64,000 bases of DNA from Methanomicrobiales archaeon. GTDB lineage: Archaea; Halobacteriota; Methanomicrobia; Methanomicrobiales; Methanospirillaceae. The first letter of the stretch is position 1. Every line of letters starts with the position of its first letter. The translations under genes were made by a program, and so were the position numbers. Of the stretch, positions 1 through 64,000 are shown piece by piece. The DNA lies in assembly GCA_012729535.1 (NCBI GenBank), contig JAAYCY010000055.1, positions 62,001 to 126,000 of the forward strand, given 5' to 3'. Under the pieces are notes generated by a model. That model did not search any database. It worked only from the letters and a program-made list of their open reading frames with translations, and was not told the DNA's origin.

Positions 1-1276
1 CGATCATTATCACCGATTCATGGGCACTTTCAATAAATGAACGAAGCCTGGATTCACTATCCAGAAGGGCTGTCTCAGTTTTTTTTCTCTCGGTAATGTC
101 CATGATAATAGCGATAAAGACCCTTTTTGTCCCATATTCAGCGATCTGGAGATGTACCTCTACCGGATAGGTGGTCTTGTCTTTTCTTTGGTGAATCGTG
201 AGAAAAATAATTTTGTCTGATTTGCCATTTCGAAGAGGGGTAACCTTTAATTCAAATGATTCATCGGTAAATTCAGGCTTGATATCCAGGGGTGTCATCT
301 CTTTAAGTTCTTCAAGGGTAAACCCAAGGTTTGTTATGGCACCCTTGTTGACATACAAAAATAACAGGGTATCAGAGTCGAATATGTAAATCTCATTTAA
401 TGATTTGTCCAGAATATCTCCCAGTTGTTTCTTTTCTTCAATGCGTTCAGAGAGTTCGGTAATATCTCTGATTGATTCTATTGCACCGGTTATTTCTCCT
501 GCCTGGTTGTAGAGGTTACTGACCTTTATCAGGGTGGTTATCTGTTTTCCTTTTGGATGTGGGAGATTTGTCTGTGCAGTTACAGAATTTCCTGTGCGAT
601 ATATATTGGAATAATATTGTGCAACCTTTTCATCTGGTTCATTGATAAGATCGATGAGAAGGGGTCTTTTCTCACCGTAAAAAGGGATCGCATATTCAAG
701 ATCCCCTTTTCCAATCATAATTTCCGAAGTAATCCCGGTCATTTCTTCGATAGCCCGGTTCCATGCAATGATCCGGCCTTTTTTATCGATTGCAAAGGTT
801 GCATCCGGAAGAAATCCAATGATATCCGAGAGTTTTTTTTCTGACTCCTGAAGTGATAGTTCAGCCTGTCGTCTTCGCGATGCCTGCTGAATCTTGTGTG
901 ATAACTCGGCAAACTGGGCCTGTGGTTCTCCTCCTTTTTGCAGGTAAAAATCAGCTCCGTTATTGATGGCCTCGATTACAACATCCTCACGGCCCCTGCC
1001 GGTGAAAAGAATAAACGGAATATCCCCGTGCAACTCCCGCACGGTTTTTAGAAAAGAAATTCCGTCCATTTCTGGCATCAGGTAATCAGAGATGATACAA
1101 TCAAATGTATGCTGCTCTATTAATGTAAGAGCTTTTTTTGCTGAAGAAACAGTTTCAATGGTAAATTCACCTGTTCGTTCGAGAAAGATCTTGCAAAGCA
1201 TCAGGAGGTCCTGTTCGTCATCTACATACAGGACGGAAATTTTTTGCCTTTGATTGGTGGGGCCAGTTTCATTCAT
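1..1276 (-). CDS. Response-regulator receiver plus PAS sensor protein (C-terminus beyond window)
   Basis: Signalling protein read leftward and cut by the window edge after about 425 codons, so its output domain is not visible. Residues 10-125 form a receiver domain with all canonical residues: the acidic pair in VLYVDDEQD, the phospho-acceptor Asp in IISDYLMPEMDG, the Thr in ILFTGRG and the Lys in FYLQKGG. Then come a PAS domain (FAIDKKGRIIAWNRAIEEMTG), its PAC end (AIESIRDIT), a second PAS/PAC ending IIMDITERKKTE, and the start of a third (LRSFIESAHESVMIID). The family is usually cytosolic and often ends in a histidine kinase; that part is inference here. The ATG at 1276 sits directly before the receiver. 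Its first PAS closely resembles PAS domains in the two kinases at 3430-11703, so the three probably share ancestry. Confidence 0.88.
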   Translation of the reverse strand, partial: MNETGPTNQRQKISVLYVDDEQDLLMLCKIFLERTGEFTIETVSSAKKALTLIEQHTFDCIISDYLMPEMDGISFLKTVRELHGDIPFILFTGRGREDVVIEAINNGADFYLQKGGEPQAQFAELSHKIQQASRRRQAELSLQESEKKLSDIIGFLPDATFAIDKKGRIIAWNRAIEEMTGITSEIMIGKGDLEYAIPFYGEKRPLLIDLINEPDEKVAQYYSNIYRTGNSVTAQTNLPHPKGKQITTLIKVSNLYNQAGEITGAIESIRDITELSERIEEKKQLGDILDKSLNEIYIFDSDTLLFLYVNKGAITNLGFTLEELKEMTPLDIKPEFTDESFELKVTPLRNGKSDKIIFLTIHQRKDKTTYPVEVHLQIAEYGTKRVFIAIIMDITERKKTETALLDSESRLRSFIESAHESVIMI

Positions 1277-1572
1277 GATTACACATGGGATTAATGCCAG
1301 TTTTCCTTAAAAATCCGATATTATTATCACAATTTAGACCGGACGTAGTACATATTGAATTATACTAATATATGACTAATGATAAGCGGGAAAGGTCAAA
1401 AAGGTATTTGCCGGTATTATGCCTGAGTGTTATATCAGGAATGGTTATGGAACGCACAAGATATCTGTCACCCGGTTTTCTTTAAAAGTAGAATCATTTC
1501 CTCGCTTAAAATGGTAATACTAATTATTTTTCTGGAACACATGGGTGTTCTTTCTCAATTACCATATTTCCG

Positions 1573-2331
1573 TTATGCATCGGACTTTTCCTGTATTGGT
1601 TGTGTCGTCCTGCAATCATAAACGGGCCTTAAGATCGGAGTTATCTGAAGGGCATGGTCATAAGCTTTTATAGCCTCCGAATACCTTCCAAGTCTGCTCA
1701 GAGCCACCCCTAAATTATTCCAAGCACTAGTATATTCCGGCTTTACATGAATTGCCTGTTCATAAGCTTTTATTGCCTCAGGATACTTTCCAAGTCTGCT
1801 GAAGACTACTCCCTTATTATTCCATGCACTGGCATAATCCGGGTCCAGCACCGTTGCCTGTTCATAGGCATCCAGGGATTCAGCGTATCTGGAGAGTCTG
1901 CTCAGCACGACTCCTTTATTAAACCAGATAATCGCATTACTTATCTCACCCCCTGACTTTTGTTTTGTGTCATCTGTATTATTTTCGGATTCAATTATTG
2001 TTTTGATACCGTAAGGAAAATTACCCGGTTCTTTTGTGTGATATCTGCCGTGCGTTGTTTGCTCAGCCGGTTGCTGACTAATAGCGTTGTCTTTGTATTC
2101 TGAATGGTTCGGGGCAGGTAATTCAGTAATGAGATGCTTGTCCCTGGTTTCATTTGCACAACTACTGGAGGTCTCATCAGCATGGCTATAGAATTTTTCA
2201 TCTTCCGGATTTAGTAAATCATGGTCTGAAAAGTCAATGTTATCAAATATGGAATTAAATTCCCTGATATCTTCATCCGGATCGGTGACATTATTGGTTT
2301 TTACTGTTTGCCCAAAATGTAAGAATTTCAT
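1573..2331 (-). CDS. TPR-repeat protein
   Basis: A 252-residue protein with an acidic, low-complexity N-terminal half (residues 1-130, many Asp, Glu, Ser and Asn) and three consecutive tetratricopeptide repeats at about residues 133-235. The repeats are visible as WFNKGVVLSRLSRYAESLDAYEQA, WNNKGVVFSRLGKYPEAIKAYEQA-type units with the usual W-G-A-Y-A-P spacing, the third being WNNLGVALSRLGRYSEAIKAY. TPR arrays are protein-binding scaffolds; no catalytic domain, signal peptide or membrane segment is visible. The near identity of the repeats suggests recent internal duplication. Partner unknown; the nearest neighbours are signalling proteins. Confidence 0.8.
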   Translation of the reverse strand: MKFLHFGQTVKTNNVTDPDEDIREFNSIFDNIDFSDHDLLNPEDEKFYSHADETSSSCANETRDKHLITELPAPNHSEYKDNAISQQPAEQTTHGRYHTKEPGNFPYGIKTIIESENNTDDTKQKSGGEISNAIIWFNKGVVLSRLSRYAESLDAYEQATVLDPDYASAWNNKGVVFSRLGKYPEAIKAYEQAIHVKPEYTSAWNNLGVALSRLGRYSEAIKAYDHALQITPILRPVYDCRTTQPIQEKSDA

Positions 2332-2438
2332 ATATCTCTGTATGTATTCATGGTCCCATACTTATAGATCTTTTAACCATCTGGTTAAACATTTAGCACT
2401 GAACGGAATTTAAAATTAAAAAAAACGGAGAAATAAAA

Positions 2439-2651
2439 TTAATTTGACTCTTTTGCCTTTGAGTATGCGTCAAACATACTGTATATCCATACAATCAGGT
2501 AAAAGGGTATGCCGATCAGGATAGTTGAGAGGGCAGCAAAAATTACTGCGGCAACAAATAACAGGATTGCTTTTAATAACTGCCCGGTGTAAAACTGGCC
2601 CAGACCTGGTATGAAAAAGGAGAGAACAAGTGCAATTAGTGGTGAAGCCAT
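2439..2651 (-). CDS. Small TM2-like membrane protein
   Basis: A 70-residue, very hydrophobic protein with two membrane segments (about residues 4-22 and 27-60). The opening ALVLSFFIPGLGQFYTGQ matches the proline-glycine-rich first helix of TM2-type small membrane proteins (PGLGQFYTG signature), and the tail IYSMFDAYSKAKE matches their polar C-terminus. TM2-like proteins are common in archaea and bacteria and have no settled function. The gene stands alone; its stop is about 110 bases from the start of the TPR gene. Confidence 0.75.
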   Translation of the reverse strand: MASPLIALVLSFFIPGLGQFYTGQLLKAILLFVAAVIFAALSTILIGIPFYLIVWIYSMFDAYSKAKESN

Positions 2652-2845
2652 GAGAACAGGTTTTTTTCTGCAACTTATATCTGTTCTGGTTTGCGTGTCC
2701 GGATGAAGAATCAGTTATCATTGGAATACGAGTAATTTAGGTCCTGATTATCAGGAAATCCTATTAGTACAGTATAAATAACCTGTCAGGTAAGGTATGA
2801 TACGCCAACCCTGGCTATCATGATTGGAGGGAGTGTCTTATCCTT

Positions 2846-3111
2846 ATGAGTCGTTTTGTATCACTATCTCTTTTAGGAATTGTTATTGTTAGTGGCTATA
2901 GCTTATGTATCTCCGGTTTATGGGGAGGGAAATGAGACAGTACCAGACAGCGAAGATAGTTCCAGGGTAAACCTCACACATGAAACAAATGGCGATGAAG
3001 TTATGGAAGATCGTAACTGAAAATCTGTCCGGAGATGAGTTACAGTCATTAGTTGCTAATGATACGGTAACTGGTGCGGTTATTGATTATGTAAAAGACG
3101 TATTACAATGA
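2846..3111 (+). pseudogene. Frameshifted small secreted-protein gene
   Basis: Three reading frames join into one plausible small exported protein. From the ATG at 2846 the first frame gives MSRFVSLSLLGIVIV, a signal-peptide start. Around 2890 the reading moves to a second frame (LVAIAYVSPVYGEGNETVPDS, then a polar stretch ending NGDEVMED). Near 3000-3015 it moves again, to KIVTENLSGDELQSLVAND and a stop at 3109-3111. Each frame ends in a stop soon after the join (2928-2930 for the first, about 3018 for the second). The simplest reading is a gene of about 85 residues broken by two indels; sequencing error is the alternative. No family recognised. Confidence 0.5.
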
Positions 3112-3198
3112 GACAAGTAACGATGATTATCAATACAACGAGACTGATAATCTGACCAACTCATCATTTTTTTAATCAATACCCGTTTCGGTTCCACT

Positions 3199-3214
3199 AA
3201 TTATAAATATATAC
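3199..3214 (+). promoter_or_regulatory. Possible TATA element upstream of the large sensor kinase
   Basis: The AT-rich string AATTATAAATATATAC is a good match to an archaeal TATA box and lies in the 318-base gene-free stretch before the kinase. If used, it would give a 5' leader of roughly 200 bases. Nothing else is recognisable in 3112-3429. Assignment rests on sequence likeness only. Confidence 0.3.
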
Positions 3215-3429
3215 CAGAAGTATTCTCTTTTAGATAGGTCGAAAAATAATACATACCTAAAGTGTATGAAAAATCTCCAGTGGTAGTAGGGGTGTGAAGT
3301 TCATATTAATCCTCAATGTTAAATGGCGGAGAGAATAATGGAATGCTTAACAAAATTCATCATTGATCCGTGTTGCCAGGATTTGTCCCAAGGAATGTGT
3401 CCGAATATTTACTATCGGGCAAAAATAAG

Positions 3430-6400
3430 ATGGAAGATATAATCAGGGTTTTATATATCTGTAATGAACCTGATATTCTGGTTCAGGGGAAACAGAGGCT
3501 TGAAAGAAATGGTGAAGTTGCTGTTATTACTTCTCCCGGACCTATTGAAGCATTGGAACTCCTCACATCCTTGTCTTTTGATATTATTGTTACAGATACG
3601 ATAATGCAGGGGATGAATGAAACTACATTTCAGGCTCTTCTTGCAACACGTCAGATAAAAATTCCTTACATCCTATTTTTAGCCGGTGAACGGGATGATG
3701 TAGTAAATGACGCCGTGAATGCAGGAGTAGCCTATTATCTTCGCCGGACCAGTGACATTGATAAAAGTTTTGAAGAATTGGAAACGGTAATACATGAACA
3801 TATCACTCGACAACGGTTTAATGAAAGGATTTCAATTAAGCAGAAAAAAGTTGCAGGCATTATTGATTATCTGCCAGATCCTATGTTTGCCATTGATAAC
3901 GAAGGAATAGTAATAGCATGGAACCTGGCAATGGAAGAATTGACCGGGACTCATCAACGAGACATTATCGGCAGGGGTGATCATGCCTATTCCAGACCTC
4001 TTTATGGAACGAAAAGGACACTGCTGATTGATCTCATTTTTCATGAAGATGAACTTATATCAGGATATTCATCATTTCAAAAAAAGGGTCAGACAATTTC
4101 TGCAGAAAGTTTCATCCCGACACTGTTTGATGGCAGAGGTGCATATGTTCAGGTATATGTCACCCCCCTTTTTGATGAAAATGGGAATCTGACTGGTGCA
4201 ATAGAATCAATCCGGAATATTTCAGATAGAAAAAGTGCAGAATATGATTTGGTAAGGAAAAATGAAGAACTCCAGGCAGCTTACGAAGAGATATCAGCAT
4301 CTGAAGAGGAACTCCGGAGTAATCTGGATGTGTTGGTACGAAAAGAGGAGCAGCTAACCGCGAGTAAAGAGAAATATAAATCGCTCTATGTCAACATGGT
4401 TGAAGGGACCGCTCTTCACGAAATTATTTTTGATGACCAGGGACGTCCGGTTGATTACCGGGTTGTCGATGTGAATCCTGCATTTGAAAATATTATCGGA
4501 ATTTCCCGGGAACAGGCGATTGGAAAGACAAGCCGGGAGTTATTTGGTGTTTCCAAGCCTCCCTACCTTGATATCTATGCGAAGGTTGCTATGTCTGGAG
4601 AACCTGTCAGTTTTGAGGTATATTTCCAGCCGATGAACAAGTTTTTTTTCATCTCCGCATATTGTCCTTACAAGGGAAGTTTTGCATCGACTTTCATTGA
4701 TCTCACTGAAAGCAGGAGGTCAGCTGAAGAGTTACTAACAAGTGAAACCCGCCTAAAAGAAGCACAAAACCTTGCCCTGATTGGAAACTGGGAATTAGAT
4801 CTTACCAATAACCATCTGAAATGGTCAGATGTAATCTATACGATATTTGAGGTAGAGCCTGAACAATTTACGGATTCGTACGAATTTTTTCTCCAGGCAA
4901 TTCATCCAGATGACCGTGAAGCCGTAGATATGGCATTTACTTCATCAATAAAATCACAGACTCCGTATCAGGTAGAACACCGGCTGCTCATGCCGGATGG
5001 AAGGATCAAATATGTCATCGAGCGGTGTCAAACAATATATGATCCCCTGGGAAGTCCTCTACTTTCTGTTGGAACTGTCCAGGATATTACCGAATGGAAA
5101 AAAACCGAGATAAAACTCAAGGAAACGAACGAGTACCTGGAAAGCCTGATAAATATTGCAAATGTTCCAATTATTGTCTGGAATTCCTCGTTCCAGATAA
5201 TCAGGTTGAACCATGCCTTTGAAAACCTTATCGGAAGATCAGCAGAGGAGATAATTGGCAGTTCTTTGGAATTTTTGTTTCCTCCGGATCAGGCGGAACG
5301 GTCAATGCAACTCTTTCGAAGTACATTGGACGGTGTCTGGTGGGATACCACTGAGATTGAACTTTTACACCGGGATGGTTCTCTAAAGATTATTCAATGG
5401 AATTCTGCAACGTTATATTCTTCGGATGGGGTAACACCGGTTGCAACGATAGCTCAGGGCCATGATGTTACCCGTGAGAGAAGACTGGAGAGAGAAAGGG
5501 ATATTGCGTTATCCCAGATTAAGCACAATCTGGCATATCTGGCAATTTTGAATGATGAAATCCGCAATCCTTTAAATAATATCGTAGTTTTGTCTGACCT
5601 CACAGGGAATAATGAATTAGCTCTTCAGATCTCAAATCAGGTTCAGAGAATAGATCTTATGGTCAGCCATCTGGACAAGAGGTGGGTTGAATCTGAAAAA
5701 ATTCTCGATTATCTACGCAAACATCATCAGGTCTCCTTTACAGAAGGAAATGGGGCAGGGGATCGGAAAACAACCTGGGATATCGCAGAATTATTAACAG
5801 AATCTGATAAAGCAGTTCATCCTGACCCGGCCGTTATTTTTAACGAAAATGAGAGTGAATTATTGGAAGTATTGGACAGTATTGATGCTCTCGTATATGT
5901 TGCTGATGTAAAAACGTACGATCTCATCTTTATGAACAGACATGCCCGATCGGTGTTAAAAAACATTGCAGGAGAAAAATGTTATGATTATTTAAACCCG
6001 GATAAAGGAAAACCCTGTCCCACCTGCCTGCAAACGGAATCTTTTGATCAGTGTGACCATTCTGGCTTACATAATTATTACCGTGAATATGTTAATCCTG
6101 GTAATAACCGTTGGTATGGGTCCCAGACCCGAATTATGCGATGGAACGATGGCAGAAAGGTGAGGGTGGTGACCGCGATTGACATCACCCATAACAAAGA
6201 GATGGAACTGAAACTATCCCAGGAAAAATCATTTCTTCTTTTTGCAGAAAGAGTTTTACAGATGGGAAGCTGGCGTTATGACTTTAACACCGGTCTGACG
6301 TCCTGGTCTGATGGATTGTATGACCTGTATGGTCTTGACAATGCTCACCGATCAACTGATGAGGGTCAGCATTTTTTTTCGATGATCCATCCGGAAGACA

Positions 6401-8784
6401 AGGAAAGGGTGTTGCAGATCCAGCAGCTAATAAATGTCGACAGGATACCGAGATCTATTGATTGCCGGATATTACGAAGTGACGGATCCCTTCGCTGGAT
6501 ACATATCGAGGGAAAAAGGGAATATGATAAAAATGGGAATATCATCTCAATATCTGGTATAACTCGTGATGTTACCGAACATGTTTTGGAAAAAAGGGAT
6601 TATTTACTCACGAAACAAAAGTTATCCGGTATTATTTCAGGTAATCATACCGGGACATGGGAGTGGAATTTTCAGACCCAGGAATACAAAATAAATAAAG
6701 AATGGGCTGAAATTCTGGGGTATTCCATCTCCGAGTTGTCTCCGCTTTCACGGGATACGTGGGAACTGTTAATCCATCCTGCCGATATTTCTCGGATGAA
6801 GGAGAGTTTATCCCGTCATTGTTCTGGTGAACTTTCTTTCTTTGAATGTGAAATCAGGTTCAGACATAAATCAGGAAAATGGATATGGACATCTGTTACT
6901 GCAAGTATAATCTCCCGGGATACCGATGGTCTGCCTGAGGTGGTATTTGGAATCTATCGGGATATTACCTGGGAGAGAGAAGTTCTGACACGTCTTAAGG
7001 AGAGTGAAAACCGGTATAAAACCATCTCTGAAATGACGACCGATTTTGTGTTTTCATGTAAGAAAACATCAGATCATGACTGTGTAATTGAATGGATTAC
7101 TGGTAAAGTAGAATTGATTACTGGTTACTCCGAAGAAGAACTGCTCTCTCTTGGATGCCTGAAAAATATTGTGTTACCTGATGATCTTTTTGTTTTTGAT
7201 GACCTTATTCTGTCCCTGCCTGCCGGAGCTAGCAGGAATGGTAATCTCCGGATAGTAAGAAAAGATGGAAGTATCCGGTGGATTGATTTATACTCGAGCG
7301 ATATTTTTACCGGTGATCATGGTATTTCCAGCCAGGTATATTGTGGCTGTAGGGATATTACCCGGCTGATAGAAACTGAGAAAGCACTCAGAAATAGTGA
7401 GAAAAGATATCAGAACCTGGTCCAGAATCTTCCCGGCTGTGTGATTGTTCATAGAGATGGGATAATCCTGTTTGTTAACCAGAGTGGTGTTGATATGATG
7501 GGCCGCACTCTGGAAGAGCTCATCGGGACAAGACTTTTTGAGTATCTTCCTGCTGAATCAATAGATATAATTTCAAAGGTCAGTGGCAAGTTAACGCAGT
7601 ATAATAAAGTTCCCCCCTTTGAAATATCCGTTATATCTTCTGACGGCAGGCGGATCTTTGTAGAAGTCAGAAGTTTAATCATTCTCTATGAAGGAAAACC
7701 TGCTGTTATTAGCGTTTTTTCGGACATATCGTGGAGAAAAGAGATAGAAGATGAGCTGCGGAGAAGTGAAACCCGGTACCGGAACTTTATCGAACATGCT
7801 AATGAAGCGATTGTTGTTGCTCAAAATGGATACCTCTCCCTGATTAATCCCCGTATGGAACATATGTCCGGTTATACCCGTGAAGAACTGATGTCTGTTC
7901 CATATGTCAGTATTATTCATCCCGATGACCAAAACCTGGTTATTGATTCGCATATGAAAAGGATCCATGGTGAAAACCCCCCCTGCCATTATGTCTTTCG
8001 TCTGGTAAAGAAAAACGGTGAGATAACATGGGTAGAAATCAGTGCTGTGCTCATTGAATGGGAAGGAGCTCCTGCTACCCTTAATTTTCTTTCTGATGTT
8101 TCCGAGCGAGTACAGGCAGAGTCAGCATTACGTGAATCAAATAAAAAACTCCGTCTTCTGACTGGTCTTACCCGCCATGATATCTTCAACCAGCTTTCAT
8201 CAATAGATCTTCTCCAAAGACTTGCAATCGAATCCCATGACATTGAAAAGATCCATTATTATATTCGAAATGCCATGGTAGCTGGTGAGAAAATAGAGAG
8301 AATTATTGGTTTCACTCGTGATTATGAAGATTTTGGTATTGTTTCCAGTGGGTGGGAAAGGATATATTCTATCATCAGTTCTGCAACAAATGAAGTTACC
8401 CTTCATGCTATTACAATTGAGAACATGGTACCTGAAAACCTGGAGATCTATGTAGATCCCATTATACGAAAAGTATTTACAACCCTTATTGAAAATGCAG
8501 TGCGACATGGTGGACAAATAACTGGTATCTGGTTTTTCTGTGAGAACAGAGGATTAGAACTGGTCATTGTATGTGAGGATGATGGGACTGGCATCCCGGA
8601 TGAAGAGAAAGAGAAAGTATTTGAACATGGTTTTGGTACCCATACCGGGATAGGTCTTTTCCTTGCACGGGAGATCCTCTCGATCACTGGTCTTTCCATA
8701 CAGGAATGTGGATCGTATGGGTCAGGTGCCAGGTTTGAAATTCTTGTTCCGAAAGAGAAATTCAGATTACCCGGTATAATATGA
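3430..8784 (+). CDS. Giant hybrid sensor histidine kinase: degenerate receiver, ten PAS domains, HATPase
   Basis: About 1784 residues, with no membrane segment seen, so probably a cytosolic sensor. Order: receiver-like domain (1-115); PAS domains starting near residues 135, 320, 440, 565, 805, 920, 1050, 1170, 1300 and 1415; then a kinase core with H-box LTRHDIFNQL near 1575 and an HATPase domain (N-box IENAVRHGG, G1 DDGTGIPDEEKEKVFEHGFG). The receiver keeps its phospho-acceptor Asp56 but has CNE for the usual DDE, Leu84 for Thr and Arg106 for Lys, so normal phosphorylation is doubtful. Between PAS 4 and 5 lies an H-box-like NDEIRNPL (near 708) without the His. An in-frame GTG at 3370 would add 20 residues; Met3430 is preferred because it begins at the domain edge. 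Confidence 0.88.
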   Translation: MEDIIRVLYICNEPDILVQGKQRLERNGEVAVITSPGPIEALELLTSLSFDIIVTDTIMQGMNETTFQALLATRQIKIPYILFLAGERDDVVNDAVNAGVAYYLRRTSDIDKSFEELETVIHEHITRQRFNERISIKQKKVAGIIDYLPDPMFAIDNEGIVIAWNLAMEELTGTHQRDIIGRGDHAYSRPLYGTKRTLLIDLIFHEDELISGYSSFQKKGQTISAESFIPTLFDGRGAYVQVYVTPLFDENGNLTGAIESIRNISDRKSAEYDLVRKNEELQAAYEEISASEEELRSNLDVLVRKEEQLTASKEKYKSLYVNMVEGTALHEIIFDDQGRPVDYRVVDVNPAFENIIGISREQAIGKTSRELFGVSKPPYLDIYAKVAMSGEPVSFEVYFQPMNKFFFISAYCPYKGSFASTFIDLTESRRSAEELLTSETRLKEAQNLALIGNWELDLTNNHLKWSDVIYTIFEVEPEQFTDSYEFFLQAIHPDDREAVDMAFTSSIKSQTPYQVEHRLLMPDGRIKYVIERCQTIYDPLGSPLLSVGTVQDITEWKKTEIKLKETNEYLESLINIANVPIIVWNSSFQIIRLNHAFENLIGRSAEEIIGSSLEFLFPPDQAERSMQLFRSTLDGVWWDTTEIELLHRDGSLKIIQWNSATLYSSDGVTPVATIAQGHDVTRERRLERERDIALSQIKHNLAYLAILNDEIRNPLNNIVVLSDLTGNNELALQISNQVQRIDLMVSHLDKRWVESEKILDYLRKHHQVSFTEGNGAGDRKTTWDIAELLTESDKAVHPDPAVIFNENESELLEVLDSIDALVYVADVKTYDLIFMNRHARSVLKNIAGEKCYDYLNPDKGKPCPTCLQTESFDQCDHSGLHNYYREYVNPGNNRWYGSQTRIMRWNDGRKVRVVTAIDITHNKEMELKLSQEKSFLLFAERVLQMGSWRYDFNTGLTSWSDGLYDLYGLDNAHRSTDEGQHFFSMIHPEDKERVLQIQQLINVDRIPRSIDCRILRSDGSLRWIHIEGKREYDKNGNIISISGITRDVTEHVLEKRDYLLTKQKLSGIISGNHTGTWEWNFQTQEYKINKEWAEILGYSISELSPLSRDTWELLIHPADISRMKESLSRHCSGELSFFECEIRFRHKSGKWIWTSVTASIISRDTDGLPEVVFGIYRDITWEREVLTRLKESENRYKTISEMTTDFVFSCKKTSDHDCVIEWITGKVELITGYSEEELLSLGCLKNIVLPDDLFVFDDLILSLPAGASRNGNLRIVRKDGSIRWIDLYSSDIFTGDHGISSQVYCGCRDITRLIETEKALRNSEKRYQNLVQNLPGCVIVHRDGIILFVNQSGVDMMGRTLEELIGTRLFEYLPAESIDIISKVSGKLTQYNKVPPFEISVISSDGRRIFVEVRSLIILYEGKPAVISVFSDISWRKEIEDELRRSETRYRNFIEHANEAIVVAQNGYLSLINPRMEHMSGYTREELMSVPYVSIIHPDDQNLVIDSHMKRIHGENPPCHYVFRLVKKNGEITWVEISAVLIEWEGAPATLNFLSDVSERVQAESALRESNKKLRLLTGLTRHDIFNQLSSIDLLQRLAIESHDIEKIHYYIRNAMVAGEKIERIIGFTRDYEDFGIVSSGWERIYSIISSATNEVTLHAITIENMVPENLEIYVDPIIRKVFTTLIENAVRHGGQITGIWFFCENRGLELVIVCEDDGTGIPDEEKEKVFEHGFGTHTGIGLFLAREILSITGLSIQECGSYGSGARFEILVPKEKFRLPGII

Positions 8785-8892
8785 GGTACCTCTTTATAGG
8801 TGTTTATAAAGCGGATTCAGAATGAGTCTTAAAAACCGGTTTATTCGTTATGAAGAAATTATGTATTAATCCAACGACTTTTCTGCAAAATC

Positions 8893-11703
8893 ATGAATAA
8901 CAATCCTTTACCACATGATGATGCGGCTGATGAAATATCTCATGGTGACCGTGTGGTGGAATTGTCCCCCATTCAAAATTTTCTTGGCAAGTTCAAATTA
9001 CAAACTGTTTTAATTTTTTCCCTGGTATTTGTCGTAGTTCTGGCAATTGCTACTACCGGGATTCTCACCCACTTAAATAGCCAGTATGCTATGAATGACC
9101 TGGCTCTTCAGGTTGAAAATCAGGTATCTGACCGGATAATTTTGCATCTGGATATGTACCTGGAAATTCCTCATCACATAAACCAGTTATGTCTGGACAG
9201 TATCATGCTGGGTGAGGTTTCTGTTCATGATAATACCGCACTTGAAAGGCATTTTCAGGAGTTATTATACCATTATAGCATGGCTGAAGCAATCTGCTAT
9301 GGGGCTGAAGCAGATGGTAATTATGTCATAGTATCCAGGGTGGGAGCACCTGGAATAGCAAATGGGAGTGATTTGTTCCTGGGATATTCCCGTAAAGAGA
9401 CAAATTTTACGTTTGAAGAATATCGAATCAGCCGTGATGGAACGGTACTTGAAAAAACGATTTCATTACCTGACTATGATCCCCGGATCAGACCATGGTA
9501 TCAGTCCGCAGTGAGGGCTGGTGGACCTGCATGGACTCCTGTATATCAATGGCTTGAAGGAGTCGTCGGAATTGATGCAGTACTGCCGGTATATTCCCAT
9601 GAAGGCGAACTTATCGGAATTTTGGATACTGCTCTTACCCTGGAAGGAATTGGTGAGTTTCTCCGGGGCTTGGAGATATCAGAAAATGGCCAGGCATTTA
9701 TTATTGACACCGATGGTATGCTTGTTGCGTCATCTGAAATGGAGGATGCGTATATCGGGAAAAATGGGGATCTGATACAGATTTCTGCTTTTGAATCAGA
9801 AAACCCGGTTATCAGGTCTGCTGCCCGGTATGCGAAAGAACATGGCCATTTAAATGGTAATAAAACCGGGCGGGTACAGTTTTCATTTATTTCTGATGAT
9901 ACTGGTGGCAGACAACTGGTTCAGATAACTCCTTATAATAACCCTCATGGTCTGAACTGGCTTAGCGTTGTCATCATCCCGGAATCTGATTTCATGGAAG
10001 GTATCAATGCAAACACCCGGACCACCATTATTCTGATACTGGTATCAATAGTTGTTACCGCTATAACCTGTGTATTGTTAGCCAGATGGGTGACAAAACC
10101 GCTGTCTGTTATGAATGAATCTGCAAAAAGACTAGCCAGCGGGGACTGGTCAACCTGGAAAGAACTGAATCGTCATGATGAACTGGGAGAATTGTCTCAT
10201 TCCTTCAAAGATATGGCAGATCAGTTAACAGAGAGTTTTTCTTCGCTTAAAAGTAGTGAAGAGCGTTATTCAAGTCTTTTTCAATTATCAGCCGATGCAA
10301 TTCTGGTTTTTAAATCCTTCAGATTCGTAAATCTGAACCGGGCAGGTGAGAAGATGCTAGGAATAACTGAGCAGGAAGCCATTGGAAGAGATATCAGGGA
10401 ATTATTCGGGAATGTGGGTGTAGCGATTGGTGAGATCATCGAAGTATTACTGCAAACACAGAGTGGAGGATATGAGGACCGAACAATTACGTATACTGTT
10501 GATAATAACCAGCGGTTCGTGAATATTCGGGCAACCCGGATCATTGAAAATGATGTGGTGTTAAGTCTTATCCATATTCGTGACATAACTGATCAACGTC
10601 GTGTAATCATCGCCCAGACTGAACGAGAAGCGCTTAATGAAGCATATAACCGTGTTTCCATGATCCTTCAGAACCTTCCGGATTCCACCTTTGTTGTGGA
10701 TAAAAATGGAATTATCATGTACTGGAACCAGGCCATGGAAGAACTGACCGGTTATAGTGCAAAAGACATGATTGGGAAAGGGTATGAGGTATACTCGAAA
10801 GCAATTGTCAAAACTGAACGGTCCATTCTGATAAATAAAGTATTAAATCCTGATCTTTCGGTTGATGAGTTTTATCCCCTTGTGGAACACCGAGGAGAAT
10901 CATTCAGCACCAGTTACTGGCTTTCATTATCTGGTGAAATGAAGTATATTTCTGTCATTGCTTCCCGTCTTTATGATTTGGATGGGAGTATTGTCGGAGC
11001 AATTGAATCCATCAGGGATATTACCTCTCACAAGATGGCTGAAGATGCTCTCCTTGTTGCAAATAAGAAATTAAATCTCCTCTCCAATATTACCCGGCAT
11101 GATATCATCAATAAGGTCATGGTATCGAAGGGTTATCTTTCACTACTCAAGGATTCATCACCCGGACCAGACCAGAAGGAACTCATTGATAAGGTTATGC
11201 GTTCCCTGATTGACATCGATCATTTCATAGCATTTACACGGACTTACCAGGAGCTGGGTCTGAAGGTTCCAGTGTGGCAGGATGTTAAAGCGGTATGTAA
11301 TAGTGCCATAAAAGGGGTGGGATCCGATGATGTCCTGATAAATAATAAGCTATCAGATATTTCTATTCTCGCCGATCCCCTGATGGAGAAGGTGTGTTAC
11401 AATATTATCGAGAATGCTATCCGGCATGGTGAAAACCTTACACAGATTGATATTACCGCACATGAGACCGAAGAGGGTTTAAGAATATCTATCAGAGATG
11501 ATGGTATTGGTATACCTGACAACCAAAAAGAACTGGTGTTCGAGAGAGGATTTGGCAGGAACTCTGGGTATGGACTATTTTTAGTGCGTGAAATCCTTTC
11601 CCTGTCTGGAATTTCCATTTCAGAAAACGGAAAGTATGGATCCGGATGCAGGTTTGATATTGATGTTCCCCGGGGGAAGTTTCGATGTATGCGTGATAAT
11701 TGA
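8893..11703 (+). CDS. Membrane sensor histidine kinase: Cache-HAMP-PAS-PAS-HATPase
   Basis: 936 residues. A first membrane segment (about 35-58, VLIFSLVFVVVLAIATTGIL) is followed by an extracellular double-Cache ligand-binding domain (about 60-375; the RIRPWYQSA and GILDTALTLEGIGEF stretches are typical of dCache_1). Then come a second membrane segment (about 378-400), a HAMP linker (KPLSVMNESAKRLASGDWS), two PAS domains (near 455 and 590) and a kinase core with H-box ITRHDIINKV and an HATPase (IIENAIRHGE, DDGIGIPDNQKELVFERGFG). Cache domains in this arrangement commonly bind small metabolites such as amino or organic acids; the ligand here is unknown. It follows the giant kinase by 108 bases, in the same direction and with a closely related kinase core, suggesting duplication. 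No response regulator is adjacent. Confidence 0.92.
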   Translation: MNNNPLPHDDAADEISHGDRVVELSPIQNFLGKFKLQTVLIFSLVFVVVLAIATTGILTHLNSQYAMNDLALQVENQVSDRIILHLDMYLEIPHHINQLCLDSIMLGEVSVHDNTALERHFQELLYHYSMAEAICYGAEADGNYVIVSRVGAPGIANGSDLFLGYSRKETNFTFEEYRISRDGTVLEKTISLPDYDPRIRPWYQSAVRAGGPAWTPVYQWLEGVVGIDAVLPVYSHEGELIGILDTALTLEGIGEFLRGLEISENGQAFIIDTDGMLVASSEMEDAYIGKNGDLIQISAFESENPVIRSAARYAKEHGHLNGNKTGRVQFSFISDDTGGRQLVQITPYNNPHGLNWLSVVIIPESDFMEGINANTRTTIILILVSIVVTAITCVLLARWVTKPLSVMNESAKRLASGDWSTWKELNRHDELGELSHSFKDMADQLTESFSSLKSSEERYSSLFQLSADAILVFKSFRFVNLNRAGEKMLGITEQEAIGRDIRELFGNVGVAIGEIIEVLLQTQSGGYEDRTITYTVDNNQRFVNIRATRIIENDVVLSLIHIRDITDQRRVIIAQTEREALNEAYNRVSMILQNLPDSTFVVDKNGIIMYWNQAMEELTGYSAKDMIGKGYEVYSKAIVKTERSILINKVLNPDLSVDEFYPLVEHRGESFSTSYWLSLSGEMKYISVIASRLYDLDGSIVGAIESIRDITSHKMAEDALLVANKKLNLLSNITRHDIINKVMVSKGYLSLLKDSSPGPDQKELIDKVMRSLIDIDHFIAFTRTYQELGLKVPVWQDVKAVCNSAIKGVGSDDVLINNKLSDISILADPLMEKVCYNIIENAIRHGENLTQIDITAHETEEGLRISIRDDGIGIPDNQKELVFERGFGRNSGYGLFLVREILSLSGISISENGKYGSGCRFDIDVPRGKFRCMRDN

Positions 11704-11841
11704 TACATGCAGTAATTTAGCAGGCACTATCTGTATGCAAATGAGCTTACTCCAAAACCTGTAAGTAGTGAGAGGAATCACATTATCGGTTAAAAGTTTT
11801 AATTGAATCAAAATGAACATTATTGTCACATGGTAAATAAT

Positions 11842-11863
11842 TACCGTCTCCAAAGAGACGGTA
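11842..11863. repeat. Perfect 9-bp inverted repeat (hairpin)
   Basis: TACCGTCTC, a CAAA loop, then GAGACGGTA: a perfect nine-base stem followed by TTTAATG. It lies about 140 bases after the kinase stop. It could be a transcript 3' hairpin, a processing site or an operator; archaeal termination does not normally need such a stem, so the role is open. Confidence 0.45.
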
Positions 11864-12217
11864 TTTAATGATAGACTCATGGTATTCCTGGTAGAAATTT
11901 TCTGTGGACGTAGTTTTACATGGATGTTTCGTATATGGGTATCTTTTCAGGTGTATCCTGCTCTTCGTTTCTCACCCGTTTTACAATATGGTGTTGATAT
12001 TTTTCGAAATAACTTCTTATATTCCTACGTTTCCATGCATAATATGTTGTTAATAATGAGAAAAAAATGAGATGAAATACCGGTAAATGAAAGGATATGG
12101 CTGGAAAAACATATTTCATCCCATATTAAGGAAATTATTCGTCTGGTTAACAGATATTTATTTCTGACAAAGTTACCTGTACCCAATTGTCCTGGAGGTA
12201 TCCTCTGTAACCGATAG

Positions 12218-12251
12218 GAGAAAATTCACATGTTATGGATAGGATTTTCTC
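12218..12251. repeat. Inverted repeat, 8-bp arms, 18-base loop
   Basis: GAGAAAAT at 12218-12225 pairs with ATTTTCTC at 12244-12251. It lies about 150 bases before the secreted coiled-coil protein. The stem is AT-rich and could arise by chance; noted as a possible regulatory or RNA structure. Confidence 0.25.
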
Positions 12252-12397
12252 ATTGAAGATTATGTCCACCCTATTTATGTAGGTTTTTTCCTGTCAAAGG
12301 TTTATTAGGTTACATAAGAATCAGAAACCATATATCACAATGTTGACCCAATTATTCCATATACCCGGGGTAATCCTTCGGATATAGGAGTTTTATT

Positions 12398-12844
12398 ATG
12401 AATTATATGTATCCAGTTCGGATTATTGTTGTATGTTTCTTTACCTGCATTCTTTCAATAAGTTATATCGGTGGAATTGCAGGAGCTGATGAGTCATTGG
12501 AAACTTCCGCATTTGAAACAACCAATTTTGGGAGCGTTGATCTTTCACAACCACATACCATATCTGATATCATTGAAGGTTCGGTAATCATTACTGAAGA
12601 AACGAGTGATGATAAAATCCCGTATGACCCTGCTCTTCAGTTTGAAAAATTACAGGCAGCCATTGAAACAGCTAATACACAAGCTGCAAATGATAGTGCC
12701 AATTTGTCTGAGGCATTAATTCGTGCAGATGATATTTCAGTAAATATATCAGAAGCCCTTGAAAAAATTGCGATTGTTTCTGAAATTGCTGCCGAAAAGA
12801 GGGCCGCCCTTGATGCAGCCCTGGCCGGGACAACCGGGTACTAA
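12398..12844 (+). CDS. Secreted alpha-helical protein of unknown function
   Basis: 148 residues. The N-terminus is a clear signal peptide or anchor (residues 5-32, VRIIVVCFFTCILSISYIGG, then AGADES). The mature part is acidic, and from residue 85 on it is alanine- and glutamate-rich with long predicted helices (LQAAIETANTQAANDSANLS, ISEALEKIAIVSEIAAEK), likely a coiled coil. The ATG at 12398 is preceded by ATAGGAG at good distance. It is followed 41 bases later by the pirin gene in the same direction, but nothing links the two functionally. I do not recognise a family. Confidence 0.7.
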   Translation: MNYMYPVRIIVVCFFTCILSISYIGGIAGADESLETSAFETTNFGSVDLSQPHTISDIIEGSVIITEETSDDKIPYDPALQFEKLQAAIETANTQAANDSANLSEALIRADDISVNISEALEKIAIVSEIAAEKRAALDAALAGTTGY

Positions 12845-12885
12845 TTGCCCGTACATTTTTTATAGAACGGTGATAAGTATGGTGT

Positions 12886-13734
12886 ATGAATAAAGATTCA
12901 CCGGTCAGAAAAGTTCTCACTGCCAGTGAAACACGGGAAGGTGCAGGAGTAAAACTTTACCGGGCTTTCGGATATCATGACATTCCTGAATTTGATCCTT
13001 TTTTGATGCTTGATGATTTCAGAAATGAATCTCCTTCTGATTACATGAAGGGTTTTCCCTGGCATCCTCACCGGGGGATTGAAACGGTTACCTACATGCT
13101 CGAAGGGGAGATTGAACATAAGGATAGCATGGGAAATTCCGGGACGGTTGGTGCCGGAGCGGTCCAGTGGATGACTGCTGGTTCAGGTATTATTCATCAG
13201 GAGATGCCAAAACCAGTAGATGGTAAAATGGGGGGTTTTCAGCTCTGGGTTAACCTGCCACGATCTGAAAAATTTCATCCTCCAAGATATCAGGAAATAT
13301 CTCCGGACAGAATTCCCGAGGATATCAGGGATAATGGAATCCGTGTCAGGGTTATTGCAGGGCAGTATGGGAGAGTCATCGGACCGGTTCGAGAAATTAT
13401 TGCAGAACCTGAATTTTTAGATGTTTATGTCCCTCCGGAAACAAGGTTTTACCACCAGGTCCGGCCAGGTTTCACTGGAACATTATATATGATAGAAGGA
13501 AGGGGAACAATCGGTTTTGGTGATCCGGTATTTCTCAAGAATCGCAGCCTGGTATTACTAGAACAAGGTGCCGTCCTTGATATTAGTGCCGGGTTAAAGG
13601 GGTGCAGATTTTTATGGATATCTGGTAAACCAATAGGTGAGCCGATTGCCTGGGGTGGTCCGATTGTGATGAATACACAGGAAGAAGTGGAAACGGCTTT
13701 TAGTGAATATCAGAATGGAATGTTTATCCGGTAA
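12886..13734 (+). CDS. Pirin family protein
   Basis: 282 residues, the usual pirin length, with two cupin halves. The N-terminal cupin holds the metal ligands His60 and His62 (WHPHRGIETVTY) and His104 and Glu106 (GIIHQEMP). Conserved landmarks are DPFLMLDDF near residue 40, WMTAGSGIIHQEMP, and the pirin C-terminal region near residue 215-260. Pirins bind Fe(II); some act as quercetin dioxygenases or redox-sensitive co-regulators, but the role in methanogens is not established. The start at ATG 12886 gives the standard N-terminus (RKVLTASETREGAGVKLYRAFG). Possibly co-transcribed with the upstream secreted protein. Confidence 0.92.
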   Translation: MNKDSPVRKVLTASETREGAGVKLYRAFGYHDIPEFDPFLMLDDFRNESPSDYMKGFPWHPHRGIETVTYMLEGEIEHKDSMGNSGTVGAGAVQWMTAGSGIIHQEMPKPVDGKMGGFQLWVNLPRSEKFHPPRYQEISPDRIPEDIRDNGIRVRVIAGQYGRVIGPVREIIAEPEFLDVYVPPETRFYHQVRPGFTGTLYMIEGRGTIGFGDPVFLKNRSLVLLEQGAVLDISAGLKGCRFLWISGKPIGEPIAWGGPIVMNTQEEVETAFSEYQNGMFIR

Positions 13735-13867
13735 TATTCCTGCCTGACGGCAGATTATTCATTGATACTAAAAATTTCTGATATATTGTTCCAATTGTTC
13801 ATAGTGATACTTCAAGAAAAAAGGATCAGGAGATTTGCTGGATCTCATGCCTGGTAACAGGTATATA

Positions 13868-15727
13868 TCAGACGTTAAATTTTTTCATCTCTTCTGCGAC
13901 AACTTCAACAATATCGTTTACATTAGCAATGATTTTGCTGATTTCATCAATTGAGGCAGAAGCCTCTTCTGTTGCTGCTGCAGCATCTCCTGCTTCTTTT
14001 GACGTGTTTTGAACAAGACTGCTCACTTCATTGATGCTTGCTGTTACCTCTTCCACCGATGCTGCCTGTTCTTCTGATGATGATGCCACATCGGTTGCGT
14101 TTCGGGTAATTTCTTCAATGGCGATGGCAATCTGGTTGAATGATCCAAGTGTCTCAGCGAGTGCAGAATTACCTGTATCAACAGCCTCTCCTGCATGTTT
14201 CATGGCATCATTTGCTTTTCTGGCTTTATCCTGGAGATTTGTAATCATATCAGTAATATTCTCGGCAGACTGACGGGAATCCTGTGCCAGGGATTTTACT
14301 TCTGAAGCAACGACAGCAAATCCACGACCTGCTTCTCCGGCCCGTGCTGCTTCAATCGCGGCGTTGAGGGCAAGGAGATTTGTCTGGTTAGCAATATCTG
14401 ATATAAGCCGGACAATCTTTCCAATTTCATCCATCTGTTGGTTAATGTCCTTGACAATCGTATCAACATCCGTGGTTGACTGCTGTATATCGTTCATGGC
14501 GGATTCTGATCGTTTGGCAAGTTCTACCCCGCTCTTTGCAAATTCATTCGCCTGGGTAGCAGCACCGGAAACCTGCTCTGCTCTTCTTGAAACTTCCGCT
14601 ACAGTGATATTCAGGTCTTCCATGGCTTTTAAAACCTGAATAATTCCATCCTCTCCTTTTAACGAGTTGTTACTTACTTCTCCGGTGTTTTGTGCAATTT
14701 GCTGAGCCCCTTCGGTTACCTCGGTGATACTTGCGAGGGCTTCTTCAACATTGGTGGAAAGTTTTTCTACTTCGACCAGAACATTACTGACTGCCATTGA
14801 TATCTGAACACCGATATTGTTCAGAGTTTCCTTAAATTCTGTCCAGTCTCCGGCAAACCTGATGGACTGGTCAACTCTGGCATTGAAATTGTAATTTGCA
14901 TATTCCTTGGATATACGGAGAGCTTCCTGAACAGGGAGAGTTACACTGTCGAGAGTGTCATTTACTCCTCCCACTATCTTTGCGAAATCTCCCTCATGTT
15001 TTGAGGCATCTGCCCGTGTCTTCATATCTCCGTCAACGGCAGCCTTTACCAGCATCAGGACATCCGATGACATCAGAGATAATGCGCCGGCAACTTTTTT
15101 CAGATTTTCATTGATATTGAGAAATAGTAGCGAGACTTCCCGGGTATGTTCATCAGCGGTTGTGAGTGAATAGTCAAGATCAAAATTACCTCCGGCAATT
15201 CTTGAGAGATTTTGAATGGTATGGTTAATCGCATCTCTCAGGTAATTATTGACACTGGTTATATCGGTTACATCGGTGACGATTTCTATATGCCCGACTT
15301 TTGCCCCGTTTTTCCCTTCAATATACGCTACATTTGTTCTGAAATGTCCGCCAGCCTGTTCAAACTCTCCAAAGGTTTTCCCTTTTCTTAGTAACTCAAT
15401 ACCACACTGGCTGGTATTGCAGATATTTGCTCCCCAGTTACTGCAGTGTTTTCCCTGGACATCTTTCCGGTTCACGTTCAGCATTTTTTCCGTGGAACGG
15501 TTGATAAACGTCCAGTTCATCTCCATATCCGTTACCGACATAGGGAAAGGGATAGCATCCAGAACTGATTCATACCACTCGATCTTCGATAAAAGTTCTG
15601 AAATTGTCTCAATAGCCATTTGAGACTGATTTTTATCTAAATCCAAATTTTCATCCGGATGCAGAGTCACGTTATATGATCCATCCCGAATTGCTTTGAT
15701 ATACTCATTGAAATCTGAATTAGTCAT
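13868..15727 (-). CDS. Soluble PAS-containing methyl-accepting chemotaxis protein
   Basis: 619 residues without a membrane segment, so a cytosolic chemoreceptor. Residues 47-155 form a PAS domain (VLDAIPFPMSVTDMEMNW) with His94, Cys95, Cys103 and Cys108 clustered in GKHCSNWGANICNTSQCGIE, which suggests a bound metal or redox cofactor. HAMP-like helices follow (about 160-330). The signalling domain follows, with the conserved hairpin tip ISDIANQTNLLALNAAIEAA and GRGFAVVASEVKSLA. It would relay a cytoplasmic signal to CheA/CheW for control of the archaellum. No che genes are nearby. GGGGTTATC precedes the ATG as a ribosome binding site. The last residues (EVVAEEMKKFNV) show no CheR-docking pentapeptide. 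Confidence 0.92.
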   Translation of the reverse strand: MTNSDFNEYIKAIRDGSYNVTLHPDENLDLDKNQSQMAIETISELLSKIEWYESVLDAIPFPMSVTDMEMNWTFINRSTEKMLNVNRKDVQGKHCSNWGANICNTSQCGIELLRKGKTFGEFEQAGGHFRTNVAYIEGKNGAKVGHIEIVTDVTDITSVNNYLRDAINHTIQNLSRIAGGNFDLDYSLTTADEHTREVSLLFLNINENLKKVAGALSLMSSDVLMLVKAAVDGDMKTRADASKHEGDFAKIVGGVNDTLDSVTLPVQEALRISKEYANYNFNARVDQSIRFAGDWTEFKETLNNIGVQISMAVSNVLVEVEKLSTNVEEALASITEVTEGAQQIAQNTGEVSNNSLKGEDGIIQVLKAMEDLNITVAEVSRRAEQVSGAATQANEFAKSGVELAKRSESAMNDIQQSTTDVDTIVKDINQQMDEIGKIVRLISDIANQTNLLALNAAIEAARAGEAGRGFAVVASEVKSLAQDSRQSAENITDMITNLQDKARKANDAMKHAGEAVDTGNSALAETLGSFNQIAIAIEEITRNATDVASSSEEQAASVEEVTASINEVSSLVQNTSKEAGDAAAATEEASASIDEISKIIANVNDIVEVVAEEMKKFNV

Positions 15728-16032
15728 GATAACCCCTTTTTTTACTCTTTCAGGACTTTTTTATTGCTAACCCCTGCCGGATAGATACCTCATCAGTGGT
15801 ACTATACCATAGGATTACTTCTTTTTATTTTGATCGGAGCCTGGAGGGTTGATGCACCAAATCACTGATTTTGTTTCTTCCTGACTTGTAATGTTTCTGT
15901 CATTTTTCATGCCCTGTCTTCTCCTCACTGCTCTAAAAAGATTAATGAACCACGAAATCCGGGTATCGAAAGAGATTGTAAGGGCATGCAGGTCCCCTGG
16001 GATAAACCCAGAAAATCAGGATTATTCCCTCT
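15728..16032. other. Intergenic stretch, about 305 bases
   Basis: Contains the leader of the chemoreceptor (minus strand) next to 15728 and otherwise no gene I can support. The left end of the NagZ fragment follows at 16033. No repeat or RNA signature seen. Confidence 0.4.
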
Positions 16033-16344
16033 TCATATACCTGGAATATATCCCCGGATAATCCCGGATTTTTTGGATAGATAATCGTACCATTTTTTGT
16101 CTGAAATATCAACTGGAAGTTTTCCGGTTATGGGAATTTCACCAAAGATGGACCGGATTGCAGATTGGACATTCTGACCTCCGGTCTGCCCGGTATAGGA
16201 GGCAAGGTATGCCGGAATTTCCTGCATGTACATGATATCGTACGGCTGATTTAATGAAAGCCCCACCACCGGGATTTCATGTTCGCTAGTGAAGGAAATC
16301 ATGTTTTGGGCAAACAGCGGAATAAAAAAGCATCGATCTGGCAT
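16033..16344 (-). pseudogene. C-terminal fragment of a NagZ-like glycoside hydrolase (partial duplicate)
   Basis: This frame of up to 103 residues matches only the last 90 or so residues of the intact NagZ-like protein at 18805-20634. Shared landmarks are PVVGLSLNQPYDIMYMQEIP versus PVIGLSLNQPYDIMYMQDIP, then GGQNVQSAIRSIFGEIPITG versus GGQNVRSTVRAMFGEIPTIG, then LPVDISD. The catalytic barrel (His/Asp dyad, substrate site) is absent, and upstream sequence shows no further homology, so it cannot be an active glycosidase. It is best read as the leftover of a tandem duplication or recombination. The final residues (YDYLSKKSGIIRGYIPGI) diverge from the parent. Confidence 0.75.
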
Positions 16345-17007
16345 GTATACATGACAAACCTTTCTGCAGATAAATTAAACCCGACTGAAATTATGAATTG
16401 TACAAATACCGGTGGATCATAGAACTCTTATTAAAAGAACTCAAAAGCGATTATGACCTTGGAAATCTACTTCTTGGGAATTCACCACTTGTATATATCC
16501 ATATATATTCTATGCTGATCCGGTTGATCATTAGTAGAAATCTCTACTCTTGATCCTATCAGCAGTTGAACCAGACAAGCGAGAAAAATATGGACCTATG
16601 CTGTGGTCAAAAGTGTTTGCTGAAAAATCTAATGAATTTTTAAGCATTTTGCATCAGTATCTATTTGGAAATAAAGATGTCCTTGAAAGATGGAACTGGT
16701 TAGAAAAATCTTTGCGGCAACAGGCTAAAAGCCGCCATGAAAAACCCAGATTATCTCAAAGGTTTACTGTCTTCTAAGTTCCTATTGTAGTGGATTTGGG
16801 TAAATTTCATTTGCCCGTATAGCGTAAGCTATTTATTATTTTGTTGAAATATCGCTCAAAATCCTCTTTATTTTCTGAAAGATGAATAGTGAACCAAAAA
16901 AAGAGATGAAGATACCATTGAAGTTAAAATTTTGCATAACTGCGCTTCCTGATTTGTGAATGACGTTTATAATTGAGTTCAATCATTATGAAAAAGCAGA
17001 AAATGTG
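16345..17007. other. Non-coding or decayed stretch of about 660 bases
   Basis: Lies inside the decayed island. The only frame of any length is the 75-codon plus-strand one at 16550-16777, listed separately at low confidence. The remainder is AT-rich and has stops in all frames; no repeat, RNA gene or insertion-sequence end was recognised. Confidence 0.4.
16550..16777 (+). CDS. Hypothetical 75-residue protein or gene remnant
   Basis: Starts at a TTG with no good ribosome binding site. The product is basic and mostly helical, with aromatic-rich pieces (GPMLWSKVFAEKSNEFL, LERWNWLEKSLRQQAK). Composition resembles a real protein more than a chance frame, but I recognise no family. Given its neighbours it is most likely a fragment of a lost gene. 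Low confidence that it is expressed. Confidence 0.25.
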   Translation: MILSAVEPDKREKYGPMLWSKVFAEKSNEFLSILHQYLFGNKDVLERWNWLEKSLRQQAKSRHEKPRLSQRFTVF

Positions 17008-17226
17008 TTACTTCATCACCAATTCGTAATCAATTTTTTGCCAATTAGACCTTAAGATCACTCTGATGAACTCGCTGCCCTGAACAGATCCGCAAAGTAC
17101 ATCATCTGCAATCTGATATACATTTAACACCTGTCTGCCTTTCTGGTATGATTTCCCTCTTGAAACAGTCTTTTGCCCAAACCATGTATTGAGATCTTCA
17201 TACGTGAGATCCCTGAAATGTCTCAT
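17008..17226 (-). pseudogene. N-terminal fragment of a SWIM zinc-finger-type protein
   Basis: 72 residues matching the N-terminal segment usual in SWIM zinc-finger proteins: LTYEDLNTWFGQKTVSRGKS, then YQKGRQVLNV and a beta-rich stretch (VLCGSVQGSEFIRVILRS). In full-length members this segment leads into the metal-binding CxCx(n)CxH motif; here the frame stops (ELVMK) before any cysteine pair appears, and none is found downstream. It is therefore probably a truncated gene. A short stand-alone protein cannot be excluded, since ATG 17226 has an in-frame product without internal damage. Confidence 0.5.
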
Positions 17227-17332
17227 ATAAAAGGATCAATACTGTGATATAAGAATAGATTGATCATGTGTAATCTATATGACCTGATATAAACAAAATA
17301 TTCTATTACCTAAACTCCATTCCAGGGTTTTC

Positions 17333-17547
17333 ATGGTTAATATGACAGAAGCAAATGTTGGTTTCCCCCGGATTGTGTATCAATCCATTGAAGAAATTGC
17401 AGAAGCACTGGAAAATTACACCTTTGACACCCGGTATATCCTGATCTCGAACAGGAATGGTATACCTGGAAAGATGACCGGTCTCATAGCAGGGCCTGGG
17501 ATTGGCTGGAGGAAGAAGGATTAGTCCTGATAAAAATTAAATCCTGA
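17333..17547 (+). pseudogene. Frameshifted short gene
   Basis: The frame from ATG 17333 gives a credible start (FPRIVYQSIEEIAEALENYTF) and then loses sense (ISNRNGIPGKMTGLIAG). From about 17432 another frame gives a much better continuation, PVYPDLEQEWYTWKDDRSHS followed by RAWDWLEEEGLVLIKIKS and a stop at 17545-17547. That second frame has a TGA just upstream at about 17429. One indel near 17425-17440 would restore a protein of about 70 residues. I do not recognise the family. Confidence 0.45.
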
Positions 17548-17687
17548 CTTTTCAAGTGATTTCGATCCACTACAATTCCATTATTCCCTCTCAAATTATT
17601 TTGATTTCATCTGATTCTATAAGCTGACAATATTATGAAGAAGGATAAAAGCAAATACAATCAGCCTAAATCCTAGTGAGAAGTAAC

Positions 17688-17825
17688 ATGCCAACAAGTA
17701 AAAAGCAGCTGGTTAAGCTCAACAGAGAGAAAAAGGCTAAAGCAGAAGAGCTTGCAAAACAGGCGGCAGCAGGTAGCGATTCCGCCAAGAAAAAGTTAAA
17801 AAAGCTCGAGAAAAAAATAAAGTAA
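17688..17825 (+). CDS. Tiny lysine-rich protein (45 residues)
   Basis: Encodes a highly basic helical peptide: MPTSKKQLVKLNREKKAKAE, continuing with an alanine-rich middle (LAKQAAAGSDSAKKK) and a lysine-rich tail (LKKLEKKIK). TAGTGAGAAGTAAC before the ATG contains a GTGAG element at suitable distance. Such charge and length suit a nucleic-acid- or ribosome-associated protein, but that is inference from composition. It is the only undamaged small gene in the decayed island. Confidence 0.55.
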   Translation: MPTSKKQLVKLNREKKAKAEELAKQAAAGSDSAKKKLKKLEKKIK

Positions 17826-18067
17826 GTCGCTTTAGCGTACTCATCTTTTTTATTCTCTGTTTTTGTTCCTGATTAAATCCATCTCATTTCTCGCTGTATT
17901 TCACTGTACCTATTTATCGAACTGATAAAGATGAGATAAATTCTTTATCGGAAAACAGCATCGGGAGGGAATTGTCCTGGATATGATTCAGATGTTTTGA
18001 CGCCCAGAGAGAATGAATAATACACCGTCTCGAAATATCCATCATGTGATCCCCCATATAATTATCT

Positions 18068-18741
18068 ATGGCGAAACAGACCCCTAAACCTGGGTCATGT
18101 CATCTCTGTAAGGAGTCATTAACGAAGCGAACCGCAGCGACACATCTGAAGAAAAAACATGGGGCAGCATCAGGTGAAGAACGCTTTATTATTATGGTTG
18201 ATACCCCGTATTCATCTCCCTATTGGATGATTCTCCTGGCAAAACCCACTGCCACGCTTGTAGATTTGGACGACGCATTACGTGATATCTGGGTAGAATG
18301 TTGTAGTCACCTTAGTACTTTTACAATTGAGGGAATTGAATACCAGGCACCTTCAATGGATCCCGTTGACTCATTTTACCCGACTAAATCTAAAAAGGTA
18401 AAACTCGAGAAGGTTCTCTGTCCTGGGATGGCTTTTTCCTATGAATATGATTTTGGGACGACACCGAACTCAGGCTGAAAGTTGCCGATGTTATTCTCTG
18501 GGAAAAGGATCCGAAGATGATTGTAATGGCAGTGATGAATATTAAACCGGAGTTCTCCTGTTCTGAATGTGGAAAACCTGCAATTTATCATTATCTTGAA
18601 AACGATGATGATACGGTTTTGTGCCTTGACTGTAGTTCTGACGAAGACCTTGATGAATGCTATCTGCTGCCGATATGTAATTCCCCCCGGACAGGTATGT
18701 GTGCATATGAGGGTGGGCGATATGATGAGGACTTGAAATAG
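18068..18741 (+). pseudogene. pRiA4b ORF-3-like protein gene with a frameshift
   Basis: The first frame (18068-18478) gives a CxxC...H...H zinc-finger-like start (CHLCKESLTKRTAATHLKKK) and then the pRiA4b ORF-3-like fold, recognisable from LVDLDDALRDIWVECCSHLS, the YQAPSMDPVD stretch and FSYEYDFG. At GGG 18455-18457 the reading should shift: a second frame continues TELRLKVADVILWEKDPKM, the expected partner of YEYDFG. It then runs through a CxxC segment (FSCSECGKPAIYH) to 18741. One lost base explains both halves. Such proteins are often linked to mobile or plasmid-derived DNA; function is not established. Confidence 0.72.
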
Positions 18742-18804
18742 TATTTTAAAGTTTTTATGTCAGATTACACCCGTAATATCCATTGACTGAATTAAAAAAA
18801 AATT

Positions 18805-20634
18805 TCATTGAATGATTCCGGTGTTCATCGTATAAAGAATGGTACCATTCTCGTCTGAAATATCAACTGGGAGAGTTCCGATTGTGGGAATTTCTCCAAA
18901 CATTGCCCGGACTGTAGATCTGACATTCTGTCCTCCGGCTCTTCCTGCATAGGTGGCAAAATACACCGGAATGTCCTGCATGTACATGATGTCATAAGGC
19001 TGGTTTAATGAAAGACCTATTACAGGAAGTTCATATTCTCTGGCAAGATCAAGTACATCGCGTGAAAAAAGTGGCATGTAATAGTTATTTGTCCGTTGTG
19101 TTGCATTGGTTGAACTTGTTTCAAGGATTAATAGTGAAGCATGAGATACTGCATTTTTCTGGTCATTTGTAAGATTCATCTGGTTCTGGTATGTAAATGA
19201 GACTATCTCCGGAGAGTAGCCCTGGCTTTGTAATATTTCATTCACAGCCTCTGAGGTTTCATTGGTAAATGAGGTTGTCGGACTGAATATGATGATACTT
19301 TGTAGATTCTCTCCGGAAAAGGGGATGAGATTATTTCTGTCTGAAACAAGGGTGACGGTTTTTTCAGCTGCCTTCTGTTCTACTATAAAGGCCTCTTCTC
19401 CAAGGCTAATCTTCTCTGCATTCGCACTTCGTGATTTTTGATCCAGATCACTGTTATTTCCGGAACAAGAGAGATCCATAATCCCATACTTTTCTTTCAA
19501 GTCAAGGATTCTTTTTACCGATTCATTAGCCCGCTCCCGGATTTCAGTATCTGTTTGGTATGCATGGAGTACAGTTTCATATGCTTCCTTAGCCGAGTCC
19601 GGGTAGAGGATCATATCTGCCCCGGCCCGGACTGCTTTCACTGCTGCATCCCCGGTTTTAAAATTATCAGCAATGGCCTTCATCATCATGGCATCAGTGA
19701 TGATAAGTCCGTCAAAGGAGAGTTCATCCCTGAGTAGTCCGGTAAGGATGGGTTTTGAGAGGGTTGCCGGAGTTGGAACTTCTGTGCCGTCTTCAAGGAT
19801 GTTCGTGGAATTATCATACGCCGGGAAGATGATATGAGCGGTCATAATGGCATCCACCCCTGATGTAATGGCGGATTTGAATGGGACCAGTTCAACCTCG
19901 TTCATCCGGGTTTTTGTATGGTTCTCAAGTGGAAGTCCGAGATGGCTGTCGATATCAACATCTCCATGACCGGGAAAGTGTTTTCCGCTGCAGATAATTC
20001 CTGCATCATGCATCCCGGCGATGTATGCATCTCCAAGTGTTGAAACCAGCTCCGGATCTGCACCAAATGACCGGATTCCGATAACCGGGTTGTTCTGGTT
20101 TGTTTCAACGTCCAGAACCGGGGCAAAGTTCATGTTGATTCCAAGGGAAGAGAGTTCATTACCAATGGTCCGGGCTACTTCCCTGGTGGTTTCTGCTGAA
20201 CGGCTGGCACCAAGGGCCATGTTTCCCGGCATCCGGGGACCAAAGGGAAGCCTCGTGATATATCCTCCTTCCTGGTCAATTGATATAAATAAAGGCACCT
20301 TTTTCCCGTTTTTGTGAAGTGACCCGTTTTTCTGGAGGCTCTCTGTAAGTGTTACCAACTGTTTTATTGAAGAAATATCCCGTGCAAAAAGAATTACACC
20401 ACCTGGATGAATTTGGCTTAGCATTGACACAAGTTCTGGTGTCATCTCCTGGGTACCATTTCCGGATGCAGAAGAAATGGCCGGCATGAAGAGTTGTCCT
20501 ACTCTCTCATCAGGAGTCATATTCAGGAATATTCCCTCCATTTCCGGTGATAGCACCGTATCACTCAGTACCGGAGGTATGTAACCGGTTAATAGAATCA
20601 GGGAAATAATTCCAATTATTACGCACCATCTCAT
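18805..20634 (-). CDS. Secreted NagZ-like beta-N-acetylhexosaminidase (GH3)
   Basis: 609 residues. An N-terminal signal peptide (IIGIISLILLTGYIPPVLS) suggests export. The GH3 barrel (about 35-370) has the NagZ-type landmarks FISIDQEGGYITRLPFGPR and SGKHFPGHGDVDIDSHLGLP; the latter carries the His/Asp catalytic dyad. DGLIITDAMMMKAI holds the Asp expected of the nucleophile. A C-terminal domain (about 420-609) extends it beyond the short bacterial NagZ. Expected reaction: removal of terminal N-acetylhexosamine residues from glycans. Archaea lack murein, so scavenging of bacterial wall fragments or turnover of own glycans is inferred. A truncated copy of its C-terminus lies at 16033-16344. Confidence 0.88.
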   Translation of the reverse strand: MRWCVIIGIISLILLTGYIPPVLSDTVLSPEMEGIFLNMTPDERVGQLFMPAISSASGNGTQEMTPELVSMLSQIHPGGVILFARDISSIKQLVTLTESLQKNGSLHKNGKKVPLFISIDQEGGYITRLPFGPRMPGNMALGASRSAETTREVARTIGNELSSLGINMNFAPVLDVETNQNNPVIGIRSFGADPELVSTLGDAYIAGMHDAGIICSGKHFPGHGDVDIDSHLGLPLENHTKTRMNEVELVPFKSAITSGVDAIMTAHIIFPAYDNSTNILEDGTEVPTPATLSKPILTGLLRDELSFDGLIITDAMMMKAIADNFKTGDAAVKAVRAGADMILYPDSAKEAYETVLHAYQTDTEIRERANESVKRILDLKEKYGIMDLSCSGNNSDLDQKSRSANAEKISLGEEAFIVEQKAAEKTVTLVSDRNNLIPFSGENLQSIIIFSPTTSFTNETSEAVNEILQSQGYSPEIVSFTYQNQMNLTNDQKNAVSHASLLILETSSTNATQRTNNYYMPLFSRDVLDLAREYELPVIGLSLNQPYDIMYMQDIPVYFATYAGRAGGQNVRSTVRAMFGEIPTIGTLPVDISDENGTILYTMNTGIIQ

Positions 20635-20752
20635 GATAGTAAGATAAACCGGAGAGATGAATAATTATTTGCATAAAAGAAATTTTTCCTGATTAATTCG
20701 AAATTTAGAAGAATTCTCATACCATAAGCCCATACCTATTTATTGAGTTGAA

Positions 20753-21394
20753 ATGACCGAAACAAATATTCATATTGCAGATGATTTTTCCTTTCTGGTG
20801 AAAAATGCCCTTGAACTGGGTGCTCTAGAGGCAAAAATTATCCTTGCATCAAAAATTTTTGTTGAGGACCGGGTGGTACTCAAATGCCGGAGCGGTTGTA
20901 TTTCATATGGAAAAAAACTGACCTGTCCCCCCTATGTCCCGACTCCGGACCAGTTCAGAAAAATACTTGATGAATACAAGTATGTACTTCTGGTAAAATA
21001 CATCTCACCAGCGAACGCAGAACCTGATGTCATCTGTTCGATTTACCGGTACTGGCTTGATCCAAAAGCTCCGGAAGAAAAGAGAAAAAAGGCACAGGAT
21101 TTCTGGAATGATCATTTCAATGGCACAAAGAACTTCTCTCCCATGATGCTTGAACTTGAACGGTTGGCATTTAATGCAGGATATACGTTTGCTCTAGCGT
21201 TCATGAACGGATCATGCAGACTGTGTGAAACCTGTAATGTTGAAAAAGGAATCTGTCTTCATCCTACCCAGGCAAGAATGACTGAACATGCGGTTGGAAT
21301 TAATATGAAAAAAACCGCAGAAGCAGCAGGGATGCCGATTAGGTTTCCGGTTGTTGGGCATCCTGAACTGATGGCTCTCCTGCTCATAGATTAA
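20753..21394 (+). CDS. DUF2284 metal-binding protein
   Basis: 213 residues. Near the N-terminus it has the cysteine-rich signature RSGCISYGKKLTCPPYVPTP, and at about 155-175 a second cluster, GSCRLCETCNVEKGICLHPT, together typical of DUF2284 predicted metal-binding proteins found widely in anaerobes and methanogens. The cysteine spacing suggests an iron-sulfur cluster or zinc. No enzymatic role is established. It runs convergent with the CO dehydrogenase operon, which ends 86 bases away; a functional link is possible but unproven. Confidence 0.85.
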   Translation: MTETNIHIADDFSFLVKNALELGALEAKIILASKIFVEDRVVLKCRSGCISYGKKLTCPPYVPTPDQFRKILDEYKYVLLVKYISPANAEPDVICSIYRYWLDPKAPEEKRKKAQDFWNDHFNGTKNFSPMMLELERLAFNAGYTFALAFMNGSCRLCETCNVEKGICLHPTQARMTEHAVGINMKKTAEAAGMPIRFPVVGHPELMALLLID

Positions 21395-21480
21395 ATGTCA
21401 TAATGAACTGAACAATAATCTTTTTATTCAAATACCCGTCCACCATGAATAATTCTCATAAAAAGGTTCAATTCAGATAC

Positions 21481-22299
21481 TTATACCCGCATCATCCCAT
21501 GCATCTCAAGAGAGAACTGGAGTTCCCGGACTCCGTCAACAAATTCTGACTGTTCATTGAGCATTGGTCGTACATCCGGATCATACAGGAGCATCATCTC
21601 GTCATATGGGATGTAAAACCTCCCGGAGAAGATTTCTTCATATCCTGACATGAGCTGATTTACTTTTCTTACATCCCCCGGAGACCTAACACGGTTTACC
21701 ACCAGGTGAATATCCGGAATACCAAGTTCCCGGGCAAGTTCTGCTGCATGCTTTACGACCTGAACCGAATTAAATGTCGGGTCGGCAACCAGTATTGCCT
21801 GGTTAAATCCTTTTGCAAGTGCCCTTCCAAAATGCTCAACCCCTGCCTGGGTGTCCATGAGAATAATCTCTCCTTCCCGGAGGTTGATATGCCTCATAAC
21901 TGCATCCAGAAGGGTGTTTTCCGGACAAAGACAACCGGTTGCAGCTTTTACCACCGTGCCCATCACCAGGATGTTCACCCCGTCCGGACCTTTCATGCCA
22001 AACCTTTCCACTACGTCTGATACGTCCGGATTTAGTGAGAGCATCAGGCCATACCCGGAATCAGGTCGTGCCCCGGTTTTTTCTTCTATGTAGTCAAGGT
22101 TCTTTGACAGAGGAACAATTAATTCAGTATCTTCAGCAGGAACACCAAGAGCATAGGGAAGGTTCATCTGGGGATCTTCGTCCACTGCAAGGACTGAATA
22201 TCCCCGGCCTGCAAAGAGATGGGAGAGCAGTGACGTAATGGTTGTCTTCCCCACTCCACCTTTTCCTGTGATTACGACGCGAAATCCCTGCCCGGTCAT
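21481..22299 (-). CDS. cooC: CO dehydrogenase nickel-insertion ATPase CooC
   Basis: 272 residues, a MinD/Mrp-type ATPase. The deviant Walker A is VITGKGGVGKTTITS near residue 10. VDEDPQMNL follows, and a CxC metal site is seen in ATGCLCPEN near 118-122, with DTQAGVEHFGR near 150. CooC dimers bind Ni(II) through this CxC and load the C-cluster of CooS in an ATP-dependent step. It is the last gene of the operon; 37 bases separate it from the nuoG-like gene. Its presence supports an active, nickel-containing CooS. GGAGGAATAAATG at the start gives a strong ribosome binding site. Confidence 0.93.
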   Translation of the reverse strand: MTGQGFRVVITGKGGVGKTTITSLLSHLFAGRGYSVLAVDEDPQMNLPYALGVPAEDTELIVPLSKNLDYIEEKTGARPDSGYGLMLSLNPDVSDVVERFGMKGPDGVNILVMGTVVKAATGCLCPENTLLDAVMRHINLREGEIILMDTQAGVEHFGRALAKGFNQAILVADPTFNSVQVVKHAAELARELGIPDIHLVVNRVRSPGDVRKVNQLMSGYEEIFSGRFYIPYDEMMLLYDPDVRPMLNEQSEFVDGVRELQFSLEMHGMMRV

Positions 22300-22336
22300 T
22301 TATTCATTCCTCCAAATTCTGGCTCAATCACTTTTT

Positions 22337-23161
22337 TCATGGCTCTCTGTCAGTTAAGGGGATCTTATGAATTTCTTTTCTGGTGAAGTATTTTCTCCTG
22401 CATTCAGGACACAGGTTTTTTATTTTTTCGATCAATCCGGGCTCAAGTTTTGTCAAGACCTTTTCCATCAGTCTTTGTGGTGCAAAGGATTTTCCACATT
22501 CCGGACAGGTGACAAGAGCAACAGTGGTCTCTGACCATGAATGCATAACCCGGCTTTCTCCGATATCTTCACATACAATAGCACGGGTCGGGCATACCCG
22601 GGCACAGGCAGCACACCCGGCACAATCCGGGTTATGTTCATAAAACGGGGTGTTAATTACCGTGTATGGTCCCCGGTTTATAAAACTGATAGCGGAGTTT
22701 CCCATTATCTCTTCACATACCCGGACACAAAGGCCGCAGAGGATACATTTTCCCTGCAAAGGGTCGTCATGCACGATCTTTTTCAAAAATCTTGTTTTTG
22801 TGACACCATATTTTGCAGCCATCTCTTTGATGACTTCTGATTTTGGAGCTTCTGCCAGGTAGAGTTCGAAAAGCAGATTTCGGTGTTTTATGATTTGTGG
22901 AGTGTCTGTCAGGATTTCAAGACCGTTATGAACCCTTATCGTACAGGCCGGAGTCATTTCGGTCTTTCCACAGGTTACCACGTCAACCATACACAGTCGG
23001 CAGGCTCCATAGGGTTCGAGGGCTTTTTCATAACAGAGATGAGGGATGTCTATATTATGTCGGATGGCGGTGAGCAGAAATATTTCACCTTCTTCTGCCA
23101 GGTACTGGTTTTTATTGATGGTTATCGTAACCATTCGGTTGTTATTTCCAGGCACTGCCAT
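22337..23161 (-). CDS. NuoG/HoxU-like iron-sulfur subunit of a diaphorase module
   Basis: 274 residues from ATG 23161, chosen because GGAGGGAAGG lies just before it and it starts right after the nuoF stop; an earlier in-frame ATG (23203) would overlap nuoF. Domains: a [2Fe-2S] ferredoxin fold (IPHLCYE, YGACRLCMVDV), a NuoG-type His/Cys region, then two [4Fe-4S] motifs (CILCGLCVRVC and CAGCAACARVCPTRAIVC). The C-terminus has two CPEC motifs (CPECGKSF, LCPECRRK), like a zinc ribbon. The large molybdopterin-like domain of true NuoG and any hydrogenase H-cluster are absent, so it is an electron-wire subunit, as in HoxU. Confidence 0.87.
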   Translation of the reverse strand: MAVPGNNNRMVTITINKNQYLAEEGEIFLLTAIRHNIDIPHLCYEKALEPYGACRLCMVDVVTCGKTEMTPACTIRVHNGLEILTDTPQIIKHRNLLFELYLAEAPKSEVIKEMAAKYGVTKTRFLKKIVHDDPLQGKCILCGLCVRVCEEIMGNSAISFINRGPYTVINTPFYEHNPDCAGCAACARVCPTRAIVCEDIGESRVMHSWSETTVALVTCPECGKSFAPQRLMEKVLTKLEPGLIEKIKNLCPECRRKYFTRKEIHKIPLTDREP

Positions 23162-23162
23162 G

Positions 23163-24863
23163 CTACCTTCCCTCCGGTGTAATGAGTTGGTCATACTCCT
23201 CAATAAAATACTTCAGGGTAGTAAGGACCGGGTTTGGTGCTGTCTGTCCAAGACCACAGAGAGAAGTTTTCTGAACGGTATCAGATAGTTCTTGTAAAAG
23301 TTTAATATCGTTTTGTGTTCCTTTTCCGGCGATGATTCGGTTGAGGATGAGGAGCATATGTTTCAGACCCTCACGGCAGGGGACACATTTTCCACAGGAT
23401 TCACTGGATGCGAAGTTGATAAAATACCTGGCAATATCCACCATGTTGGTATCTTCATCCATCACGACAAGCCCCCCTGATCCCATCATCGTTCCAACCT
23501 TGTTCAGGTTTTCAAAGTCAACCGGGGTATCAAAAAGTCTTTGTGGAATGCATCCCCCCGATGGTCCGCCGGTCTGGACTGCTTTTACCCCTTTCCCAAG
23601 AGCTCCTCCATTTCCGATATCATAGATGATGGTTTGAAGAGATGTTCCCAGGGGGACTTCTACCATTCCTACGTTATCCACCTTTCCGACCAGGGAAAAG
23701 ACCTTGGTGCCGGTATTTCCCTTAGTCCCAATCGCTGAATACCATGCTGCACCTTTTCCAATGATGACTGGAACATTACACCAGGTCTCGACATTATTCA
23801 GGTCAGTTGGTCTGCCAAATACTCCTTTTTCAGTCAGTCGGGGAGGACGAAGCCGTGGTCTTCCGGTCTTTCCTTCGATAGATGCAACAAGTGCGGTAGA
23901 TTCACCACATACAAATGCTCCTGCACCGGTTGCGATTTGGATATCAAAATCAAATCCTGAATTCAGGATATTTTTTCCAAGCAGTCCGTATGCCCGTGCC
24001 TGGTCAAGAGCCAGAGTGAGCCGCTTTATTGCAAGCGGGTATTCTGCCCGGATATAGATAAGACCCTCATGGACATCCATCCCGTATGCTCCGATGAGCA
24101 TCCCCTCAAGGAGCATGTGGGGATCACTCTCCATCTCGTTCCGGTTCATGTATGCACCGGGGTCTCCCTCATCGGCATTGCATACGATAAATTTTTCAGA
24201 TCCGGGAGCCTTTTTCGTGATCTCCCATTTCAGACCTGCAGGAAACCCAGCACCTCCCCGTCCCCGAAGCCCGGACTTTTTCACTTCTTCGATGATAGTA
24301 TCCGGGGGTATAGAGGTAAGAGCTTTAAAAGCTGCAAAATAACCGCCAATCCCGATATATTCATCAATATCCTCCGGGTTAATGAGGCCGCAATCCCGGA
24401 GAATTACTTTTTTCTGGTGGGAAAAAAACGGAATTTCTCCATAGTCCGGAACTGATTCAAATCCGTCTCCATACACCAGGTTTCCGGTGATATGATCCCA
24501 GTCCGGAATCCTGCAAAGGGCAAGATCCTGTGGTATGTCTCCTTTACATGCAAGTGAAATAATCCGTTCAGCGTCATCTATGGAGACCTTGTGAAGCAGA
24601 ATTTGTGATTTACCTGGAATGTATACTGATACCAGTGGTTCTTCCTTGCAATATCCAATACAACCGGATTTAACTACTAAAATATCATGACTGTTGTTTT
24701 GTATTATCTCCTGCATCCGATGATACAGTGCCATTCCACCAACTGCTATTCCACATGAAGAAACTCCAATCCCAATTCTCGGGTGATTCGGCTGAATTTT
24801 GGTAAGACCTCGTTTCCGGATTGACTCAAGGTCTGCCTGAGATCTGATGATCATCGCTTCCAC
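23163..24863 (-). CDS. NuoF-like FMN/NAD(P)H-binding subunit
   Basis: 566 residues. An N-terminal thioredoxin-like [2Fe-2S]-type domain (GIGVSSCGIAVGG, CIGYCKEEPLV) is followed by the NuoF flavoprotein core. The FMN and NAD(H) loop is GLRGRGGAGFPAGLKWE, then CNADEGDPGAYMNR and GAGAFVCGESTAL. The C-terminal [4Fe-4S] site is SCGKCVPCREG. Extra C-terminal ferredoxins found in HndC/HydB are not visible. In complex I and bifurcating hydrogenases this subunit oxidises or reduces NAD(P)H. It overlaps nuoE by 13 bases and abuts nuoG, so the three are translationally coupled and probably form one diaphorase. Confidence 0.92.
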   Translation of the reverse strand: MEAMIIRSQADLESIRKRGLTKIQPNHPRIGIGVSSCGIAVGGMALYHRMQEIIQNNSHDILVVKSGCIGYCKEEPLVSVYIPGKSQILLHKVSIDDAERIISLACKGDIPQDLALCRIPDWDHITGNLVYGDGFESVPDYGEIPFFSHQKKVILRDCGLINPEDIDEYIGIGGYFAAFKALTSIPPDTIIEEVKKSGLRGRGGAGFPAGLKWEITKKAPGSEKFIVCNADEGDPGAYMNRNEMESDPHMLLEGMLIGAYGMDVHEGLIYIRAEYPLAIKRLTLALDQARAYGLLGKNILNSGFDFDIQIATGAGAFVCGESTALVASIEGKTGRPRLRPPRLTEKGVFGRPTDLNNVETWCNVPVIIGKGAAWYSAIGTKGNTGTKVFSLVGKVDNVGMVEVPLGTSLQTIIYDIGNGGALGKGVKAVQTGGPSGGCIPQRLFDTPVDFENLNKVGTMMGSGGLVVMDEDTNMVDIARYFINFASSESCGKCVPCREGLKHMLLILNRIIAGKGTQNDIKLLQELSDTVQKTSLCGLGQTAPNPVLTTLKYFIEEYDQLITPEGR

Positions 24864-25333
24864 CCGTATTTTTCAAGGATCTCCGGGATTTTCTCCGGTA
24901 TTACATATCCGTACAGGTCACCGTCCACCTGAAGAACTGGTGCCATACTGCATGCCCCAAAGCACCTCGCAATCTCGACTGTGAACTTGTTATCAGGTGT
25001 TGTCTGCAGGTATTTCCCATCCTGACTTTCTCCGGATATTCCGAGACACTCCTGGAGAACTTTTAGGTTCTTCACAGCTCCCTTCACATGACAGGGAGTG
25101 CCCATGCAGACCGTTATCAGGTGTTCTCCGACCCGCTGTAAACTAAAAAACGAATAAAAGGTGACCAGGCTATATAATTGTGATAAAGGGATCTCTATTT
25201 TCTCCGAAAGAAGTTTCAGGGTGTCCATGGGAACATGACGTTCCTGGATCTGGATTTCCCGTAGTATTCCCAGTATCCTCCCGGAAGGGGATGCATACTG
25301 GGCAATAATCTCGTCAAGACTCTTTTCATCCAT
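24851..25333 (-). CDS. NuoE-like [2Fe-2S] thioredoxin-fold subunit
   Basis: 160 residues, the typical NuoE length. The four [2Fe-2S] ligands are seen in CMGTPCHVKG and CFGACSMAPV. The N-terminal helical bundle carries ILREIQIQERHVPMDTL and LSQLYSLVTFYSFF as in other family members. It passes electrons between the flavoprotein NuoF and partner clusters. The gene follows cooS by 26 bases and overlaps the next gene, which argues for a single operon with the CO dehydrogenase. Confidence 0.93.
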   Translation of the reverse strand: MDEKSLDEIIAQYASPSGRILGILREIQIQERHVPMDTLKLLSEKIEIPLSQLYSLVTFYSFFSLQRVGEHLITVCMGTPCHVKGAVKNLKVLQECLGISGESQDGKYLQTTPDNKFTVEIARCFGACSMAPVLQVDGDLYGYVIPEKIPEILEKYGWKR

Positions 25334-25359
25334 GATTCCCTCTAAAAAAATGCAAAGGA

Positions 25360-27246
25360 TCAGATGTTCAGTGCCTTTCTCTTCCGGTTGATCTCGGCTT
25401 CGAGCAGGTCTGCAGCTTTTATTGGATCAGGTTCCACCGCAAAGGCAGAGTTTGTAATTCCTTTAATTCCGTCTGCTAGCAGGTTTAATACATTACTGCT
25501 TCCGAAGATCTTTGGAGGAATTCCAAGGACCGTGTATACTCCGGAAGAAACAAAATAGGTCCCGATGGATATCGCTTTTTGTGAATACCACTCCGGAGCG
25601 GCTCCACCAATGGGGAGATCCCCGATGCCAACCCCGAGTTCTTTTGCAATATTTGCAGCAAGCACAAGGATTCTTGAACAGTCAACACAAGACCCCATGT
25701 GCAGGACCGGTGGAATTCCCAGGAGTTTACATACCGATGCAAGCCCTTCTCCTGCAAGGGAAGCAGCTTCAGGGACTAACAGGCCTGCTTTTCCACAGGC
25801 AATTGCAGAGCATCCGGTCTCAACAACCAGGATATTTCGTTTGATGAGTTCTTTTGCCAGAGTAATGTGTCCAAAGTCCTGTTTAATCCGTGGATTGTTA
25901 CAGCCGACAATTCCGACACATCCCTTGATGGTTCCGGCAACAATGGCATCAATCAGTGCTTTATATGAACCTCCGAGAGCTTTTCTGATAGTCTCTTCGG
26001 AGAAACCTGCCATCAGTTTCATCGGCCGTTCCGGGATCCTGACCCTGTCTGAATTTCTATTCGGGAAGTTTTCAATTGCCAGTTTTATGATACTTTTTGC
26101 GGTGTCCATGGCATTTTCCGGATTGAACTCCATGTAACTGGCACCGATTATCTTGGCCTTGGTACTGGTGGTAATCACTTTTGTGTGGTAACAGCTAGCC
26201 GTTGCTGGAACCGAAGGGAAAATACACTGGTAATCAACGATCATCGCCTCAACTGCACCGGTTGCAATCGCAAGTTCCTGGTCCAGGAAACTTCCGGCAA
26301 TAGGGATACCACTTCTCATCAGGAGTTCATTGCCCGTGCAGCACATGCCGACAAGATTGATTCCTTTTGCACCTTTCTCTTCGGCAAGTCGCTTCAGCTC
26401 CGGATCCTCTGCAGTGTTAACAATCATCTGAGAGAGCAGGGGATTGTGGCCATGAAGAACAATATTGACTTTATCCTTGCTGAGTGTTGCAAGGTTTGTG
26501 ATGGATGTAATGGGTGTAGGTGTTCCAAAGAGGATGTCTGAACACTCTGTTGCAGCCATTGATCCTCCCCATCCGTCGGAAAGTGAGGTTCTCATGGCAT
26601 GGAGAAGAATATTCACATAATCGGCATCGACACCCATGTGAATCCGGTGCATTGCTTCTACAATTTCCCGGTCAATACTCCGGGGCATGACTCCCGCTTT
26701 TTTCCAGATTTCCCTGGTTGGTTCCGGAGCTCTCTCGGAGAGCTGGAGCCTGTTTTTAACCGTTCCAAACTCTTCCAGTATTCCAATAGCAAGATCTTTT
26801 GCAACATCCTTTGAATCTCTGCCATCGGTTTTTATGCCATATTCCGTTGCCAGTACCTGTAATTTTTCAACATCGGTAATCTGGTACCCTTGAGCTTTTC
26901 CTTCAGCAGTCTCAAGTAAAACTTCTACAACTTCTCTTCCATGGTCGGAGTGAGCAGCAGCACCAACACAGAGGTCATCGAGCAGGTTTCTTGCAACAAT
27001 GGTATCGACATCTGCACCACAGACTCCACGGGATGTTTTTCCTCCGAAAGGATCAATCCGGCATGGTCCCATGGCACAATTGTTACAGCATACACCAAGC
27101 TGCCCAAATCCACACTGGGGTTGCTGTAATGCAAACCGGTCCCATGCAGTTTCCACTCCTTCTTCAATGGTCTTTCTGATGATCTCCTGGTCGGTTCTGT
27201 CCATTGCTCTTTGCTGTGCTATCTCAATACTCTCCTTTCCAGTCAT
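25360..27246 (-). CDS. cooS: Anaerobic nickel carbon monoxide dehydrogenase, catalytic subunit
   Basis: 628 residues, full length for monofunctional CooS. It catalyses CO + H2O to CO2 + 2 H+ + 2 e-. The N-terminal D- and B-cluster cysteines are visible in QCGFGQLGVCCNNCAMGPC and RGVCGADVDTI. C-cluster regions are HGHNPLLSQ, GMCCTGNELLMRSG, CVGIVGCNNPR, ETGCSAIACGKAG and MGSCVDCSRI. It lies between cooF and nuoE with gaps of 18 and 26 bases. There is no acetyl-CoA synthase or Cdh subunit beside it, so this is not the carbon-fixing archaeal CODH/ACS complex; CO oxidation, CO detoxification or CO2 reduction are the likely roles. Confidence 0.96.
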   Translation of the reverse strand: MTGKESIEIAQQRAMDRTDQEIIRKTIEEGVETAWDRFALQQPQCGFGQLGVCCNNCAMGPCRIDPFGGKTSRGVCGADVDTIVARNLLDDLCVGAAAHSDHGREVVEVLLETAEGKAQGYQITDVEKLQVLATEYGIKTDGRDSKDVAKDLAIGILEEFGTVKNRLQLSERAPEPTREIWKKAGVMPRSIDREIVEAMHRIHMGVDADYVNILLHAMRTSLSDGWGGSMAATECSDILFGTPTPITSITNLATLSKDKVNIVLHGHNPLLSQMIVNTAEDPELKRLAEEKGAKGINLVGMCCTGNELLMRSGIPIAGSFLDQELAIATGAVEAMIVDYQCIFPSVPATASCYHTKVITTSTKAKIIGASYMEFNPENAMDTAKSIIKLAIENFPNRNSDRVRIPERPMKLMAGFSEETIRKALGGSYKALIDAIVAGTIKGCVGIVGCNNPRIKQDFGHITLAKELIKRNILVVETGCSAIACGKAGLLVPEAASLAGEGLASVCKLLGIPPVLHMGSCVDCSRILVLAANIAKELGVGIGDLPIGGAAPEWYSQKAISIGTYFVSSGVYTVLGIPPKIFGSSNVLNLLADGIKGITNSAFAVEPDPIKAADLLEAEINRKRKALNI

Positions 27247-27264
27247 GTTTTTTCCCTCCCCTGA

Positions 27265-27870
27265 TTATGATAATGATGCAATTTTCTCCATTACTGCATA
27301 GAATGCCCTGATATTTTCCGGAATAACCGGAACTTCCGGTTCAGCTCCCCGTGAGGTTATCATCCGGGCGGTAAAGTCAGTTCTGGCTACCCGGATTAGG
27401 TCATTTATCTCGCCAAATTCAAGTGCAGATGTTTTACATGCCTCGGCACATGCAGGAATTTGGCCCTCCTCAAGTCTGCCAATACAATTGTCACATTTTG
27501 CATTGACTTCCCGGGAAAGTTCAAGTCCCGGGACTTTTCTAAACTGGATGATACCAAAAGGACATGCCATGGCACAGACGGCACATCCGATACATTTTAA
27601 ATAATCTACAAGAACAGAACCGGATTTTTCATCGCGGTTGATTGCTCCGGTCGGACAGACCTGCATACAGGGGGCAGGGTCACAATGTCTGCACCTGTTA
27701 GGGAATTTTTGGTAATTATCGATGACCTCTACAAAGATGCGTGGGTTTGACTTTGTTTCTTCATGGATTGCTGAAAGCAAACTCTTTCCATGAGAGTGTT
27801 CAATAGCACAGGCAACTTCGCAATGCCTGCACCCGACACACCGTTCCTGCCGGACAAAGATGGTTTTCAT
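27265..27870 (-). CDS. cooF: CooF-like 4Fe-4S electron transfer protein
   Basis: 201 residues with four ferredoxin-type cysteine motifs: CVGCRHCEVACAIEHS at the N-terminus, CRHCDPAPCMQVCPTGAI, CIGCAVCAMACPFG, and a later CDNC/C pair (ANKC-type, seen as NAKCDNCIGR and PACAEACK). This layout is that of CooF/HycB-like proteins. It would carry electrons from CooS to a partner, here presumably the NuoE/F/G-like diaphorase. It is the first gene of the operon; the minus-strand leader contains ATTTTATAGG about 20 bases before the ATG, a plausible TATA element giving a very short leader, with GAGG just before the start. Confidence 0.92.
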   Translation of the reverse strand: MKTIFVRQERCVGCRHCEVACAIEHSHGKSLLSAIHEETKSNPRIFVEVIDNYQKFPNRCRHCDPAPCMQVCPTGAINRDEKSGSVLVDYLKCIGCAVCAMACPFGIIQFRKVPGLELSREVNAKCDNCIGRLEEGQIPACAEACKTSALEFGEINDLIRVARTDFTARMITSRGAEPEVPVIPENIRAFYAVMEKIASLS

Positions 27871-28116
27871 TCATGATTCCTCGATACTCGCCCTATAAAA
27901 TGTACAGAAACCTAGAAATCCCATTTTTTACGTGAGAATAAGTGTCAATCTGTTATGAGGTCGTATATACTTTTTTACTTACCTCTCGTGAATAACAAAA
28001 TTTATTTATCACCTTTTGTCCGGTGAAAGCAATATGTAATCTAAAAACCAGGTTCGGCAGAATCGGATCTTTCATATCATAAATAATCTATATTCATGTA
28101 GCAGGAACGAAAAATT

Positions 28117-29187
28117 ATGCTGTTTTTATCGGATCGTGAAAAAAACCTCTGGATTGAATATGCCCAAAGGATTCTGCAGAATGGCGGTTCTCCAAATGAG
28201 TATGATTCCCTGGTCCGTTCAAACCTCCGTTCAGCGTTTTACTACTATATCGGGACGTTACTTGCAAACAAAGGTTATTATGATCGCACCGGGGAATGGC
28301 TGTATGCAGGGACATTATGTGAAGAACCCGGTCTTTACTCATCAACTATTTTGCTTGGCTTTTTGAAGCGACATAATGGAAAGATGATAAAATCAGCAGT
28401 TGTATTTGAAGATCCCCGTCCCTTTGTTCATTTTTCTACCGTTCCGATAATGGAACAGGCCAGATCAAACCTGATTGCACAATTTTCGCATTCTTTGCCG
28501 GAGTATGAACATAAAATCAGGTATATAGACATTGGGTGTGGTGATGGAGCACTTACTGTCAGGCTGCTTCAAAACCTCGTTGAATCCGGAAAAGCTCCGG
28601 GTTATGAGGAAATTCTTCTTATCGATCCCTCTCTGGCAATGATTACCCTGGCACGGGAAAAGGTCAGAGCTGCATTTCCTGATATTCTCATTACTACAGA
28701 CAATTCACGAATCCAGGACTGTTCAAAGTCAATAGGCCGGCATTATGATGTTGCGATGAGTTCTCTTGCGTATCACCATATGCCTTATGAGGATAAACAG
28801 GTACATCTTTTCAGACTTAAACCATGGATCGATCATTTCCTCCTTTTTGAATTGGATGCAAATAATGACACTCCTGATGTCTGCTCACCAGAATTAGCAT
28901 TATCGGTATACCAATCCTATGGAAGGATCATGGATTTTGTATTTTCACATGATGCTCCGGTCGATGTCGTGGTCAACTGCATTGATTCATTTCTGATGAC
29001 AGAAGTGGTGTCACTCTTATCTGAACCCCGGGGGATAAGGACCGATTACCACATGCTCCGTTCGCAGTGGTTAGAATTGTTCAGAAATTCATTATCTCCT
29101 GAGTTTACACTCCGGTCAGATTCTACTTGTTATGCTGATGAGTATCTTGGACTATTTACTTTGCATTATGGCAGGGAAGAGGTATAA
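28117..29187 (+). CDS. SAM-dependent methyltransferase (class I)
   Basis: 356 residues. The N-terminal 130 residues are helical and of unknown role. A class I methyltransferase fold follows: motif I YIDIGCGDGALTVRLL near 143, an acidic residue at the end of strand 2 (ILLIDPSLAMITLAREK), motif IV region DVAMSSLAYHHMPYED near 213, and a strand-rich C-terminus. Such proteins transfer a methyl group from S-adenosylmethionine; the YHHMP box resembles small-molecule enzymes, but substrate is unknown. It is divergent from the cooF operon, with 246 bases between, and stands alone. Confidence 0.78.
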   Translation: MLFLSDREKNLWIEYAQRILQNGGSPNEYDSLVRSNLRSAFYYYIGTLLANKGYYDRTGEWLYAGTLCEEPGLYSSTILLGFLKRHNGKMIKSAVVFEDPRPFVHFSTVPIMEQARSNLIAQFSHSLPEYEHKIRYIDIGCGDGALTVRLLQNLVESGKAPGYEEILLIDPSLAMITLAREKVRAAFPDILITTDNSRIQDCSKSIGRHYDVAMSSLAYHHMPYEDKQVHLFRLKPWIDHFLLFELDANNDTPDVCSPELALSVYQSYGRIMDFVFSHDAPVDVVVNCIDSFLMTEVVSLLSEPRGIRTDYHMLRSQWLELFRNSLSPEFTLRSDSTCYADEYLGLFTLHYGREEV

Positions 29188-29316
29188 TCCTGTTTCTTTT
29201 TTGATTTTACCTGGTAAAGGTTACTCTCGGCACGAATCATTCAGTCTTTAATTATTTTTCTGGTTTTAATCACTCAGATATCATAATCATTGTATAATGA
29301 ACCGGACGAAGTCCTC

Positions 29317-29991
29317 TTATCCCTCACGGTTTTTCCCGTCAAATATCCGGATTACACGGTCAAAGTATTCAATATCCTCATCTTCGTGTGAGATCATAAC
29401 AATGGTCTGGCCGTTTTCTTCGTTAAGTTCTTTAAATAATTCCAGGATCCGTTTTGAATTAACACTATCAAGATTTGCACAGGGTTCATCAGCAAAAATG
29501 ATATCCGGTTTGTTTACCATGGCTCGTGCTATTGCAACCCGCTGCTGCTCTCCGCCGGATAGTTCTCGTGGAAGATGCGACAGCCGGTTTGAGAGTCCGA
29601 CTTTACCCAGTATCTCTCTACTTTGTTCAATACTTTCAGTATCAGGTTTTCCCTGGGCCATGGGGAGAAGAAAAACATTTTCTTCAGTTGTTAATTCCGG
29701 GACAAGGGCATAATCCTGGAATACATACCCGCAATGATTTAGCCGGAACCGTGTTCTCTGGTGATCAGTCAGTCCTCCGACATCCCTGCCCTGGATAAGT
29801 ACCGAACCGGATGTAGGCCGGTCAAGCAGGCTCATCTGGTAGAGAAGGGTGGATTTTCCGCTTCCGGAAGGACCCATGATTCCGACGAATTCACCTTCAG
29901 TAATCTCCAGGGTTACTCCGTTTAATGCATGAACATCCACCTTTCCAAGTTTATACACCCGGCAGAGATCTTTAACAGAAATTACTGCCAT
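29317..29991 (-). CDS. ABC transporter ATP-binding protein (LolD/MacB type)
   Basis: 224 residues with Walker A GPSGSGKST, Q-loop YVFQDYALVPELT, signature LSGGEQQRVAIARAM, Walker B IIFADEPCANLD and the switch His in ISHEDEDIEYFDRV. This subfamily powers FtsX-like permeases that move substrates or lipoproteins out of the membrane rather than across it. The gene lies 3 bases after the permease, so they are one unit. The usual LolD features (CYVFQDYALVPELTTEENV) point to mechanotransmission. Substrate unknown. Confidence 0.92.
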   Translation of the reverse strand: MAVISVKDLCRVYKLGKVDVHALNGVTLEITEGEFVGIMGPSGSGKSTLLYQMSLLDRPTSGSVLIQGRDVGGLTDHQRTRFRLNHCGYVFQDYALVPELTTEENVFLLPMAQGKPDTESIEQSREILGKVGLSNRLSHLPRELSGGEQQRVAIARAMVNKPDIIFADEPCANLDSVNSKRILELFKELNEENGQTIVMISHEDEDIEYFDRVIRIFDGKNREG

Positions 29992-29994
29992 TTC

Positions 29995-31200
29995 TTATCC
30001 CCTCATGGCCGTTAGTATCTCTTCTTTGGCAATCCGTGATGCGGGAAGATATCCGGCGATAATAGAAGCGATGAGGAGGAGGATTGCACTTTCAATCATA
30101 ATCCCGGTTTCAACATAGAGTGACACATTTCCGTCCGGAAATACAATAGGGTAGGCAAGGAAATATGCAATAAGTGTCTGGATGATACAAAAACCAATGG
30201 TAATGCCTAGTATTCCGATGATAAGTGTCTGAATTACATAACTCTGGATGATAATGTCTTCATCAATTCCAATTGCCTTGAGCACTCCTATCTCTCGTTT
30301 GTTGTGGAGTGTTTTTATCATGATGATGATAAACAGAACGACAATAGCGATGATGAGGCTGACAATCAGAGTGATATCATTAATTATCTGGAAACTTTCG
30401 ATTGATTCATCAAAAAGGCCCCCTGCCTGTTCTTTCCAGGTTTTAACTTCTTCCTGGATTCCGTAGGAGAGCATGGTCTTTTTCACTTCTTTTTCGGTTG
30501 TTCCGGTCTTGGTTTTTACCAGGATCTCATTTGACTGGTCCAGGGGATATCCAAGTACATTTTCCATTTCATTCCAGGAGATGAACGCTTTATAATCGGT
30601 CTGATACGATTTTGTCTGGAATATTCCTTTTATCCGGTAATCCCTTGTAACTCCGTTTACAAAACTTACCGTAATGGAGTCTCCTGTCTTGACTCCTCCA
30701 AGTGATTCAAAAAAGTCTTTGCTTTCATCCACGTTTCCAGCGATATAATTCCCGATGATGATCTGACCCCGGTCTTCCCTTGTTAGGAAATGACCCTCTT
30801 TCATCGTTTCATGGATCTTTGTTACCAGTTTTTCATCATCCGGATAAAAGGCAATAACCGGAAGGGCAATCTCGTTTGATTTATGGTTTAATGAAGCGCC
30901 CAGTTCAAACCGGGGGGAGGCATGGGCAACTCCGGGTATCCGGGTTACTTTTGAGACAAGACTGGAAGAATTGTCAATATACCGGATATCTTCCTTTGGT
31001 TTGATGATAATGTTAGAGATATAGTAATCAACGGTTTGTTCATTCATCAGTTCAATAGATCCGCCGATGACCGATGACAGGAAGATCATGTTGGTAAAAA
31101 CCATCGAGATGATAAAGATAGTCAGAATGGTTCCGGTCTTGCTGGATCTTCTCAGCATCCGGATAGCCAGAAAATAAGCTATTTTAATGTCGGTAAGCAT
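29995..31200 (-). CDS. FtsX/MacB-like ABC permease
   Basis: 401 residues with four membrane segments: one near residue 22-45, then an extracytoplasmic domain (about 50-270, MacB periplasmic core-like), and three more at about 280-300, 325-350 and 375-395. The motif KREIGVLKAIG after the second segment is the classical FtsX coupling helix. ATG at 31200 follows the CARDB protein's stop directly. Together with the ATPase it forms a LolCDE- or MacAB-like machine; in archaea such systems are of unknown substrate. Confidence 0.88.
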   Translation of the reverse strand: MLTDIKIAYFLAIRMLRRSSKTGTILTIFIISMVFTNMIFLSSVIGGSIELMNEQTVDYYISNIIIKPKEDIRYIDNSSSLVSKVTRIPGVAHASPRFELGASLNHKSNEIALPVIAFYPDDEKLVTKIHETMKEGHFLTREDRGQIIIGNYIAGNVDESKDFFESLGGVKTGDSITVSFVNGVTRDYRIKGIFQTKSYQTDYKAFISWNEMENVLGYPLDQSNEILVKTKTGTTEKEVKKTMLSYGIQEEVKTWKEQAGGLFDESIESFQIINDITLIVSLIIAIVVLFIIIMIKTLHNKREIGVLKAIGIDEDIIIQSYVIQTLIIGILGITIGFCIIQTLIAYFLAYPIVFPDGNVSLYVETGIMIESAILLLIASIIAGYLPASRIAKEEILTAMRG

Positions 31201-32415
31201 TCACATGTCTCCTCTCCGTGACCACAGCCGGTACCCTGCAAGACCGATGATGACCAGTATGATGAGGATAATATACGTAACAGTATTGTCCGGGGGTTTA
31301 ATGATCGCCAGTGTCAGGTTTTCTGCTCTCTGGTGCTCTCCCCAGTCGTCTTTATATTCAATATTCAGGTTATAGACATATTCTCCTGCTTCTCCTGACT
31401 CGAGCACAAAAACAGCAGGAGCGTCATTATGTGGTTCAATCCTTCCAACAAATGCTTCCTTCGTCCCTTGGAATGGAAGGTCAAGAGAGGCACGAACCGA
31501 CTCTGCATCTCCTGTCCCCGAGTTGTCAAGTCTGATAATAAGATCAAACGGAGAATTTTCCTGTATTCTTTCCGGGTCGGTTTCCAATGACATGATGGAG
31601 ACATCAGATTCTCCTTTGATGTCAAGGGATATGGTTTCGGTAACCAGTGTATCACCTTTGTCCGGAGTGGTAAAGGTGATTTCAATCGGAATTTTATGAA
31701 TTCCTGATGTAACTTCTTTATCTGTATTAAATATGATTTCCCCGACAGCATTATCTCCCTCATGGAGTTTTTCTATATGAAATGCATTTGTTGTCATGGG
31801 GGCAATGGATGATCCGGTCTCCCTGACCCTGACTGTGATATCTTTAGCCTGGCCGATTCCCTTATTAATCAGGTTGATTTTCACCGGAAATGAGTCTCCT
31901 GGTTTAATTGGCCCCGAGGATGATTGAGAAAGAATGAGGGCCGGTTGCCTGACTGTGGATATCGGGGTGTTGACATTAATTGCAATGGGGTATTTTATAT
32001 ATTCCTGGTCTCTGATTCGTATCAGAAGCTGAGTAAAATAAATGCCGCTTCGTGTTGGGGCACGAATCACAAAAGATATCTGAATAGATTGTCCTTCACC
32101 TATCTTACCTTCAAACTGGCCGTTTCCTGCTAAAACATCAATATCCTTTTTTCCGTCAAGAAAAACGCTGTCAATCATCGAAGATGATGCAGTTGATATA
32201 TAAGATTCTTCGGATTTATCTGTTGGTCCCATCGAAAAATCGGCAGATGGCTCTGTGTTAGAGAGGGTGACAGTTAATATCCCTTTTTCTTCCGGCATCA
32301 GAACCGGGGGCGTTATTTCGTAGTCGGTAATGACAATCGTGGAATCGACGGCAAGAACTGGAATACCTGTCAAGATAAGTACGATTATTATTATCAGAAT
32401 TGATTTCATGTTCAT
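31201..32415 (-). CDS. Surface-anchored CARDB/NEW3-type protein with C-terminal membrane helix
   Basis: 404 residues. It has a signal peptide (residues 4-22, SILIIIIVLILTGIPVLA) and several beta-sandwich repeats of the S-layer/CARDB kind, for instance KPGDSFPVKINLINKGIGQA and ENSPFDLIIRLDNSGTGDAE. The C-terminal helix is TYIILIILVIIGLAGYRLW, followed by the positive residues RRGD. Such COG1361-like proteins commonly accompany archaeal FtsX-type transporters and may act as the extracellular partner. It starts the operon ahead of the permease (no gap) and is divergent from the HTH regulator at 32594. Confidence 0.82.
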   Translation of the reverse strand: MNMKSILIIIIVLILTGIPVLAVDSTIVITDYEITPPVLMPEEKGILTVTLSNTEPSADFSMGPTDKSEESYISTASSSMIDSVFLDGKKDIDVLAGNGQFEGKIGEGQSIQISFVIRAPTRSGIYFTQLLIRIRDQEYIKYPIAINVNTPISTVRQPALILSQSSSGPIKPGDSFPVKINLINKGIGQAKDITVRVRETGSSIAPMTTNAFHIEKLHEGDNAVGEIIFNTDKEVTSGIHKIPIEITFTTPDKGDTLVTETISLDIKGESDVSIMSLETDPERIQENSPFDLIIRLDNSGTGDAESVRASLDLPFQGTKEAFVGRIEPHNDAPAVFVLESGEAGEYVYNLNIEYKDDWGEHQRAENLTLAIIKPPDNTVTYIILIILVIIGLAGYRLWSRRGDM

Positions 32416-32593
32416 CTTCTATTACCCCTAACTCATGGGTTTTGTCCGGTTGCTCAATAAAGGGAGTTATTGATACCAGTATACTAGAATCTATTCTTTG
32501 TATACATGGGAGTTATCCCATACATGTATGGTTCAATTATCATGAGGATCAATATTCATACATTAGTCTCACAGATTGGGGTAGCTGTAATTT

Positions 32594-33253
32594 ATGAGAA
32601 AGATGGTTGTTGAATGCCGATTATCCGATTTTATCAGAAGTTTCTATAATGATCATTTTTTTAACGTGGTCAAATCAGTGGAACTTGTCCGGTTAATCAA
32701 ACTCGATATAAAAGAAGGAACAAAACTGGGCATTGCAAAATTTATCTGCAATCCCGGTTATTCATCGAAAGATATTATCTTTCCACCCGGCGGAGATGTC
32801 CTGGCAGTCTTTCAGGAATCAGGCGTTGAATCCATTCTCCTGTTTCGTGGTACTGCACCCCCCTCATACCGCCATTTGAGCAATTTATTCGTTCAGGATA
32901 TTATCTGGACAACTCCGACGCTATTTTCACAAGAAAGGATTATTTACAGTGTTATCGGTGATGAAAAAGCCCTGAAGCATATGCTTCGACTTACAAAAAT
33001 TTTTCTCGGAAAAATTGAAGATATCTCGTATGAAAAGGCCACCTTCAGTCCCTATGATCTCGTGCAGACACTGACCAAAAAACAACAGGAAGTGTTAATG
33101 CTTGCAAAAAAACAGGGATATTATCAGAATCCCCGAAAAACGACCATGGAAGATATCTCCAGATTGTCCGGTCTATCAAAAGCTACCGTTGCTGAACATT
33201 TGAGAAAAGCAGAAAACCAGATCATTAATTCTGTTCTGGCAGGTTATTCGTAA
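32594..33253 (+). CDS. HTH_10 family transcriptional regulator
   Basis: 219 residues. The C-terminus (about 155-215) is a bacterio-opsin-activator-type HTH_10 domain: LTKKQQEVLMLAKKQGYYQN, then TMEDISRLSGLSKATVAEHL with the recognition helix. The N-terminal 150 residues resemble no domain I can name and would be the sensing part. ATG at 32594 is 178 bases from the divergent ABC operon start, so it probably controls that operon and perhaps itself. Regulation is inferred from orientation. Confidence 0.82.
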   Translation: MRKMVVECRLSDFIRSFYNDHFFNVVKSVELVRLIKLDIKEGTKLGIAKFICNPGYSSKDIIFPPGGDVLAVFQESGVESILLFRGTAPPSYRHLSNLFVQDIIWTTPTLFSQERIIYSVIGDEKALKHMLRLTKIFLGKIEDISYEKATFSPYDLVQTLTKKQQEVLMLAKKQGYYQNPRKTTMEDISRLSGLSKATVAEHLRKAENQIINSVLAGYS

Positions 33254-33342
33254 ATACTGACACATGTTATTTCAAATTCTTTTATTTAACATAATTTCAT
33301 CTTAAAAATACTGCTGAATAATATATACGACAATGAGAAATC

Positions 33343-33350
33343 CTGATCAG
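33343..33350. promoter_or_regulatory. Possible operator palindrome before the ArsR-flavodoxin gene
   Basis: CTGATCAG is an exact palindrome, followed by the AT-rich strings AATATAAG and GCTATAAG that could serve as TATA elements. ArsR proteins bind dyad-symmetric sites near their own promoter. Eight bases can occur by chance, hence the low confidence. Confidence 0.25.
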
Positions 33351-33391
33351 AAACCTATTATAAGAATATAAGTAATTAGCTATAAGCCTTT

Positions 33392-34249
33392 ATGACTGAA
33401 CCTCCTCGTTCTGAGTCCTGTCCTGAAGAATGCAGGATTGCAAAAAAAATGGCCCCGGTATTCAAAGCCCTGGGAGATTACAATCGATTATGTATTGTTT
33501 ATCTCCTGGCGTTGGATGAAACCGGAAGATTAGGTGTTGGTGATCTTGCAAGAAGACTTGGGATCTCCCAGCCTGCGGTATCCCAGCACCTGAAAATTCT
33601 AAAAAGTGAAGGCATCGTGGAATCCGAAAGGATTGGGTTTCATGTCTTCTTCTCATTTAACCGAAGTCGTCTGACTGAGATCGCTGGTCTGTTTCATGGG
33701 ATGCAGGAGCTTGTACAGTCCCGGTGTGATAAACAGATTATCCTGGAGAAGCGGATTGAAAATCCCCTAAACATCCTTTTTATATGTTTCTCGTACTCTG
33801 GCACTACCAGAACCCTGATGTCCGGATTTCATGCAGTCTGTGGGGGCGATTTTGTAGAGGTAAAAACCAGGAAACAATATGGCACCTTTACTGCATACAC
33901 AACCGGATGTATCAGGTCCAGGAAAGAAGAACCAGATCCGGTGACGCCGGTCTCTATCGACGCCTCCGGGTATTCCCTTCTGGTTATCGGTGTCCCGGTC
34001 TGGGCATGGAAACCGGCTCCGGCTTTGTACAGCATAATCTCCGGACTTATTGGCTCCGAAGGAAAAAAAGCAGTGATATGCACTACATGCTGTAGTCATC
34101 CAGGGGATTGTCTTTCCATTATGAGAAAAAAGCTGGAAGATTGTGGCGTTCAGGTTGTCGATGAAGAAGCATTTTTAGGAAATGATGTTTTTGATCATGA
34201 AAAGAAAAATGAATTTGTCAGCAGGATACTGGAAGCATATGTACCCTGA
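33392..34249 (+). CDS. ArsR-type HTH fused to a flavodoxin-like domain
   Basis: 285 residues. Residues 15-110 are a winged helix of the ArsR class: APVFKALGDYNRLCIVYLLA, then RRLGISQPAVSQHLKILKSE and the wing IVESERIGFHVFFSFN. Residues about 125-285 are flavodoxin-like (NILFICFSYSGTTRTLMSGF as the phosphate loop, then VIGVPVWAWKPAP and CTTCCSHPGDCLS). The fold suggests FMN binding, so the protein may sense redox state. Two more redox genes follow in the same direction, which it may control. An eight-base palindrome CTGATCAG at 33343-33350, about 40 bases before the start, could be its site. Confidence 0.88.
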   Translation: MTEPPRSESCPEECRIAKKMAPVFKALGDYNRLCIVYLLALDETGRLGVGDLARRLGISQPAVSQHLKILKSEGIVESERIGFHVFFSFNRSRLTEIAGLFHGMQELVQSRCDKQIILEKRIENPLNILFICFSYSGTTRTLMSGFHAVCGGDFVEVKTRKQYGTFTAYTTGCIRSRKEEPDPVTPVSIDASGYSLLVIGVPVWAWKPAPALYSIISGLIGSEGKKAVICTTCCSHPGDCLSIMRKKLEDCGVQVVDEEAFLGNDVFDHEKKNEFVSRILEAYVP

Positions 34250-34291
34250 TGCAGTATCTGACATTAATGTAATTACTATGCAGGTGAACTC

Positions 34292-34783
34292 ATGAAAACG
34301 ATAATCATATTTCATTCCCATTCGGGAAAAACCAAACAGGTTGCAGAAAAAATTAAAAATAGTCTTTCAGGAGATTTGGTTGAAGTATCTCCCAAACAAG
34401 CATATTCATCCCTGATGGTATATCCAAAAGGGTGCTATCGTGCCATGAAGGGAGAAGTAGATGATATAAACCCTGAAAAGATAGATGTCGTTGAGTATGA
34501 TATGGTGGTGATTGCATCACCTGTCTGGGCAGGAAAACCAACTCCCGTAATAAACGGTGCTATCAAGGCTCTTAACGGATGTTCCGGAAAAAAAGCGTGG
34601 CTTTTCCTGACATGTGGAGCTGAAAATAGCGGAAAGGAAGCCGTTCCTATATTTAAAGCAAGACTTGAAGATATGGGTCTTGTTGTTTCAGGCGAGACGG
34701 TTCTTGATAAAACCCATGTACATGATCAGGTAGTGATAGAGGATCTCATTTCCAAAATCCGGACTGTCGGCGATATGGCATGA
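34292..34783 (+). CDS. Flavodoxin-like protein
   Basis: 163 residues with a flavodoxin FMN phosphate loop at the N-terminus (IIIFHSHSGKTKQVAEKI), then VVIASPVWAGKPTPVINGA near residue 72 and FLTCGAENSGKEAVP near 104. It likely carries FMN and moves electrons or acts as a small oxidoreductase. AGGTGAACTC before the ATG is a good ribosome binding site. It resembles the flavodoxin half of the preceding regulator (both share a VWAxKP box), so one may derive from the other. Its end overlaps the next gene by 4 bases. Confidence 0.88.
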   Translation: MKTIIIFHSHSGKTKQVAEKIKNSLSGDLVEVSPKQAYSSLMVYPKGCYRAMKGEVDDINPEKIDVVEYDMVVIASPVWAGKPTPVINGAIKALNGCSGKKAWLFLTCGAENSGKEAVPIFKARLEDMGLVVSGETVLDKTHVHDQVVIEDLISKIRTVGDMA

Positions 34784-35586
34784 ATACAACTCTCTATTAC
34801 TTTTCAGGAACTGGAAATTCATTATCTGTTGCACGGAAAATTGCTTCAATTCTCGGTGATACAACCCTAATTTCTATTCCTTATATGATGAAAGGCGGTT
34901 TTGAAATCGAGGCTCCGTCTGGCAGGGTTGGTATCATCTGTCCGGTATATGATGCAGGAATCCCTGTCCTTGTCCGGGATTTTTTAAGCCAGTTAGATCT
35001 CCATGATTCTTCGTATGTTTTTGCTATCGCAACCTTTGGCGGAGCCGGAGGATCTGCCCTAAAAATGATTGATGGCGATCTTCGGAAAAAAAATGGTAAA
35101 GGTCTTGATGCCGGATTCCTGGTTAAGATGCCGGGGAACTTTCCACCCCTTTATGTACCCCCGTCCGGACAAAAAATGACAAAAATACTTCAGGATGCAG
35201 ATGAACAGATCCACCGGATTTCAGAGACTATACAGGAAGAAAAACCTCAGAAGATAGGATTGTTCATTCTTTCGTCATTGATGCAGGCAGCATTGTATGG
35301 GGGTTTTTCCCGTGGAGTTCATACCATGGATGAAAAATTTTTCGTTTCAGATGCATGTACCGGTTGTGGTACCTGTGTCCAGGTCTGTCCGGTGCAAAAC
35401 ATAACTCTTGAAAATGAAAAACCGGTATTCCATCATCATTGTGAGCTCTGTTGTGGATGTTTGAATTTCTGTCCGGTCCAGGCAATCGATCTTGTATTTC
35501 TTAAAGGAACAAAAGGAAGAGGGAGATATCACCATCCGGAAGTGAGTGTCACTGATATGAATAAGGGACAGTGTGGATCATATTAA
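34780..35586 (+). CDS. EFR1-family flavodoxin-ferredoxin fusion
   Basis: 268 residues. Residues 1-160 form a flavodoxin-like domain (LYYFSGTGNSLSVARKIASI; ICPVYDAGIPVLVRDFL; ATFGGAGGSALKM). Residues 185-240 hold two [4Fe-4S] motifs, CTGCGTCVQVCPV and CELCCGCLNFCPVQAI. The architecture is that of EFR1 proteins, electron-transfer proteins frequent in methanogens and clostridia. Its start overlaps the flavodoxin stop (ATGA), so the two are translationally coupled. Substrate and partner unknown. Confidence 0.9.
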   Translation: MNTTLYYFSGTGNSLSVARKIASILGDTTLISIPYMMKGGFEIEAPSGRVGIICPVYDAGIPVLVRDFLSQLDLHDSSYVFAIATFGGAGGSALKMIDGDLRKKNGKGLDAGFLVKMPGNFPPLYVPPSGQKMTKILQDADEQIHRISETIQEEKPQKIGLFILSSLMQAALYGGFSRGVHTMDEKFFVSDACTGCGTCVQVCPVQNITLENEKPVFHHHCELCCGCLNFCPVQAIDLVFLKGTKGRGRYHHPEVSVTDMNKGQCGSY

Positions 35587-35599
35587 CGCGTCCATGATT

Positions 35600-36703
35600 T
35601 TACCGGTTTTGAATCCATCTTTTTTTCTCACGATAATTTTTCCCAAGTTCACAAATTCCCTGCCATTTTTCTTTTTCCATCCGTTTTAATCCGATATTTG
35701 CCTTATCCTTTTCAAATGCAATCTCTTTTTGTATCTTCAGATATTGTTCCAGGCGACCGGGCATCAGAGTTCCTTCTGTTATTGCCTGAATAACCGCACA
35801 ACCCGGTTCATTCTGATGAGTGCAGTCAGAAAATTTACATCCGGCTGCAATACTTTCAATATCTGAAAATTCTTCACTCAGATGTTCTCCGGCGGTCCAG
35901 ACCCTGAGTTCCCGCATGCCTGGTGTATCCACGATAGAGCATCCGGAGGGAAGTGTTGTCAGATGTCTTACCGTTGTGGTATGTCTTCCCTTTCCGTCAT
36001 CTTCACGAATTTCTCCGGTTTTCTGAACACTGGTTCCGGTCAGGGCGTTCATAAGGGTGGATTTTCCGACACCGGATGAACCAAGGAATATTACGGTTTT
36101 TTGTGAACCCAGGTAGGGCTTTAGTACATCAAGACCTGAGGACTGCAGGGCACTTACCGGAAAAACCGGGACATCTCCTATTTCCCGGTGAATTTTATCA
36201 ATAAATGGTGAGATATCATCACAGGTATCGGCTTTGTTAAGGAGAATTACCGGGTGTGCTCCAGATGCCCTGACGATGAGCATGTACCGAAGCAGCCGGG
36301 GAATGCTGAAATCATGTCCGGGATCAGTAATGATAAAAACCGTGTCTATATTTGCAGCGATTACCTGTTCTCCGGTATGTTCACCAGAGCCACCTCGTGA
36401 GATGGTAGTTCTTCGCTCCAATATCGAGACAATCATCTTTGTTCCGGAATCCGGATCCGAGAGTACCACGACGAAGTCCCCTACAATGGGAATCATCTTT
36501 TTGGTCTTCATCGCTCCTGATATGGGAAGTGATATGATGCCTTCAGGAGTTATAACATCATACCTCGTTTTATGAGCAGTGACTACTCTTCCGGGAATAT
36601 ATGGTCCTTTAAAGGAAGAGAAAAGAAAATTCCAGTCTTCATCCCATCCAAGGTTTTCAAATGTGATATGTGATGAATTTGTAAGATCTATAGAATTGTC
36701 CAT
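35600..36703 (-). CDS. rsgA: Ribosome small-subunit-dependent GTPase RsgA
   Basis: 367 residues with the circular permutation that defines RsgA: the G4 motif LLNKADTC comes before G1 GSSGVGKSTLM and G3 DTPGMREL. An N-terminal OB-fold region (about 30-110) precedes the GTPase, and a C-terminal zinc site CKFSDCTHQNEPGC follows. RsgA works in late maturation of the bacterial 30S subunit. Its presence in an archaeon is unusual and suggests acquisition from bacteria. It lies convergent with the EFR1 gene, 14 bases apart. Confidence 0.93.
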   Translation of the reverse strand: MDNSIDLTNSSHITFENLGWDEDWNFLFSSFKGPYIPGRVVTAHKTRYDVITPEGIISLPISGAMKTKKMIPIVGDFVVVLSDPDSGTKMIVSILERRTTISRGGSGEHTGEQVIAANIDTVFIITDPGHDFSIPRLLRYMLIVRASGAHPVILLNKADTCDDISPFIDKIHREIGDVPVFPVSALQSSGLDVLKPYLGSQKTVIFLGSSGVGKSTLMNALTGTSVQKTGEIREDDGKGRHTTTVRHLTTLPSGCSIVDTPGMRELRVWTAGEHLSEEFSDIESIAAGCKFSDCTHQNEPGCAVIQAITEGTLMPGRLEQYLKIQKEIAFEKDKANIGLKRMEKEKWQGICELGKNYREKKRWIQNR

Positions 36704-36826
36704 ATAAAAGGTTTCTAAAATAGATATAACAGATTTCTCTTATCTTCTTCCGGAATAAAACATGCCATGATATCGTTATAACCAAGCATTTTTCTCTCCT
36801 GATATTGATTCTCTTTGCTGAATTCT

Positions 36827-37576
36827 ATGGGAGAGTTAAGTGATACCATACAGACCATCTGTAAGGATGAAGGAGCTGAATATATCGGATTTGCTGATAT
36901 TGCTTTATTAAGAACAGAAGTCATCAGACAGGGAGGTGAGAGGCTTTCTCCATATCCGGTTGCCGTGGTATTTGGATTTGTTCTCCAACATTCTTTGGTG
37001 GATCTCTTACATGATGGAACCAGGGGAGAGAAGAATGTCTATTATCATCATGCCTATCAACTTATCAATACCCGGATTGATCTTCTAACGTCCCGGGTTG
37101 CGGATATTATTCAAAAATCCGGGTCTCGTGTGTTTCCAGTCCCTGCTTCACAGAGATTTGATAATGAAAAAATTTCAGCAATTTTTTCACACAAATTAGC
37201 CGCAAGGCAGGCCGGATTTGGATGGATTGGGAAAAGTTGTATGCTTATCACTCCCGAACATGGTCCACGTGTTCGGTGGGGTAGTGTTCTGACAGATGCA
37301 CCGCTTCCTGCAATTTCTGCACCAATGAAAGAAAAATGCGGGAAATGCCGGGCATGTATTGATATCTGTCCGGTCCAGGCATATACCGGAGAACCATTCC
37401 GGGAGGGAGAACCAAGAGAAGTCAGATTTAACGCACAATTGTGTGATAAATATTTTGATGATCTGAAAATCCGGAATGAAGAATCGGTCTGTGGTTTGTG
37501 TATGTATATCTGTCCATATGGACGAAAAAAACGAGGAAAACCTATCTCTTCTAAAAACCATGAGATTCAAAGGTAA
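36827..37576 (+). CDS. QueG-like 4Fe-4S protein
   Basis: 249 residues from ATG 36827; a TTG four codons earlier is also in frame. The C-terminal third carries two iron-sulfur motifs, CGKCRACIDICPVQAY near 175 and CGLCMYICPYGRKK near 225, with the upstream GFGWIGKSCMLITPEHGPRV box of the epoxyqueuosine reductase superfamily. True QueG makes queuosine, a bacterial tRNA base; archaea use archaeosine, so the substrate here is probably different (reductive dehalogenase-like relatives exist). It is divergent from rsgA, and its 3' end overlaps the TPR gene by 26 bases. Confidence 0.85.
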   Translation: MGELSDTIQTICKDEGAEYIGFADIALLRTEVIRQGGERLSPYPVAVVFGFVLQHSLVDLLHDGTRGEKNVYYHHAYQLINTRIDLLTSRVADIIQKSGSRVFPVPASQRFDNEKISAIFSHKLAARQAGFGWIGKSCMLITPEHGPRVRWGSVLTDAPLPAISAPMKEKCGKCRACIDICPVQAYTGEPFREGEPREVRFNAQLCDKYFDDLKIRNEESVCGLCMYICPYGRKKRGKPISSKNHEIQR

Positions 37577-38849
37577 TATTGTCTTTTTCATCTCTCTTCT
37601 CTTTAAAACTAACTCGATTTGGTCTTTTCTGCGAAGAAAAATCCGGCATCTGTTTTTCAGATCCCTGAGTTCCCATATTAGTACCAGCAATTATACGATC
37701 GATGAAAGATGGATTAATTTTGGCAATAGTTTCCATTAACTTAATTCCTTCATCTTTTTTCCCCAATCCATTCAAAGCAATAGCATCTCCAAGCAGAGCT
37801 CCAAAATGAACGGGATTATTCGCTAATATTTTTGTATAAATCTGATGGGCTTCTTCATTTTGATGCAATTCCTGGAGTATTGTTGCCTTTTGCAGGAGGA
37901 AAGTACTGTCCTCAGACATGATAGCCTCTGCTTTTTTGACAAATGAAAGGGCTTCATCATATTGCTTGTTTTTTACCATTAACTCAGCCATAGCAAGGGT
38001 TGCGTAACTATGATTGGGGTTTTTTTGAAGAATTTGTGTTATAGCTGATTCTAGTTCATTAATTTCATCGGATTCAAACGTTCTTTTTCTCAGTAAAGTA
38101 AGGACAATACGATAATATGTGGCAATCAATTTTTCTGCATCATCTCCGGAGTAATTTCCGATATGATCGTAATTCATACTATCATCAACCATTGGAAAAT
38201 GAAGCCCAAATTTCTGAGTTTCCTCTTTTAAACGAATGATAACATCTGAATATAATTTACGTGATCTGAAAAAATTACCAACTTCAAAATAGCAATCAGC
38301 AAGACAGTGAAGGAGATTAATTTCAGGTTCGATAAGTTCAAAAGCCTGCTCTCCAGCTGATATTGCTTTATCATATCTCTTTTTTTGGTGATGCATTGTA
38401 AACAATGTGACATACCCAATCTGATAATCCGGCCTGATTTTTACTGATTGGTCAAGGAGTGAGATTGCTTCATCATCTTTTCCAGATTGAAAAACGAGGG
38501 ATCCAAGATTGTGGAGTGCACGATAATTGTCCGGTTCTAATTGAATGCATCTTCTGTATGCACGTTCTGCCTTATCATATTCACCGGCCTGAGAACACAC
38601 AATTCCATGACTCATCCAGGCATCTGCATTTTCCGGAATTAATTTTACCAGTTCATCACCCTCTTTGATGAGATATTCGGGTGATTTTGTTGCAATGAGA
38701 CATTTTTATCGCTGGACAAGGGCTATTTCATGTTTAGGTTCAAGCCGGAGAACATGTTCATAGAGAGTTAGGGCACGGTCATGATGGCCCCTGCTTTGAA
38801 ATTTCTCTGCATCTTGAATCCTTCGTTTTATTAATTTATCCTTATTCAT
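37551..38849 (-). pseudogene. TPR-repeat protein gene interrupted by an in-frame stop
   Basis: One continuous frame of 433 codons runs from ATG 38849 to 37551 but holds a TAA at 38706-38708 (codon 48). Both sides clearly belong together: upstream AEKFQSRGHHDRALTLYEHV and LEPKHEIALVQR, downstream CLIATKSPEYLIKEGDELV, then AWMSHGIVCSQAGEYDKAER. Several TPR units follow, e.g. LHNLGSLVFQSGKDDEAISL. The uninterrupted part from ATG 38615 begins inside a repeat and would be a truncated protein of 354 residues. Either the gene was inactivated recently, translation restarts downstream, or the base is an error. Scaffold-type function inferred. Confidence 0.7.
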
Positions 38850-38927
38850 TCCATGTCTCCGGAGAGTCTCTTATTATTAGATTTAATGGTAAATAAGGTT
38901 ACAGAGAATTAAAAAAAAATGGTAAAA

Positions 38928-39485
38928 TTAAGCCTGAGCTTTTTTAATTTGGAATGAAAATATCGCTGCACTTATGCCACCAAGAAGAGCAAATGCTCCT
39001 GCAATCAATGGCAATGCAAAGGCTGCTCCATACGGGAAGATAAGCAGGATAATGCCAAATATTACACTTAAAATACCAAGTATTCCGGCTCCTGCATCCT
39101 TTGACCGGTATGCTTCATAGAGTTTTGTTCCTCCGATTAATAAACCCCAGAACCCAATCAGGAATATGAGCATGGTAAGGACAACCAGAGTTCCCCACAT
39201 CGGGTAAGTCATAATGGCTATTCCAGCAAGAATACTAATTACCGCCAGAAATATCTTCCATCCCATGTTTGATTTGTCCTGGAATAAACTGACCATGGTA
39301 AAAATTCCTCCGACAAACCAGTATGCCCCCATGAACAGGACCATGTAATAGGTTGTAATCACCGGAGTTGTGATAAGCATAATCCCTACGATTATCGCCA
39401 TAAGCCCCCAGACAAGAACAAGCCACCAGGGCATACTTCCTACAGAAGCTGCAATTTCCGCGTTTGATGGTACTTCATCACTCAT
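38928..39485 (-). CDS. HdeD/DUF308 membrane protein
   Basis: 185 residues from ATG 39485; the upstream TTG (39536) would add 17 residues of unlikely sequence. Six membrane helices are visible, in pairs (WWLVLVWGLMAIIVGIMLI, YYMVLFMGAYWFVGGIF, IFLAVISILAGIAIMTYP, LVVLTMLIFLIGFWGLLIGG, LGILSVIFGIILLIFPYG, LPLIAGAFALLGGISAAIFS). The repeated G-x3-G pattern fits DUF308. HdeD proteins are linked to acid and stress tolerance in bacteria; the archaeal role is unknown. It stands alone. Confidence 0.85.
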   Translation of the reverse strand: MSDEVPSNAEIAASVGSMPWWLVLVWGLMAIIVGIMLITTPVITTYYMVLFMGAYWFVGGIFTMVSLFQDKSNMGWKIFLAVISILAGIAIMTYPMWGTLVVLTMLIFLIGFWGLLIGGTKLYEAYRSKDAGAGILGILSVIFGIILLIFPYGAAFALPLIAGAFALLGGISAAIFSFQIKKAQA

Positions 39486-39589
39486 GTTATCATGAACATA
39501 TCCATGAGAGAATGGATAACATTTTGCTAAACTCAATGATTATAACAAAAAAACGGATTTAAATATTTTAGAAAAAAGAGGGTTATAAA

Positions 39590-40480
39590 TTACTGGAATT
39601 TGTCCTTGTTACTATTCAGTTCGTCTATGGAACTGATGGTCACATATTCAGGAACAACAAGTCCGATTTTAGCCCCTTCAAGGGTTTTTCCTACCTCTAC
39701 CAGGTCATCACGATATTTATTCATGTAATTAGCCTGGGTTTGTGGTAGCCATGCTGAAATTGTGCAGTCAAGGTCACCGGTAGATACAGACTGGTACAAT
39801 GGTCCTGCATCAACGGCAATTAACTGGGTCTTATATCCGGCCTGTTCATAGACTTTTTTCAGTACATTGGTGCTTGCAATTTCTGAATCCCACAGGACAT
39901 ATCCGATTTTTATCAGTGATCCGTCTCCAACAACATCACCTATCCAGGATAAAACCTGATCCTGGTGAGCAGTAACATACTCTTCTGCAGCAACTTCAGC
40001 ACTCTTTCCATCTTCTATGGCAAGCATGACCATTGCCATATCGTCAGCTGTCCAGTGGAACCTGGATAAAATTTCGTATGCTCCCTTATTATCTGTTTCA
40101 AATCCCTTTCTTGCAAGAGCTCCGATGTATTCCTCACCGCCATAGATACCTTTTGGATCATCTAAGTATTTGAGGTCAAATCGAGCAAATTTCCAGTGTG
40201 GTGTCCATCCTGTAACGACAATCCACTTCCCGTCTTTTACTGCTTTTGTCAGTTCTGATGCCATGCCTGCACTACTGCTTGCTACGAGGGTATAATCAAG
40301 TCCGTACTCGGTAATGGCATCTTCCGTGTTTTGCATGATCCCGGCACCGGGTTCAATACCGATAATTTTACCATTCTGACTTGAAGCAGACTGGTCACCT
40401 CCGGTGCATCCCGCGAATAAGATAAAACTAATGAGGCATATTCCTATCAGCACAATCATTGTCTGTTTTTTAATTTTCAT
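39590..40480 (-). CDS. Glycine betaine ABC transporter substrate-binding lipoprotein
   Basis: 296 residues. A lipoprotein signal peptide (VLIGICLISFILFAGC, Cys near residue 25) anchors it outside the membrane. The OpuAC/ProX fold has tryptophans for the aromatic betaine cage in VTGWTPHWKFA and ISAWLPQTQANYM. It captures glycine betaine or related quaternary ammonium compounds and delivers them to the permease next door. It is the last gene of a three-gene operon (38 bases after the permease). Likely an osmoprotectant uptake system. Confidence 0.92.
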   Translation of the reverse strand: MKIKKQTMIVLIGICLISFILFAGCTGGDQSASSQNGKIIGIEPGAGIMQNTEDAITEYGLDYTLVASSSAGMASELTKAVKDGKWIVVTGWTPHWKFARFDLKYLDDPKGIYGGEEYIGALARKGFETDNKGAYEILSRFHWTADDMAMVMLAIEDGKSAEVAAEEYVTAHQDQVLSWIGDVVGDGSLIKIGYVLWDSEIASTNVLKKVYEQAGYKTQLIAVDAGPLYQSVSTGDLDCTISAWLPQTQANYMNKYRDDLVEVGKTLEGAKIGLVVPEYVTISSIDELNSNKDKFQ

Positions 40481-40517
40481 GAGTATTCTCCGTTAACTTA
40501 AATTTCTAAATCTTTGT

Positions 40518-41408
40518 TCACATTTCCCGTACCGGGACAAGGTTCTGGCTTAATCGGTCAAGAATTACCGCAATAATCACAATGGCTAGACCTGCTTCAA
40601 ATCCTGAACCTATGTCTACCCGCTGGATTCCATAAAGCACCTGGTATCCAAGTCCACCAGCTCCAATCATGGATGCGATAACGGTCATGGATAGAGCTAA
40701 CATGATACACTGGTTTACCCCTGCCATAATAGTCGGAAGAGCAACGGGAAGTTCAACCTTGATTAGCTTCTGGAATGGAGTTGTTCCGAATGCATCTGAT
40801 ACTTCGATGAGTTCTGCAGGGATCTGCCTGATACCAAGGTTGGTAAGTCTGATAGCAGGAGGCATGGCGAATACCACGGTAGCGATTACACCCGGCACAT
40901 TACCCAGTCCAAAGAATATAACTGCCGGAATAAGGTAGACAAATGAAGGCATTGTCTGCATAAGGTCAAGAAATACCCTGATAACCTGGTTAAACCTGTT
41001 TGAATGTGATGCAATAATTCCAAAAGGTATACCGATAAGCAGAGCAACCAGGGTTGAAACGATGACCAAAGATAGGGTTTCCATAGAATAGTCCCACAAA
41101 TTCAGGTCCCAGATCAACAAAAGGCCTATAATGCAGAGGATGGGCAGGTCCAGGGATCCCATAATTTTCTTTTTTGTGCTTTTTTTCTTTGAAATTCCGT
41201 TAAATTTCAAACCAAATGCAACAATTGCAAGAATAAGGATGAGTAAAACCGGAGGGAAGGCACTTAAAATATTATAAAATGTACTCATCAGAGTGCTTAA
41301 AATGCCGGTAATGGCATCAAGGAGCCAACTAAGATTATTACTGATCCAGTCTACCAGTTCTTCAATGCAATCTCCCAATGGAAGCCGGGGGAAAGGTGGT
41401 GGCGTCAT
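40518..41408 (-). CDS. Glycine betaine ABC transporter permease
   Basis: 296 residues with about seven membrane helices and the EAA-type loop (AFGTTPFQKLIKVELPVALP) that contacts the ATPase. The permease signature QTMPSFVYLIPAVIFFG identifies the OpuAB/ProW family. Its ATG overlaps the ATPase stop by 4 bases (ATGA), indicating coupled translation. It forms the translocation pore for glycine betaine/proline-type substrates. Confidence 0.92.
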   Translation of the reverse strand: MTPPPFPRLPLGDCIEELVDWISNNLSWLLDAITGILSTLMSTFYNILSAFPPVLLILILAIVAFGLKFNGISKKKSTKKKIMGSLDLPILCIIGLLLIWDLNLWDYSMETLSLVIVSTLVALLIGIPFGIIASHSNRFNQVIRVFLDLMQTMPSFVYLIPAVIFFGLGNVPGVIATVVFAMPPAIRLTNLGIRQIPAELIEVSDAFGTTPFQKLIKVELPVALPTIMAGVNQCIMLALSMTVIASMIGAGGLGYQVLYGIQRVDIGSGFEAGLAIVIIAVILDRLSQNLVPVREM

Positions 41409-42613
41409 AGTGATGCTCCTGTTCTTCCAAGAGCCGAGAGAACTGATCCTCTCACGATAACCCCTTTAAGCCTCTTTTCTTCATTGATTACTGCCAATGG
41501 AAATTTACTGTCAGCAATAACCGGAATAATATCTGATACCGGGGTATCAAGGGAAATAGTAATGACATCAGGAATGATGATATCCTGCAGTGAAAGCCCT
41601 TCTCTTCCAGCACGAAGGGCATCATCGACGGTGATAATTCCCTTCAGTTCACGGTTTTTTGCTACAACAAAGATGGTAGATATTCCGGCTTCTCTCATCA
41701 TTCTTAAAGCTACATGAGGGCCAGAAGTTGCATGGATCATGGGATCAGGGACCTTCATAACATCTTTTGCTGTAAGAACACGAGACAAATCGACATCCTC
41801 AACAAACTTCTCTACAAATTCATTTTTTGGTTGCGTCAGAATTTCTTCAGGTGTTCCGATCTGAACAATCTCACCTGCCTTCATGAGGCCTATCCGTGTT
41901 CCAAGTTTTAAAGCTTCATCAAGATCGTGCGAAACAAATATGATGGTCTTTTCAAGTCGGTCCTGAATATCAAGAAGTTCATTCTGCATATCCCTTCGTA
42001 TCATCGGATCTAATGCAGAAAATGCCTCATCCATGAGGAGAATATCTGGTGAACTTGCAAGAGCCCGTGCCAGACCCACCCTTTGTTTCATTCCGCCAGA
42101 TAACTGGTCCGGGTATGAATGTTCATAACCAGAGAGTCCTACCAGGTTTAATGTCTCCTTTGCAATTTCTGCCCTCTCTTCTGCTGATTTACCCTGAATT
42201 TCAAGACCAAATGCAACATTGTCCAGAATATTCCGGTGGGGAAGAAGTGCAAAACTCTGGAATACCATTCCCATTCTGGTCCTTCTGATGGTTCTCATCC
42301 GATCAGGTGAAACTAAGGCAATATCTTCACCATCAAGGAGAATTGATCCTGCCGTTGGATTGATGAGGCGATTTATACACCTGAGAAGAGTGGATTTTCC
42401 ACACCCGGAAAGACCCATCAGAACAAAAATCTCGCCTTTTTTAACAGAAAATGAGATGTTTTTTAATGCTACTACGTGACCCGTTCTTTCCTGGATTTCC
42501 TTCGGTGTACATCCTTTTTGTACATGTGCCAGGATTTTATTGGGTCTGGGTCCAAATATCTTAGTAAGGTTTCTTACTTCGATAATATACCCTGAATTAT
42601 CATCTGTTTCCAC
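41405..42613 (-). CDS. Glycine betaine ABC transporter ATP-binding protein with CBS domains
   Basis: 402 residues. The ATPase part has Walker A LMGLSGCGKSTLLR, Q-loop MVFQSFALLPHR, signature LSGGMKQRVGLARAL, Walker B ILLMDEAFSALDP and switch His in VSHDLDEAL. The C-terminal 115 residues contain a tandem CBS pair (DPMIHATSGPHVALRMMREA; VITISLDTPVSDIIPVIADS). In OpuA-type transporters CBS domains sense ionic strength. It leads the operon. A possible operator lies upstream (42745-42799). A strand starting IFGPRPNKILAHVQKG is typical of the ProV/OpuAA start. Confidence 0.94.
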   Translation of the reverse strand: METDDNSGYIIEVRNLTKIFGPRPNKILAHVQKGCTPKEIQERTGHVVALKNISFSVKKGEIFVLMGLSGCGKSTLLRCINRLINPTAGSILLDGEDIALVSPDRMRTIRRTRMGMVFQSFALLPHRNILDNVAFGLEIQGKSAEERAEIAKETLNLVGLSGYEHSYPDQLSGGMKQRVGLARALASSPDILLMDEAFSALDPMIRRDMQNELLDIQDRLEKTIIFVSHDLDEALKLGTRIGLMKAGEIVQIGTPEEILTQPKNEFVEKFVEDVDLSRVLTAKDVMKVPDPMIHATSGPHVALRMMREAGISTIFVVAKNRELKGIITVDDALRAGREGLSLQDIIIPDVITISLDTPVSDIIPVIADSKFPLAVINEEKRLKGVIVRGSVLSALGRTGASL

Positions 42614-42744
42614 TGTTATTAACCGTCCCTATGGAGACTCTGCCCATTCCAACTATACTAAGGGGTAAGCTATAATAACTGTTTTGGAAGGGATTAATAA
42701 GAAAATATGCAGTTTAAATTAAAATTTTAGACAGGAGTATCTTT

Positions 42745-42799
42745 AAATCAGGATTTGATATTATCATTCCTGATAAAATGATTATTTATGTCCTGATTT
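42745..42799. repeat. Inverted and repeated ATCAGGA/TCCTGAT elements upstream of the betaine operon
   Basis: AAATCAGGA at 42745-42753 is an exact reverse complement of TCCTGATTT at 42791-42799, and a third copy, TCCTGAT, sits between them at 42768-42774. The 343-base gap between the betaine operon and the YtfJ gene is otherwise AT-rich and gene-free. Clustered dyads in a divergent promoter region suggest an operator; the regulator is not known. Confidence 0.4.
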
Positions 42800-42956
42800 A
42801 GATAATATCGAAGATTAGATGAATATTTGTTCAGCGATAAATGGCATAATTCGTTACCTGACTGGATCTGGTTCAAACTCAGACTTACAATAATTTCATG
42901 TTACATGTTTTCATTAACACTAGCTTTTTTATCCACTTAGAGCTAGATGATACCAC

Positions 42957-43352
42957 ATGACAACTGAAGAGATCTTTCGTCAAGCTGCAGATGATCTCAG
43001 CAGACTTGTATCAGCAAAAAATATCCTGGGAGAACCTATTGATCTGGGAGATAAGGTAGTAATTCCTGTTACAAGATTTGGCATCGGAATTGGAGCAGGG
43101 AGCGGTAAAGGGAAAGAAGGTGATGGAAGTGGAGCAGGATGTGGTGGAGGAATTGAACCAGTTGCTCTTCTTGTTGCACATAAGGATGTTGCCGGGGCAG
43201 AAGGAATCCAGGTATTTTCACTAAGAAAGGACAACCCGGTAGCCCAGGTTATCACCGCTCTGAGTGAAACCCTTGTTCCGCAGGTTGTTGGTCTTATTAA
43301 GGAACAGAAAGGTGAAAGAGAAGAAACCAAAGAAGAAGAAACGAGTGAATAA
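42957..43352 (+). CDS. GerW/YtfJ family protein
   Basis: 131 residues. The family signature is the central part: VVIPVTRFGIGIGAGSGKG, then a glycine-rich stretch, then GGGIEPVALLVAHKDV. GerW (YtfJ) proteins are known from endospore formers, where they aid germination, but are also found in archaea that do not sporulate. No transmembrane segment. The gene leads a three-gene unit with the DUF2953 gene 12 bases later, the same pairing seen in bacteria, which suggests a shared ancient job. Confidence 0.9.
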   Translation: MTTEEIFRQAADDLSRLVSAKNILGEPIDLGDKVVIPVTRFGIGIGAGSGKGKEGDGSGAGCGGGIEPVALLVAHKDVAGAEGIQVFSLRKDNPVAQVITALSETLVPQVVGLIKEQKGEREETKEEETSE

Positions 43353-43364
43353 CGGTACAATCAT

Positions 43365-43994
43365 ATGATACATCCGACTGGAGTAATACTCATTCCAGTC
43401 GGTTTTATTGTTCTCTATTCTTTAATATTCTGGTATATTTATCGAACCCCCCTTGTTTTGTCCGGATTATTATCCCGCGACAGTGCCAATCTTTTTGGAG
43501 ATGTAACTGTTCGCTATAGTCTTATGAGTGTCCGGATTAGAATTGGCAGACCTATTGAAGGAACAATTCGGATCTCTACAAAACAAGTGTATTCTTTTCC
43601 TATCTCTCTCTCAGAATCTCCTGATGAAAGTAAAGAAGGAAATATCAAAGATGAAAAAAAATCTTTGTCAGAAATCACCGGGTATATCTCACCCATTTTC
43701 AGATATATAAATAAAATAATCGACCATATTCACATTGATTCTCTATTCTGCCATGCAGTCCTGGGATGTGGTGATCCTTTTACAACCGGGCTAGTATATG
43801 GTTACATCCAGGCGATAATTCCAATCTTTAACCGTAAATATGGAGATATTTCTATTATTCCAGACTTTATCAATCCACGATTAGAAGGTAATATTGGATT
43901 GAATGTACTGATCACATCACCAATAGCCCTGATCATTTTTGCAGGCAGGATTTTCTTTCCTGTTTTTTTCTATTACAAATTCAGGGTGAAATGA
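43365..43994 (+). CDS. DUF2953 membrane protein
   Basis: 209 residues. An N-terminal membrane helix (IPVGFIVLYSLIFWYIY, about residues 8-27), a charged middle, and a C-terminal helix (SPIALIIFAGRIFFPVFF). The middle holds the DUF2953 hallmark IDSLFCHAVLGCGDPFTTGL and YGYIQAIIP. DUF2953 genes sit beside ytfJ in Firmicutes and their relatives; function is not known. The gap of 12 bases to the gene before and 3 to the gene after shows one operon. Confidence 0.82.
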   Translation: MIHPTGVILIPVGFIVLYSLIFWYIYRTPLVLSGLLSRDSANLFGDVTVRYSLMSVRIRIGRPIEGTIRISTKQVYSFPISLSESPDESKEGNIKDEKKSLSEITGYISPIFRYINKIIDHIHIDSLFCHAVLGCGDPFTTGLVYGYIQAIIPIFNRKYGDISIIPDFINPRLEGNIGLNVLITSPIALIIFAGRIFFPVFFYYKFRVK

Positions 43995-43997
43995 TTT

Positions 43998-44243
43998 ATG
44001 AGAGAAACCCAGGAAGAAATTAGAATAATTTGTCCCCCGATGACTGTGACCGGAAGGCAAATTTATCCAGTTGTTCGGATCACCTCATTATCCTCTGATT
44101 ATGCTGGTATCCTGGCTACTAATCCTGTCGGGTTGCTTATTATGGAAAAAAGCCAATGGTTTTTTATTCCATTAGATGATGAAATTGGTGATATGGAAAT
44201 AATACTTGAGGATATTATAAAATCACAGGAACCGTTATCATAA
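43998..44243 (+). CDS. Small hypothetical protein downstream of DUF2953
   Basis: 81 residues, with beta-type strands (RQIYPVVRITSLSSDYAGIL) and a repeating hydrophobic pattern, acidic C-terminus. It follows the DUF2953 gene by 3 bases, so is almost surely co-transcribed. No domain recognised. It may be a soluble companion of the YtfJ/DUF2953 proteins; that is inference from the operon alone. Confidence 0.6.
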   Translation: MRETQEEIRIICPPMTVTGRQIYPVVRITSLSSDYAGILATNPVGLLIMEKSQWFFIPLDDEIGDMEIILEDIIKSQEPLS

Positions 44244-44314
44244 TCAGCATTATTGCTGAAAAAATATGTCAATACCTTCTGGGGATTCTTTTTTTATTCT
44301 ATACATCAGATTTT

Positions 44315-45334
44315 ATGTACAAAATTGTGTGGTTTTATCATTCTATGAATAAATTATGGGATAAATGGAACTTTTTGGTTTTTTCTTTAATAATTATGTT
44401 ATTTCTCATTCTTTCGGGATCCGGATCCGAAATAACAGTTGTTTCCATGGTTTATGTTGGAGAAAAAAGTGATTACAGTTATCTCTCGCAAGCATTTTTC
44501 GGTCTTGAAAAAGCACGGGAAGATTTCAATATTGGCGTTAGAGAGATTACCTGGAATTCATCCGTCCCGGAAGATCCGGTTATAGATTCACATGGAAACC
44601 GCTCCTCCATGGTTTTTATTATGGGGAATATCATGAACGGATATGAACAGAATATTTCCCGACAATATCCAGATGTTCCTCTGGTAATGATTGATGGATC
44701 AGAAGTATCTGGAACAACCAGTAAGTCAATATTCTTTTCCATGTACGGTGCCAGTTACCTGGCTGGAGTACTGGCAGCCAACAAAACAAAAACCGGTAAT
44801 CTTGGAATTATTGCAGGAGTGGATGCTCCGGTCATTCGTGGTTTTTCTGACGGATTTCTGGATGGGGCTAAAGCTGAAAGACCTGATGTGAATGTTACAA
44901 TTTCCTATATTGCAGATGATTACTCCGGGTTTTCCATGCCGGAAAAGGCCGGAGAAATTACCCATGAAATGTACGCTAATAATACCGATGTTATCTATGG
45001 TGTTGCCGGAGGTTCCGGACTTGGAATAATCAATTCAGCACGAAATCTATCCGGTCTTTACATTATCGCCACTGATGCTGACCAGTCCGGGCTTGCACCG
45101 GAGACGGTAATTGCATCAGCCATCAAAAGTCTTGATACTGTGGTATACGATGAGATAGAAAGATACGTTTCCGGCTCATTTTCTCCAAGTTCTGATGTCC
45201 GATCTCTGGCGGATAGCGGTTCGTCACTGGTGTCAAATCCTCTGTTTGAAAATATTAGTTCCTTTATTGAAATCCGGAATAATGAGGCAATAGAGAAAGA
45301 AAAAAATTATTTTCTCTCTCATTCTCTCAGGTAA
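44315..45334 (+). CDS. BMP-family (PnrA-like) extracytoplasmic binding protein
   Basis: 339 residues from ATG 44315; ATG 44348 is an alternative that still keeps the signal segment (FLVFSLIIMLFLILSGSG). The mature part is a periplasmic-binding fold of the BMP (basic membrane protein, PnrA) kind: VSMVYVGEKSDYSYLSQA, FFSMYGASYLAGVLA, GNLGIIAGVDAPVIRGFSD, VIYGVAGGSGLGI. Such proteins often bind nucleosides for an ABC importer. No permease or ATPase genes are beside it, so it is an orphan, or could feed a remote transporter or a sensor. Confidence 0.85.
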   Translation: MYKIVWFYHSMNKLWDKWNFLVFSLIIMLFLILSGSGSEITVVSMVYVGEKSDYSYLSQAFFGLEKAREDFNIGVREITWNSSVPEDPVIDSHGNRSSMVFIMGNIMNGYEQNISRQYPDVPLVMIDGSEVSGTTSKSIFFSMYGASYLAGVLAANKTKTGNLGIIAGVDAPVIRGFSDGFLDGAKAERPDVNVTISYIADDYSGFSMPEKAGEITHEMYANNTDVIYGVAGGSGLGIINSARNLSGLYIIATDADQSGLAPETVIASAIKSLDTVVYDEIERYVSGSFSPSSDVRSLADSGSSLVSNPLFENISSFIEIRNNEAIEKEKNYFLSHSLR

Positions 45335-45367
45335 TTTTCAAAAAAAAAATAGGGATATAACTGATTA

Positions 45368-46033
45368 TTATCCATTAAAATGGTGATAATCGTATATATT
45401 TTTTATATATTCCTGTTTTCGATGACTACTTCCATTTACCGGAGGTTTCAGGTATCCTATCTCCTGGGTCTGCTCTGCCGGACAAAAAGGGCATAATGCT
45501 GCATCTACATCATGGGCTTTTGTCCTGACCGGACAATAATATACTCCTTCGATGAAATCAACCCTATCTCCTCCGGGAAATGGCATTCCAACTGGATGTC
45601 CGGGTATTTCCTGGACAAACATGCAAAACCCGGATAACAGGTATTTGAGAAATCGTATCCTGGACACAATATCATCACCTGGACATTTCCTGGCTACCAT
45701 GTCCCAGTATTCTTTTACATTTTCTGATACTGGTGTATGTAGTGTGGAAAAACTGCCTTGTTGTTTCATAAGCCGGATCTTCTGAAATGTCCCATCAAGA
45801 AATGCTGCGATTGTCTCTTCAAGTTCTCTTTTGTAATCCGGTGATAATGAATCTATTTTATCTGAAAAGTTCACTTTCATCTTCGTAAGGTACCGCGGTG
45901 AATATTCCAGGACAAGATCCGCAATTGCCATTCCCAGATTGCCTTTGGATTCACAATCTTTCAGCTTATCACAAATTTCTGGAATTGATAATTCCTCAGA
46001 TCCGTTTCCGGTAGATGATGAAAATGTGCTCAT
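45368..46033 (-). CDS. DUF2115 (UPF0305) family protein
   Basis: 221 residues from ATG 46033 (an in-frame GTG lies three codons earlier and forms part of the GTGA preceding it). The C-terminus has the family's cysteine cluster: VYYCPVRTKAHDVD and ALCPFCPAEQTQEIGY. DUF2115 proteins occur mostly in methanogens; the function is unknown. The middle is helical (YWDMVARKCPGDDIVSRIRF). Convergent with the BMP gene, 34 bases apart. Membership is by the conserved Cys pattern. Confidence 0.8.
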   Translation of the reverse strand: MSTFSSSTGNGSEELSIPEICDKLKDCESKGNLGMAIADLVLEYSPRYLTKMKVNFSDKIDSLSPDYKRELEETIAAFLDGTFQKIRLMKQQGSFSTLHTPVSENVKEYWDMVARKCPGDDIVSRIRFLKYLLSGFCMFVQEIPGHPVGMPFPGGDRVDFIEGVYYCPVRTKAHDVDAALCPFCPAEQTQEIGYLKPPVNGSSHRKQEYIKNIYDYHHFNG

Positions 46034-46218
46034 ATTGTTCACTATGGTTTTTTTGTGTTACATTTCCAATATCAGGAGACTCACACTTATTAGCTTACTA
46101 ATCTTTCATACCTTGTGATAATGGTAATTGCGTTTGATCAATCATTGATTTGTGTTACATGTGATGCAAAGATTTAATACCAATATGGCAGGATTATCCT
46201 GCCATGAGATGATTGATC

Positions 46219-46833
46219 ATGTTATCTGGCACTATTCCTGGTATCTTCTCACTTTCAAAAAAGGATATTATACTTGCTGCTGAAATGCTTACTTCTTCTT
46301 TTGCTTCAGATCCTAAAACATTGCACCTTTTTACTGATCAGAAGAGTGAACTTTTTTCTGCATTATTTCGTTTTGAAATCTCCTATGGAATAAGATACGG
46401 GTGGGTTCATACCCTTTCTTCTCCACCTGTGGGGGTTGCAATCTGGCTTATGTCAGATAAATCTGAAATTACTTTTATCAGGGCACTTTTTTCGGGTGGT
46501 ATGGCATTGCAACGGTCAATTGGAAAGGAAAATATGAACCGTCTGCTGGATTTTTCTCAATATATCGATAAAAAGCATGCCGTAAAAATGCCCTACCATC
46601 ATCTGTACCTCTTTGTTCTTGGTGTCCATCCGGATTTCCAGGGACAGGGTGTTGCTGGAAAACTTCTCCGTCCTGTACTTGAACGTCTTGAAAAAACTAA
46701 AACTGACTGTTATCTCACGATTCAAAATGAGAAAAATGTAAGTTTAAATGAACACTTTGGTTTTGAACCAATCTCTCGGGGATTGATTGAGGGCATGGAC
46801 ATTCCTTTAATTACCATGAAAAAAACGGTTTAG
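46219..46833 (+). CDS. GNAT family N-acetyltransferase
   Basis: 204 residues from ATG 46219; a TTG two codons before is also in frame. The acetyl-CoA binding motif A is LFVLGVHPDFQGQGVAGKLL near residue 135, followed by CYLTIQNEKNVSLNEHFGFE, typical of GNAT enzymes. Substrate (amine, antibiotic or protein N-terminus) cannot be told. It is convergent with the ABC exporter, ending 6 bases from it. Confidence 0.88.
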   Translation: MLSGTIPGIFSLSKKDIILAAEMLTSSFASDPKTLHLFTDQKSELFSALFRFEISYGIRYGWVHTLSSPPVGVAIWLMSDKSEITFIRALFSGGMALQRSIGKENMNRLLDFSQYIDKKHAVKMPYHHLYLFVLGVHPDFQGQGVAGKLLRPVLERLEKTKTDCYLTIQNEKNVSLNEHFGFEPISRGLIEGMDIPLITMKKTV

Positions 46834-46838
46834 AATAT

Positions 46839-48644
46839 TCAGGCTACTCCGGTAACTGCACTGAGTTTTCCCCTGAACTGACTCATAAAGAGGTTATAGT
46901 AAAATCCTTTCTTTTCCATCAATTCATCATGAGTTCCCCGTTCTACTATCTCTCCCTGGTTTATTACAAGTATACAATCTGCATGCCTGATTGTTGAGAG
47001 ACGGTGAGCAATGATAAACGAAGTTTTCCCTTCCTGCAGGTGTAACAATCCGTTCTGAATAATCTTTTCTGTCCGGGTATCCACGTTACTCGTTGCTTCA
47101 TCAAGTATCAGAAGTCTTGGGTGTGCAACCATGGCTCGTGCAATAGTTAGCATCTGCCTTTGGCCCTGTGAAAGATTTGCACCCCCGTCCATCAGGAAGG
47201 TGTCAAATCCTTCAGGCTGGGCCATGATAAACTCATATGCACCTGCCTGTTTTGCCGCTGCAATGCATTCCTCATCAGTTGCTCCTTCCCGTGCATATCG
47301 AAGATTTTCCCGAATCGTTCCGGAAAAAAGGAACGGTTCCTGCAGTACCTGGGCGATTTGTGATCGTAAACTGTCTTGTTTTACCGTGTCTATACTGGTA
47401 TCGTCCACGCTGATTGTTCCTGATATGATATCGTAGTACCTGGTCAGAATATTAATGATAGTGCTTTTTCCAGCCCCGGTAGGCCCGCAAAGACCAAAGA
47501 TCTGTCCGGGAGTAGCATGAAAGGAATTGTCTTTCAGGATAGTCCTGCCAGGAACATAGGCAAAAGTAACATCATCAAATTTGACCTCACCAGTTATTGC
47601 AGGCATTTGTCCTGACCCTGGTTTGTCAGCAACTGCCGGTTTTTCATCCAGAATCTGAAATACCCTGTTAGCTCCTGCGGTTGCATTCATGATAACCGCA
47701 TAGGATGAGAAGATCTGAGAAAGAGGTGATGATATACTGGATGAAAGACCGAGAAATGCTACTAGTTCACCAAGCTTGATGTTTCCATGAATAATCATCG
47801 CTCCCCCAACAACCAAGAGCAGGATCATCTGCAGGTTTGCCATGATGGTTGCTGCCGGCATGGATGTAAGTGCAACAAATTCTGCCTTCCCACCGATCCT
47901 GGCAACGTGTTTTGAGAGACTTGAAAATGAATTAAGAACTGATTCTTCCTGTTGATAGGCAATCGTCACTTTCTGGCCGGCAAGGTGCTCTTCTGCAAAA
48001 CCATTGAGTTCCCCGAGTTGTTCCTGCATATGATCAAATGCAGGCCCTGATATTCTGGCAATAGTAGAAGAAATTGCAACGATTCCAAAGACAGCAAGGT
48101 ATACCAATAGGGCAAGGAACGGATTGATTATCAGCATTACAACTGTGAGCACGATGATGGTGGTCAATGACTGAAGGACCTGTTGTATTCCGTTGGAAAA
48201 GAACTGGTCGATAACATCAGTATCATTGGAGATCCTGCTCATTAGTTCTCCAATAGGCTGACGGTCAAAAAATCCCAGGGACAGAGTTTGTAAATGAGTA
48301 AACAGTTCATTCCGGAGATCATACAGGGCATCCTGTGAGATATCAGATAGTAGACGCTGAGCAAAATGACCACATACAAAGAGTGCTACTGCATCCAGGA
48401 TAAACAGGAAGAAAACATGTTGAAGATCAGGTATTGACTGGTTTTCAGTGATTATGTCTGTTGCAGTACCCATCAGGGTAGGAAGAATACCCATGGCCAG
48501 GGAAAAACCTAGCATGAGAATGAGAGCTGCCGACAATCTGAACCGGTATTTTGTCAGGTATGACAGGAGTCTTTTTACTGTTTTTTTCATCGTATCCAGA
48601 CCCTGTGCGGTTTTCTCCTGATCTGGATTACTGGTTTTATTCAT
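46839..48644 (-). CDS. ABC exporter, half-transporter (subunit B of a pair)
   Basis: 601 residues: six membrane helices (about residues 35-320) and an ATPase domain with Walker A GPTGAGKSTII, signature LSQGQRQMLTIARAM, Walker B LLILDEATSNVD and switch His in IIAHRLSTI. The pair of adjacent, similar ABC exporters resembles LmrCD/TmrAB-like heterodimers for lipids or drugs. The site here has the expected Glu after Walker B (DEATS), so this half should hydrolyse ATP. Its ATG overlaps the partner's stop by 4 bases. Confidence 0.93.
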   Translation of the reverse strand: MNKTSNPDQEKTAQGLDTMKKTVKRLLSYLTKYRFRLSAALILMLGFSLAMGILPTLMGTATDIITENQSIPDLQHVFFLFILDAVALFVCGHFAQRLLSDISQDALYDLRNELFTHLQTLSLGFFDRQPIGELMSRISNDTDVIDQFFSNGIQQVLQSLTTIIVLTVVMLIINPFLALLVYLAVFGIVAISSTIARISGPAFDHMQEQLGELNGFAEEHLAGQKVTIAYQQEESVLNSFSSLSKHVARIGGKAEFVALTSMPAATIMANLQMILLLVVGGAMIIHGNIKLGELVAFLGLSSSISSPLSQIFSSYAVIMNATAGANRVFQILDEKPAVADKPGSGQMPAITGEVKFDDVTFAYVPGRTILKDNSFHATPGQIFGLCGPTGAGKSTIINILTRYYDIISGTISVDDTSIDTVKQDSLRSQIAQVLQEPFLFSGTIRENLRYAREGATDEECIAAAKQAGAYEFIMAQPEGFDTFLMDGGANLSQGQRQMLTIARAMVAHPRLLILDEATSNVDTRTEKIIQNGLLHLQEGKTSFIIAHRLSTIRHADCILVINQGEIVERGTHDELMEKKGFYYNLFMSQFRGKLSAVTGVA

Positions 48645-50416
48645 GCTGCACCTCCGGGACGAAGGCCTCTGCCTAACTGTGATTCATATATTTCCTGGTA
48701 AAGTGGATTTTCTGCCAGGAGTTCTGCATGTGTTCCACTCGCGATTATTTTCCCCTGTTCCATCAGGACAATCCTGTCAGCAGTAATAACCGAACTAATT
48801 CGCTGTGCAACAATGAATTTCGTTGCCTTACTCATTATATCAGATATTGCATCCTGTATGCGGGCCTCGGTTGCCACGTCACATGCACTGGTACTGTCAT
48901 CAAGGATGAGAATTTTGGGCTTTGGAGCCAGAGCTCTTGCGATAGCCAGTCTCTGCCGCTGTCCGCCAGAGAAGTTAGACCCTCTTCGCGATACCTTTCC
49001 ATCATACTCTTCCGGAATATTACTGACAAAACCATTTACATCTGCAGCCTTTGATGCAACCAGCATTTCATCATCGGTTATCTCATCTTTTCCAAATATG
49101 ATGTTCTCCCGAATCGTTCCGGAAAAAAGGACCGGCTCCTGCAGGCAGATACCAACAATACTTCTGAGAACACCCTGAGAAATGTCCCGTACATCGATGC
49201 CATCAATGGTGACTCTGCCTTTGGTGACATCATAAAACCTGGGGATTAATGATACCAGAGATGATTTTCCACAACCGGTTGCACCGAGAAATCCAATCGT
49301 CTCTCCTGGTTCAGCAATCAGGTTGATATCCTTAAGTACCTCTCCTTCCGGGTTGCCTGCATCATCTCGGTATGAAAAGGAGACATTTTCAAAGACTACT
49401 TTACCTGCTATTTTCGTGACATCAACCGGAACCGGGTTATCAGGATCGACAATTTCCGGAAATGCATCAAGAACTTCAAAAATTCTGGATAATGACGCTT
49501 TTGCCTGTGTGATGAATGGTAATACGATAGCGATGATCAGGAGTGGCATCATCAGGATGAGGATATACTGGGCAGTTGAAGTAACATTTCCAATCTGAAG
49601 ACCTGAACCGGTTAATACATCTATTCCGCCAAAATAGTATACCGCTCCAAATCCCATTATGGACATTCCAATAATTGCGGGCATCAGGTATGCCATCACA
49701 TGCTGGGGACGAAGGGCAGCTTTTCGTAAATCCTGGGCTGCATGTTGAAATTTGTCTATTTCATAATTCTGCCTGACAAATGCCTTCACAACCCTGATAC
49801 CGGTGAGTGTCTCCCTGAGTGCCTTATTTACATTATCTATCCTGATTTGTTTTTGTCTGAATGCAGGTTCAACGATCACGAAATAGATGATGAGCGAAAT
49901 GGTAAGAAGGATAAGAAGGGTGATCATTATCCACATCAGGCTTGGAGCCATGAAATGTAGAATGATGATGGTGCCAATGAGAAGAAGTGGTGCCTGCATC
50001 AGTTGCATAATTGACTGCATAACCGCAATCTTCACGTTATTGATATCGGTAGTTAGTCTTACCAGAAGATCGCTCGCCCTGAATCGGTCAATATTTCCAA
50101 AAGAGAGTGTCTGAATTTTTTCAAACACCTGTTTTCGAAGGACATGGGTGCAGTATTCTGCTGACCAGACTGCAATAGATGCGTTGGCAATCTGACATAT
50201 TCCTGCAACGACTGCAGCAATGAGCATTAAAAAACCCAGATCAAGAACATTTTCGAAATTTCCGGTAAGTATTCCAAAATCAATTAATGCAGCACTCAGT
50301 GCCGGGATAACCAGGGTTCCCCCGGCAACAATAATATTCAATAAAATGGATAGAAGAAACCATCGTCTATATCCTATAAATATCTGGAATAATCGCCTGA
50401 AGTGTGAAATTGTCAT
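48641..50416 (-). CDS. ABC exporter, half-transporter (subunit A of a pair)
   Basis: 591 residues from ATG 50416, chosen because GTGAT lies six bases before it; an in-frame ATG at 50443 lacks a site. Six membrane helices precede an ATPase with Walker A GATGCGKSSLV and signature FSGGQRQRLAIARAL. Its Walker B is ILILDDSTSACD, with Asp where the catalytic Glu normally follows, and the switch motif is VAQRISSV, with Gln in place of His. These two changes mark the degenerate site typical of heterodimeric exporters such as LmrCD. First gene of the pair. Confidence 0.92.
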   Translation of the reverse strand: MTISHFRRLFQIFIGYRRWFLLSILLNIIVAGGTLVIPALSAALIDFGILTGNFENVLDLGFLMLIAAVVAGICQIANASIAVWSAEYCTHVLRKQVFEKIQTLSFGNIDRFRASDLLVRLTTDINNVKIAVMQSIMQLMQAPLLLIGTIIILHFMAPSLMWIMITLLILLTISLIIYFVIVEPAFRQKQIRIDNVNKALRETLTGIRVVKAFVRQNYEIDKFQHAAQDLRKAALRPQHVMAYLMPAIIGMSIMGFGAVYYFGGIDVLTGSGLQIGNVTSTAQYILILMMPLLIIAIVLPFITQAKASLSRIFEVLDAFPEIVDPDNPVPVDVTKIAGKVVFENVSFSYRDDAGNPEGEVLKDINLIAEPGETIGFLGATGCGKSSLVSLIPRFYDVTKGRVTIDGIDVRDISQGVLRSIVGICLQEPVLFSGTIRENIIFGKDEITDDEMLVASKAADVNGFVSNIPEEYDGKVSRRGSNFSGGQRQRLAIARALAPKPKILILDDSTSACDVATEARIQDAISDIMSKATKFIVAQRISSVITADRIVLMEQGKIIASGTHAELLAENPLYQEIYESQLGRGLRPGGAA

Positions 50417-50443
50417 CAGATAATCACTACCTGCAGGTATCAT

Positions 50444-50785
50444 TTCCGGTTCAATAGGTGATAAAAGAAACGTTCGTTACCCTGGTGGGGACGATAGGTA
50501 GACCGATTAATCCATTTATTATCGGGATGTTAAATCTTATGAATTCAGATGAATTATCGGATAATTTGTGTATTCTCATTTATGTGATGTTGCATTGTTC
50601 TCCCGGTTTTTTGTGAACTTAATAATCCTTCATCCAAAAGCTGTAACAGGTGCCAGCCTGCAGCTTGGGCTGCTTCAGTTTTACCCCGTATCCTGTCTGG
50701 AAAGACCCAGACTGTGCTGTAACATTATCATTATCTGGTGCTTTGACGGGGAAGCAGTAAGACTGATAGATCTTTTTTCTTCCGC
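50444..50785. other. Intergenic stretch, about 340 bases
   Basis: Between the ABC exporter start and the winged-helix remnant. A minus-strand frame here ends in GTCYSFWMKDY at about 50620 and looks protein-like for about 50 residues, but has no start or ribosome binding site. A weak stem (CAGCC/GGCTG near 50660) is visible. I do not call a gene. Confidence 0.35.
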
Positions 50786-51177
50786 TTAGTAACCGGGTGG
50801 ATAATAACGCAAAAATCCTCCCGAATGGATCTTTGTTACCTGACCAAATCGTTCCAGCTGATCCAGGTGATGCCGGACAGTCCCAAGTTCCATATTCATT
50901 GCTGAAGCGATTCCCCGAAGATGGATTCCGGGGTTCTGAAATATGAATTCATATATCTCTCTTCTTGAATGTGATTCAAATAGGGTACTTTTGCTGATGA
51001 ACCGGTATCCAAGAAATATTATTTGTTTCATCACGAGGTATATCGGGCTTTAGAAAAACTACCTGTGTGATAAATAACCAGACAGGAAGTTCCCATACCT
51101 GTACATGTACCGGACTGGTTGGTATCGAATCTGGTAAATCCTCATATGCACTGGAAACTACATATCGGTCTGCCATT
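50786..51177 (-). pseudogene. Broken membrane-linked winged-helix regulator
   Basis: The C-terminal frame (50786-51034, 82 residues) is a clear winged helix: SRREIYEFIFQNPGIHLRGI, then MNMELGTVRHHLDQLERFGQ. In the related Methanomicrobiales regulators this is preceded by a short extracytoplasmic part, a WELP box and a membrane helix. Just that (VHVQVWELPVWLFITQVVF) lies upstream in another frame, from ATG 51177. A stop (TAA) blocks the join near 51045, so one indel separates the two parts. The signal peptide expected at the start is also missing, so the gene is probably dead or 5'-truncated. Confidence 0.5.
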
Positions 51178-51256
51178 ATTTGGAGAATGTATATTGAATC
51201 GTTATGGCACATTTCTATTCGGCAAATTATATGATTTCTGATAATTGGCATGAACG

Positions 51257-51592
51257 TTACCCTTCTGGCTTTTGAGGGTTGCACAAATACATATGGCAGA
51301 GCTCAGGCCTCGTTTGATGGACCGTGCACAGGGCAAGACCTTCTCTATCAAATCTTAAAAACGGGCATGCAAGAGGGCGTTTATCTTGAATCGTGGTGTT
51401 GGAAAAAAGATAGGTTTTGTCTGGATCAATGGTGACAATCTGCTGGACTCCGGTGATCAGGTACTGGATTTTGTATTCAAATGGTCCGGTTTGTTCCATG
51501 ATACCAAAGACATCGGCCATGTAACTACAACATGTTCCACATCGCCTGCAGGAATTTACCATGTTATGTATAGACCACCTGTTTTTCCTCAT
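51257..51592 (-). CDS. YkgJ-type cysteine-cluster protein
   Basis: 111 residues, with cysteine motifs CRRCGTCCSYM near the N-terminus, then LACPFLRFD and CTVHQTRPELCHMYLC near the end. These fit the YkgJ/UPF0153 family of predicted iron-sulfur or zinc-binding proteins (CxxCxxCC plus a distal Cys-x-H-x3-RP-x2-C). The exact role is unknown. An alternative start ATG at 51562 (MVNSCRRCG) is possible; AGGTGG lies 12 bases before it. It is divergent from ribK. Confidence 0.8.
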   Translation of the reverse strand: MRKNRWSIHNMVNSCRRCGTCCSYMADVFGIMEQTGPFEYKIQYLITGVQQIVTIDPDKTYLFSNTTIQDKRPLACPFLRFDREGLALCTVHQTRPELCHMYLCNPQKPEG

Positions 51593-51722
51593 GTATTCTC
51601 GTATTCACGTAAAACACATGAGAAGTTCTTTTTCCGATAACCATGAATATGATCTTTCTGTGGTTCTCATTCCTGGCATGATCTCCAGTTGTGGAAACAC
51701 ATTAATAGGATGCATCTCACAT

Positions 51723-51732
51723 ATGATATCAT
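51723..51732. promoter_or_regulatory. Perfect palindrome at the ribK start
   Basis: ATGATATCAT is an exact ten-base palindrome that overlaps the proposed ribK start codon (51731). The archaeal riboflavin kinases with a fused winged helix (RbkR type) regulate their own and riboflavin genes through short dyads at promoters. The position fits such autoregulation, but the motif in this group is not known to me. Confidence 0.3.
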
Positions 51733-52396
51733 GGTTTCTCCGGAAGACCTGGAATGTATCAAGCGGATTGCTCTTATGGGTGGTCTTAATGCGCCGGTTT
51801 TCCTCAAAACTCTAAGTCTTGGTTCTGAGCTCGGGTTTAGTCCACAGACGGCGTCCCGAAGATTACGGTCCTTAGAGCAGCAGGAACTCATAACCCGGGT
51901 GCTTGGAACTGACGGGCAGCAGGTAACCATTACAAGTAATGGCGAGGATGCACTCAAACAGGAATACTGTGATTATTACCGGCTCTTTGGAAGACAGGAA
52001 AAGAAACTGACTCTTGCAGGAACGGTCCAGTCAGGCCTAGGCGAAGGTGCATACTACATGAGTCTTGTTCCTTACGCAAACCAGTTTCAGGATCTGCTCG
52101 GATTCACACCCTTTCCCGGAACTCTCAACATCAAACTAACTCCTGGTTCCATAATCCAGAGGAAACGCCTGTCTGGTGGAAAATGGTTGACTGTGCAGGG
52201 TTTTGAGTCAGAGGGCAGGACATTTGGTGAGGTAAGATGTCTGCCCTGTTTCATAAGGGATATTCCCTGTGGCATAATCATTCCGGGAAGAACTCACTAT
52301 CCTGAAGAACTCCTGGAAATCGTTTCGCCGGAAGGCCTTCGAAAAAAGTTCTCTCTCGAGGACGGGGATGAGATAGCAATAGAGGTGACATTATGA
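51731..52396 (+). CDS. ribK: CTP-dependent riboflavin kinase with winged-helix domain (RbkR type)
   Basis: 222 residues from ATG 51731, the natural domain edge; ATG 51710 and TTG 51689 are in-frame alternatives. Residues 1-85 form a winged helix (GSELGFSPQTASRRLRSLEQ). Residues 95-222 are the archaeal riboflavin kinase: VQSGLGEGAYYMSLVPYANQ, LGFTPFPGTLNIKL and the C-terminal LRKKFSLEDGDEIAIEV. It phosphorylates riboflavin to FMN using CTP and probably also regulates transcription. It overlaps ribB by 4 bases (ATGA), forming an operon for FMN supply, needed for F420 and flavin enzymes. Confidence 0.93.
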   Translation: MVSPEDLECIKRIALMGGLNAPVFLKTLSLGSELGFSPQTASRRLRSLEQQELITRVLGTDGQQVTITSNGEDALKQEYCDYYRLFGRQEKKLTLAGTVQSGLGEGAYYMSLVPYANQFQDLLGFTPFPGTLNIKLTPGSIIQRKRLSGGKWLTVQGFESEGRTFGEVRCLPCFIRDIPCGIIIPGRTHYPEELLEIVSPEGLRKKFSLEDGDEIAIEVTL

Positions 52397-53112
52397 ATAA
52401 AGATGCTTATACCGCACTCAGGCAGGGTGAAATGGTCCTGCTCTATGATTTTGATGACCGCGAATGTGAAACTGATCTTGCCATACGTTCTGACATGATA
52501 ACCTCCCGGGACATATGTCAGATGAGAAATGAAGCAGGCGGTCTTATATGCACAGCTATACCTCATCTTGCCGCTCAGAAACTTGGTCTTCCGTTTGCAC
52601 GGGAAGTACTCAGAAATTGTGCCATGGTAGAAAAATTGGGAGATATCCCGTACGACCCCTCCAATAATTCTTCATTTTCACTGTGGGTCAATCACCGGGA
52701 CACCTTTACCGGTATTACTGACCGGGACCGGACCACGACGGTCAATGCGATCTCTGCAATAGTAGAGCAGGTACTAAATAACGGACCGGTTTCATTTAAA
52801 GAACAGTTCAGGACGCCCGGTCATATGCCGATTCTTATCGCAGCTGAACAACTTTTGTCCCAGCGTCATGGCCAGACTGAACTCTCAGTTGCAATGGCTG
52901 AAATGGCAGGTATTAATCCGGTTATAACTATCTGTGAGATGCTGGACGATGAATCCGGGTATGCTCTCTCAAAAGAGGATGCGATGAGGTTTGCCAGGCG
53001 CCATAATCTTGCTTTCATTGAGGGGTCAGAAGTCATGGACCGGTGGGAAAAGGCATCATATCCCGGTTGTGAAACTCCACTTGTTGCACCTGCTCTGGCA
53101 AACCGGATTTAA
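52393..53112 (+). CDS. ribB: 3,4-dihydroxy-2-butanone 4-phosphate synthase
   Basis: 239 residues. It converts ribulose 5-phosphate to 3,4-dihydroxy-2-butanone 4-phosphate plus formate, a riboflavin precursor. The metal and substrate residues are visible in YDFDDRECETDLAIRSDM near residues 17-34 and in FRTPGHMPILIA near 137. HGQTELSVAMAEMAG and ICEMLD complete the family pattern. The gene is coupled to ribK by a 4-base overlap. It is the monofunctional archaeal type, without a GTP cyclohydrolase II domain. Confidence 0.95.
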   Translation: MNKDAYTALRQGEMVLLYDFDDRECETDLAIRSDMITSRDICQMRNEAGGLICTAIPHLAAQKLGLPFAREVLRNCAMVEKLGDIPYDPSNNSSFSLWVNHRDTFTGITDRDRTTTVNAISAIVEQVLNNGPVSFKEQFRTPGHMPILIAAEQLLSQRHGQTELSVAMAEMAGINPVITICEMLDDESGYALSKEDAMRFARRHNLAFIEGSEVMDRWEKASYPGCETPLVAPALANRI

Positions 53113-54170
53113 GTCTCTTCGTCAACTTCTTTTTCTACAAGTATTCCTTCTTTTGTATCTTCTCTTTCTGTCTCATCAGATCCGGTTCTTGTTTTTATCT
53201 CCCGGTGAACAATCAACATACCGGCAATTGTCCCAAGTATGATATTCAGGTAGAAGGTTACAAACCGCCAGAGCAGGACAAATATTCCAAGCATCCCTGC
53301 TGGAACGATAAGAGCATAGAGCGAAGAAGTGGATAGTTCCGTAATGCCTGATGATCCCGGCGTTGTCGGTATCATCATAATAATAGCTATGAGTATCTGG
53401 AAGAAAAAGGACAGCACGACATAGGGATCCAGTCCTAATCCCATGAGAATGACTGATGCTACCATAAACTCTGTTACCCAGAACAAAACTGTTGTTCCTC
53501 CTCCGGCAAGCAGTCCCCATCCGGAATTTCTGGTAAACTGGGTGATGCTTGCAAAAAAATTATCGATTTCGGTATCTGCACAGGCACACATCCGGGATGT
53601 AGAGAACCGGGTTCCTGATAATTTACTGGTGATCCAGGTAATGACACGAAGTATAAGGCATTTCATTCGGTCCGGGTACCTGACTGCCAGGAAGGGTATG
53701 AAGAGAAAACTCATGAGAAATACCCAGGCAATTATAATGAGAATTATCAGAGTGCTGCTAAACGAGCTCCAAATCTCCCGGGTAAGGAGCATAATGACAA
53801 CACCCATTCCGGTGAGAACGATACCATCCAAAACCCGTTCCATGATGACAATAGCCGTTGCATCCCCTACTTTTACCCCTGCTCTGAATAGTTCATGAAC
53901 CCGCACAGGCTCTCCACCTGCCTGACCGGGGGTAATGGTTCCCGCGAGAAGGCCTGCCAGTACCATGTTCAGGGAGTAGAGAAGACCGACGCGGTAACCA
54001 AGTGACCGGGACATGAGTACAATCCTAAGGCCCCACAACACTAATGCAAAAATGCGAAATCCTATGGCCAGGATGAGAAAAAAAAGATTAAATGCGAGGA
54101 TGTACCCAATAGTTTCTTCTGTGAATGTTGTGGCAAAAACCAGTACAATGACTGAGAAACTAAAGAGCAT
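53109..54170 (-). CDS. UPF0104/flippase-like integral membrane protein
   Basis: 353 residues with about eight membrane helices. The region GTITPGQAGGEPVRVHELFR and IVIMERVLDGIVL are the hallmark loops of the UPF0104/lysylphosphatidylglycerol-synthetase transmembrane family (also AglD C-terminal-like). A late loop PTTPGSSGITELSTSSLYAL is equally typical. Members are thought to move lipid-linked sugars or lipids. The frame is open another 12 codons upstream without an ATG, so the true start may be non-ATG. It is divergent from a GT2 glycosyltransferase and probably works with it. The ribB and this gene's 3' ends overlap by 4 bases. Confidence 0.85.
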   Translation of the reverse strand: MLFSFSVIVLVFATTFTEETIGYILAFNLFFLILAIGFRIFALVLWGLRIVLMSRSLGYRVGLLYSLNMVLAGLLAGTITPGQAGGEPVRVHELFRAGVKVGDATAIVIMERVLDGIVLTGMGVVIMLLTREIWSSFSSTLIILIIIAWVFLMSFLFIPFLAVRYPDRMKCLILRVITWITSKLSGTRFSTSRMCACADTEIDNFFASITQFTRNSGWGLLAGGGTTVLFWVTEFMVASVILMGLGLDPYVVLSFFFQILIAIIMMIPTTPGSSGITELSTSSLYALIVPAGMLGIFVLLWRFVTFYLNIILGTIAGMLIVHREIKTRTGSDETEREDTKEGILVEKEVDEET

Positions 54171-54331
54171 TGAGATTACAAACAGGCTTCTTGATGAGAG
54201 TTTCAGGGTTTTTCAGCTCCGGTAAATTTCTATCATGTAAATGGAGATGGTTTAATTGATAAACCTTCTATGTAAGGGGATATCAGTATGTATGTTAAGG
54301 TATATTCTGAATAATTTTCTTTACTGGTAGC

Positions 54332-55069
54332 ATGATATCGATAATTGTCCCTGCATATAACGAAGAGAAGCGTATAGGAAGAAGTCTTGCTGCACTCTCA
54401 AACCAGACGGTTCCCCGTGATCAATATGAACTGATCGTAGTTGATGGTGGATCAACTGACAAAACCCTGAAAATTGCAGAAGATTATGCAGATCTTACCT
54501 TTATTCAGGAATCAGAGCGCGTCGCCGGGGCTAGAAATGATGGCTTTCTCCGGGCTTCGCATGATCTGGTTGCAACTACTGACGCAGACAGTATCGTTGC
54601 ATCCAACTGGGTGGAAGAGGCAATAAATTCATTCTCTAATTCTGAGGTTGTTTTATCGTTTGGGCCGGTTACTCCGATAGACAAGACGAATGTAGACCGA
54701 AGGTATGCTCTCCTTTTTAACGGGCTTATAAAACTAGGTGCCCATTCCGGACTCTATTACTATACCCTCGGATGCAATACTGCCTTTAGAAAAAATGCGC
54801 TGTTACGTGCAGGTATGTACCGGATCATGGATGCCGGCGATGATCTTGAGATAGCAGTCAGAATGAGAAAAATGGGTGCAGTGAAGTTTGCACCAAATAT
54901 GAAGGTGGGGTTTGATTTTCGACGGTACCATGAGTTCGGGTTCTGGAAAACACTGTACGAGTGGTACTACATTGTCCTCCAGGGTGGGATTTCTGATAAG
55001 TATTCGTATACTCGCCGTAATTATCACCAGGAACCAGAATGGACAGATACAGAAATTTCTGGAAAGTAA
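54332..55069 (+). CDS. Glycosyltransferase family 2
   Basis: 245 residues with the GT-A fold: ISIIVPAYNEEKRIGRSLAA at the start, VVDGGSTDKTLKIAE near residue 32 and the DXD-like DADSIVASNWVE near 86. A further AFRKNALLRAGMY and acidic DAGDDLEIAVRM box supply acceptor and catalytic elements. It transfers a sugar from a nucleotide donor to a lipid or protein glycan. The next gene is PPC-like; divergent UPF0104 gene lies 161 bases back, suggesting cell-surface glycan assembly. Confidence 0.92.
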   Translation: MISIIVPAYNEEKRIGRSLAALSNQTVPRDQYELIVVDGGSTDKTLKIAEDYADLTFIQESERVAGARNDGFLRASHDLVATTDADSIVASNWVEEAINSFSNSEVVLSFGPVTPIDKTNVDRRYALLFNGLIKLGAHSGLYYYTLGCNTAFRKNALLRAGMYRIMDAGDDLEIAVRMRKMGAVKFAPNMKVGFDFRRYHEFGFWKTLYEWYYIVLQGGISDKYSYTRRNYHQEPEWTDTEISGK

Positions 55070-55109
55070 TAATGCAAGTCTCTTGTACCGGTAAGGCAAA
55101 TCATTTACT

Positions 55110-55559
55110 ATGAAATATGCAGCCGGTACGTGTGGGCGTGTTTTTTATCTTCATATCGAACATGGCGAAGATCCTGTTGCTACCATTCAGTCATTTGTCC
55201 AGGAAAAAGAAGTGCTTTCAGGCGTTATCCATTTTATTGGTGCGATAAAAAAAGCAATGCTCGTGACCGGGCCAAAGGAAGATGTCCTGCCACCAGATCC
55301 CTATAAGGTTGAAGTACCTTTCGCTCATGAACTAATTGGAACCGGTTTTATCAGGTCAGGAGAAGGCGGACCGGTTGTCCATATTCATGTATCTGCGGGG
55401 CGGGGAGAAAAAGCCCTTACTGGCTGTCTTCGGGGATCGGCAGAGGTTTTTATTCTTATTGAAGCGGTAATTATGGAATTTGCAGGGATAGAAATCCCGG
55501 TAATGCCTGATAAAAAAACGGGAATGATGCTTCCTGATCCAGTTATATCAGTCCGATGA
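55110..55559 (+). CDS. PPC (DUF296) domain protein
   Basis: 149 residues. The PPC fold is seen in FYLHIEHGEDPVATIQSFVQ, VIHFIGAIKKAMLV and FAHELIGTGFIRSGEGGPVVHIHVSAG, which holds the conserved His residues. In archaea and bacteria such single-domain proteins form trimers of unknown role; in plants they occur with AT-hooks. It overlaps the 3' end of cofC on the other strand by 12 bases. Confidence 0.88.
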   Translation: MKYAAGTCGRVFYLHIEHGEDPVATIQSFVQEKEVLSGVIHFIGAIKKAMLVTGPKEDVLPPDPYKVEVPFAHELIGTGFIRSGEGGPVVHIHVSAGRGEKALTGCLRGSAEVFILIEAVIMEFAGIEIPVMPDKKTGMMLPDPVISVR

Positions 55560-56189
55560 ATTAAATCCGGGTCTTTTAACCCCAATCCTGCTTTTTTTCA
55601 TTTCAATTTCAAAGCCCTGCTCAACGAGCCATCTATGGGAATTGCCACGGTTATGAATCAGGACTTCAATGAGGTCATCCTGTTCATCTATGTCACAGTA
55701 TAATCTGAATGAATCAATAATCTTTACCATGAGTCCGGTTTCTATTCCATATTTGAGATGTTTTTCATAACTCATCCCATAGTATTGGGCCTGGAACTGC
55801 TTTGCTGACCTGATATAAATGGCATTTGTCCCTCCTCCCCGGCCCGGGGCAATCGCAAGGTCTCCACCTGATGTGAGAAGTGACAGGATGGATGATCGGT
55901 CAGCTAATGCCAGGTCTGCCATTACGATTGCGAGAGGTTCGTCATTCTCTGCACAAAATTTGTTTATGGTTTCATTTAGTCCCTCTTCCAGGATCTCGAC
56001 CGGTACATCATCAAGTTGCAACGGAGCTGTTGCAAGAATGAGTGGAGAGCAGCCAGCACTCTTCACCGCATCAACCACGTCCCGGAGCATCATGCATGCA
56101 AAAACCTGCCGTTCTTCTTTTGTCAGGATACAGGAGAGCCTGGTCTTTGGATTTATTGGTTTATATGGAATGACTACTGGTATCCGCAT
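55548..56189 (-). CDS. cofC: 2-phospho-L-lactate guanylyltransferase CofC
   Basis: 213 residues. The nucleotidyltransferase fold starts IPVVIPYKPINPKTRLSCIL, followed by VMADLALADRSSILSLLTSG and LAIAPGRGGGTNAIYIRS. It activates 2-phospholactate (or phosphoenolpyruvate) with GTP for coenzyme F420 synthesis. It lies divergent from cofG, 99 bases away, so the two F420 steps share a control region. The start gives a typical N-terminus. Confidence 0.93.
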   Translation of the reverse strand: MRIPVVIPYKPINPKTRLSCILTKEERQVFACMMLRDVVDAVKSAGCSPLILATAPLQLDDVPVEILEEGLNETINKFCAENDEPLAIVMADLALADRSSILSLLTSGGDLAIAPGRGGGTNAIYIRSAKQFQAQYYGMSYEKHLKYGIETGLMVKIIDSFRLYCDIDEQDDLIEVLIHNRGNSHRWLVEQGFEIEMKKSRIGVKRPGFNSSD

Positions 56190-56288
56190 CTTGGCAACAG
56201 GTTACCGTCATGGATGGAAAAAAGGATCGACACATCAGGCTCTGACTCACCATCACCATAAAGATTCGGTGCACAAAAGACTTGTACA

Positions 56289-57986
56289 ATGTCACGGGTT
56301 ATCACCTATTCGCGGAATGTCTTTCTGCCACTAACTTTCGTCTGCAGAAATGCCTGCGGATACTGTATTTTTCGTCGCAAACCCGGAGATGGGTGTGTTC
56401 TGCCTCCTGGTGAGGTTCGGGATATATTAAAGCGCGGGGCTCAAACCGGATGCACTGAGGCACTCTTCACATTTGGAGAACATCCCGAAGAGGTACCAGG
56501 ATTTTTGCCATATCTGGAGCAGTATGGGTATACTTCAATTCTTGAATACTGCCATGCGATGGCTGAGGAAGCATTGCGGTCAGGTCTGCTCCCCCATACC
56601 AATGCAGGGGTCATGACCTTTGACGAAATGAGGTACCTGTCAGATATCAATGCCAGTATGGGGTTAATGCTAGAAACAACGGCTGATATTCCTGCTCACC
56701 GCAACTGTCCGGGAAAAGACCCGGCACAACGAATTGCCACGATAGAGAATGCAGGAAAACTTAAGATTCCATTTACAACCGGGATCCTTCTTGGTATCGG
56801 GGAAACTCCTCATGACCGTAAGGAGTCTCTTCTAGTTATTGCAGATCTTCATCGACGGTATGGGCATATCCAGGAGATTATAATCCAGAATTTCTGTCCT
56901 AAACCTGGAACTGGTATGAGCTCATTTCCTGGCGCAACACTTGCAGAAATGCAGGAAACGGTAAGAATGGCAAAAGAGATTCTGCCCTCCGATATTGCGA
57001 TTCAAATCCCGCCAAATCTTGCGGATGCTGCAAAAATTCTTCCATGCGGGGTGACGGACCTAGGCGGGATCTCACCTGTGACGATAGATTATGTAAATCC
57101 TGAGCATCCATGGCCTGCTTTTGATGAACTGGTAACTCTGACAAAAGGATATATTCTAAAGGAACGCCTGTGTATCTACCCCCAGTATATCCGGAAGGGG
57201 TGGTACCCTGAGTTGCTTAGGGATTGTATCATGAGCCTTAAGGACACTATACATAGGAGAGGTACATCCGTGATACCGGTAACACCACTGTATGTGGGTA
57301 AAGCAAAATCAGTATTTGCAAGTGATAATCCCGATGAACTTATTGTCGTTTTCCGAAATGACATGACCGCTTTTAACGGAGTAAAACATGACCAGTTTAC
57401 TGATAAGGGAAAGCTGAATGCCACAGCATCTGAATTTTTTATGAAGATGCTTGAAACAGAGGGAGTTCCTACTCATTATATCAGAATGGAAGCACCTGAT
57501 ACAATGATTGTCCGTCGCCTGAACATGATTCCCCTTGAGGTAATAGTCAGAAATGTAGCTGCGGGTTCAATGACAAAAAAGTATCCGGTAAAGGAAGGGG
57601 CGGTTCTTGACTGGCCGGTGGTTTCCATTGATTATAAGGATGATGAACGGGGAGATCCTATGATCAATGATGACCTCATCCAGGTTCTTCACATCTTAAA
57701 TTTCAGCGAATTAAAACAGGTCAAGGATATGGCCCTAAGGGTGAACGCTGTGCTTACCAGGTTTTTTGATGAATGTGGAATAACCCTGGTTGACTTTAAG
57801 CTGGAATTTGGAAAGTCAAATGGGAAAATCTACCTGGGCGATGAGGTTAGCATGGACTCAATGCGGCTCTGGGATAAAAAAACCGGTGAATCCTTTGATA
57901 AGGACGTATATCGGTTTGATAAAGGGGATGTTATTGCTGCATACCGGAATGTACTTGAGCGGATAATTTCAGGGACCACTGGTTGA
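56289..57986 (+). CDS. cofG-purC: CofG (FO synthase subunit 1) fused in frame to PurC (SAICAR synthetase)
   Basis: 565 codons without a stop. Residues 1-327 are CofG, a radical-SAM enzyme (CRNACGYC ligand motif near 18-25, then TTGILLGIGETPHDR) that builds the deazaflavin FO for F420. From about residue 328 to the end is PurC: PLYVGKAKSVFAS at its start, then LEVIVRNVAAGS and the signatures DPMINDD and LVDFKLEFGK. PurC makes SAICAR in purine synthesis. The joint has an internal ribosome site (AGGAGAGGT, 57255-57263) and an in-frame GTG at 57270, exactly where PurC would begin. So either a fusion protein, or two products from overlapping frames, or a lost stop codon. Confidence 0.9.
   Translation: MSRVITYSRNVFLPLTFVCRNACGYCIFRRKPGDGCVLPPGEVRDILKRGAQTGCTEALFTFGEHPEEVPGFLPYLEQYGYTSILEYCHAMAEEALRSGLLPHTNAGVMTFDEMRYLSDINASMGLMLETTADIPAHRNCPGKDPAQRIATIENAGKLKIPFTTGILLGIGETPHDRKESLLVIADLHRRYGHIQEIIIQNFCPKPGTGMSSFPGATLAEMQETVRMAKEILPSDIAIQIPPNLADAAKILPCGVTDLGGISPVTIDYVNPEHPWPAFDELVTLTKGYILKERLCIYPQYIRKGWYPELLRDCIMSLKDTIHRRGTSVIPVTPLYVGKAKSVFASDNPDELIVVFRNDMTAFNGVKHDQFTDKGKLNATASEFFMKMLETEGVPTHYIRMEAPDTMIVRRLNMIPLEVIVRNVAAGSMTKKYPVKEGAVLDWPVVSIDYKDDERGDPMINDDLIQVLHILNFSELKQVKDMALRVNAVLTRFFDECGITLVDFKLEFGKSNGKIYLGDEVSMDSMRLWDKKTGESFDKDVYRFDKGDVIAAYRNVLERIISGTTG
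57255..57272 (+). promoter_or_regulatory. Internal ribosome binding site and GTG start inside cofG-purC
   Basis: AGGAGAGGT, six bases, then GTG in the same frame as the fused gene, at the point where a stand-alone PurC of about 238 residues would start. This is a strong SD-like site by local standards and hints that PurC is translated separately as well. Confidence 0.6.
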
Positions 57987-58219
57987 TGGTGGGGTATTGT
58001 TCCCTGTCACCTTTTTTTTGATAATTGATAGAAAATACGGTATGGAAGCGATATTTTTTTGGTCGCCTGTTATTGAGTATAATAGGGATAAACCTCCATG
58101 AGTGCGGCTAATTTCTGTTCTTTTTAACTTGGCAGTTCTGTTGATAGTATTATATATGAGTAAATAATTCAGCCCACTACATTGATGGTAGTGTGAGTTA
58201 AACATTATAGGGAGATCCT

Positions 58220-58501
58220 GTGGCAGAAACAGAAGAAGAAATAAGAAACTGGGCTTTGGAGTACTCCCGGTCAAAGGGATGGGTCCTGAATCCTGATGCA
58301 AAACAACGGAATGCAGTGATAAAAGGTCTTTCCCGTATGTCAGAAAAATATGGGGAACGGTATTGTCCGTGTCGCGTTCGTTCGGGAGATAAAGAAAAAG
58401 ATAAGGATCTAATCTGTCCATGTGCCTTCCATGTGTATGAACTTGAACAGGCCGGTCATTGTACGTGTAATTTCTTTTTCGATCCAGATTATCTTAAATA
58501 A
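58220..58501 (+). CDS. Ferredoxin:thioredoxin reductase catalytic subunit
   Basis: 93 residues, starting at GTG 58220 with GGGAGATCCT before it. The catalytic cysteine pattern is seen as RYCPCRVRSG near residue 52, then DLICPCAFHVYELEQAGHCT and CNFF, the six cysteines and His expected for the [4Fe-4S]/disulfide centre. It reduces thioredoxin with electrons from ferredoxin. It is a single gene; no thioredoxin lies beside it in view. Confidence 0.93.
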   Translation: MAETEEEIRNWALEYSRSKGWVLNPDAKQRNAVIKGLSRMSEKYGERYCPCRVRSGDKEKDKDLICPCAFHVYELEQAGHCTCNFFFDPDYLK

Positions 58502-59004
58502 TATTTTTCCTGATAGATTTTGATAAATATATGCGATGGAAAAGATAGTTGCAATGATAGGCAGTCAATTATATTGTTGTTAAGGATTTTAGCCTCCTCC
58601 TGTCCTGATTAATGCAATGCACCATGAAAAACACATATTCATGTTTTACAACGTGAGTAATTTTCATAGTTCTGAATTTTTTTTATACTCTTCCTCGATA
58701 CCCTGATCTTTCTTATTCATGATTGATCTGCTCATGCAGGTTCAGATCAGTTCCTGATTTTTTCCCGTCCATATGTGCAGATAATTTTATCTCATAAGGT
58801 GAAGATTCAGGCCATCCGGTTAAGTAAGTATCTGTAATTGTTCCAATCCAGAGGGAGCTCATTAACAAGGATTGTTTCTGGGATTAACGCCCATGCCATG
58901 CATCGGATGACTTTTAAAACGTATCCCGGTACTACGGTAGACATTCTTATCGCAAATACTATCACGAGTGATAATAATCAACCCTGAGATCAAGGGAAAA
59001 AAGT
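58502..59004. other. Gene-free stretch with possible coding remnant on the minus strand
   Basis: About 500 bases. On the minus strand a 49-codon frame (58713-58862), starting ATG at the right, gives a protein-like string: MSSLWIGTITDTYLTGWPES, then SPYEIKLSAHMDGKKSG and DLNLHEQINHE. To its right (about 58805-58970) a second frame is open for some 60 codons. Neither has a good ribosome binding site or a known family, so I only note them. No repeat or RNA gene seen. Confidence 0.3.
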
Positions 59005-59475
59005 TTACTTTTCTGCTTCTGGTTTTGTTACCAGGACTGGGACAGGACTTTTATGAACAATCCCGGTGCTGACACTGCCTAGAATGAGACGGTCAGCCAT
59101 TCCTTTTCCGGTTGAACCGACAACAATGAGATCTACTTCACCTGTCGTAACATATTCTATCATGGAATCTACCGGATCTCCTACCCTCGTATGAAATCCG
59201 ATAGAAATACCTTCTTTTTCTCCAATTTCATGGATAAGATCACGGATATTATTCTCTTCCTGCTGCAACATACTGATAAATTTTACATCCCCTGAGGGCT
59301 CTTCTACCCTGATCTCACGGTCTGCAAGCTCTGCATAAACCCGGGGAGGTATTGAGTACATCGTATCAACTTTACAATTATAGTGCTTTGCGATTGATAA
59401 TGCATAGTCTAATGCACGAAAGCTCTCCTTAGAACCGTCAACACCGGTGAGAATGTGGGAAAACATACTTTTCAT
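59005..59475 (-). CDS. Universal stress protein (UspA family)
   Basis: 156 residues. The start is FSHILTGVDGSKESFRALDYAL, and the ATP-binding loop is GSTGKGMADRLILGSVS near residue 126, with SPVPVLVTKPE at the end. This is an ATP-binding Usp of the G-2x-G-9x-G(S) type. The role is general stress response; no specific trigger is visible. It stands by itself, with a minus-strand DUF1805 gene 52 bases upstream. Confidence 0.93.
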   Translation of the reverse strand: MKSMFSHILTGVDGSKESFRALDYALSIAKHYNCKVDTMYSIPPRVYAELADREIRVEEPSGDVKFISMLQQEENNIRDLIHEIGEKEGISIGFHTRVGDPVDSMIEYVTTGEVDLIVVGSTGKGMADRLILGSVSTGIVHKSPVPVLVTKPEAEK

Positions 59476-59527
59476 TATCTCATTATCCCTTAAATATATG
59501 CCCTTCAGGGTCAGTCTAAAAAAAATT

Positions 59528-59830
59528 TCAGATAAGAATTCTCAAGGCCTCTTCCCCGGTCATACCTGGTTTAATTCCTGATTCCTTTGCAAAAGAATTG
59601 ATGACAACAATTGTTCCTTTCAACAGATCATCGATATTCCTGATTGAGTCAGATGTTGTCGGGCGAACCTTGGCCGCAGGCATTTTAAACTTCTCCAGAG
59701 CAATAACATCGATGGCACCACAACCAACAAGGCCATGTGCAGTTTGGGCAAATACAAGGTTTACCGGGCCAATAGGGATAACATAACCGCTAATCTCTGA
59801 ACTGTCTAGGGAAAATTTTTGTTCCATCAT
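59528..59830 (-). CDS. DUF1805 (YunC-like) protein
   Basis: 100 residues. The family pattern is visible as GYVIPIGPVNLVFAQTAHGL, GCGAIDVIALEKFKMPAAKV and RNIDDLLKGTIVVIN near the middle. DUF1805 proteins are small, widespread in methanogens and some bacilli, and of unknown function. The first Met is doubled (ATG ATG); either can start. Upstream lies a glycosyltransferase 66 bases away, same strand. Confidence 0.85.
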   Translation of the reverse strand: MMEQKFSLDSSEISGYVIPIGPVNLVFAQTAHGLVGCGAIDVIALEKFKMPAAKVRPTTSDSIRNIDDLLKGTIVVINSFAKESGIKPGMTGEEALRILI

Positions 59831-59896
59831 TCTTCATAATGTAACGGCTACAAATAAGGTTTTTTCACTACTTTCTGATGAATATTAAAAAAGGGT

Positions 59897-61015
59897 TCAG
59901 AGAATTTTCTGATAAATACTTTCCAGCAAGGAGGAAATTTTATCCCAGTCATGTTTTTGCACATAATTTTGCATAACATTCTGATCCGGCCTGGTACGCA
60001 GGTACTGTTTAATCCCGCTCGCAACATCAGGTGCATTTGGATCAGCAAGATATCCAGAACCTGGAAGTACATGTTCAGAAGCAGCATTGAGTGGATATCT
60101 TGTAGTTACGATGGGAAGCCCACAGGCCATTGCTTCAATACAGACTATTCCGAATCCTTCCCTTTTACTGGGAAGAACAAAGACCTTTGCAGTTTTCATT
60201 CTACTGATAACCTCGTTATAATCTTTGACAAAACCGCAAAGAGTAACATTTTCTGATAATTCCAAATCCTGAATTTGAGTCTTTATTTCTTGCATCATCG
60301 GTCCGTCTCCAATTATCAGGCAGGAAAGACGGGGAAAATCACTCTTCAAAATTTTTATTGCTTTAATGAATAGTTCTGGTTGTTTTTCTGGTATTAACCG
60401 CCCAATAAAGATGACATCAACAGGATTTTTTCCAGGAGGAACAACTGATATATCAGTCAGGTTAATTCCATTTGGAATAATGAAACTCTCTTTCTGATAA
60501 CCTTCTTTCTTCATTAATTCACTGGTATGGCATGAAACTGAAATTGAAAGGTCAGATAACAAAAGTGTTATTATTTCAGTTATTCTTCCAAATGCTCCTG
60601 CAATCCCTAAGTATTGATACCAAAAGTCACCCCAACATTCGTGCCAGGTAATAATACATCTTTCCTTCTTACAAAAACCTACTATACGGGAAACGATGAC
60701 TGGAAAGTAGGGAAAATTCTGGCAGTCAATAATGTCAACCCTCGTTTTTAATAAAACCGGAAAAAGATGTATCGAATACCAGAGAGCCTGAAAAACAGAT
60801 CTTCTTCCCCCCGTGTACAATCCAATTGGACGGCATACCTCGTGAATGATGATCCCATTCGAAACAGCTATGCTTTCCTTATTGGATGGCCTCATGGGAA
60901 AAAGGTGTATTTCATGACCTTTTTCTGCAAGACGGGTTCCTATTTCAAAAATTCTTTTTTCTACTCCCCCAATGGTATCAGGGTACATTACATCATAGAC
61001 AAATGCTATTTTCAT
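59897..61015 (-). CDS. Glycosyltransferase family 4
   Basis: 372 residues with the GT-B fold of the GT4 family: IAFVYDVMYPDTIGGVEKR at the N-terminus, FIGRLIPEKQPELFIKA near residue 203 and the nucleotide-sugar E(x7)E motif in SKREGFGIVCIEAMACGLPI near 286. It transfers a sugar to a lipid or glycan acceptor, likely for surface polysaccharide or glycolipid. No other synthesis genes are adjacent. The start (ATG 61015) gives the standard N-terminal strand. Confidence 0.92.
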   Translation of the reverse strand: MKIAFVYDVMYPDTIGGVEKRIFEIGTRLAEKGHEIHLFPMRPSNKESIAVSNGIIIHEVCRPIGLYTGGRRSVFQALWYSIHLFPVLLKTRVDIIDCQNFPYFPVIVSRIVGFCKKERCIITWHECWGDFWYQYLGIAGAFGRITEIITLLLSDLSISVSCHTSELMKKEGYQKESFIIPNGINLTDISVVPPGKNPVDVIFIGRLIPEKQPELFIKAIKILKSDFPRLSCLIIGDGPMMQEIKTQIQDLELSENVTLCGFVKDYNEVISRMKTAKVFVLPSKREGFGIVCIEAMACGLPIVTTRYPLNAASEHVLPGSGYLADPNAPDVASGIKQYLRTRPDQNVMQNYVQKHDWDKISSLLESIYQKIL

Positions 61016-61068
61016 GAATTTTGCCAGGATTGCTATGTTTAATTACATATAGCCGTATGAATAAATGA

Positions 61069-62286
61069 ATGAGTCAGATGCAGTGCATCTCGTTTGCCGG
61101 TTCTGGTGTCAGGGAAAAAAGAAGGTATTGCAGAGATTCCATTTGTATTGAGACTGATATAGTTCAGGAAGCTATATATCATCTCTATAAACCGGATGAG
61201 CTCATCATTCTCCTGTCTGATCCCACTGCTGCAGGAATAACAGCATCACTCGAGAAACGGGCAATTCCGGTGACAAAAACCTGGATACCGCATGGAACTA
61301 CAGAAGATCAGCTCTATGAAATCTTTGGAACCATATGTAACAGTGTCAAAGATGATGAAGTTGTTCTTTTTGATATTACCGCGGGTTGTCATTCTCTCCC
61401 TTTTATGACTTTCCTTGCTGCTTCTTATCTCCGCTCGGTCAGAAATATTACGATAGTTGGGGTGATTTATGCACCTCATGTAGATGAACATGGGTTCTGC
61501 CGTTTTATTGATCTAAAACCAATGATGGAAATCCTGGACTGGATTTCCGGGGTGCAGGCGGTGACCAGGTACCTGGATGCCGAGCCGTTATATTCTCTGG
61601 TCAATACTCTCCAGGGAGACATTCACCGGGGTGGAGAGGATCCTGATCCCCCGGTAAGACTAACCGGATGGGCAAGTCTTCTAAGGCAGTTTAGTGATTC
61701 AGTTCGTCTTTCCCGTCCAGTCGATGCTATGTATGCAGCCTCAGGAATTGTACGTGACATAGATGAGGTGGATGAAGAACTTGAGAGGTTTGCTCCAGCT
61801 CTTATACCGGTCATTGAATCTGCAAGGGACATTTCAGTACTTGCTGCAGAACCTGAACTTACCTTCTGTACATCAGAGTACATAAGAAAACAGATTGGCC
61901 TGATTGCATTTCAATTGGAAAAAGGATTGTATCTCCAGGCTGTAACATTGGGGAGGGAGGTTCTCATAACTCTTCTCATGATAAAAATGGGTATTGACAG
62001 TGAATGGAAGGATGCAGATATCCGTCACGAGGTTTCCAGGACCCTGACTGGTGGTGCACTGGCAGTCCAGCAAAAACCATATGAAAAGACCGAATATTCA
62101 GATGTTCTGGTCAGGTATTCAGACTGGAAAGAAATGGTTCTCATCTGGGTCAGGATTTCAGATCTTAGGAATAATCTGGCTCATTGTGGGATGAACCGCC
62201 GGAATGACAGTATCAGGTCATTACTCAGGCGTGCATCAGATATCCTACCTGAAATTGAACGCTTTTTGCTACTTTGCGGTAAATAA
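61069..62286 (+). CDS. Orphan CARF-HEPN protein (Csx1/TM1812-like)
   Basis: 405 residues. The N-terminal Rossmann part (about 1-170) has the features of CARF-type CRISPR accessory proteins: ISFAGSGVREKRRYCR at the start, then IILLSDPTAAGITASLEKRA, and VVLFDITAGCHSLPFMTFL (Asp102 to Pro111), a variant of the family's D-x-T-H-G...LP motif with Ala in place of His. The C-terminus is helical and ends with SDLRNNLAHCGMN, an Rx4H HEPN ribonuclease motif (Arg367, His372). In the family, CARF binds cyclic oligoadenylate and turns on HEPN RNA cleavage. No cas gene or CRISPR array is in the window, so it may respond to a distant type III system or another signal. Confidence 0.8.
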   Translation: MSQMQCISFAGSGVREKRRYCRDSICIETDIVQEAIYHLYKPDELIILLSDPTAAGITASLEKRAIPVTKTWIPHGTTEDQLYEIFGTICNSVKDDEVVLFDITAGCHSLPFMTFLAASYLRSVRNITIVGVIYAPHVDEHGFCRFIDLKPMMEILDWISGVQAVTRYLDAEPLYSLVNTLQGDIHRGGEDPDPPVRLTGWASLLRQFSDSVRLSRPVDAMYAASGIVRDIDEVDEELERFAPALIPVIESARDISVLAAEPELTFCTSEYIRKQIGLIAFQLEKGLYLQAVTLGREVLITLLMIKMGIDSEWKDADIRHEVSRTLTGGALAVQQKPYEKTEYSDVLVRYSDWKEMVLIWVRISDLRNNLAHCGMNRRNDSIRSLLRRASDILPEIERFLLLCGK

Positions 62287-62294
62287 TAAAAAAT

Positions 62295-63293
62295 TTATTT
62301 ATCCAGGTCTTTAAATTGGGGCATAGTGGCCCTAATTTCTTTCCCTACCTCTTCAATCAGGTGCTCTTCATCGTCCCGGGTCAGAGCAGTAAACATCGGA
62401 CGGTTGACCATGTTTTCAAGCATCCATTCCTTTGCAAATGTTCCTGACTGGATCTCTTCAAGGATCTCCTGCATGGCAAGGTAAGATTCCTGTCCGATAA
62501 CACGGGGTCCACGGGTCAGGTCTCCATACTGGGCGGTATTTGAGATGTACTTTCTCATCTTGGTAAATCCGCCTTCATAAATCAGGTCAACAATCAGTTT
62601 TGTTTCATGGAGGACTTCAAGATATGCCATTTCCGGAGCATATCCGGCTTCTACCAGGGTTTCAAAACCGGCCCGAATCAGTGAAGTCATTCCTCCACAT
62701 AATACTGCCTGTTCTCCAAAGAGGTCTGTTTCTGTTTCTTCACGGAATGATGTTTCAAAGACAACCGCACGGGTGGCTCCAATCCCTTTAGCATATGCAA
62801 GGGCAAGTTTTTTGGCTTTTCCAGAAACGTCCTGGTGAATTGCAATAAGTGCGGGTACACCCTTTCCTTCGGTATATGTACGCCGTACCATGTGACCTGG
62901 TCCTTTTGGCGCAACCATTACCACGTCCACGTCAGAGGGTGGAACTATCTGGCCGAAATGGATATTAAAACCATGAGAGAACATGAGGGTCTTACCCTTG
63001 GAGAGTCCCTTTGCAATCTGCTCCCGGTATACTGCTCCCTGGTGTTCATCAGGAATAAGGACCTGGATGACATCTCCCTTTTTTGCAGCATCAGCAACTT
63101 CCATCACTTCAAAGCCTTCACTTTTCGCAAGGTCCCAGCTTTTTCCAGGACGAAGACCGATGATGACTTTAAGTCCGCTGTCTTTAAGGTTTAATGCCTG
63201 ACCTCTGCCCTGTGATCCATATCCGATGACTGCTATTGTCTTTGATGAGATAGCAGACATGTCGGCATCCTTGTCATAATACTTCTCTAACAT
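62295..63293 (-). CDS. ilvC: Ketol-acid reductoisomerase IlvC
   Basis: 332 residues from ATG 63293, preceded by AGGAGG at ideal distance; the frame is open to 63413 but those 40 residues are not in the family. The NADP-binding motif is [19 protein letters not shown] near 20. Other landmarks are [29 protein letters not shown] and the C-terminal knotted helices ([17 protein letters not shown]). It makes the dihydroxy acids of the valine/isoleucine pathway. The usual neighbour genes ilvB and ilvN are not in view to its right. Confidence 0.96.
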
Positions 63294-63505
63294 GGGTGTC
63301 CTCCTGTTTTCCTTCTCAATCATAGGGGTGTACGTGATATCTTTTTTCCCTATTTTCCCTATAAATTCTAACCATTGAACAGAATCAGCTTCATCTTTTT
63401 TCATGTGGTGCATTATCGCGCACCCAATGCACCAGGCAGGTGAGATCCACTACCAGAGTCCTTATCCTATCATACATCAAGGATTCTGTTACTGGTGTTA
63501 GGTAT

Positions 63506-64000
63506 ATGCAGTACGAAATCAAGTATAAACCTTCGTATGCTCTCCTTGAAGTAAATCTGGAACCTGGTGAAGCAATAACTGCAGAAGCCGGGGCCATGAC
63601 CTGGATGTCGCCGGAGATTGAAGTGCACACTCACATGAGAAAAAAAGGGCTTCTTGGATCGATAGGAATGGCCCTTATCGGCGGTCAGTCTTTTTTTGTC
63701 AATGAATTTACCGCACCCAGTGCTCCTGGAAAAGCCGGGTTTTCCGCAGCTCCTCTTGGTGATGTGGATACTCTTACGGTTGCACCAGAAAAAGGATACA
63801 TCCTGCAAAAAGCAGCATATCTCGCATCTGAAAAAAATATCAAACTGGACATTGAATGGCAGGGTTTTACTAAAGGGATCTTTGGACAAGGTCTTTTTAT
63901 GATACAGGTATCCGGTGAGGGACTCCTTTTTATCAACACATTCGGGGCCATAGACAAACATATCCTGGCACCTGGTGAGAGACTAATCGTCGATAATTAT
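63506..64000 (+). CDS. AIM24 family protein (C-terminus beyond window)
   Basis: 165 codons visible, running off the right edge. The start gives MQYEIKYKPSYALLEVNLEP and then TAEAGAMTWMSPEIEVHTH, followed by KKGLLGSIGMALIGGQSFFV, the signature of the TIGR00266/AIM24 family. GVSGEGLLFINTFG-type strands follow. The family is widespread but without a known function in prokaryotes. GGTGTTAGGTAT before the ATG may be the ribosome site. Divergent from ilvC with about 210 bases between them. Confidence 0.9.
   Translation, partial: MQYEIKYKPSYALLEVNLEPGEAITAEAGAMTWMSPEIEVHTHMRKKGLLGSIGMALIGGQSFFVNEFTAPSAPGKAGFSAAPLGDVDTLTVAPEKGYILQKAAYLASEKNIKLDIEWQGFTKGIFGQGLFMIQVSGEGLLFINTFGAIDKHILAPGERLIVDNY

Follow-up and report, generated by a model that had tools for sequence, protein, structure and literature searches.

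The orphan gene and its product

The window, the whole 64,000-nucleotide stretch of Methanospirillaceae DNA that was analyzed, carries at 61069..62286 (+) an uninterrupted open reading frame of 405 codons that ORF reading, profiles, and predicted fold identify as an orphan CARF-HEPN (CARF2/Csx1-like) gene for a protein of 405 aa. Its neighbors are those of the initial annotation, each recognized by profile matches and synteny: a GT4 glycosyltransferase (59897..61015, −) and ilvC for ketol-acid reductoisomerase (62295..63413, −), the latter convergent with the orphan. The divergent starts of the orphan and the GT4 gene are separated by 53 bp (61016..61068), and this divergent order is kept in the genus. 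Further out lie what we take, partly by sequence reading, to be DUF1805, Usp, AIM24-like, leuA-like, ilvB-like, and ilvN-like genes. The GT4 protein scores above cut-off against PF20706 (GT4 in conflict systems), with still higher scores from general glycosyltransferase models. A direct-repeat scan of the window revealed no repeat array. Two tandem 102-nt copies, 75% alike, are found at 1636-1839 and are not a CRISPR array. Viral carriage of the orphan was rejected, no relative being found among the viral contigs searched.

The PADLOC CARF2--CARF_HEPN profile PDLC01824 matches residues 4-400 of the protein (E=9.8e-79), and several PADLOC Csx1 models also match, at E=1e-63 to 1e-65. NCBIfam TIGR02221 (cas_TM1812) matches residues 66-178 (E=4.6e-20) with a score of 72.5 bits, under the NCBI cut-off of 76.25 bits, which is consistent with a divergent CARF box. 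Pfam gave neither a match above cut-off nor an AAA+ match, and a PDB search with the single sequence returned zero matches; both being uninformative, profiles were needed. A 38-row profile of relatives matched PDB entry 8y75 over the full length (E=2.5e-24). The AlphaFold2 model (mean pLDDT 93.1) has as its top Foldseek match the Marinitoga Csx1-Crn2:cA4 complex 8y7g (E=2.8e-17, TMq 0.78), other matches being Sulfolobus islandicus SisCsx1 (6qzt, E=7e-12) and Thermus Csm6; the PDB fold matches below E=0.001 comprise Csx1, Csm6, and one uncharacterized Sulfolobus protein. A different fold is thus ruled out by the PADLOC profiles, the 38-row profile against the PDB, and Foldseek. Because profile matches and predicted fold agree, fold and family can be considered settled, and it is virtually certain that the protein is a CARF-HEPN of the Csx1/CARF2 (TIGR02221-like) family, in keeping with the CARF-like N-terminus and HEPN C-terminus first recognized from the sequence. 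Marinitoga Csx1-Crn2 (PDB 8y6z, 8y75, 8y7g), the best solved match by both profile and fold, is a type III protein with the canonical box FDLTHGLR and a fused Crn2 ring nuclease, whereas the orphan has no ring nuclease domain.

The domain boundaries are approximate. The CARF sensor domain (~residues 1-165; 61069..61563, +) is delimited by the TIGR02221 coverage and a Rossmann-like order of strands and helices in the model, which also places a helical linker between CARF and HEPN at ~residues 166-265 (61564..61863, +). The HEPN ribonuclease domain (~residues 266-405; 61864..62283, +) is all-helical in the model, and PADLOC Csx1 profile PDLC01687 covers residues 269-399. Its catalytic motif RNNLAH (Rx4H), picked out in the initial annotation, is located at residues 367-372 (62167..62184, +) and is intact from R367 to H372. 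R367, N368, A371, H372, C373, and G374 are invariant in all orphans and in all 37 type III-associated homologues used for comparison.

Elsewhere in this domain, position 323 (62035-62037) is Glu in 35 of the 37 type III-associated homologues. All members of the three orphan groups described below have Ser, Ala, or Gly instead, even though the groups lack a single origin; Glu is kept in the lone orphan of genome G017, and Asn is aligned there in the active SyCsx1. A literature search on the role of Csm6 Glu337 found nothing.

The altered CARF pocket

The variant DITAGCHSLP of the DxTHG box occupies residues 102-111 (61372..61401, +). The replacement of its His by Ala (Ala105) was confirmed and can be refined, as the basic residue three positions on is also changed, from Arg to His108; an intact DxTHGxR ligand box is therefore absent from the protein (DITAGCH). 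The comparison was made against 37 homologues from Cas10 genomes or from beside cas genes, chosen blind to the motif. Thr50, Asp102, Thr104, and Arg108 are present in 37/37 of these and His105 in 34/37, its place being taken by Leu, Gln, or Asn in the remaining three. The alignment shows a further change in the orphan at the end of a CARF strand, where Ser50 (61216..61218, +) stands for the Thr of the reference set.

The Methanospirillum orthologues fall into two clades within which the pocket residues are fixed. Clade A (six rows including the window protein) has Ser50, Ala/Ser105, and His108, with the box DIT[A/S]GCH, and retains Tyr20, Asp102, Thr104, and Gly106. Clade B (four rows) has Arg/Gln50, Asp105, and Arg/Asp108, with the box D[V/I]TDG(H/R)(R/D), and additionally lacks Phe9, Gly11, Tyr20, and Asp148. 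A count restricted to columns with at least 90% conservation among the reference homologues showed more changes in CARF than in HEPN, significantly so in clade B (p=0.03) and at the borderline in orphan group ii of related methanogens (p=0.06). Clade A (p=0.68) and group iii (p=0.55) gave no such excess. For clade A, it is thus the identity of the altered residues, and not their number, that carries the argument.

Two characterized homologues bear upon these positions. SyCsx1 (Slr7061 of Synechocystis pSYSA; TIGR02221/csx2) aligns over 97% of the length at 26% identity and is like the orphan in its CARF-HEPN order and its HEPN motif RN(N/D)LAHCGM; it differs in residing in a type III-D locus with the box DFTHGYR, whereas the orphan has no type III locus. 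SyCsx1 is proven to be cA4-activated and cytosine-specific (PMC9676260), whereas the RNase activity of the orphan is a prediction. In the alignment, H117 and R120 of SyCsx1 correspond to Ala105 and His108 of the orphan protein, and clade B has Asp at H117. Either substitution H117D or R120A nearly abolishes the cA4-triggered RNase activity of SyCsx1 (PMC9676260). The orphan CARF is thus changed at residues on which a homologue depends for its response to cA4, and these published mutants strengthen the original suggestion that ligand binding may differ. In SisCsx1, activity remains detectable with H155A or N158A and is lost with H155D/N158D (PMC6754442). The orthologue L010 (DITDGRD) naturally possesses Asp at both positions aligned with H155/N158. 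Since SisCsx1 H155A is still active, the His-to-Ala change of the orphan alone would not exclude cA4.

Conservation, Cas10 content, and related orphans

Full-length orthologues are present in ten Methanospirillum genomes (G000-G005, G007-G010), with zero stops and zero frameshifts. In an eleventh, G011, the gene is truncated by the end of a contig to its C-terminal part, and the orphan was not found in one genus genome, G006, which is 84% complete. The GT4 - orphan - ilvC order is kept wherever the contig reaches, at 46-73% identity, and the synteny holds down to 46-48% identity between clades A and B. In a search of other genera for an empty GT4-ilvC site, the GT4 relatives had no ilvC within 1.5 kb flanks. 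Pairwise Nei-Gojobori dN/dS is 0.06-0.10 for the whole gene and low in both domains, the CARF part giving 0.03-0.11 where dS is unsaturated. These values indicate strong purifying selection on a gene that is maintained, in its CARF domain as in its HEPN domain.

The assembly of the organism itself (3.09 Mb, 86 contigs, 96.8% complete) yielded no Cas10 palm, RAMP, or mCpol in profile searches, the absence of Cas10 being judged by one Cas10 profile plus a RAMP profile. The absence of cas genes from view thus extends from the window to the genome as searched with these profiles, apart from a single Cas1 match on another contig (L113:5174-6109, G000:C18), which by ORF reading is presumably flanked by a phosphoglycerate kinase-like gene upstream and a phosphoglucomutase-like gene downstream. 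In this Cas1, Asn stands in place of the catalytic His that aligned Cas1 proteins have in their GF[LF]H motif (GFLN for GFLH), which fits the vertically inherited Cas1-solo group 1, a group described as exclusive to Methanomicrobiales and without a full active site (PMC4046053). The same genome contains a CBASS-like cassette (L112:7935-10858, G000:C51) encoding a DUF4041/T5orf172 protein, an SMODS cyclase, and an SLATT_4 membrane protein.

Among the 12 genomes of the genus, Cas10 occurs somewhere in six. It is absent genome-wide from four of the more complete ones, two of them closed; G001 and G008 (each closed in a single contig) and G004 (99% complete) have neither Cas10 nor RAMP and keep the orphan. 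An assembly gap hiding an adjoining type III locus was rejected, as the single-contig genomes have the same gene order without Cas10. Also rejected was an mCpol/CARF-HEPN minimal system, the mCpol profile having no match in 12/12 genus genomes. The type III genomes G003 (which we take to be M. hungatei JF-1), G009, G010, and G007 possess separate, different CARF-HEPN genes besides the orphan, with the box D[IL]TH[GA].R, mostly DITHGFR. Three CARF-HEPN proteins of the genus from the type III side (L018, L019, L020) share architecture and family with the orphan and differ in having the canonical DITHGFRSLP, at ~31-34% identity to it. With no Cas10 or RAMP in its genome and with fixed non-CRISPR neighbors, the orphan locus is without type III linkage, and the genus-wide synteny likewise gave no instance of an adjoining type III locus in relatives.

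A CARF-HEPN of the orphan's family occurs in 25 of 199 genomes of the order, and Cas10 accompanies it in only 8 of them. Besides the Methanospirillum genes there are two further groups of orphans, each orphan group forming one clade, and a lone orphan in G017 with the box DITQGFR. Group ii (eight rows: L049:8294-10231 and L074-L080) has the fixed order fmdE - orphan - ABC permease/ATPase - cofC, in which the ABC and cofC genes are presumably such, being named by sequence reading, and the upstream gene is of the FmdE family (PF02663 plus a weak zinc-finger match); in G014 the orphan touches fmdE. The boxes of this group are altered (DLT[YH]A.G or EIQNGSR), and the Cas10 profile found none in its genomes. 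Group iii, of genus g30 (L146:9766-11007, L147:9346-10587, L148:9770-11011, L149:2642-4000, L151:2459-3723), lies between apparent rRNA genes and recQ in genomes where no Cas10 was found, and keeps the canonical DITHG[FY]RS; its copy in G193 is split into two ORFs.

A common clade of the Methanospirillum and fmdE-cofC groups was not rejected (AU p=0.22), and the two may share one origin; cofC is found within several kilobases of both. A single origin including group iii was rejected (p=5e-32), and the exit from CRISPR has therefore probably occurred at least twice. Because group iii combines a canonical box with the absence of Cas10, Cas10 loss and pocket change do not always coincide. A strict rule equating the two also fails on the three type III-associated homologues without His105. 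Independent cases were too few for a tree-aware test (independent pairs) of a link between Cas10 loss and the pocket.

Candidate signals and function

The gene probably encodes a dimeric single-strand ribonuclease of the CARF-HEPN type, descended from Csx1. It would have departed from CRISPR and become a chromosomal gene that is fixed in Methanospirillum and inherited vertically. By analogy with the family, two CARF domains would make one pocket; a ligand bound there would alter the dimer and open the composite HEPN site, which would then cut cellular single-stranded RNA and slow growth, with growth arrest by RNA cleavage as the presumed outcome. The altered pocket and the missing Cas10 suggest that the switch may be another small, probably host-made signal, not Cas10-made cA4. 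Candidates would be a cyclic nucleotide or RNA ends such as those sensed by the CARF of RtcR. Every Methanospirillum genome encodes one or more DAC (c-di-AMP synthase) proteins, and 9/12 encode two; c-di-AMP is therefore one host-made candidate.

RtcR offers a precedent, by analogy, for a CARF domain that reads RNA damage: tRNA halves with a 2',3'-cyclic phosphate terminus are bound by its CARF (PMC7790460). Like the orphan, it has a CARF outside CRISPR with a divergent pocket; according to PMC4012209, RtcR proteins mostly lack the basic residue after strand 4, where the orphan has His. It differs in being a sigma-54 activator with AAA+ and HTH domains and no RNase, whereas the C-terminal half of the orphan is HEPN. 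Orphan CARF genes in general are already on record, Makarova et al. 2014 (PMC4012209) stating that each CARF family has genes unlinked to CRISPR-Cas. To this record the Methanospirillum case adds a variant; the passages of the paper that were consulted contain no genus-wide fixed locus, substitutions at cA4-response residues, or repeated orphan groups, and the Makarova 2020 classification may list some of the loci.

The explanation that in our judgment probably holds is a fixed, Cas10-independent, signal-gated RNase, the gating being probably by something other than cA4. Independence from Cas10 is very likely; a ligand other than cA4 is, taken separately, somewhat favored. It is rather unlikely that the orphan is instead a trans-acting Csx1 that still answers the cA4 or cA6 of transient type III systems in the genus and tolerates its altered pocket. 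Half of the genus genomes do have a Cas10, clade A retains four of the pocket residues listed above, and the SisCsx1 result (PMC6754442) shows that a Csx1 can survive the loss of this His; against this, the orphan persists and is conserved in genomes that lack Cas10, the type III loci of the genus come with separate canonical CARF-HEPN genes, and the Asp of clade B occupies the position at which H117D leaves SyCsx1 almost inactive. Also conceivable, with a lower probability still, is a CARF that serves as a dimer scaffold without any small ligand, the HEPN domain being controlled by a partner or constitutively weak. This would accommodate the different ways in which the clades lost pocket residues, and the abstract of PMC9650030 describes direct binding of RtcA and RtcB to the CARF of RtcR. 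It sits poorly with a constraint on CARF that approximates that on HEPN, with pocket residues fixed within clades, and with neighbors that differ among the orphan groups and include no travelling partner gene.

Two further readings are highly improbable. A relic in decay, left behind by a vanished type III locus, could account for the split gene in G193, whereas the ten full-length genus orthologues are unbroken, with invariant catalytic residues and dN/dS of ~0.1 or below. As for an effector of a CBASS-type cyclase, the SMODS cyclase of the genome is unmistakable (E=1e-54), yet it sits in a separate cassette on contig C51 with its own SLATT_4 membrane protein, and none is found beside the orphan. 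The SMODS family is above its cut-off in 0/11 other genus genomes, and the cyclase is therefore not the conserved partner.

Beyond the signal-gated, Cas10-independent RNase that we prefer for this locus, a wider proposal can be put forward only tentatively: that a CARF-HEPN lineage may have left CRISPR and been re-tuned to an endogenous non-cOA signal, giving a Cas10-free, single-gene alarm-and-cut system fixed genus-wide, with a parallel at fmdE-cofC in related methanogens. With few exceptions, CARF-RNase fusions are interpreted as receivers of cyclic oligoadenylates that Cas10 makes. In the present case, natural variants match laboratory mutants that barely answer cA4, and the RNase site is under strong selection without detectable Cas10. 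This cautions against taking a genomic CARF-HEPN gene as evidence of type III signalling, and the question of what else CARF domains sense becomes testable with a few proteins of cultured species, for example M. hungatei JF-1. It has been proposed that CARF-HEPN signalling preceded the full CRISPR effector (PMC6452270); a host-made ligand, if found, would bear upon this idea by showing that such signalling can run without a CRISPR effector.
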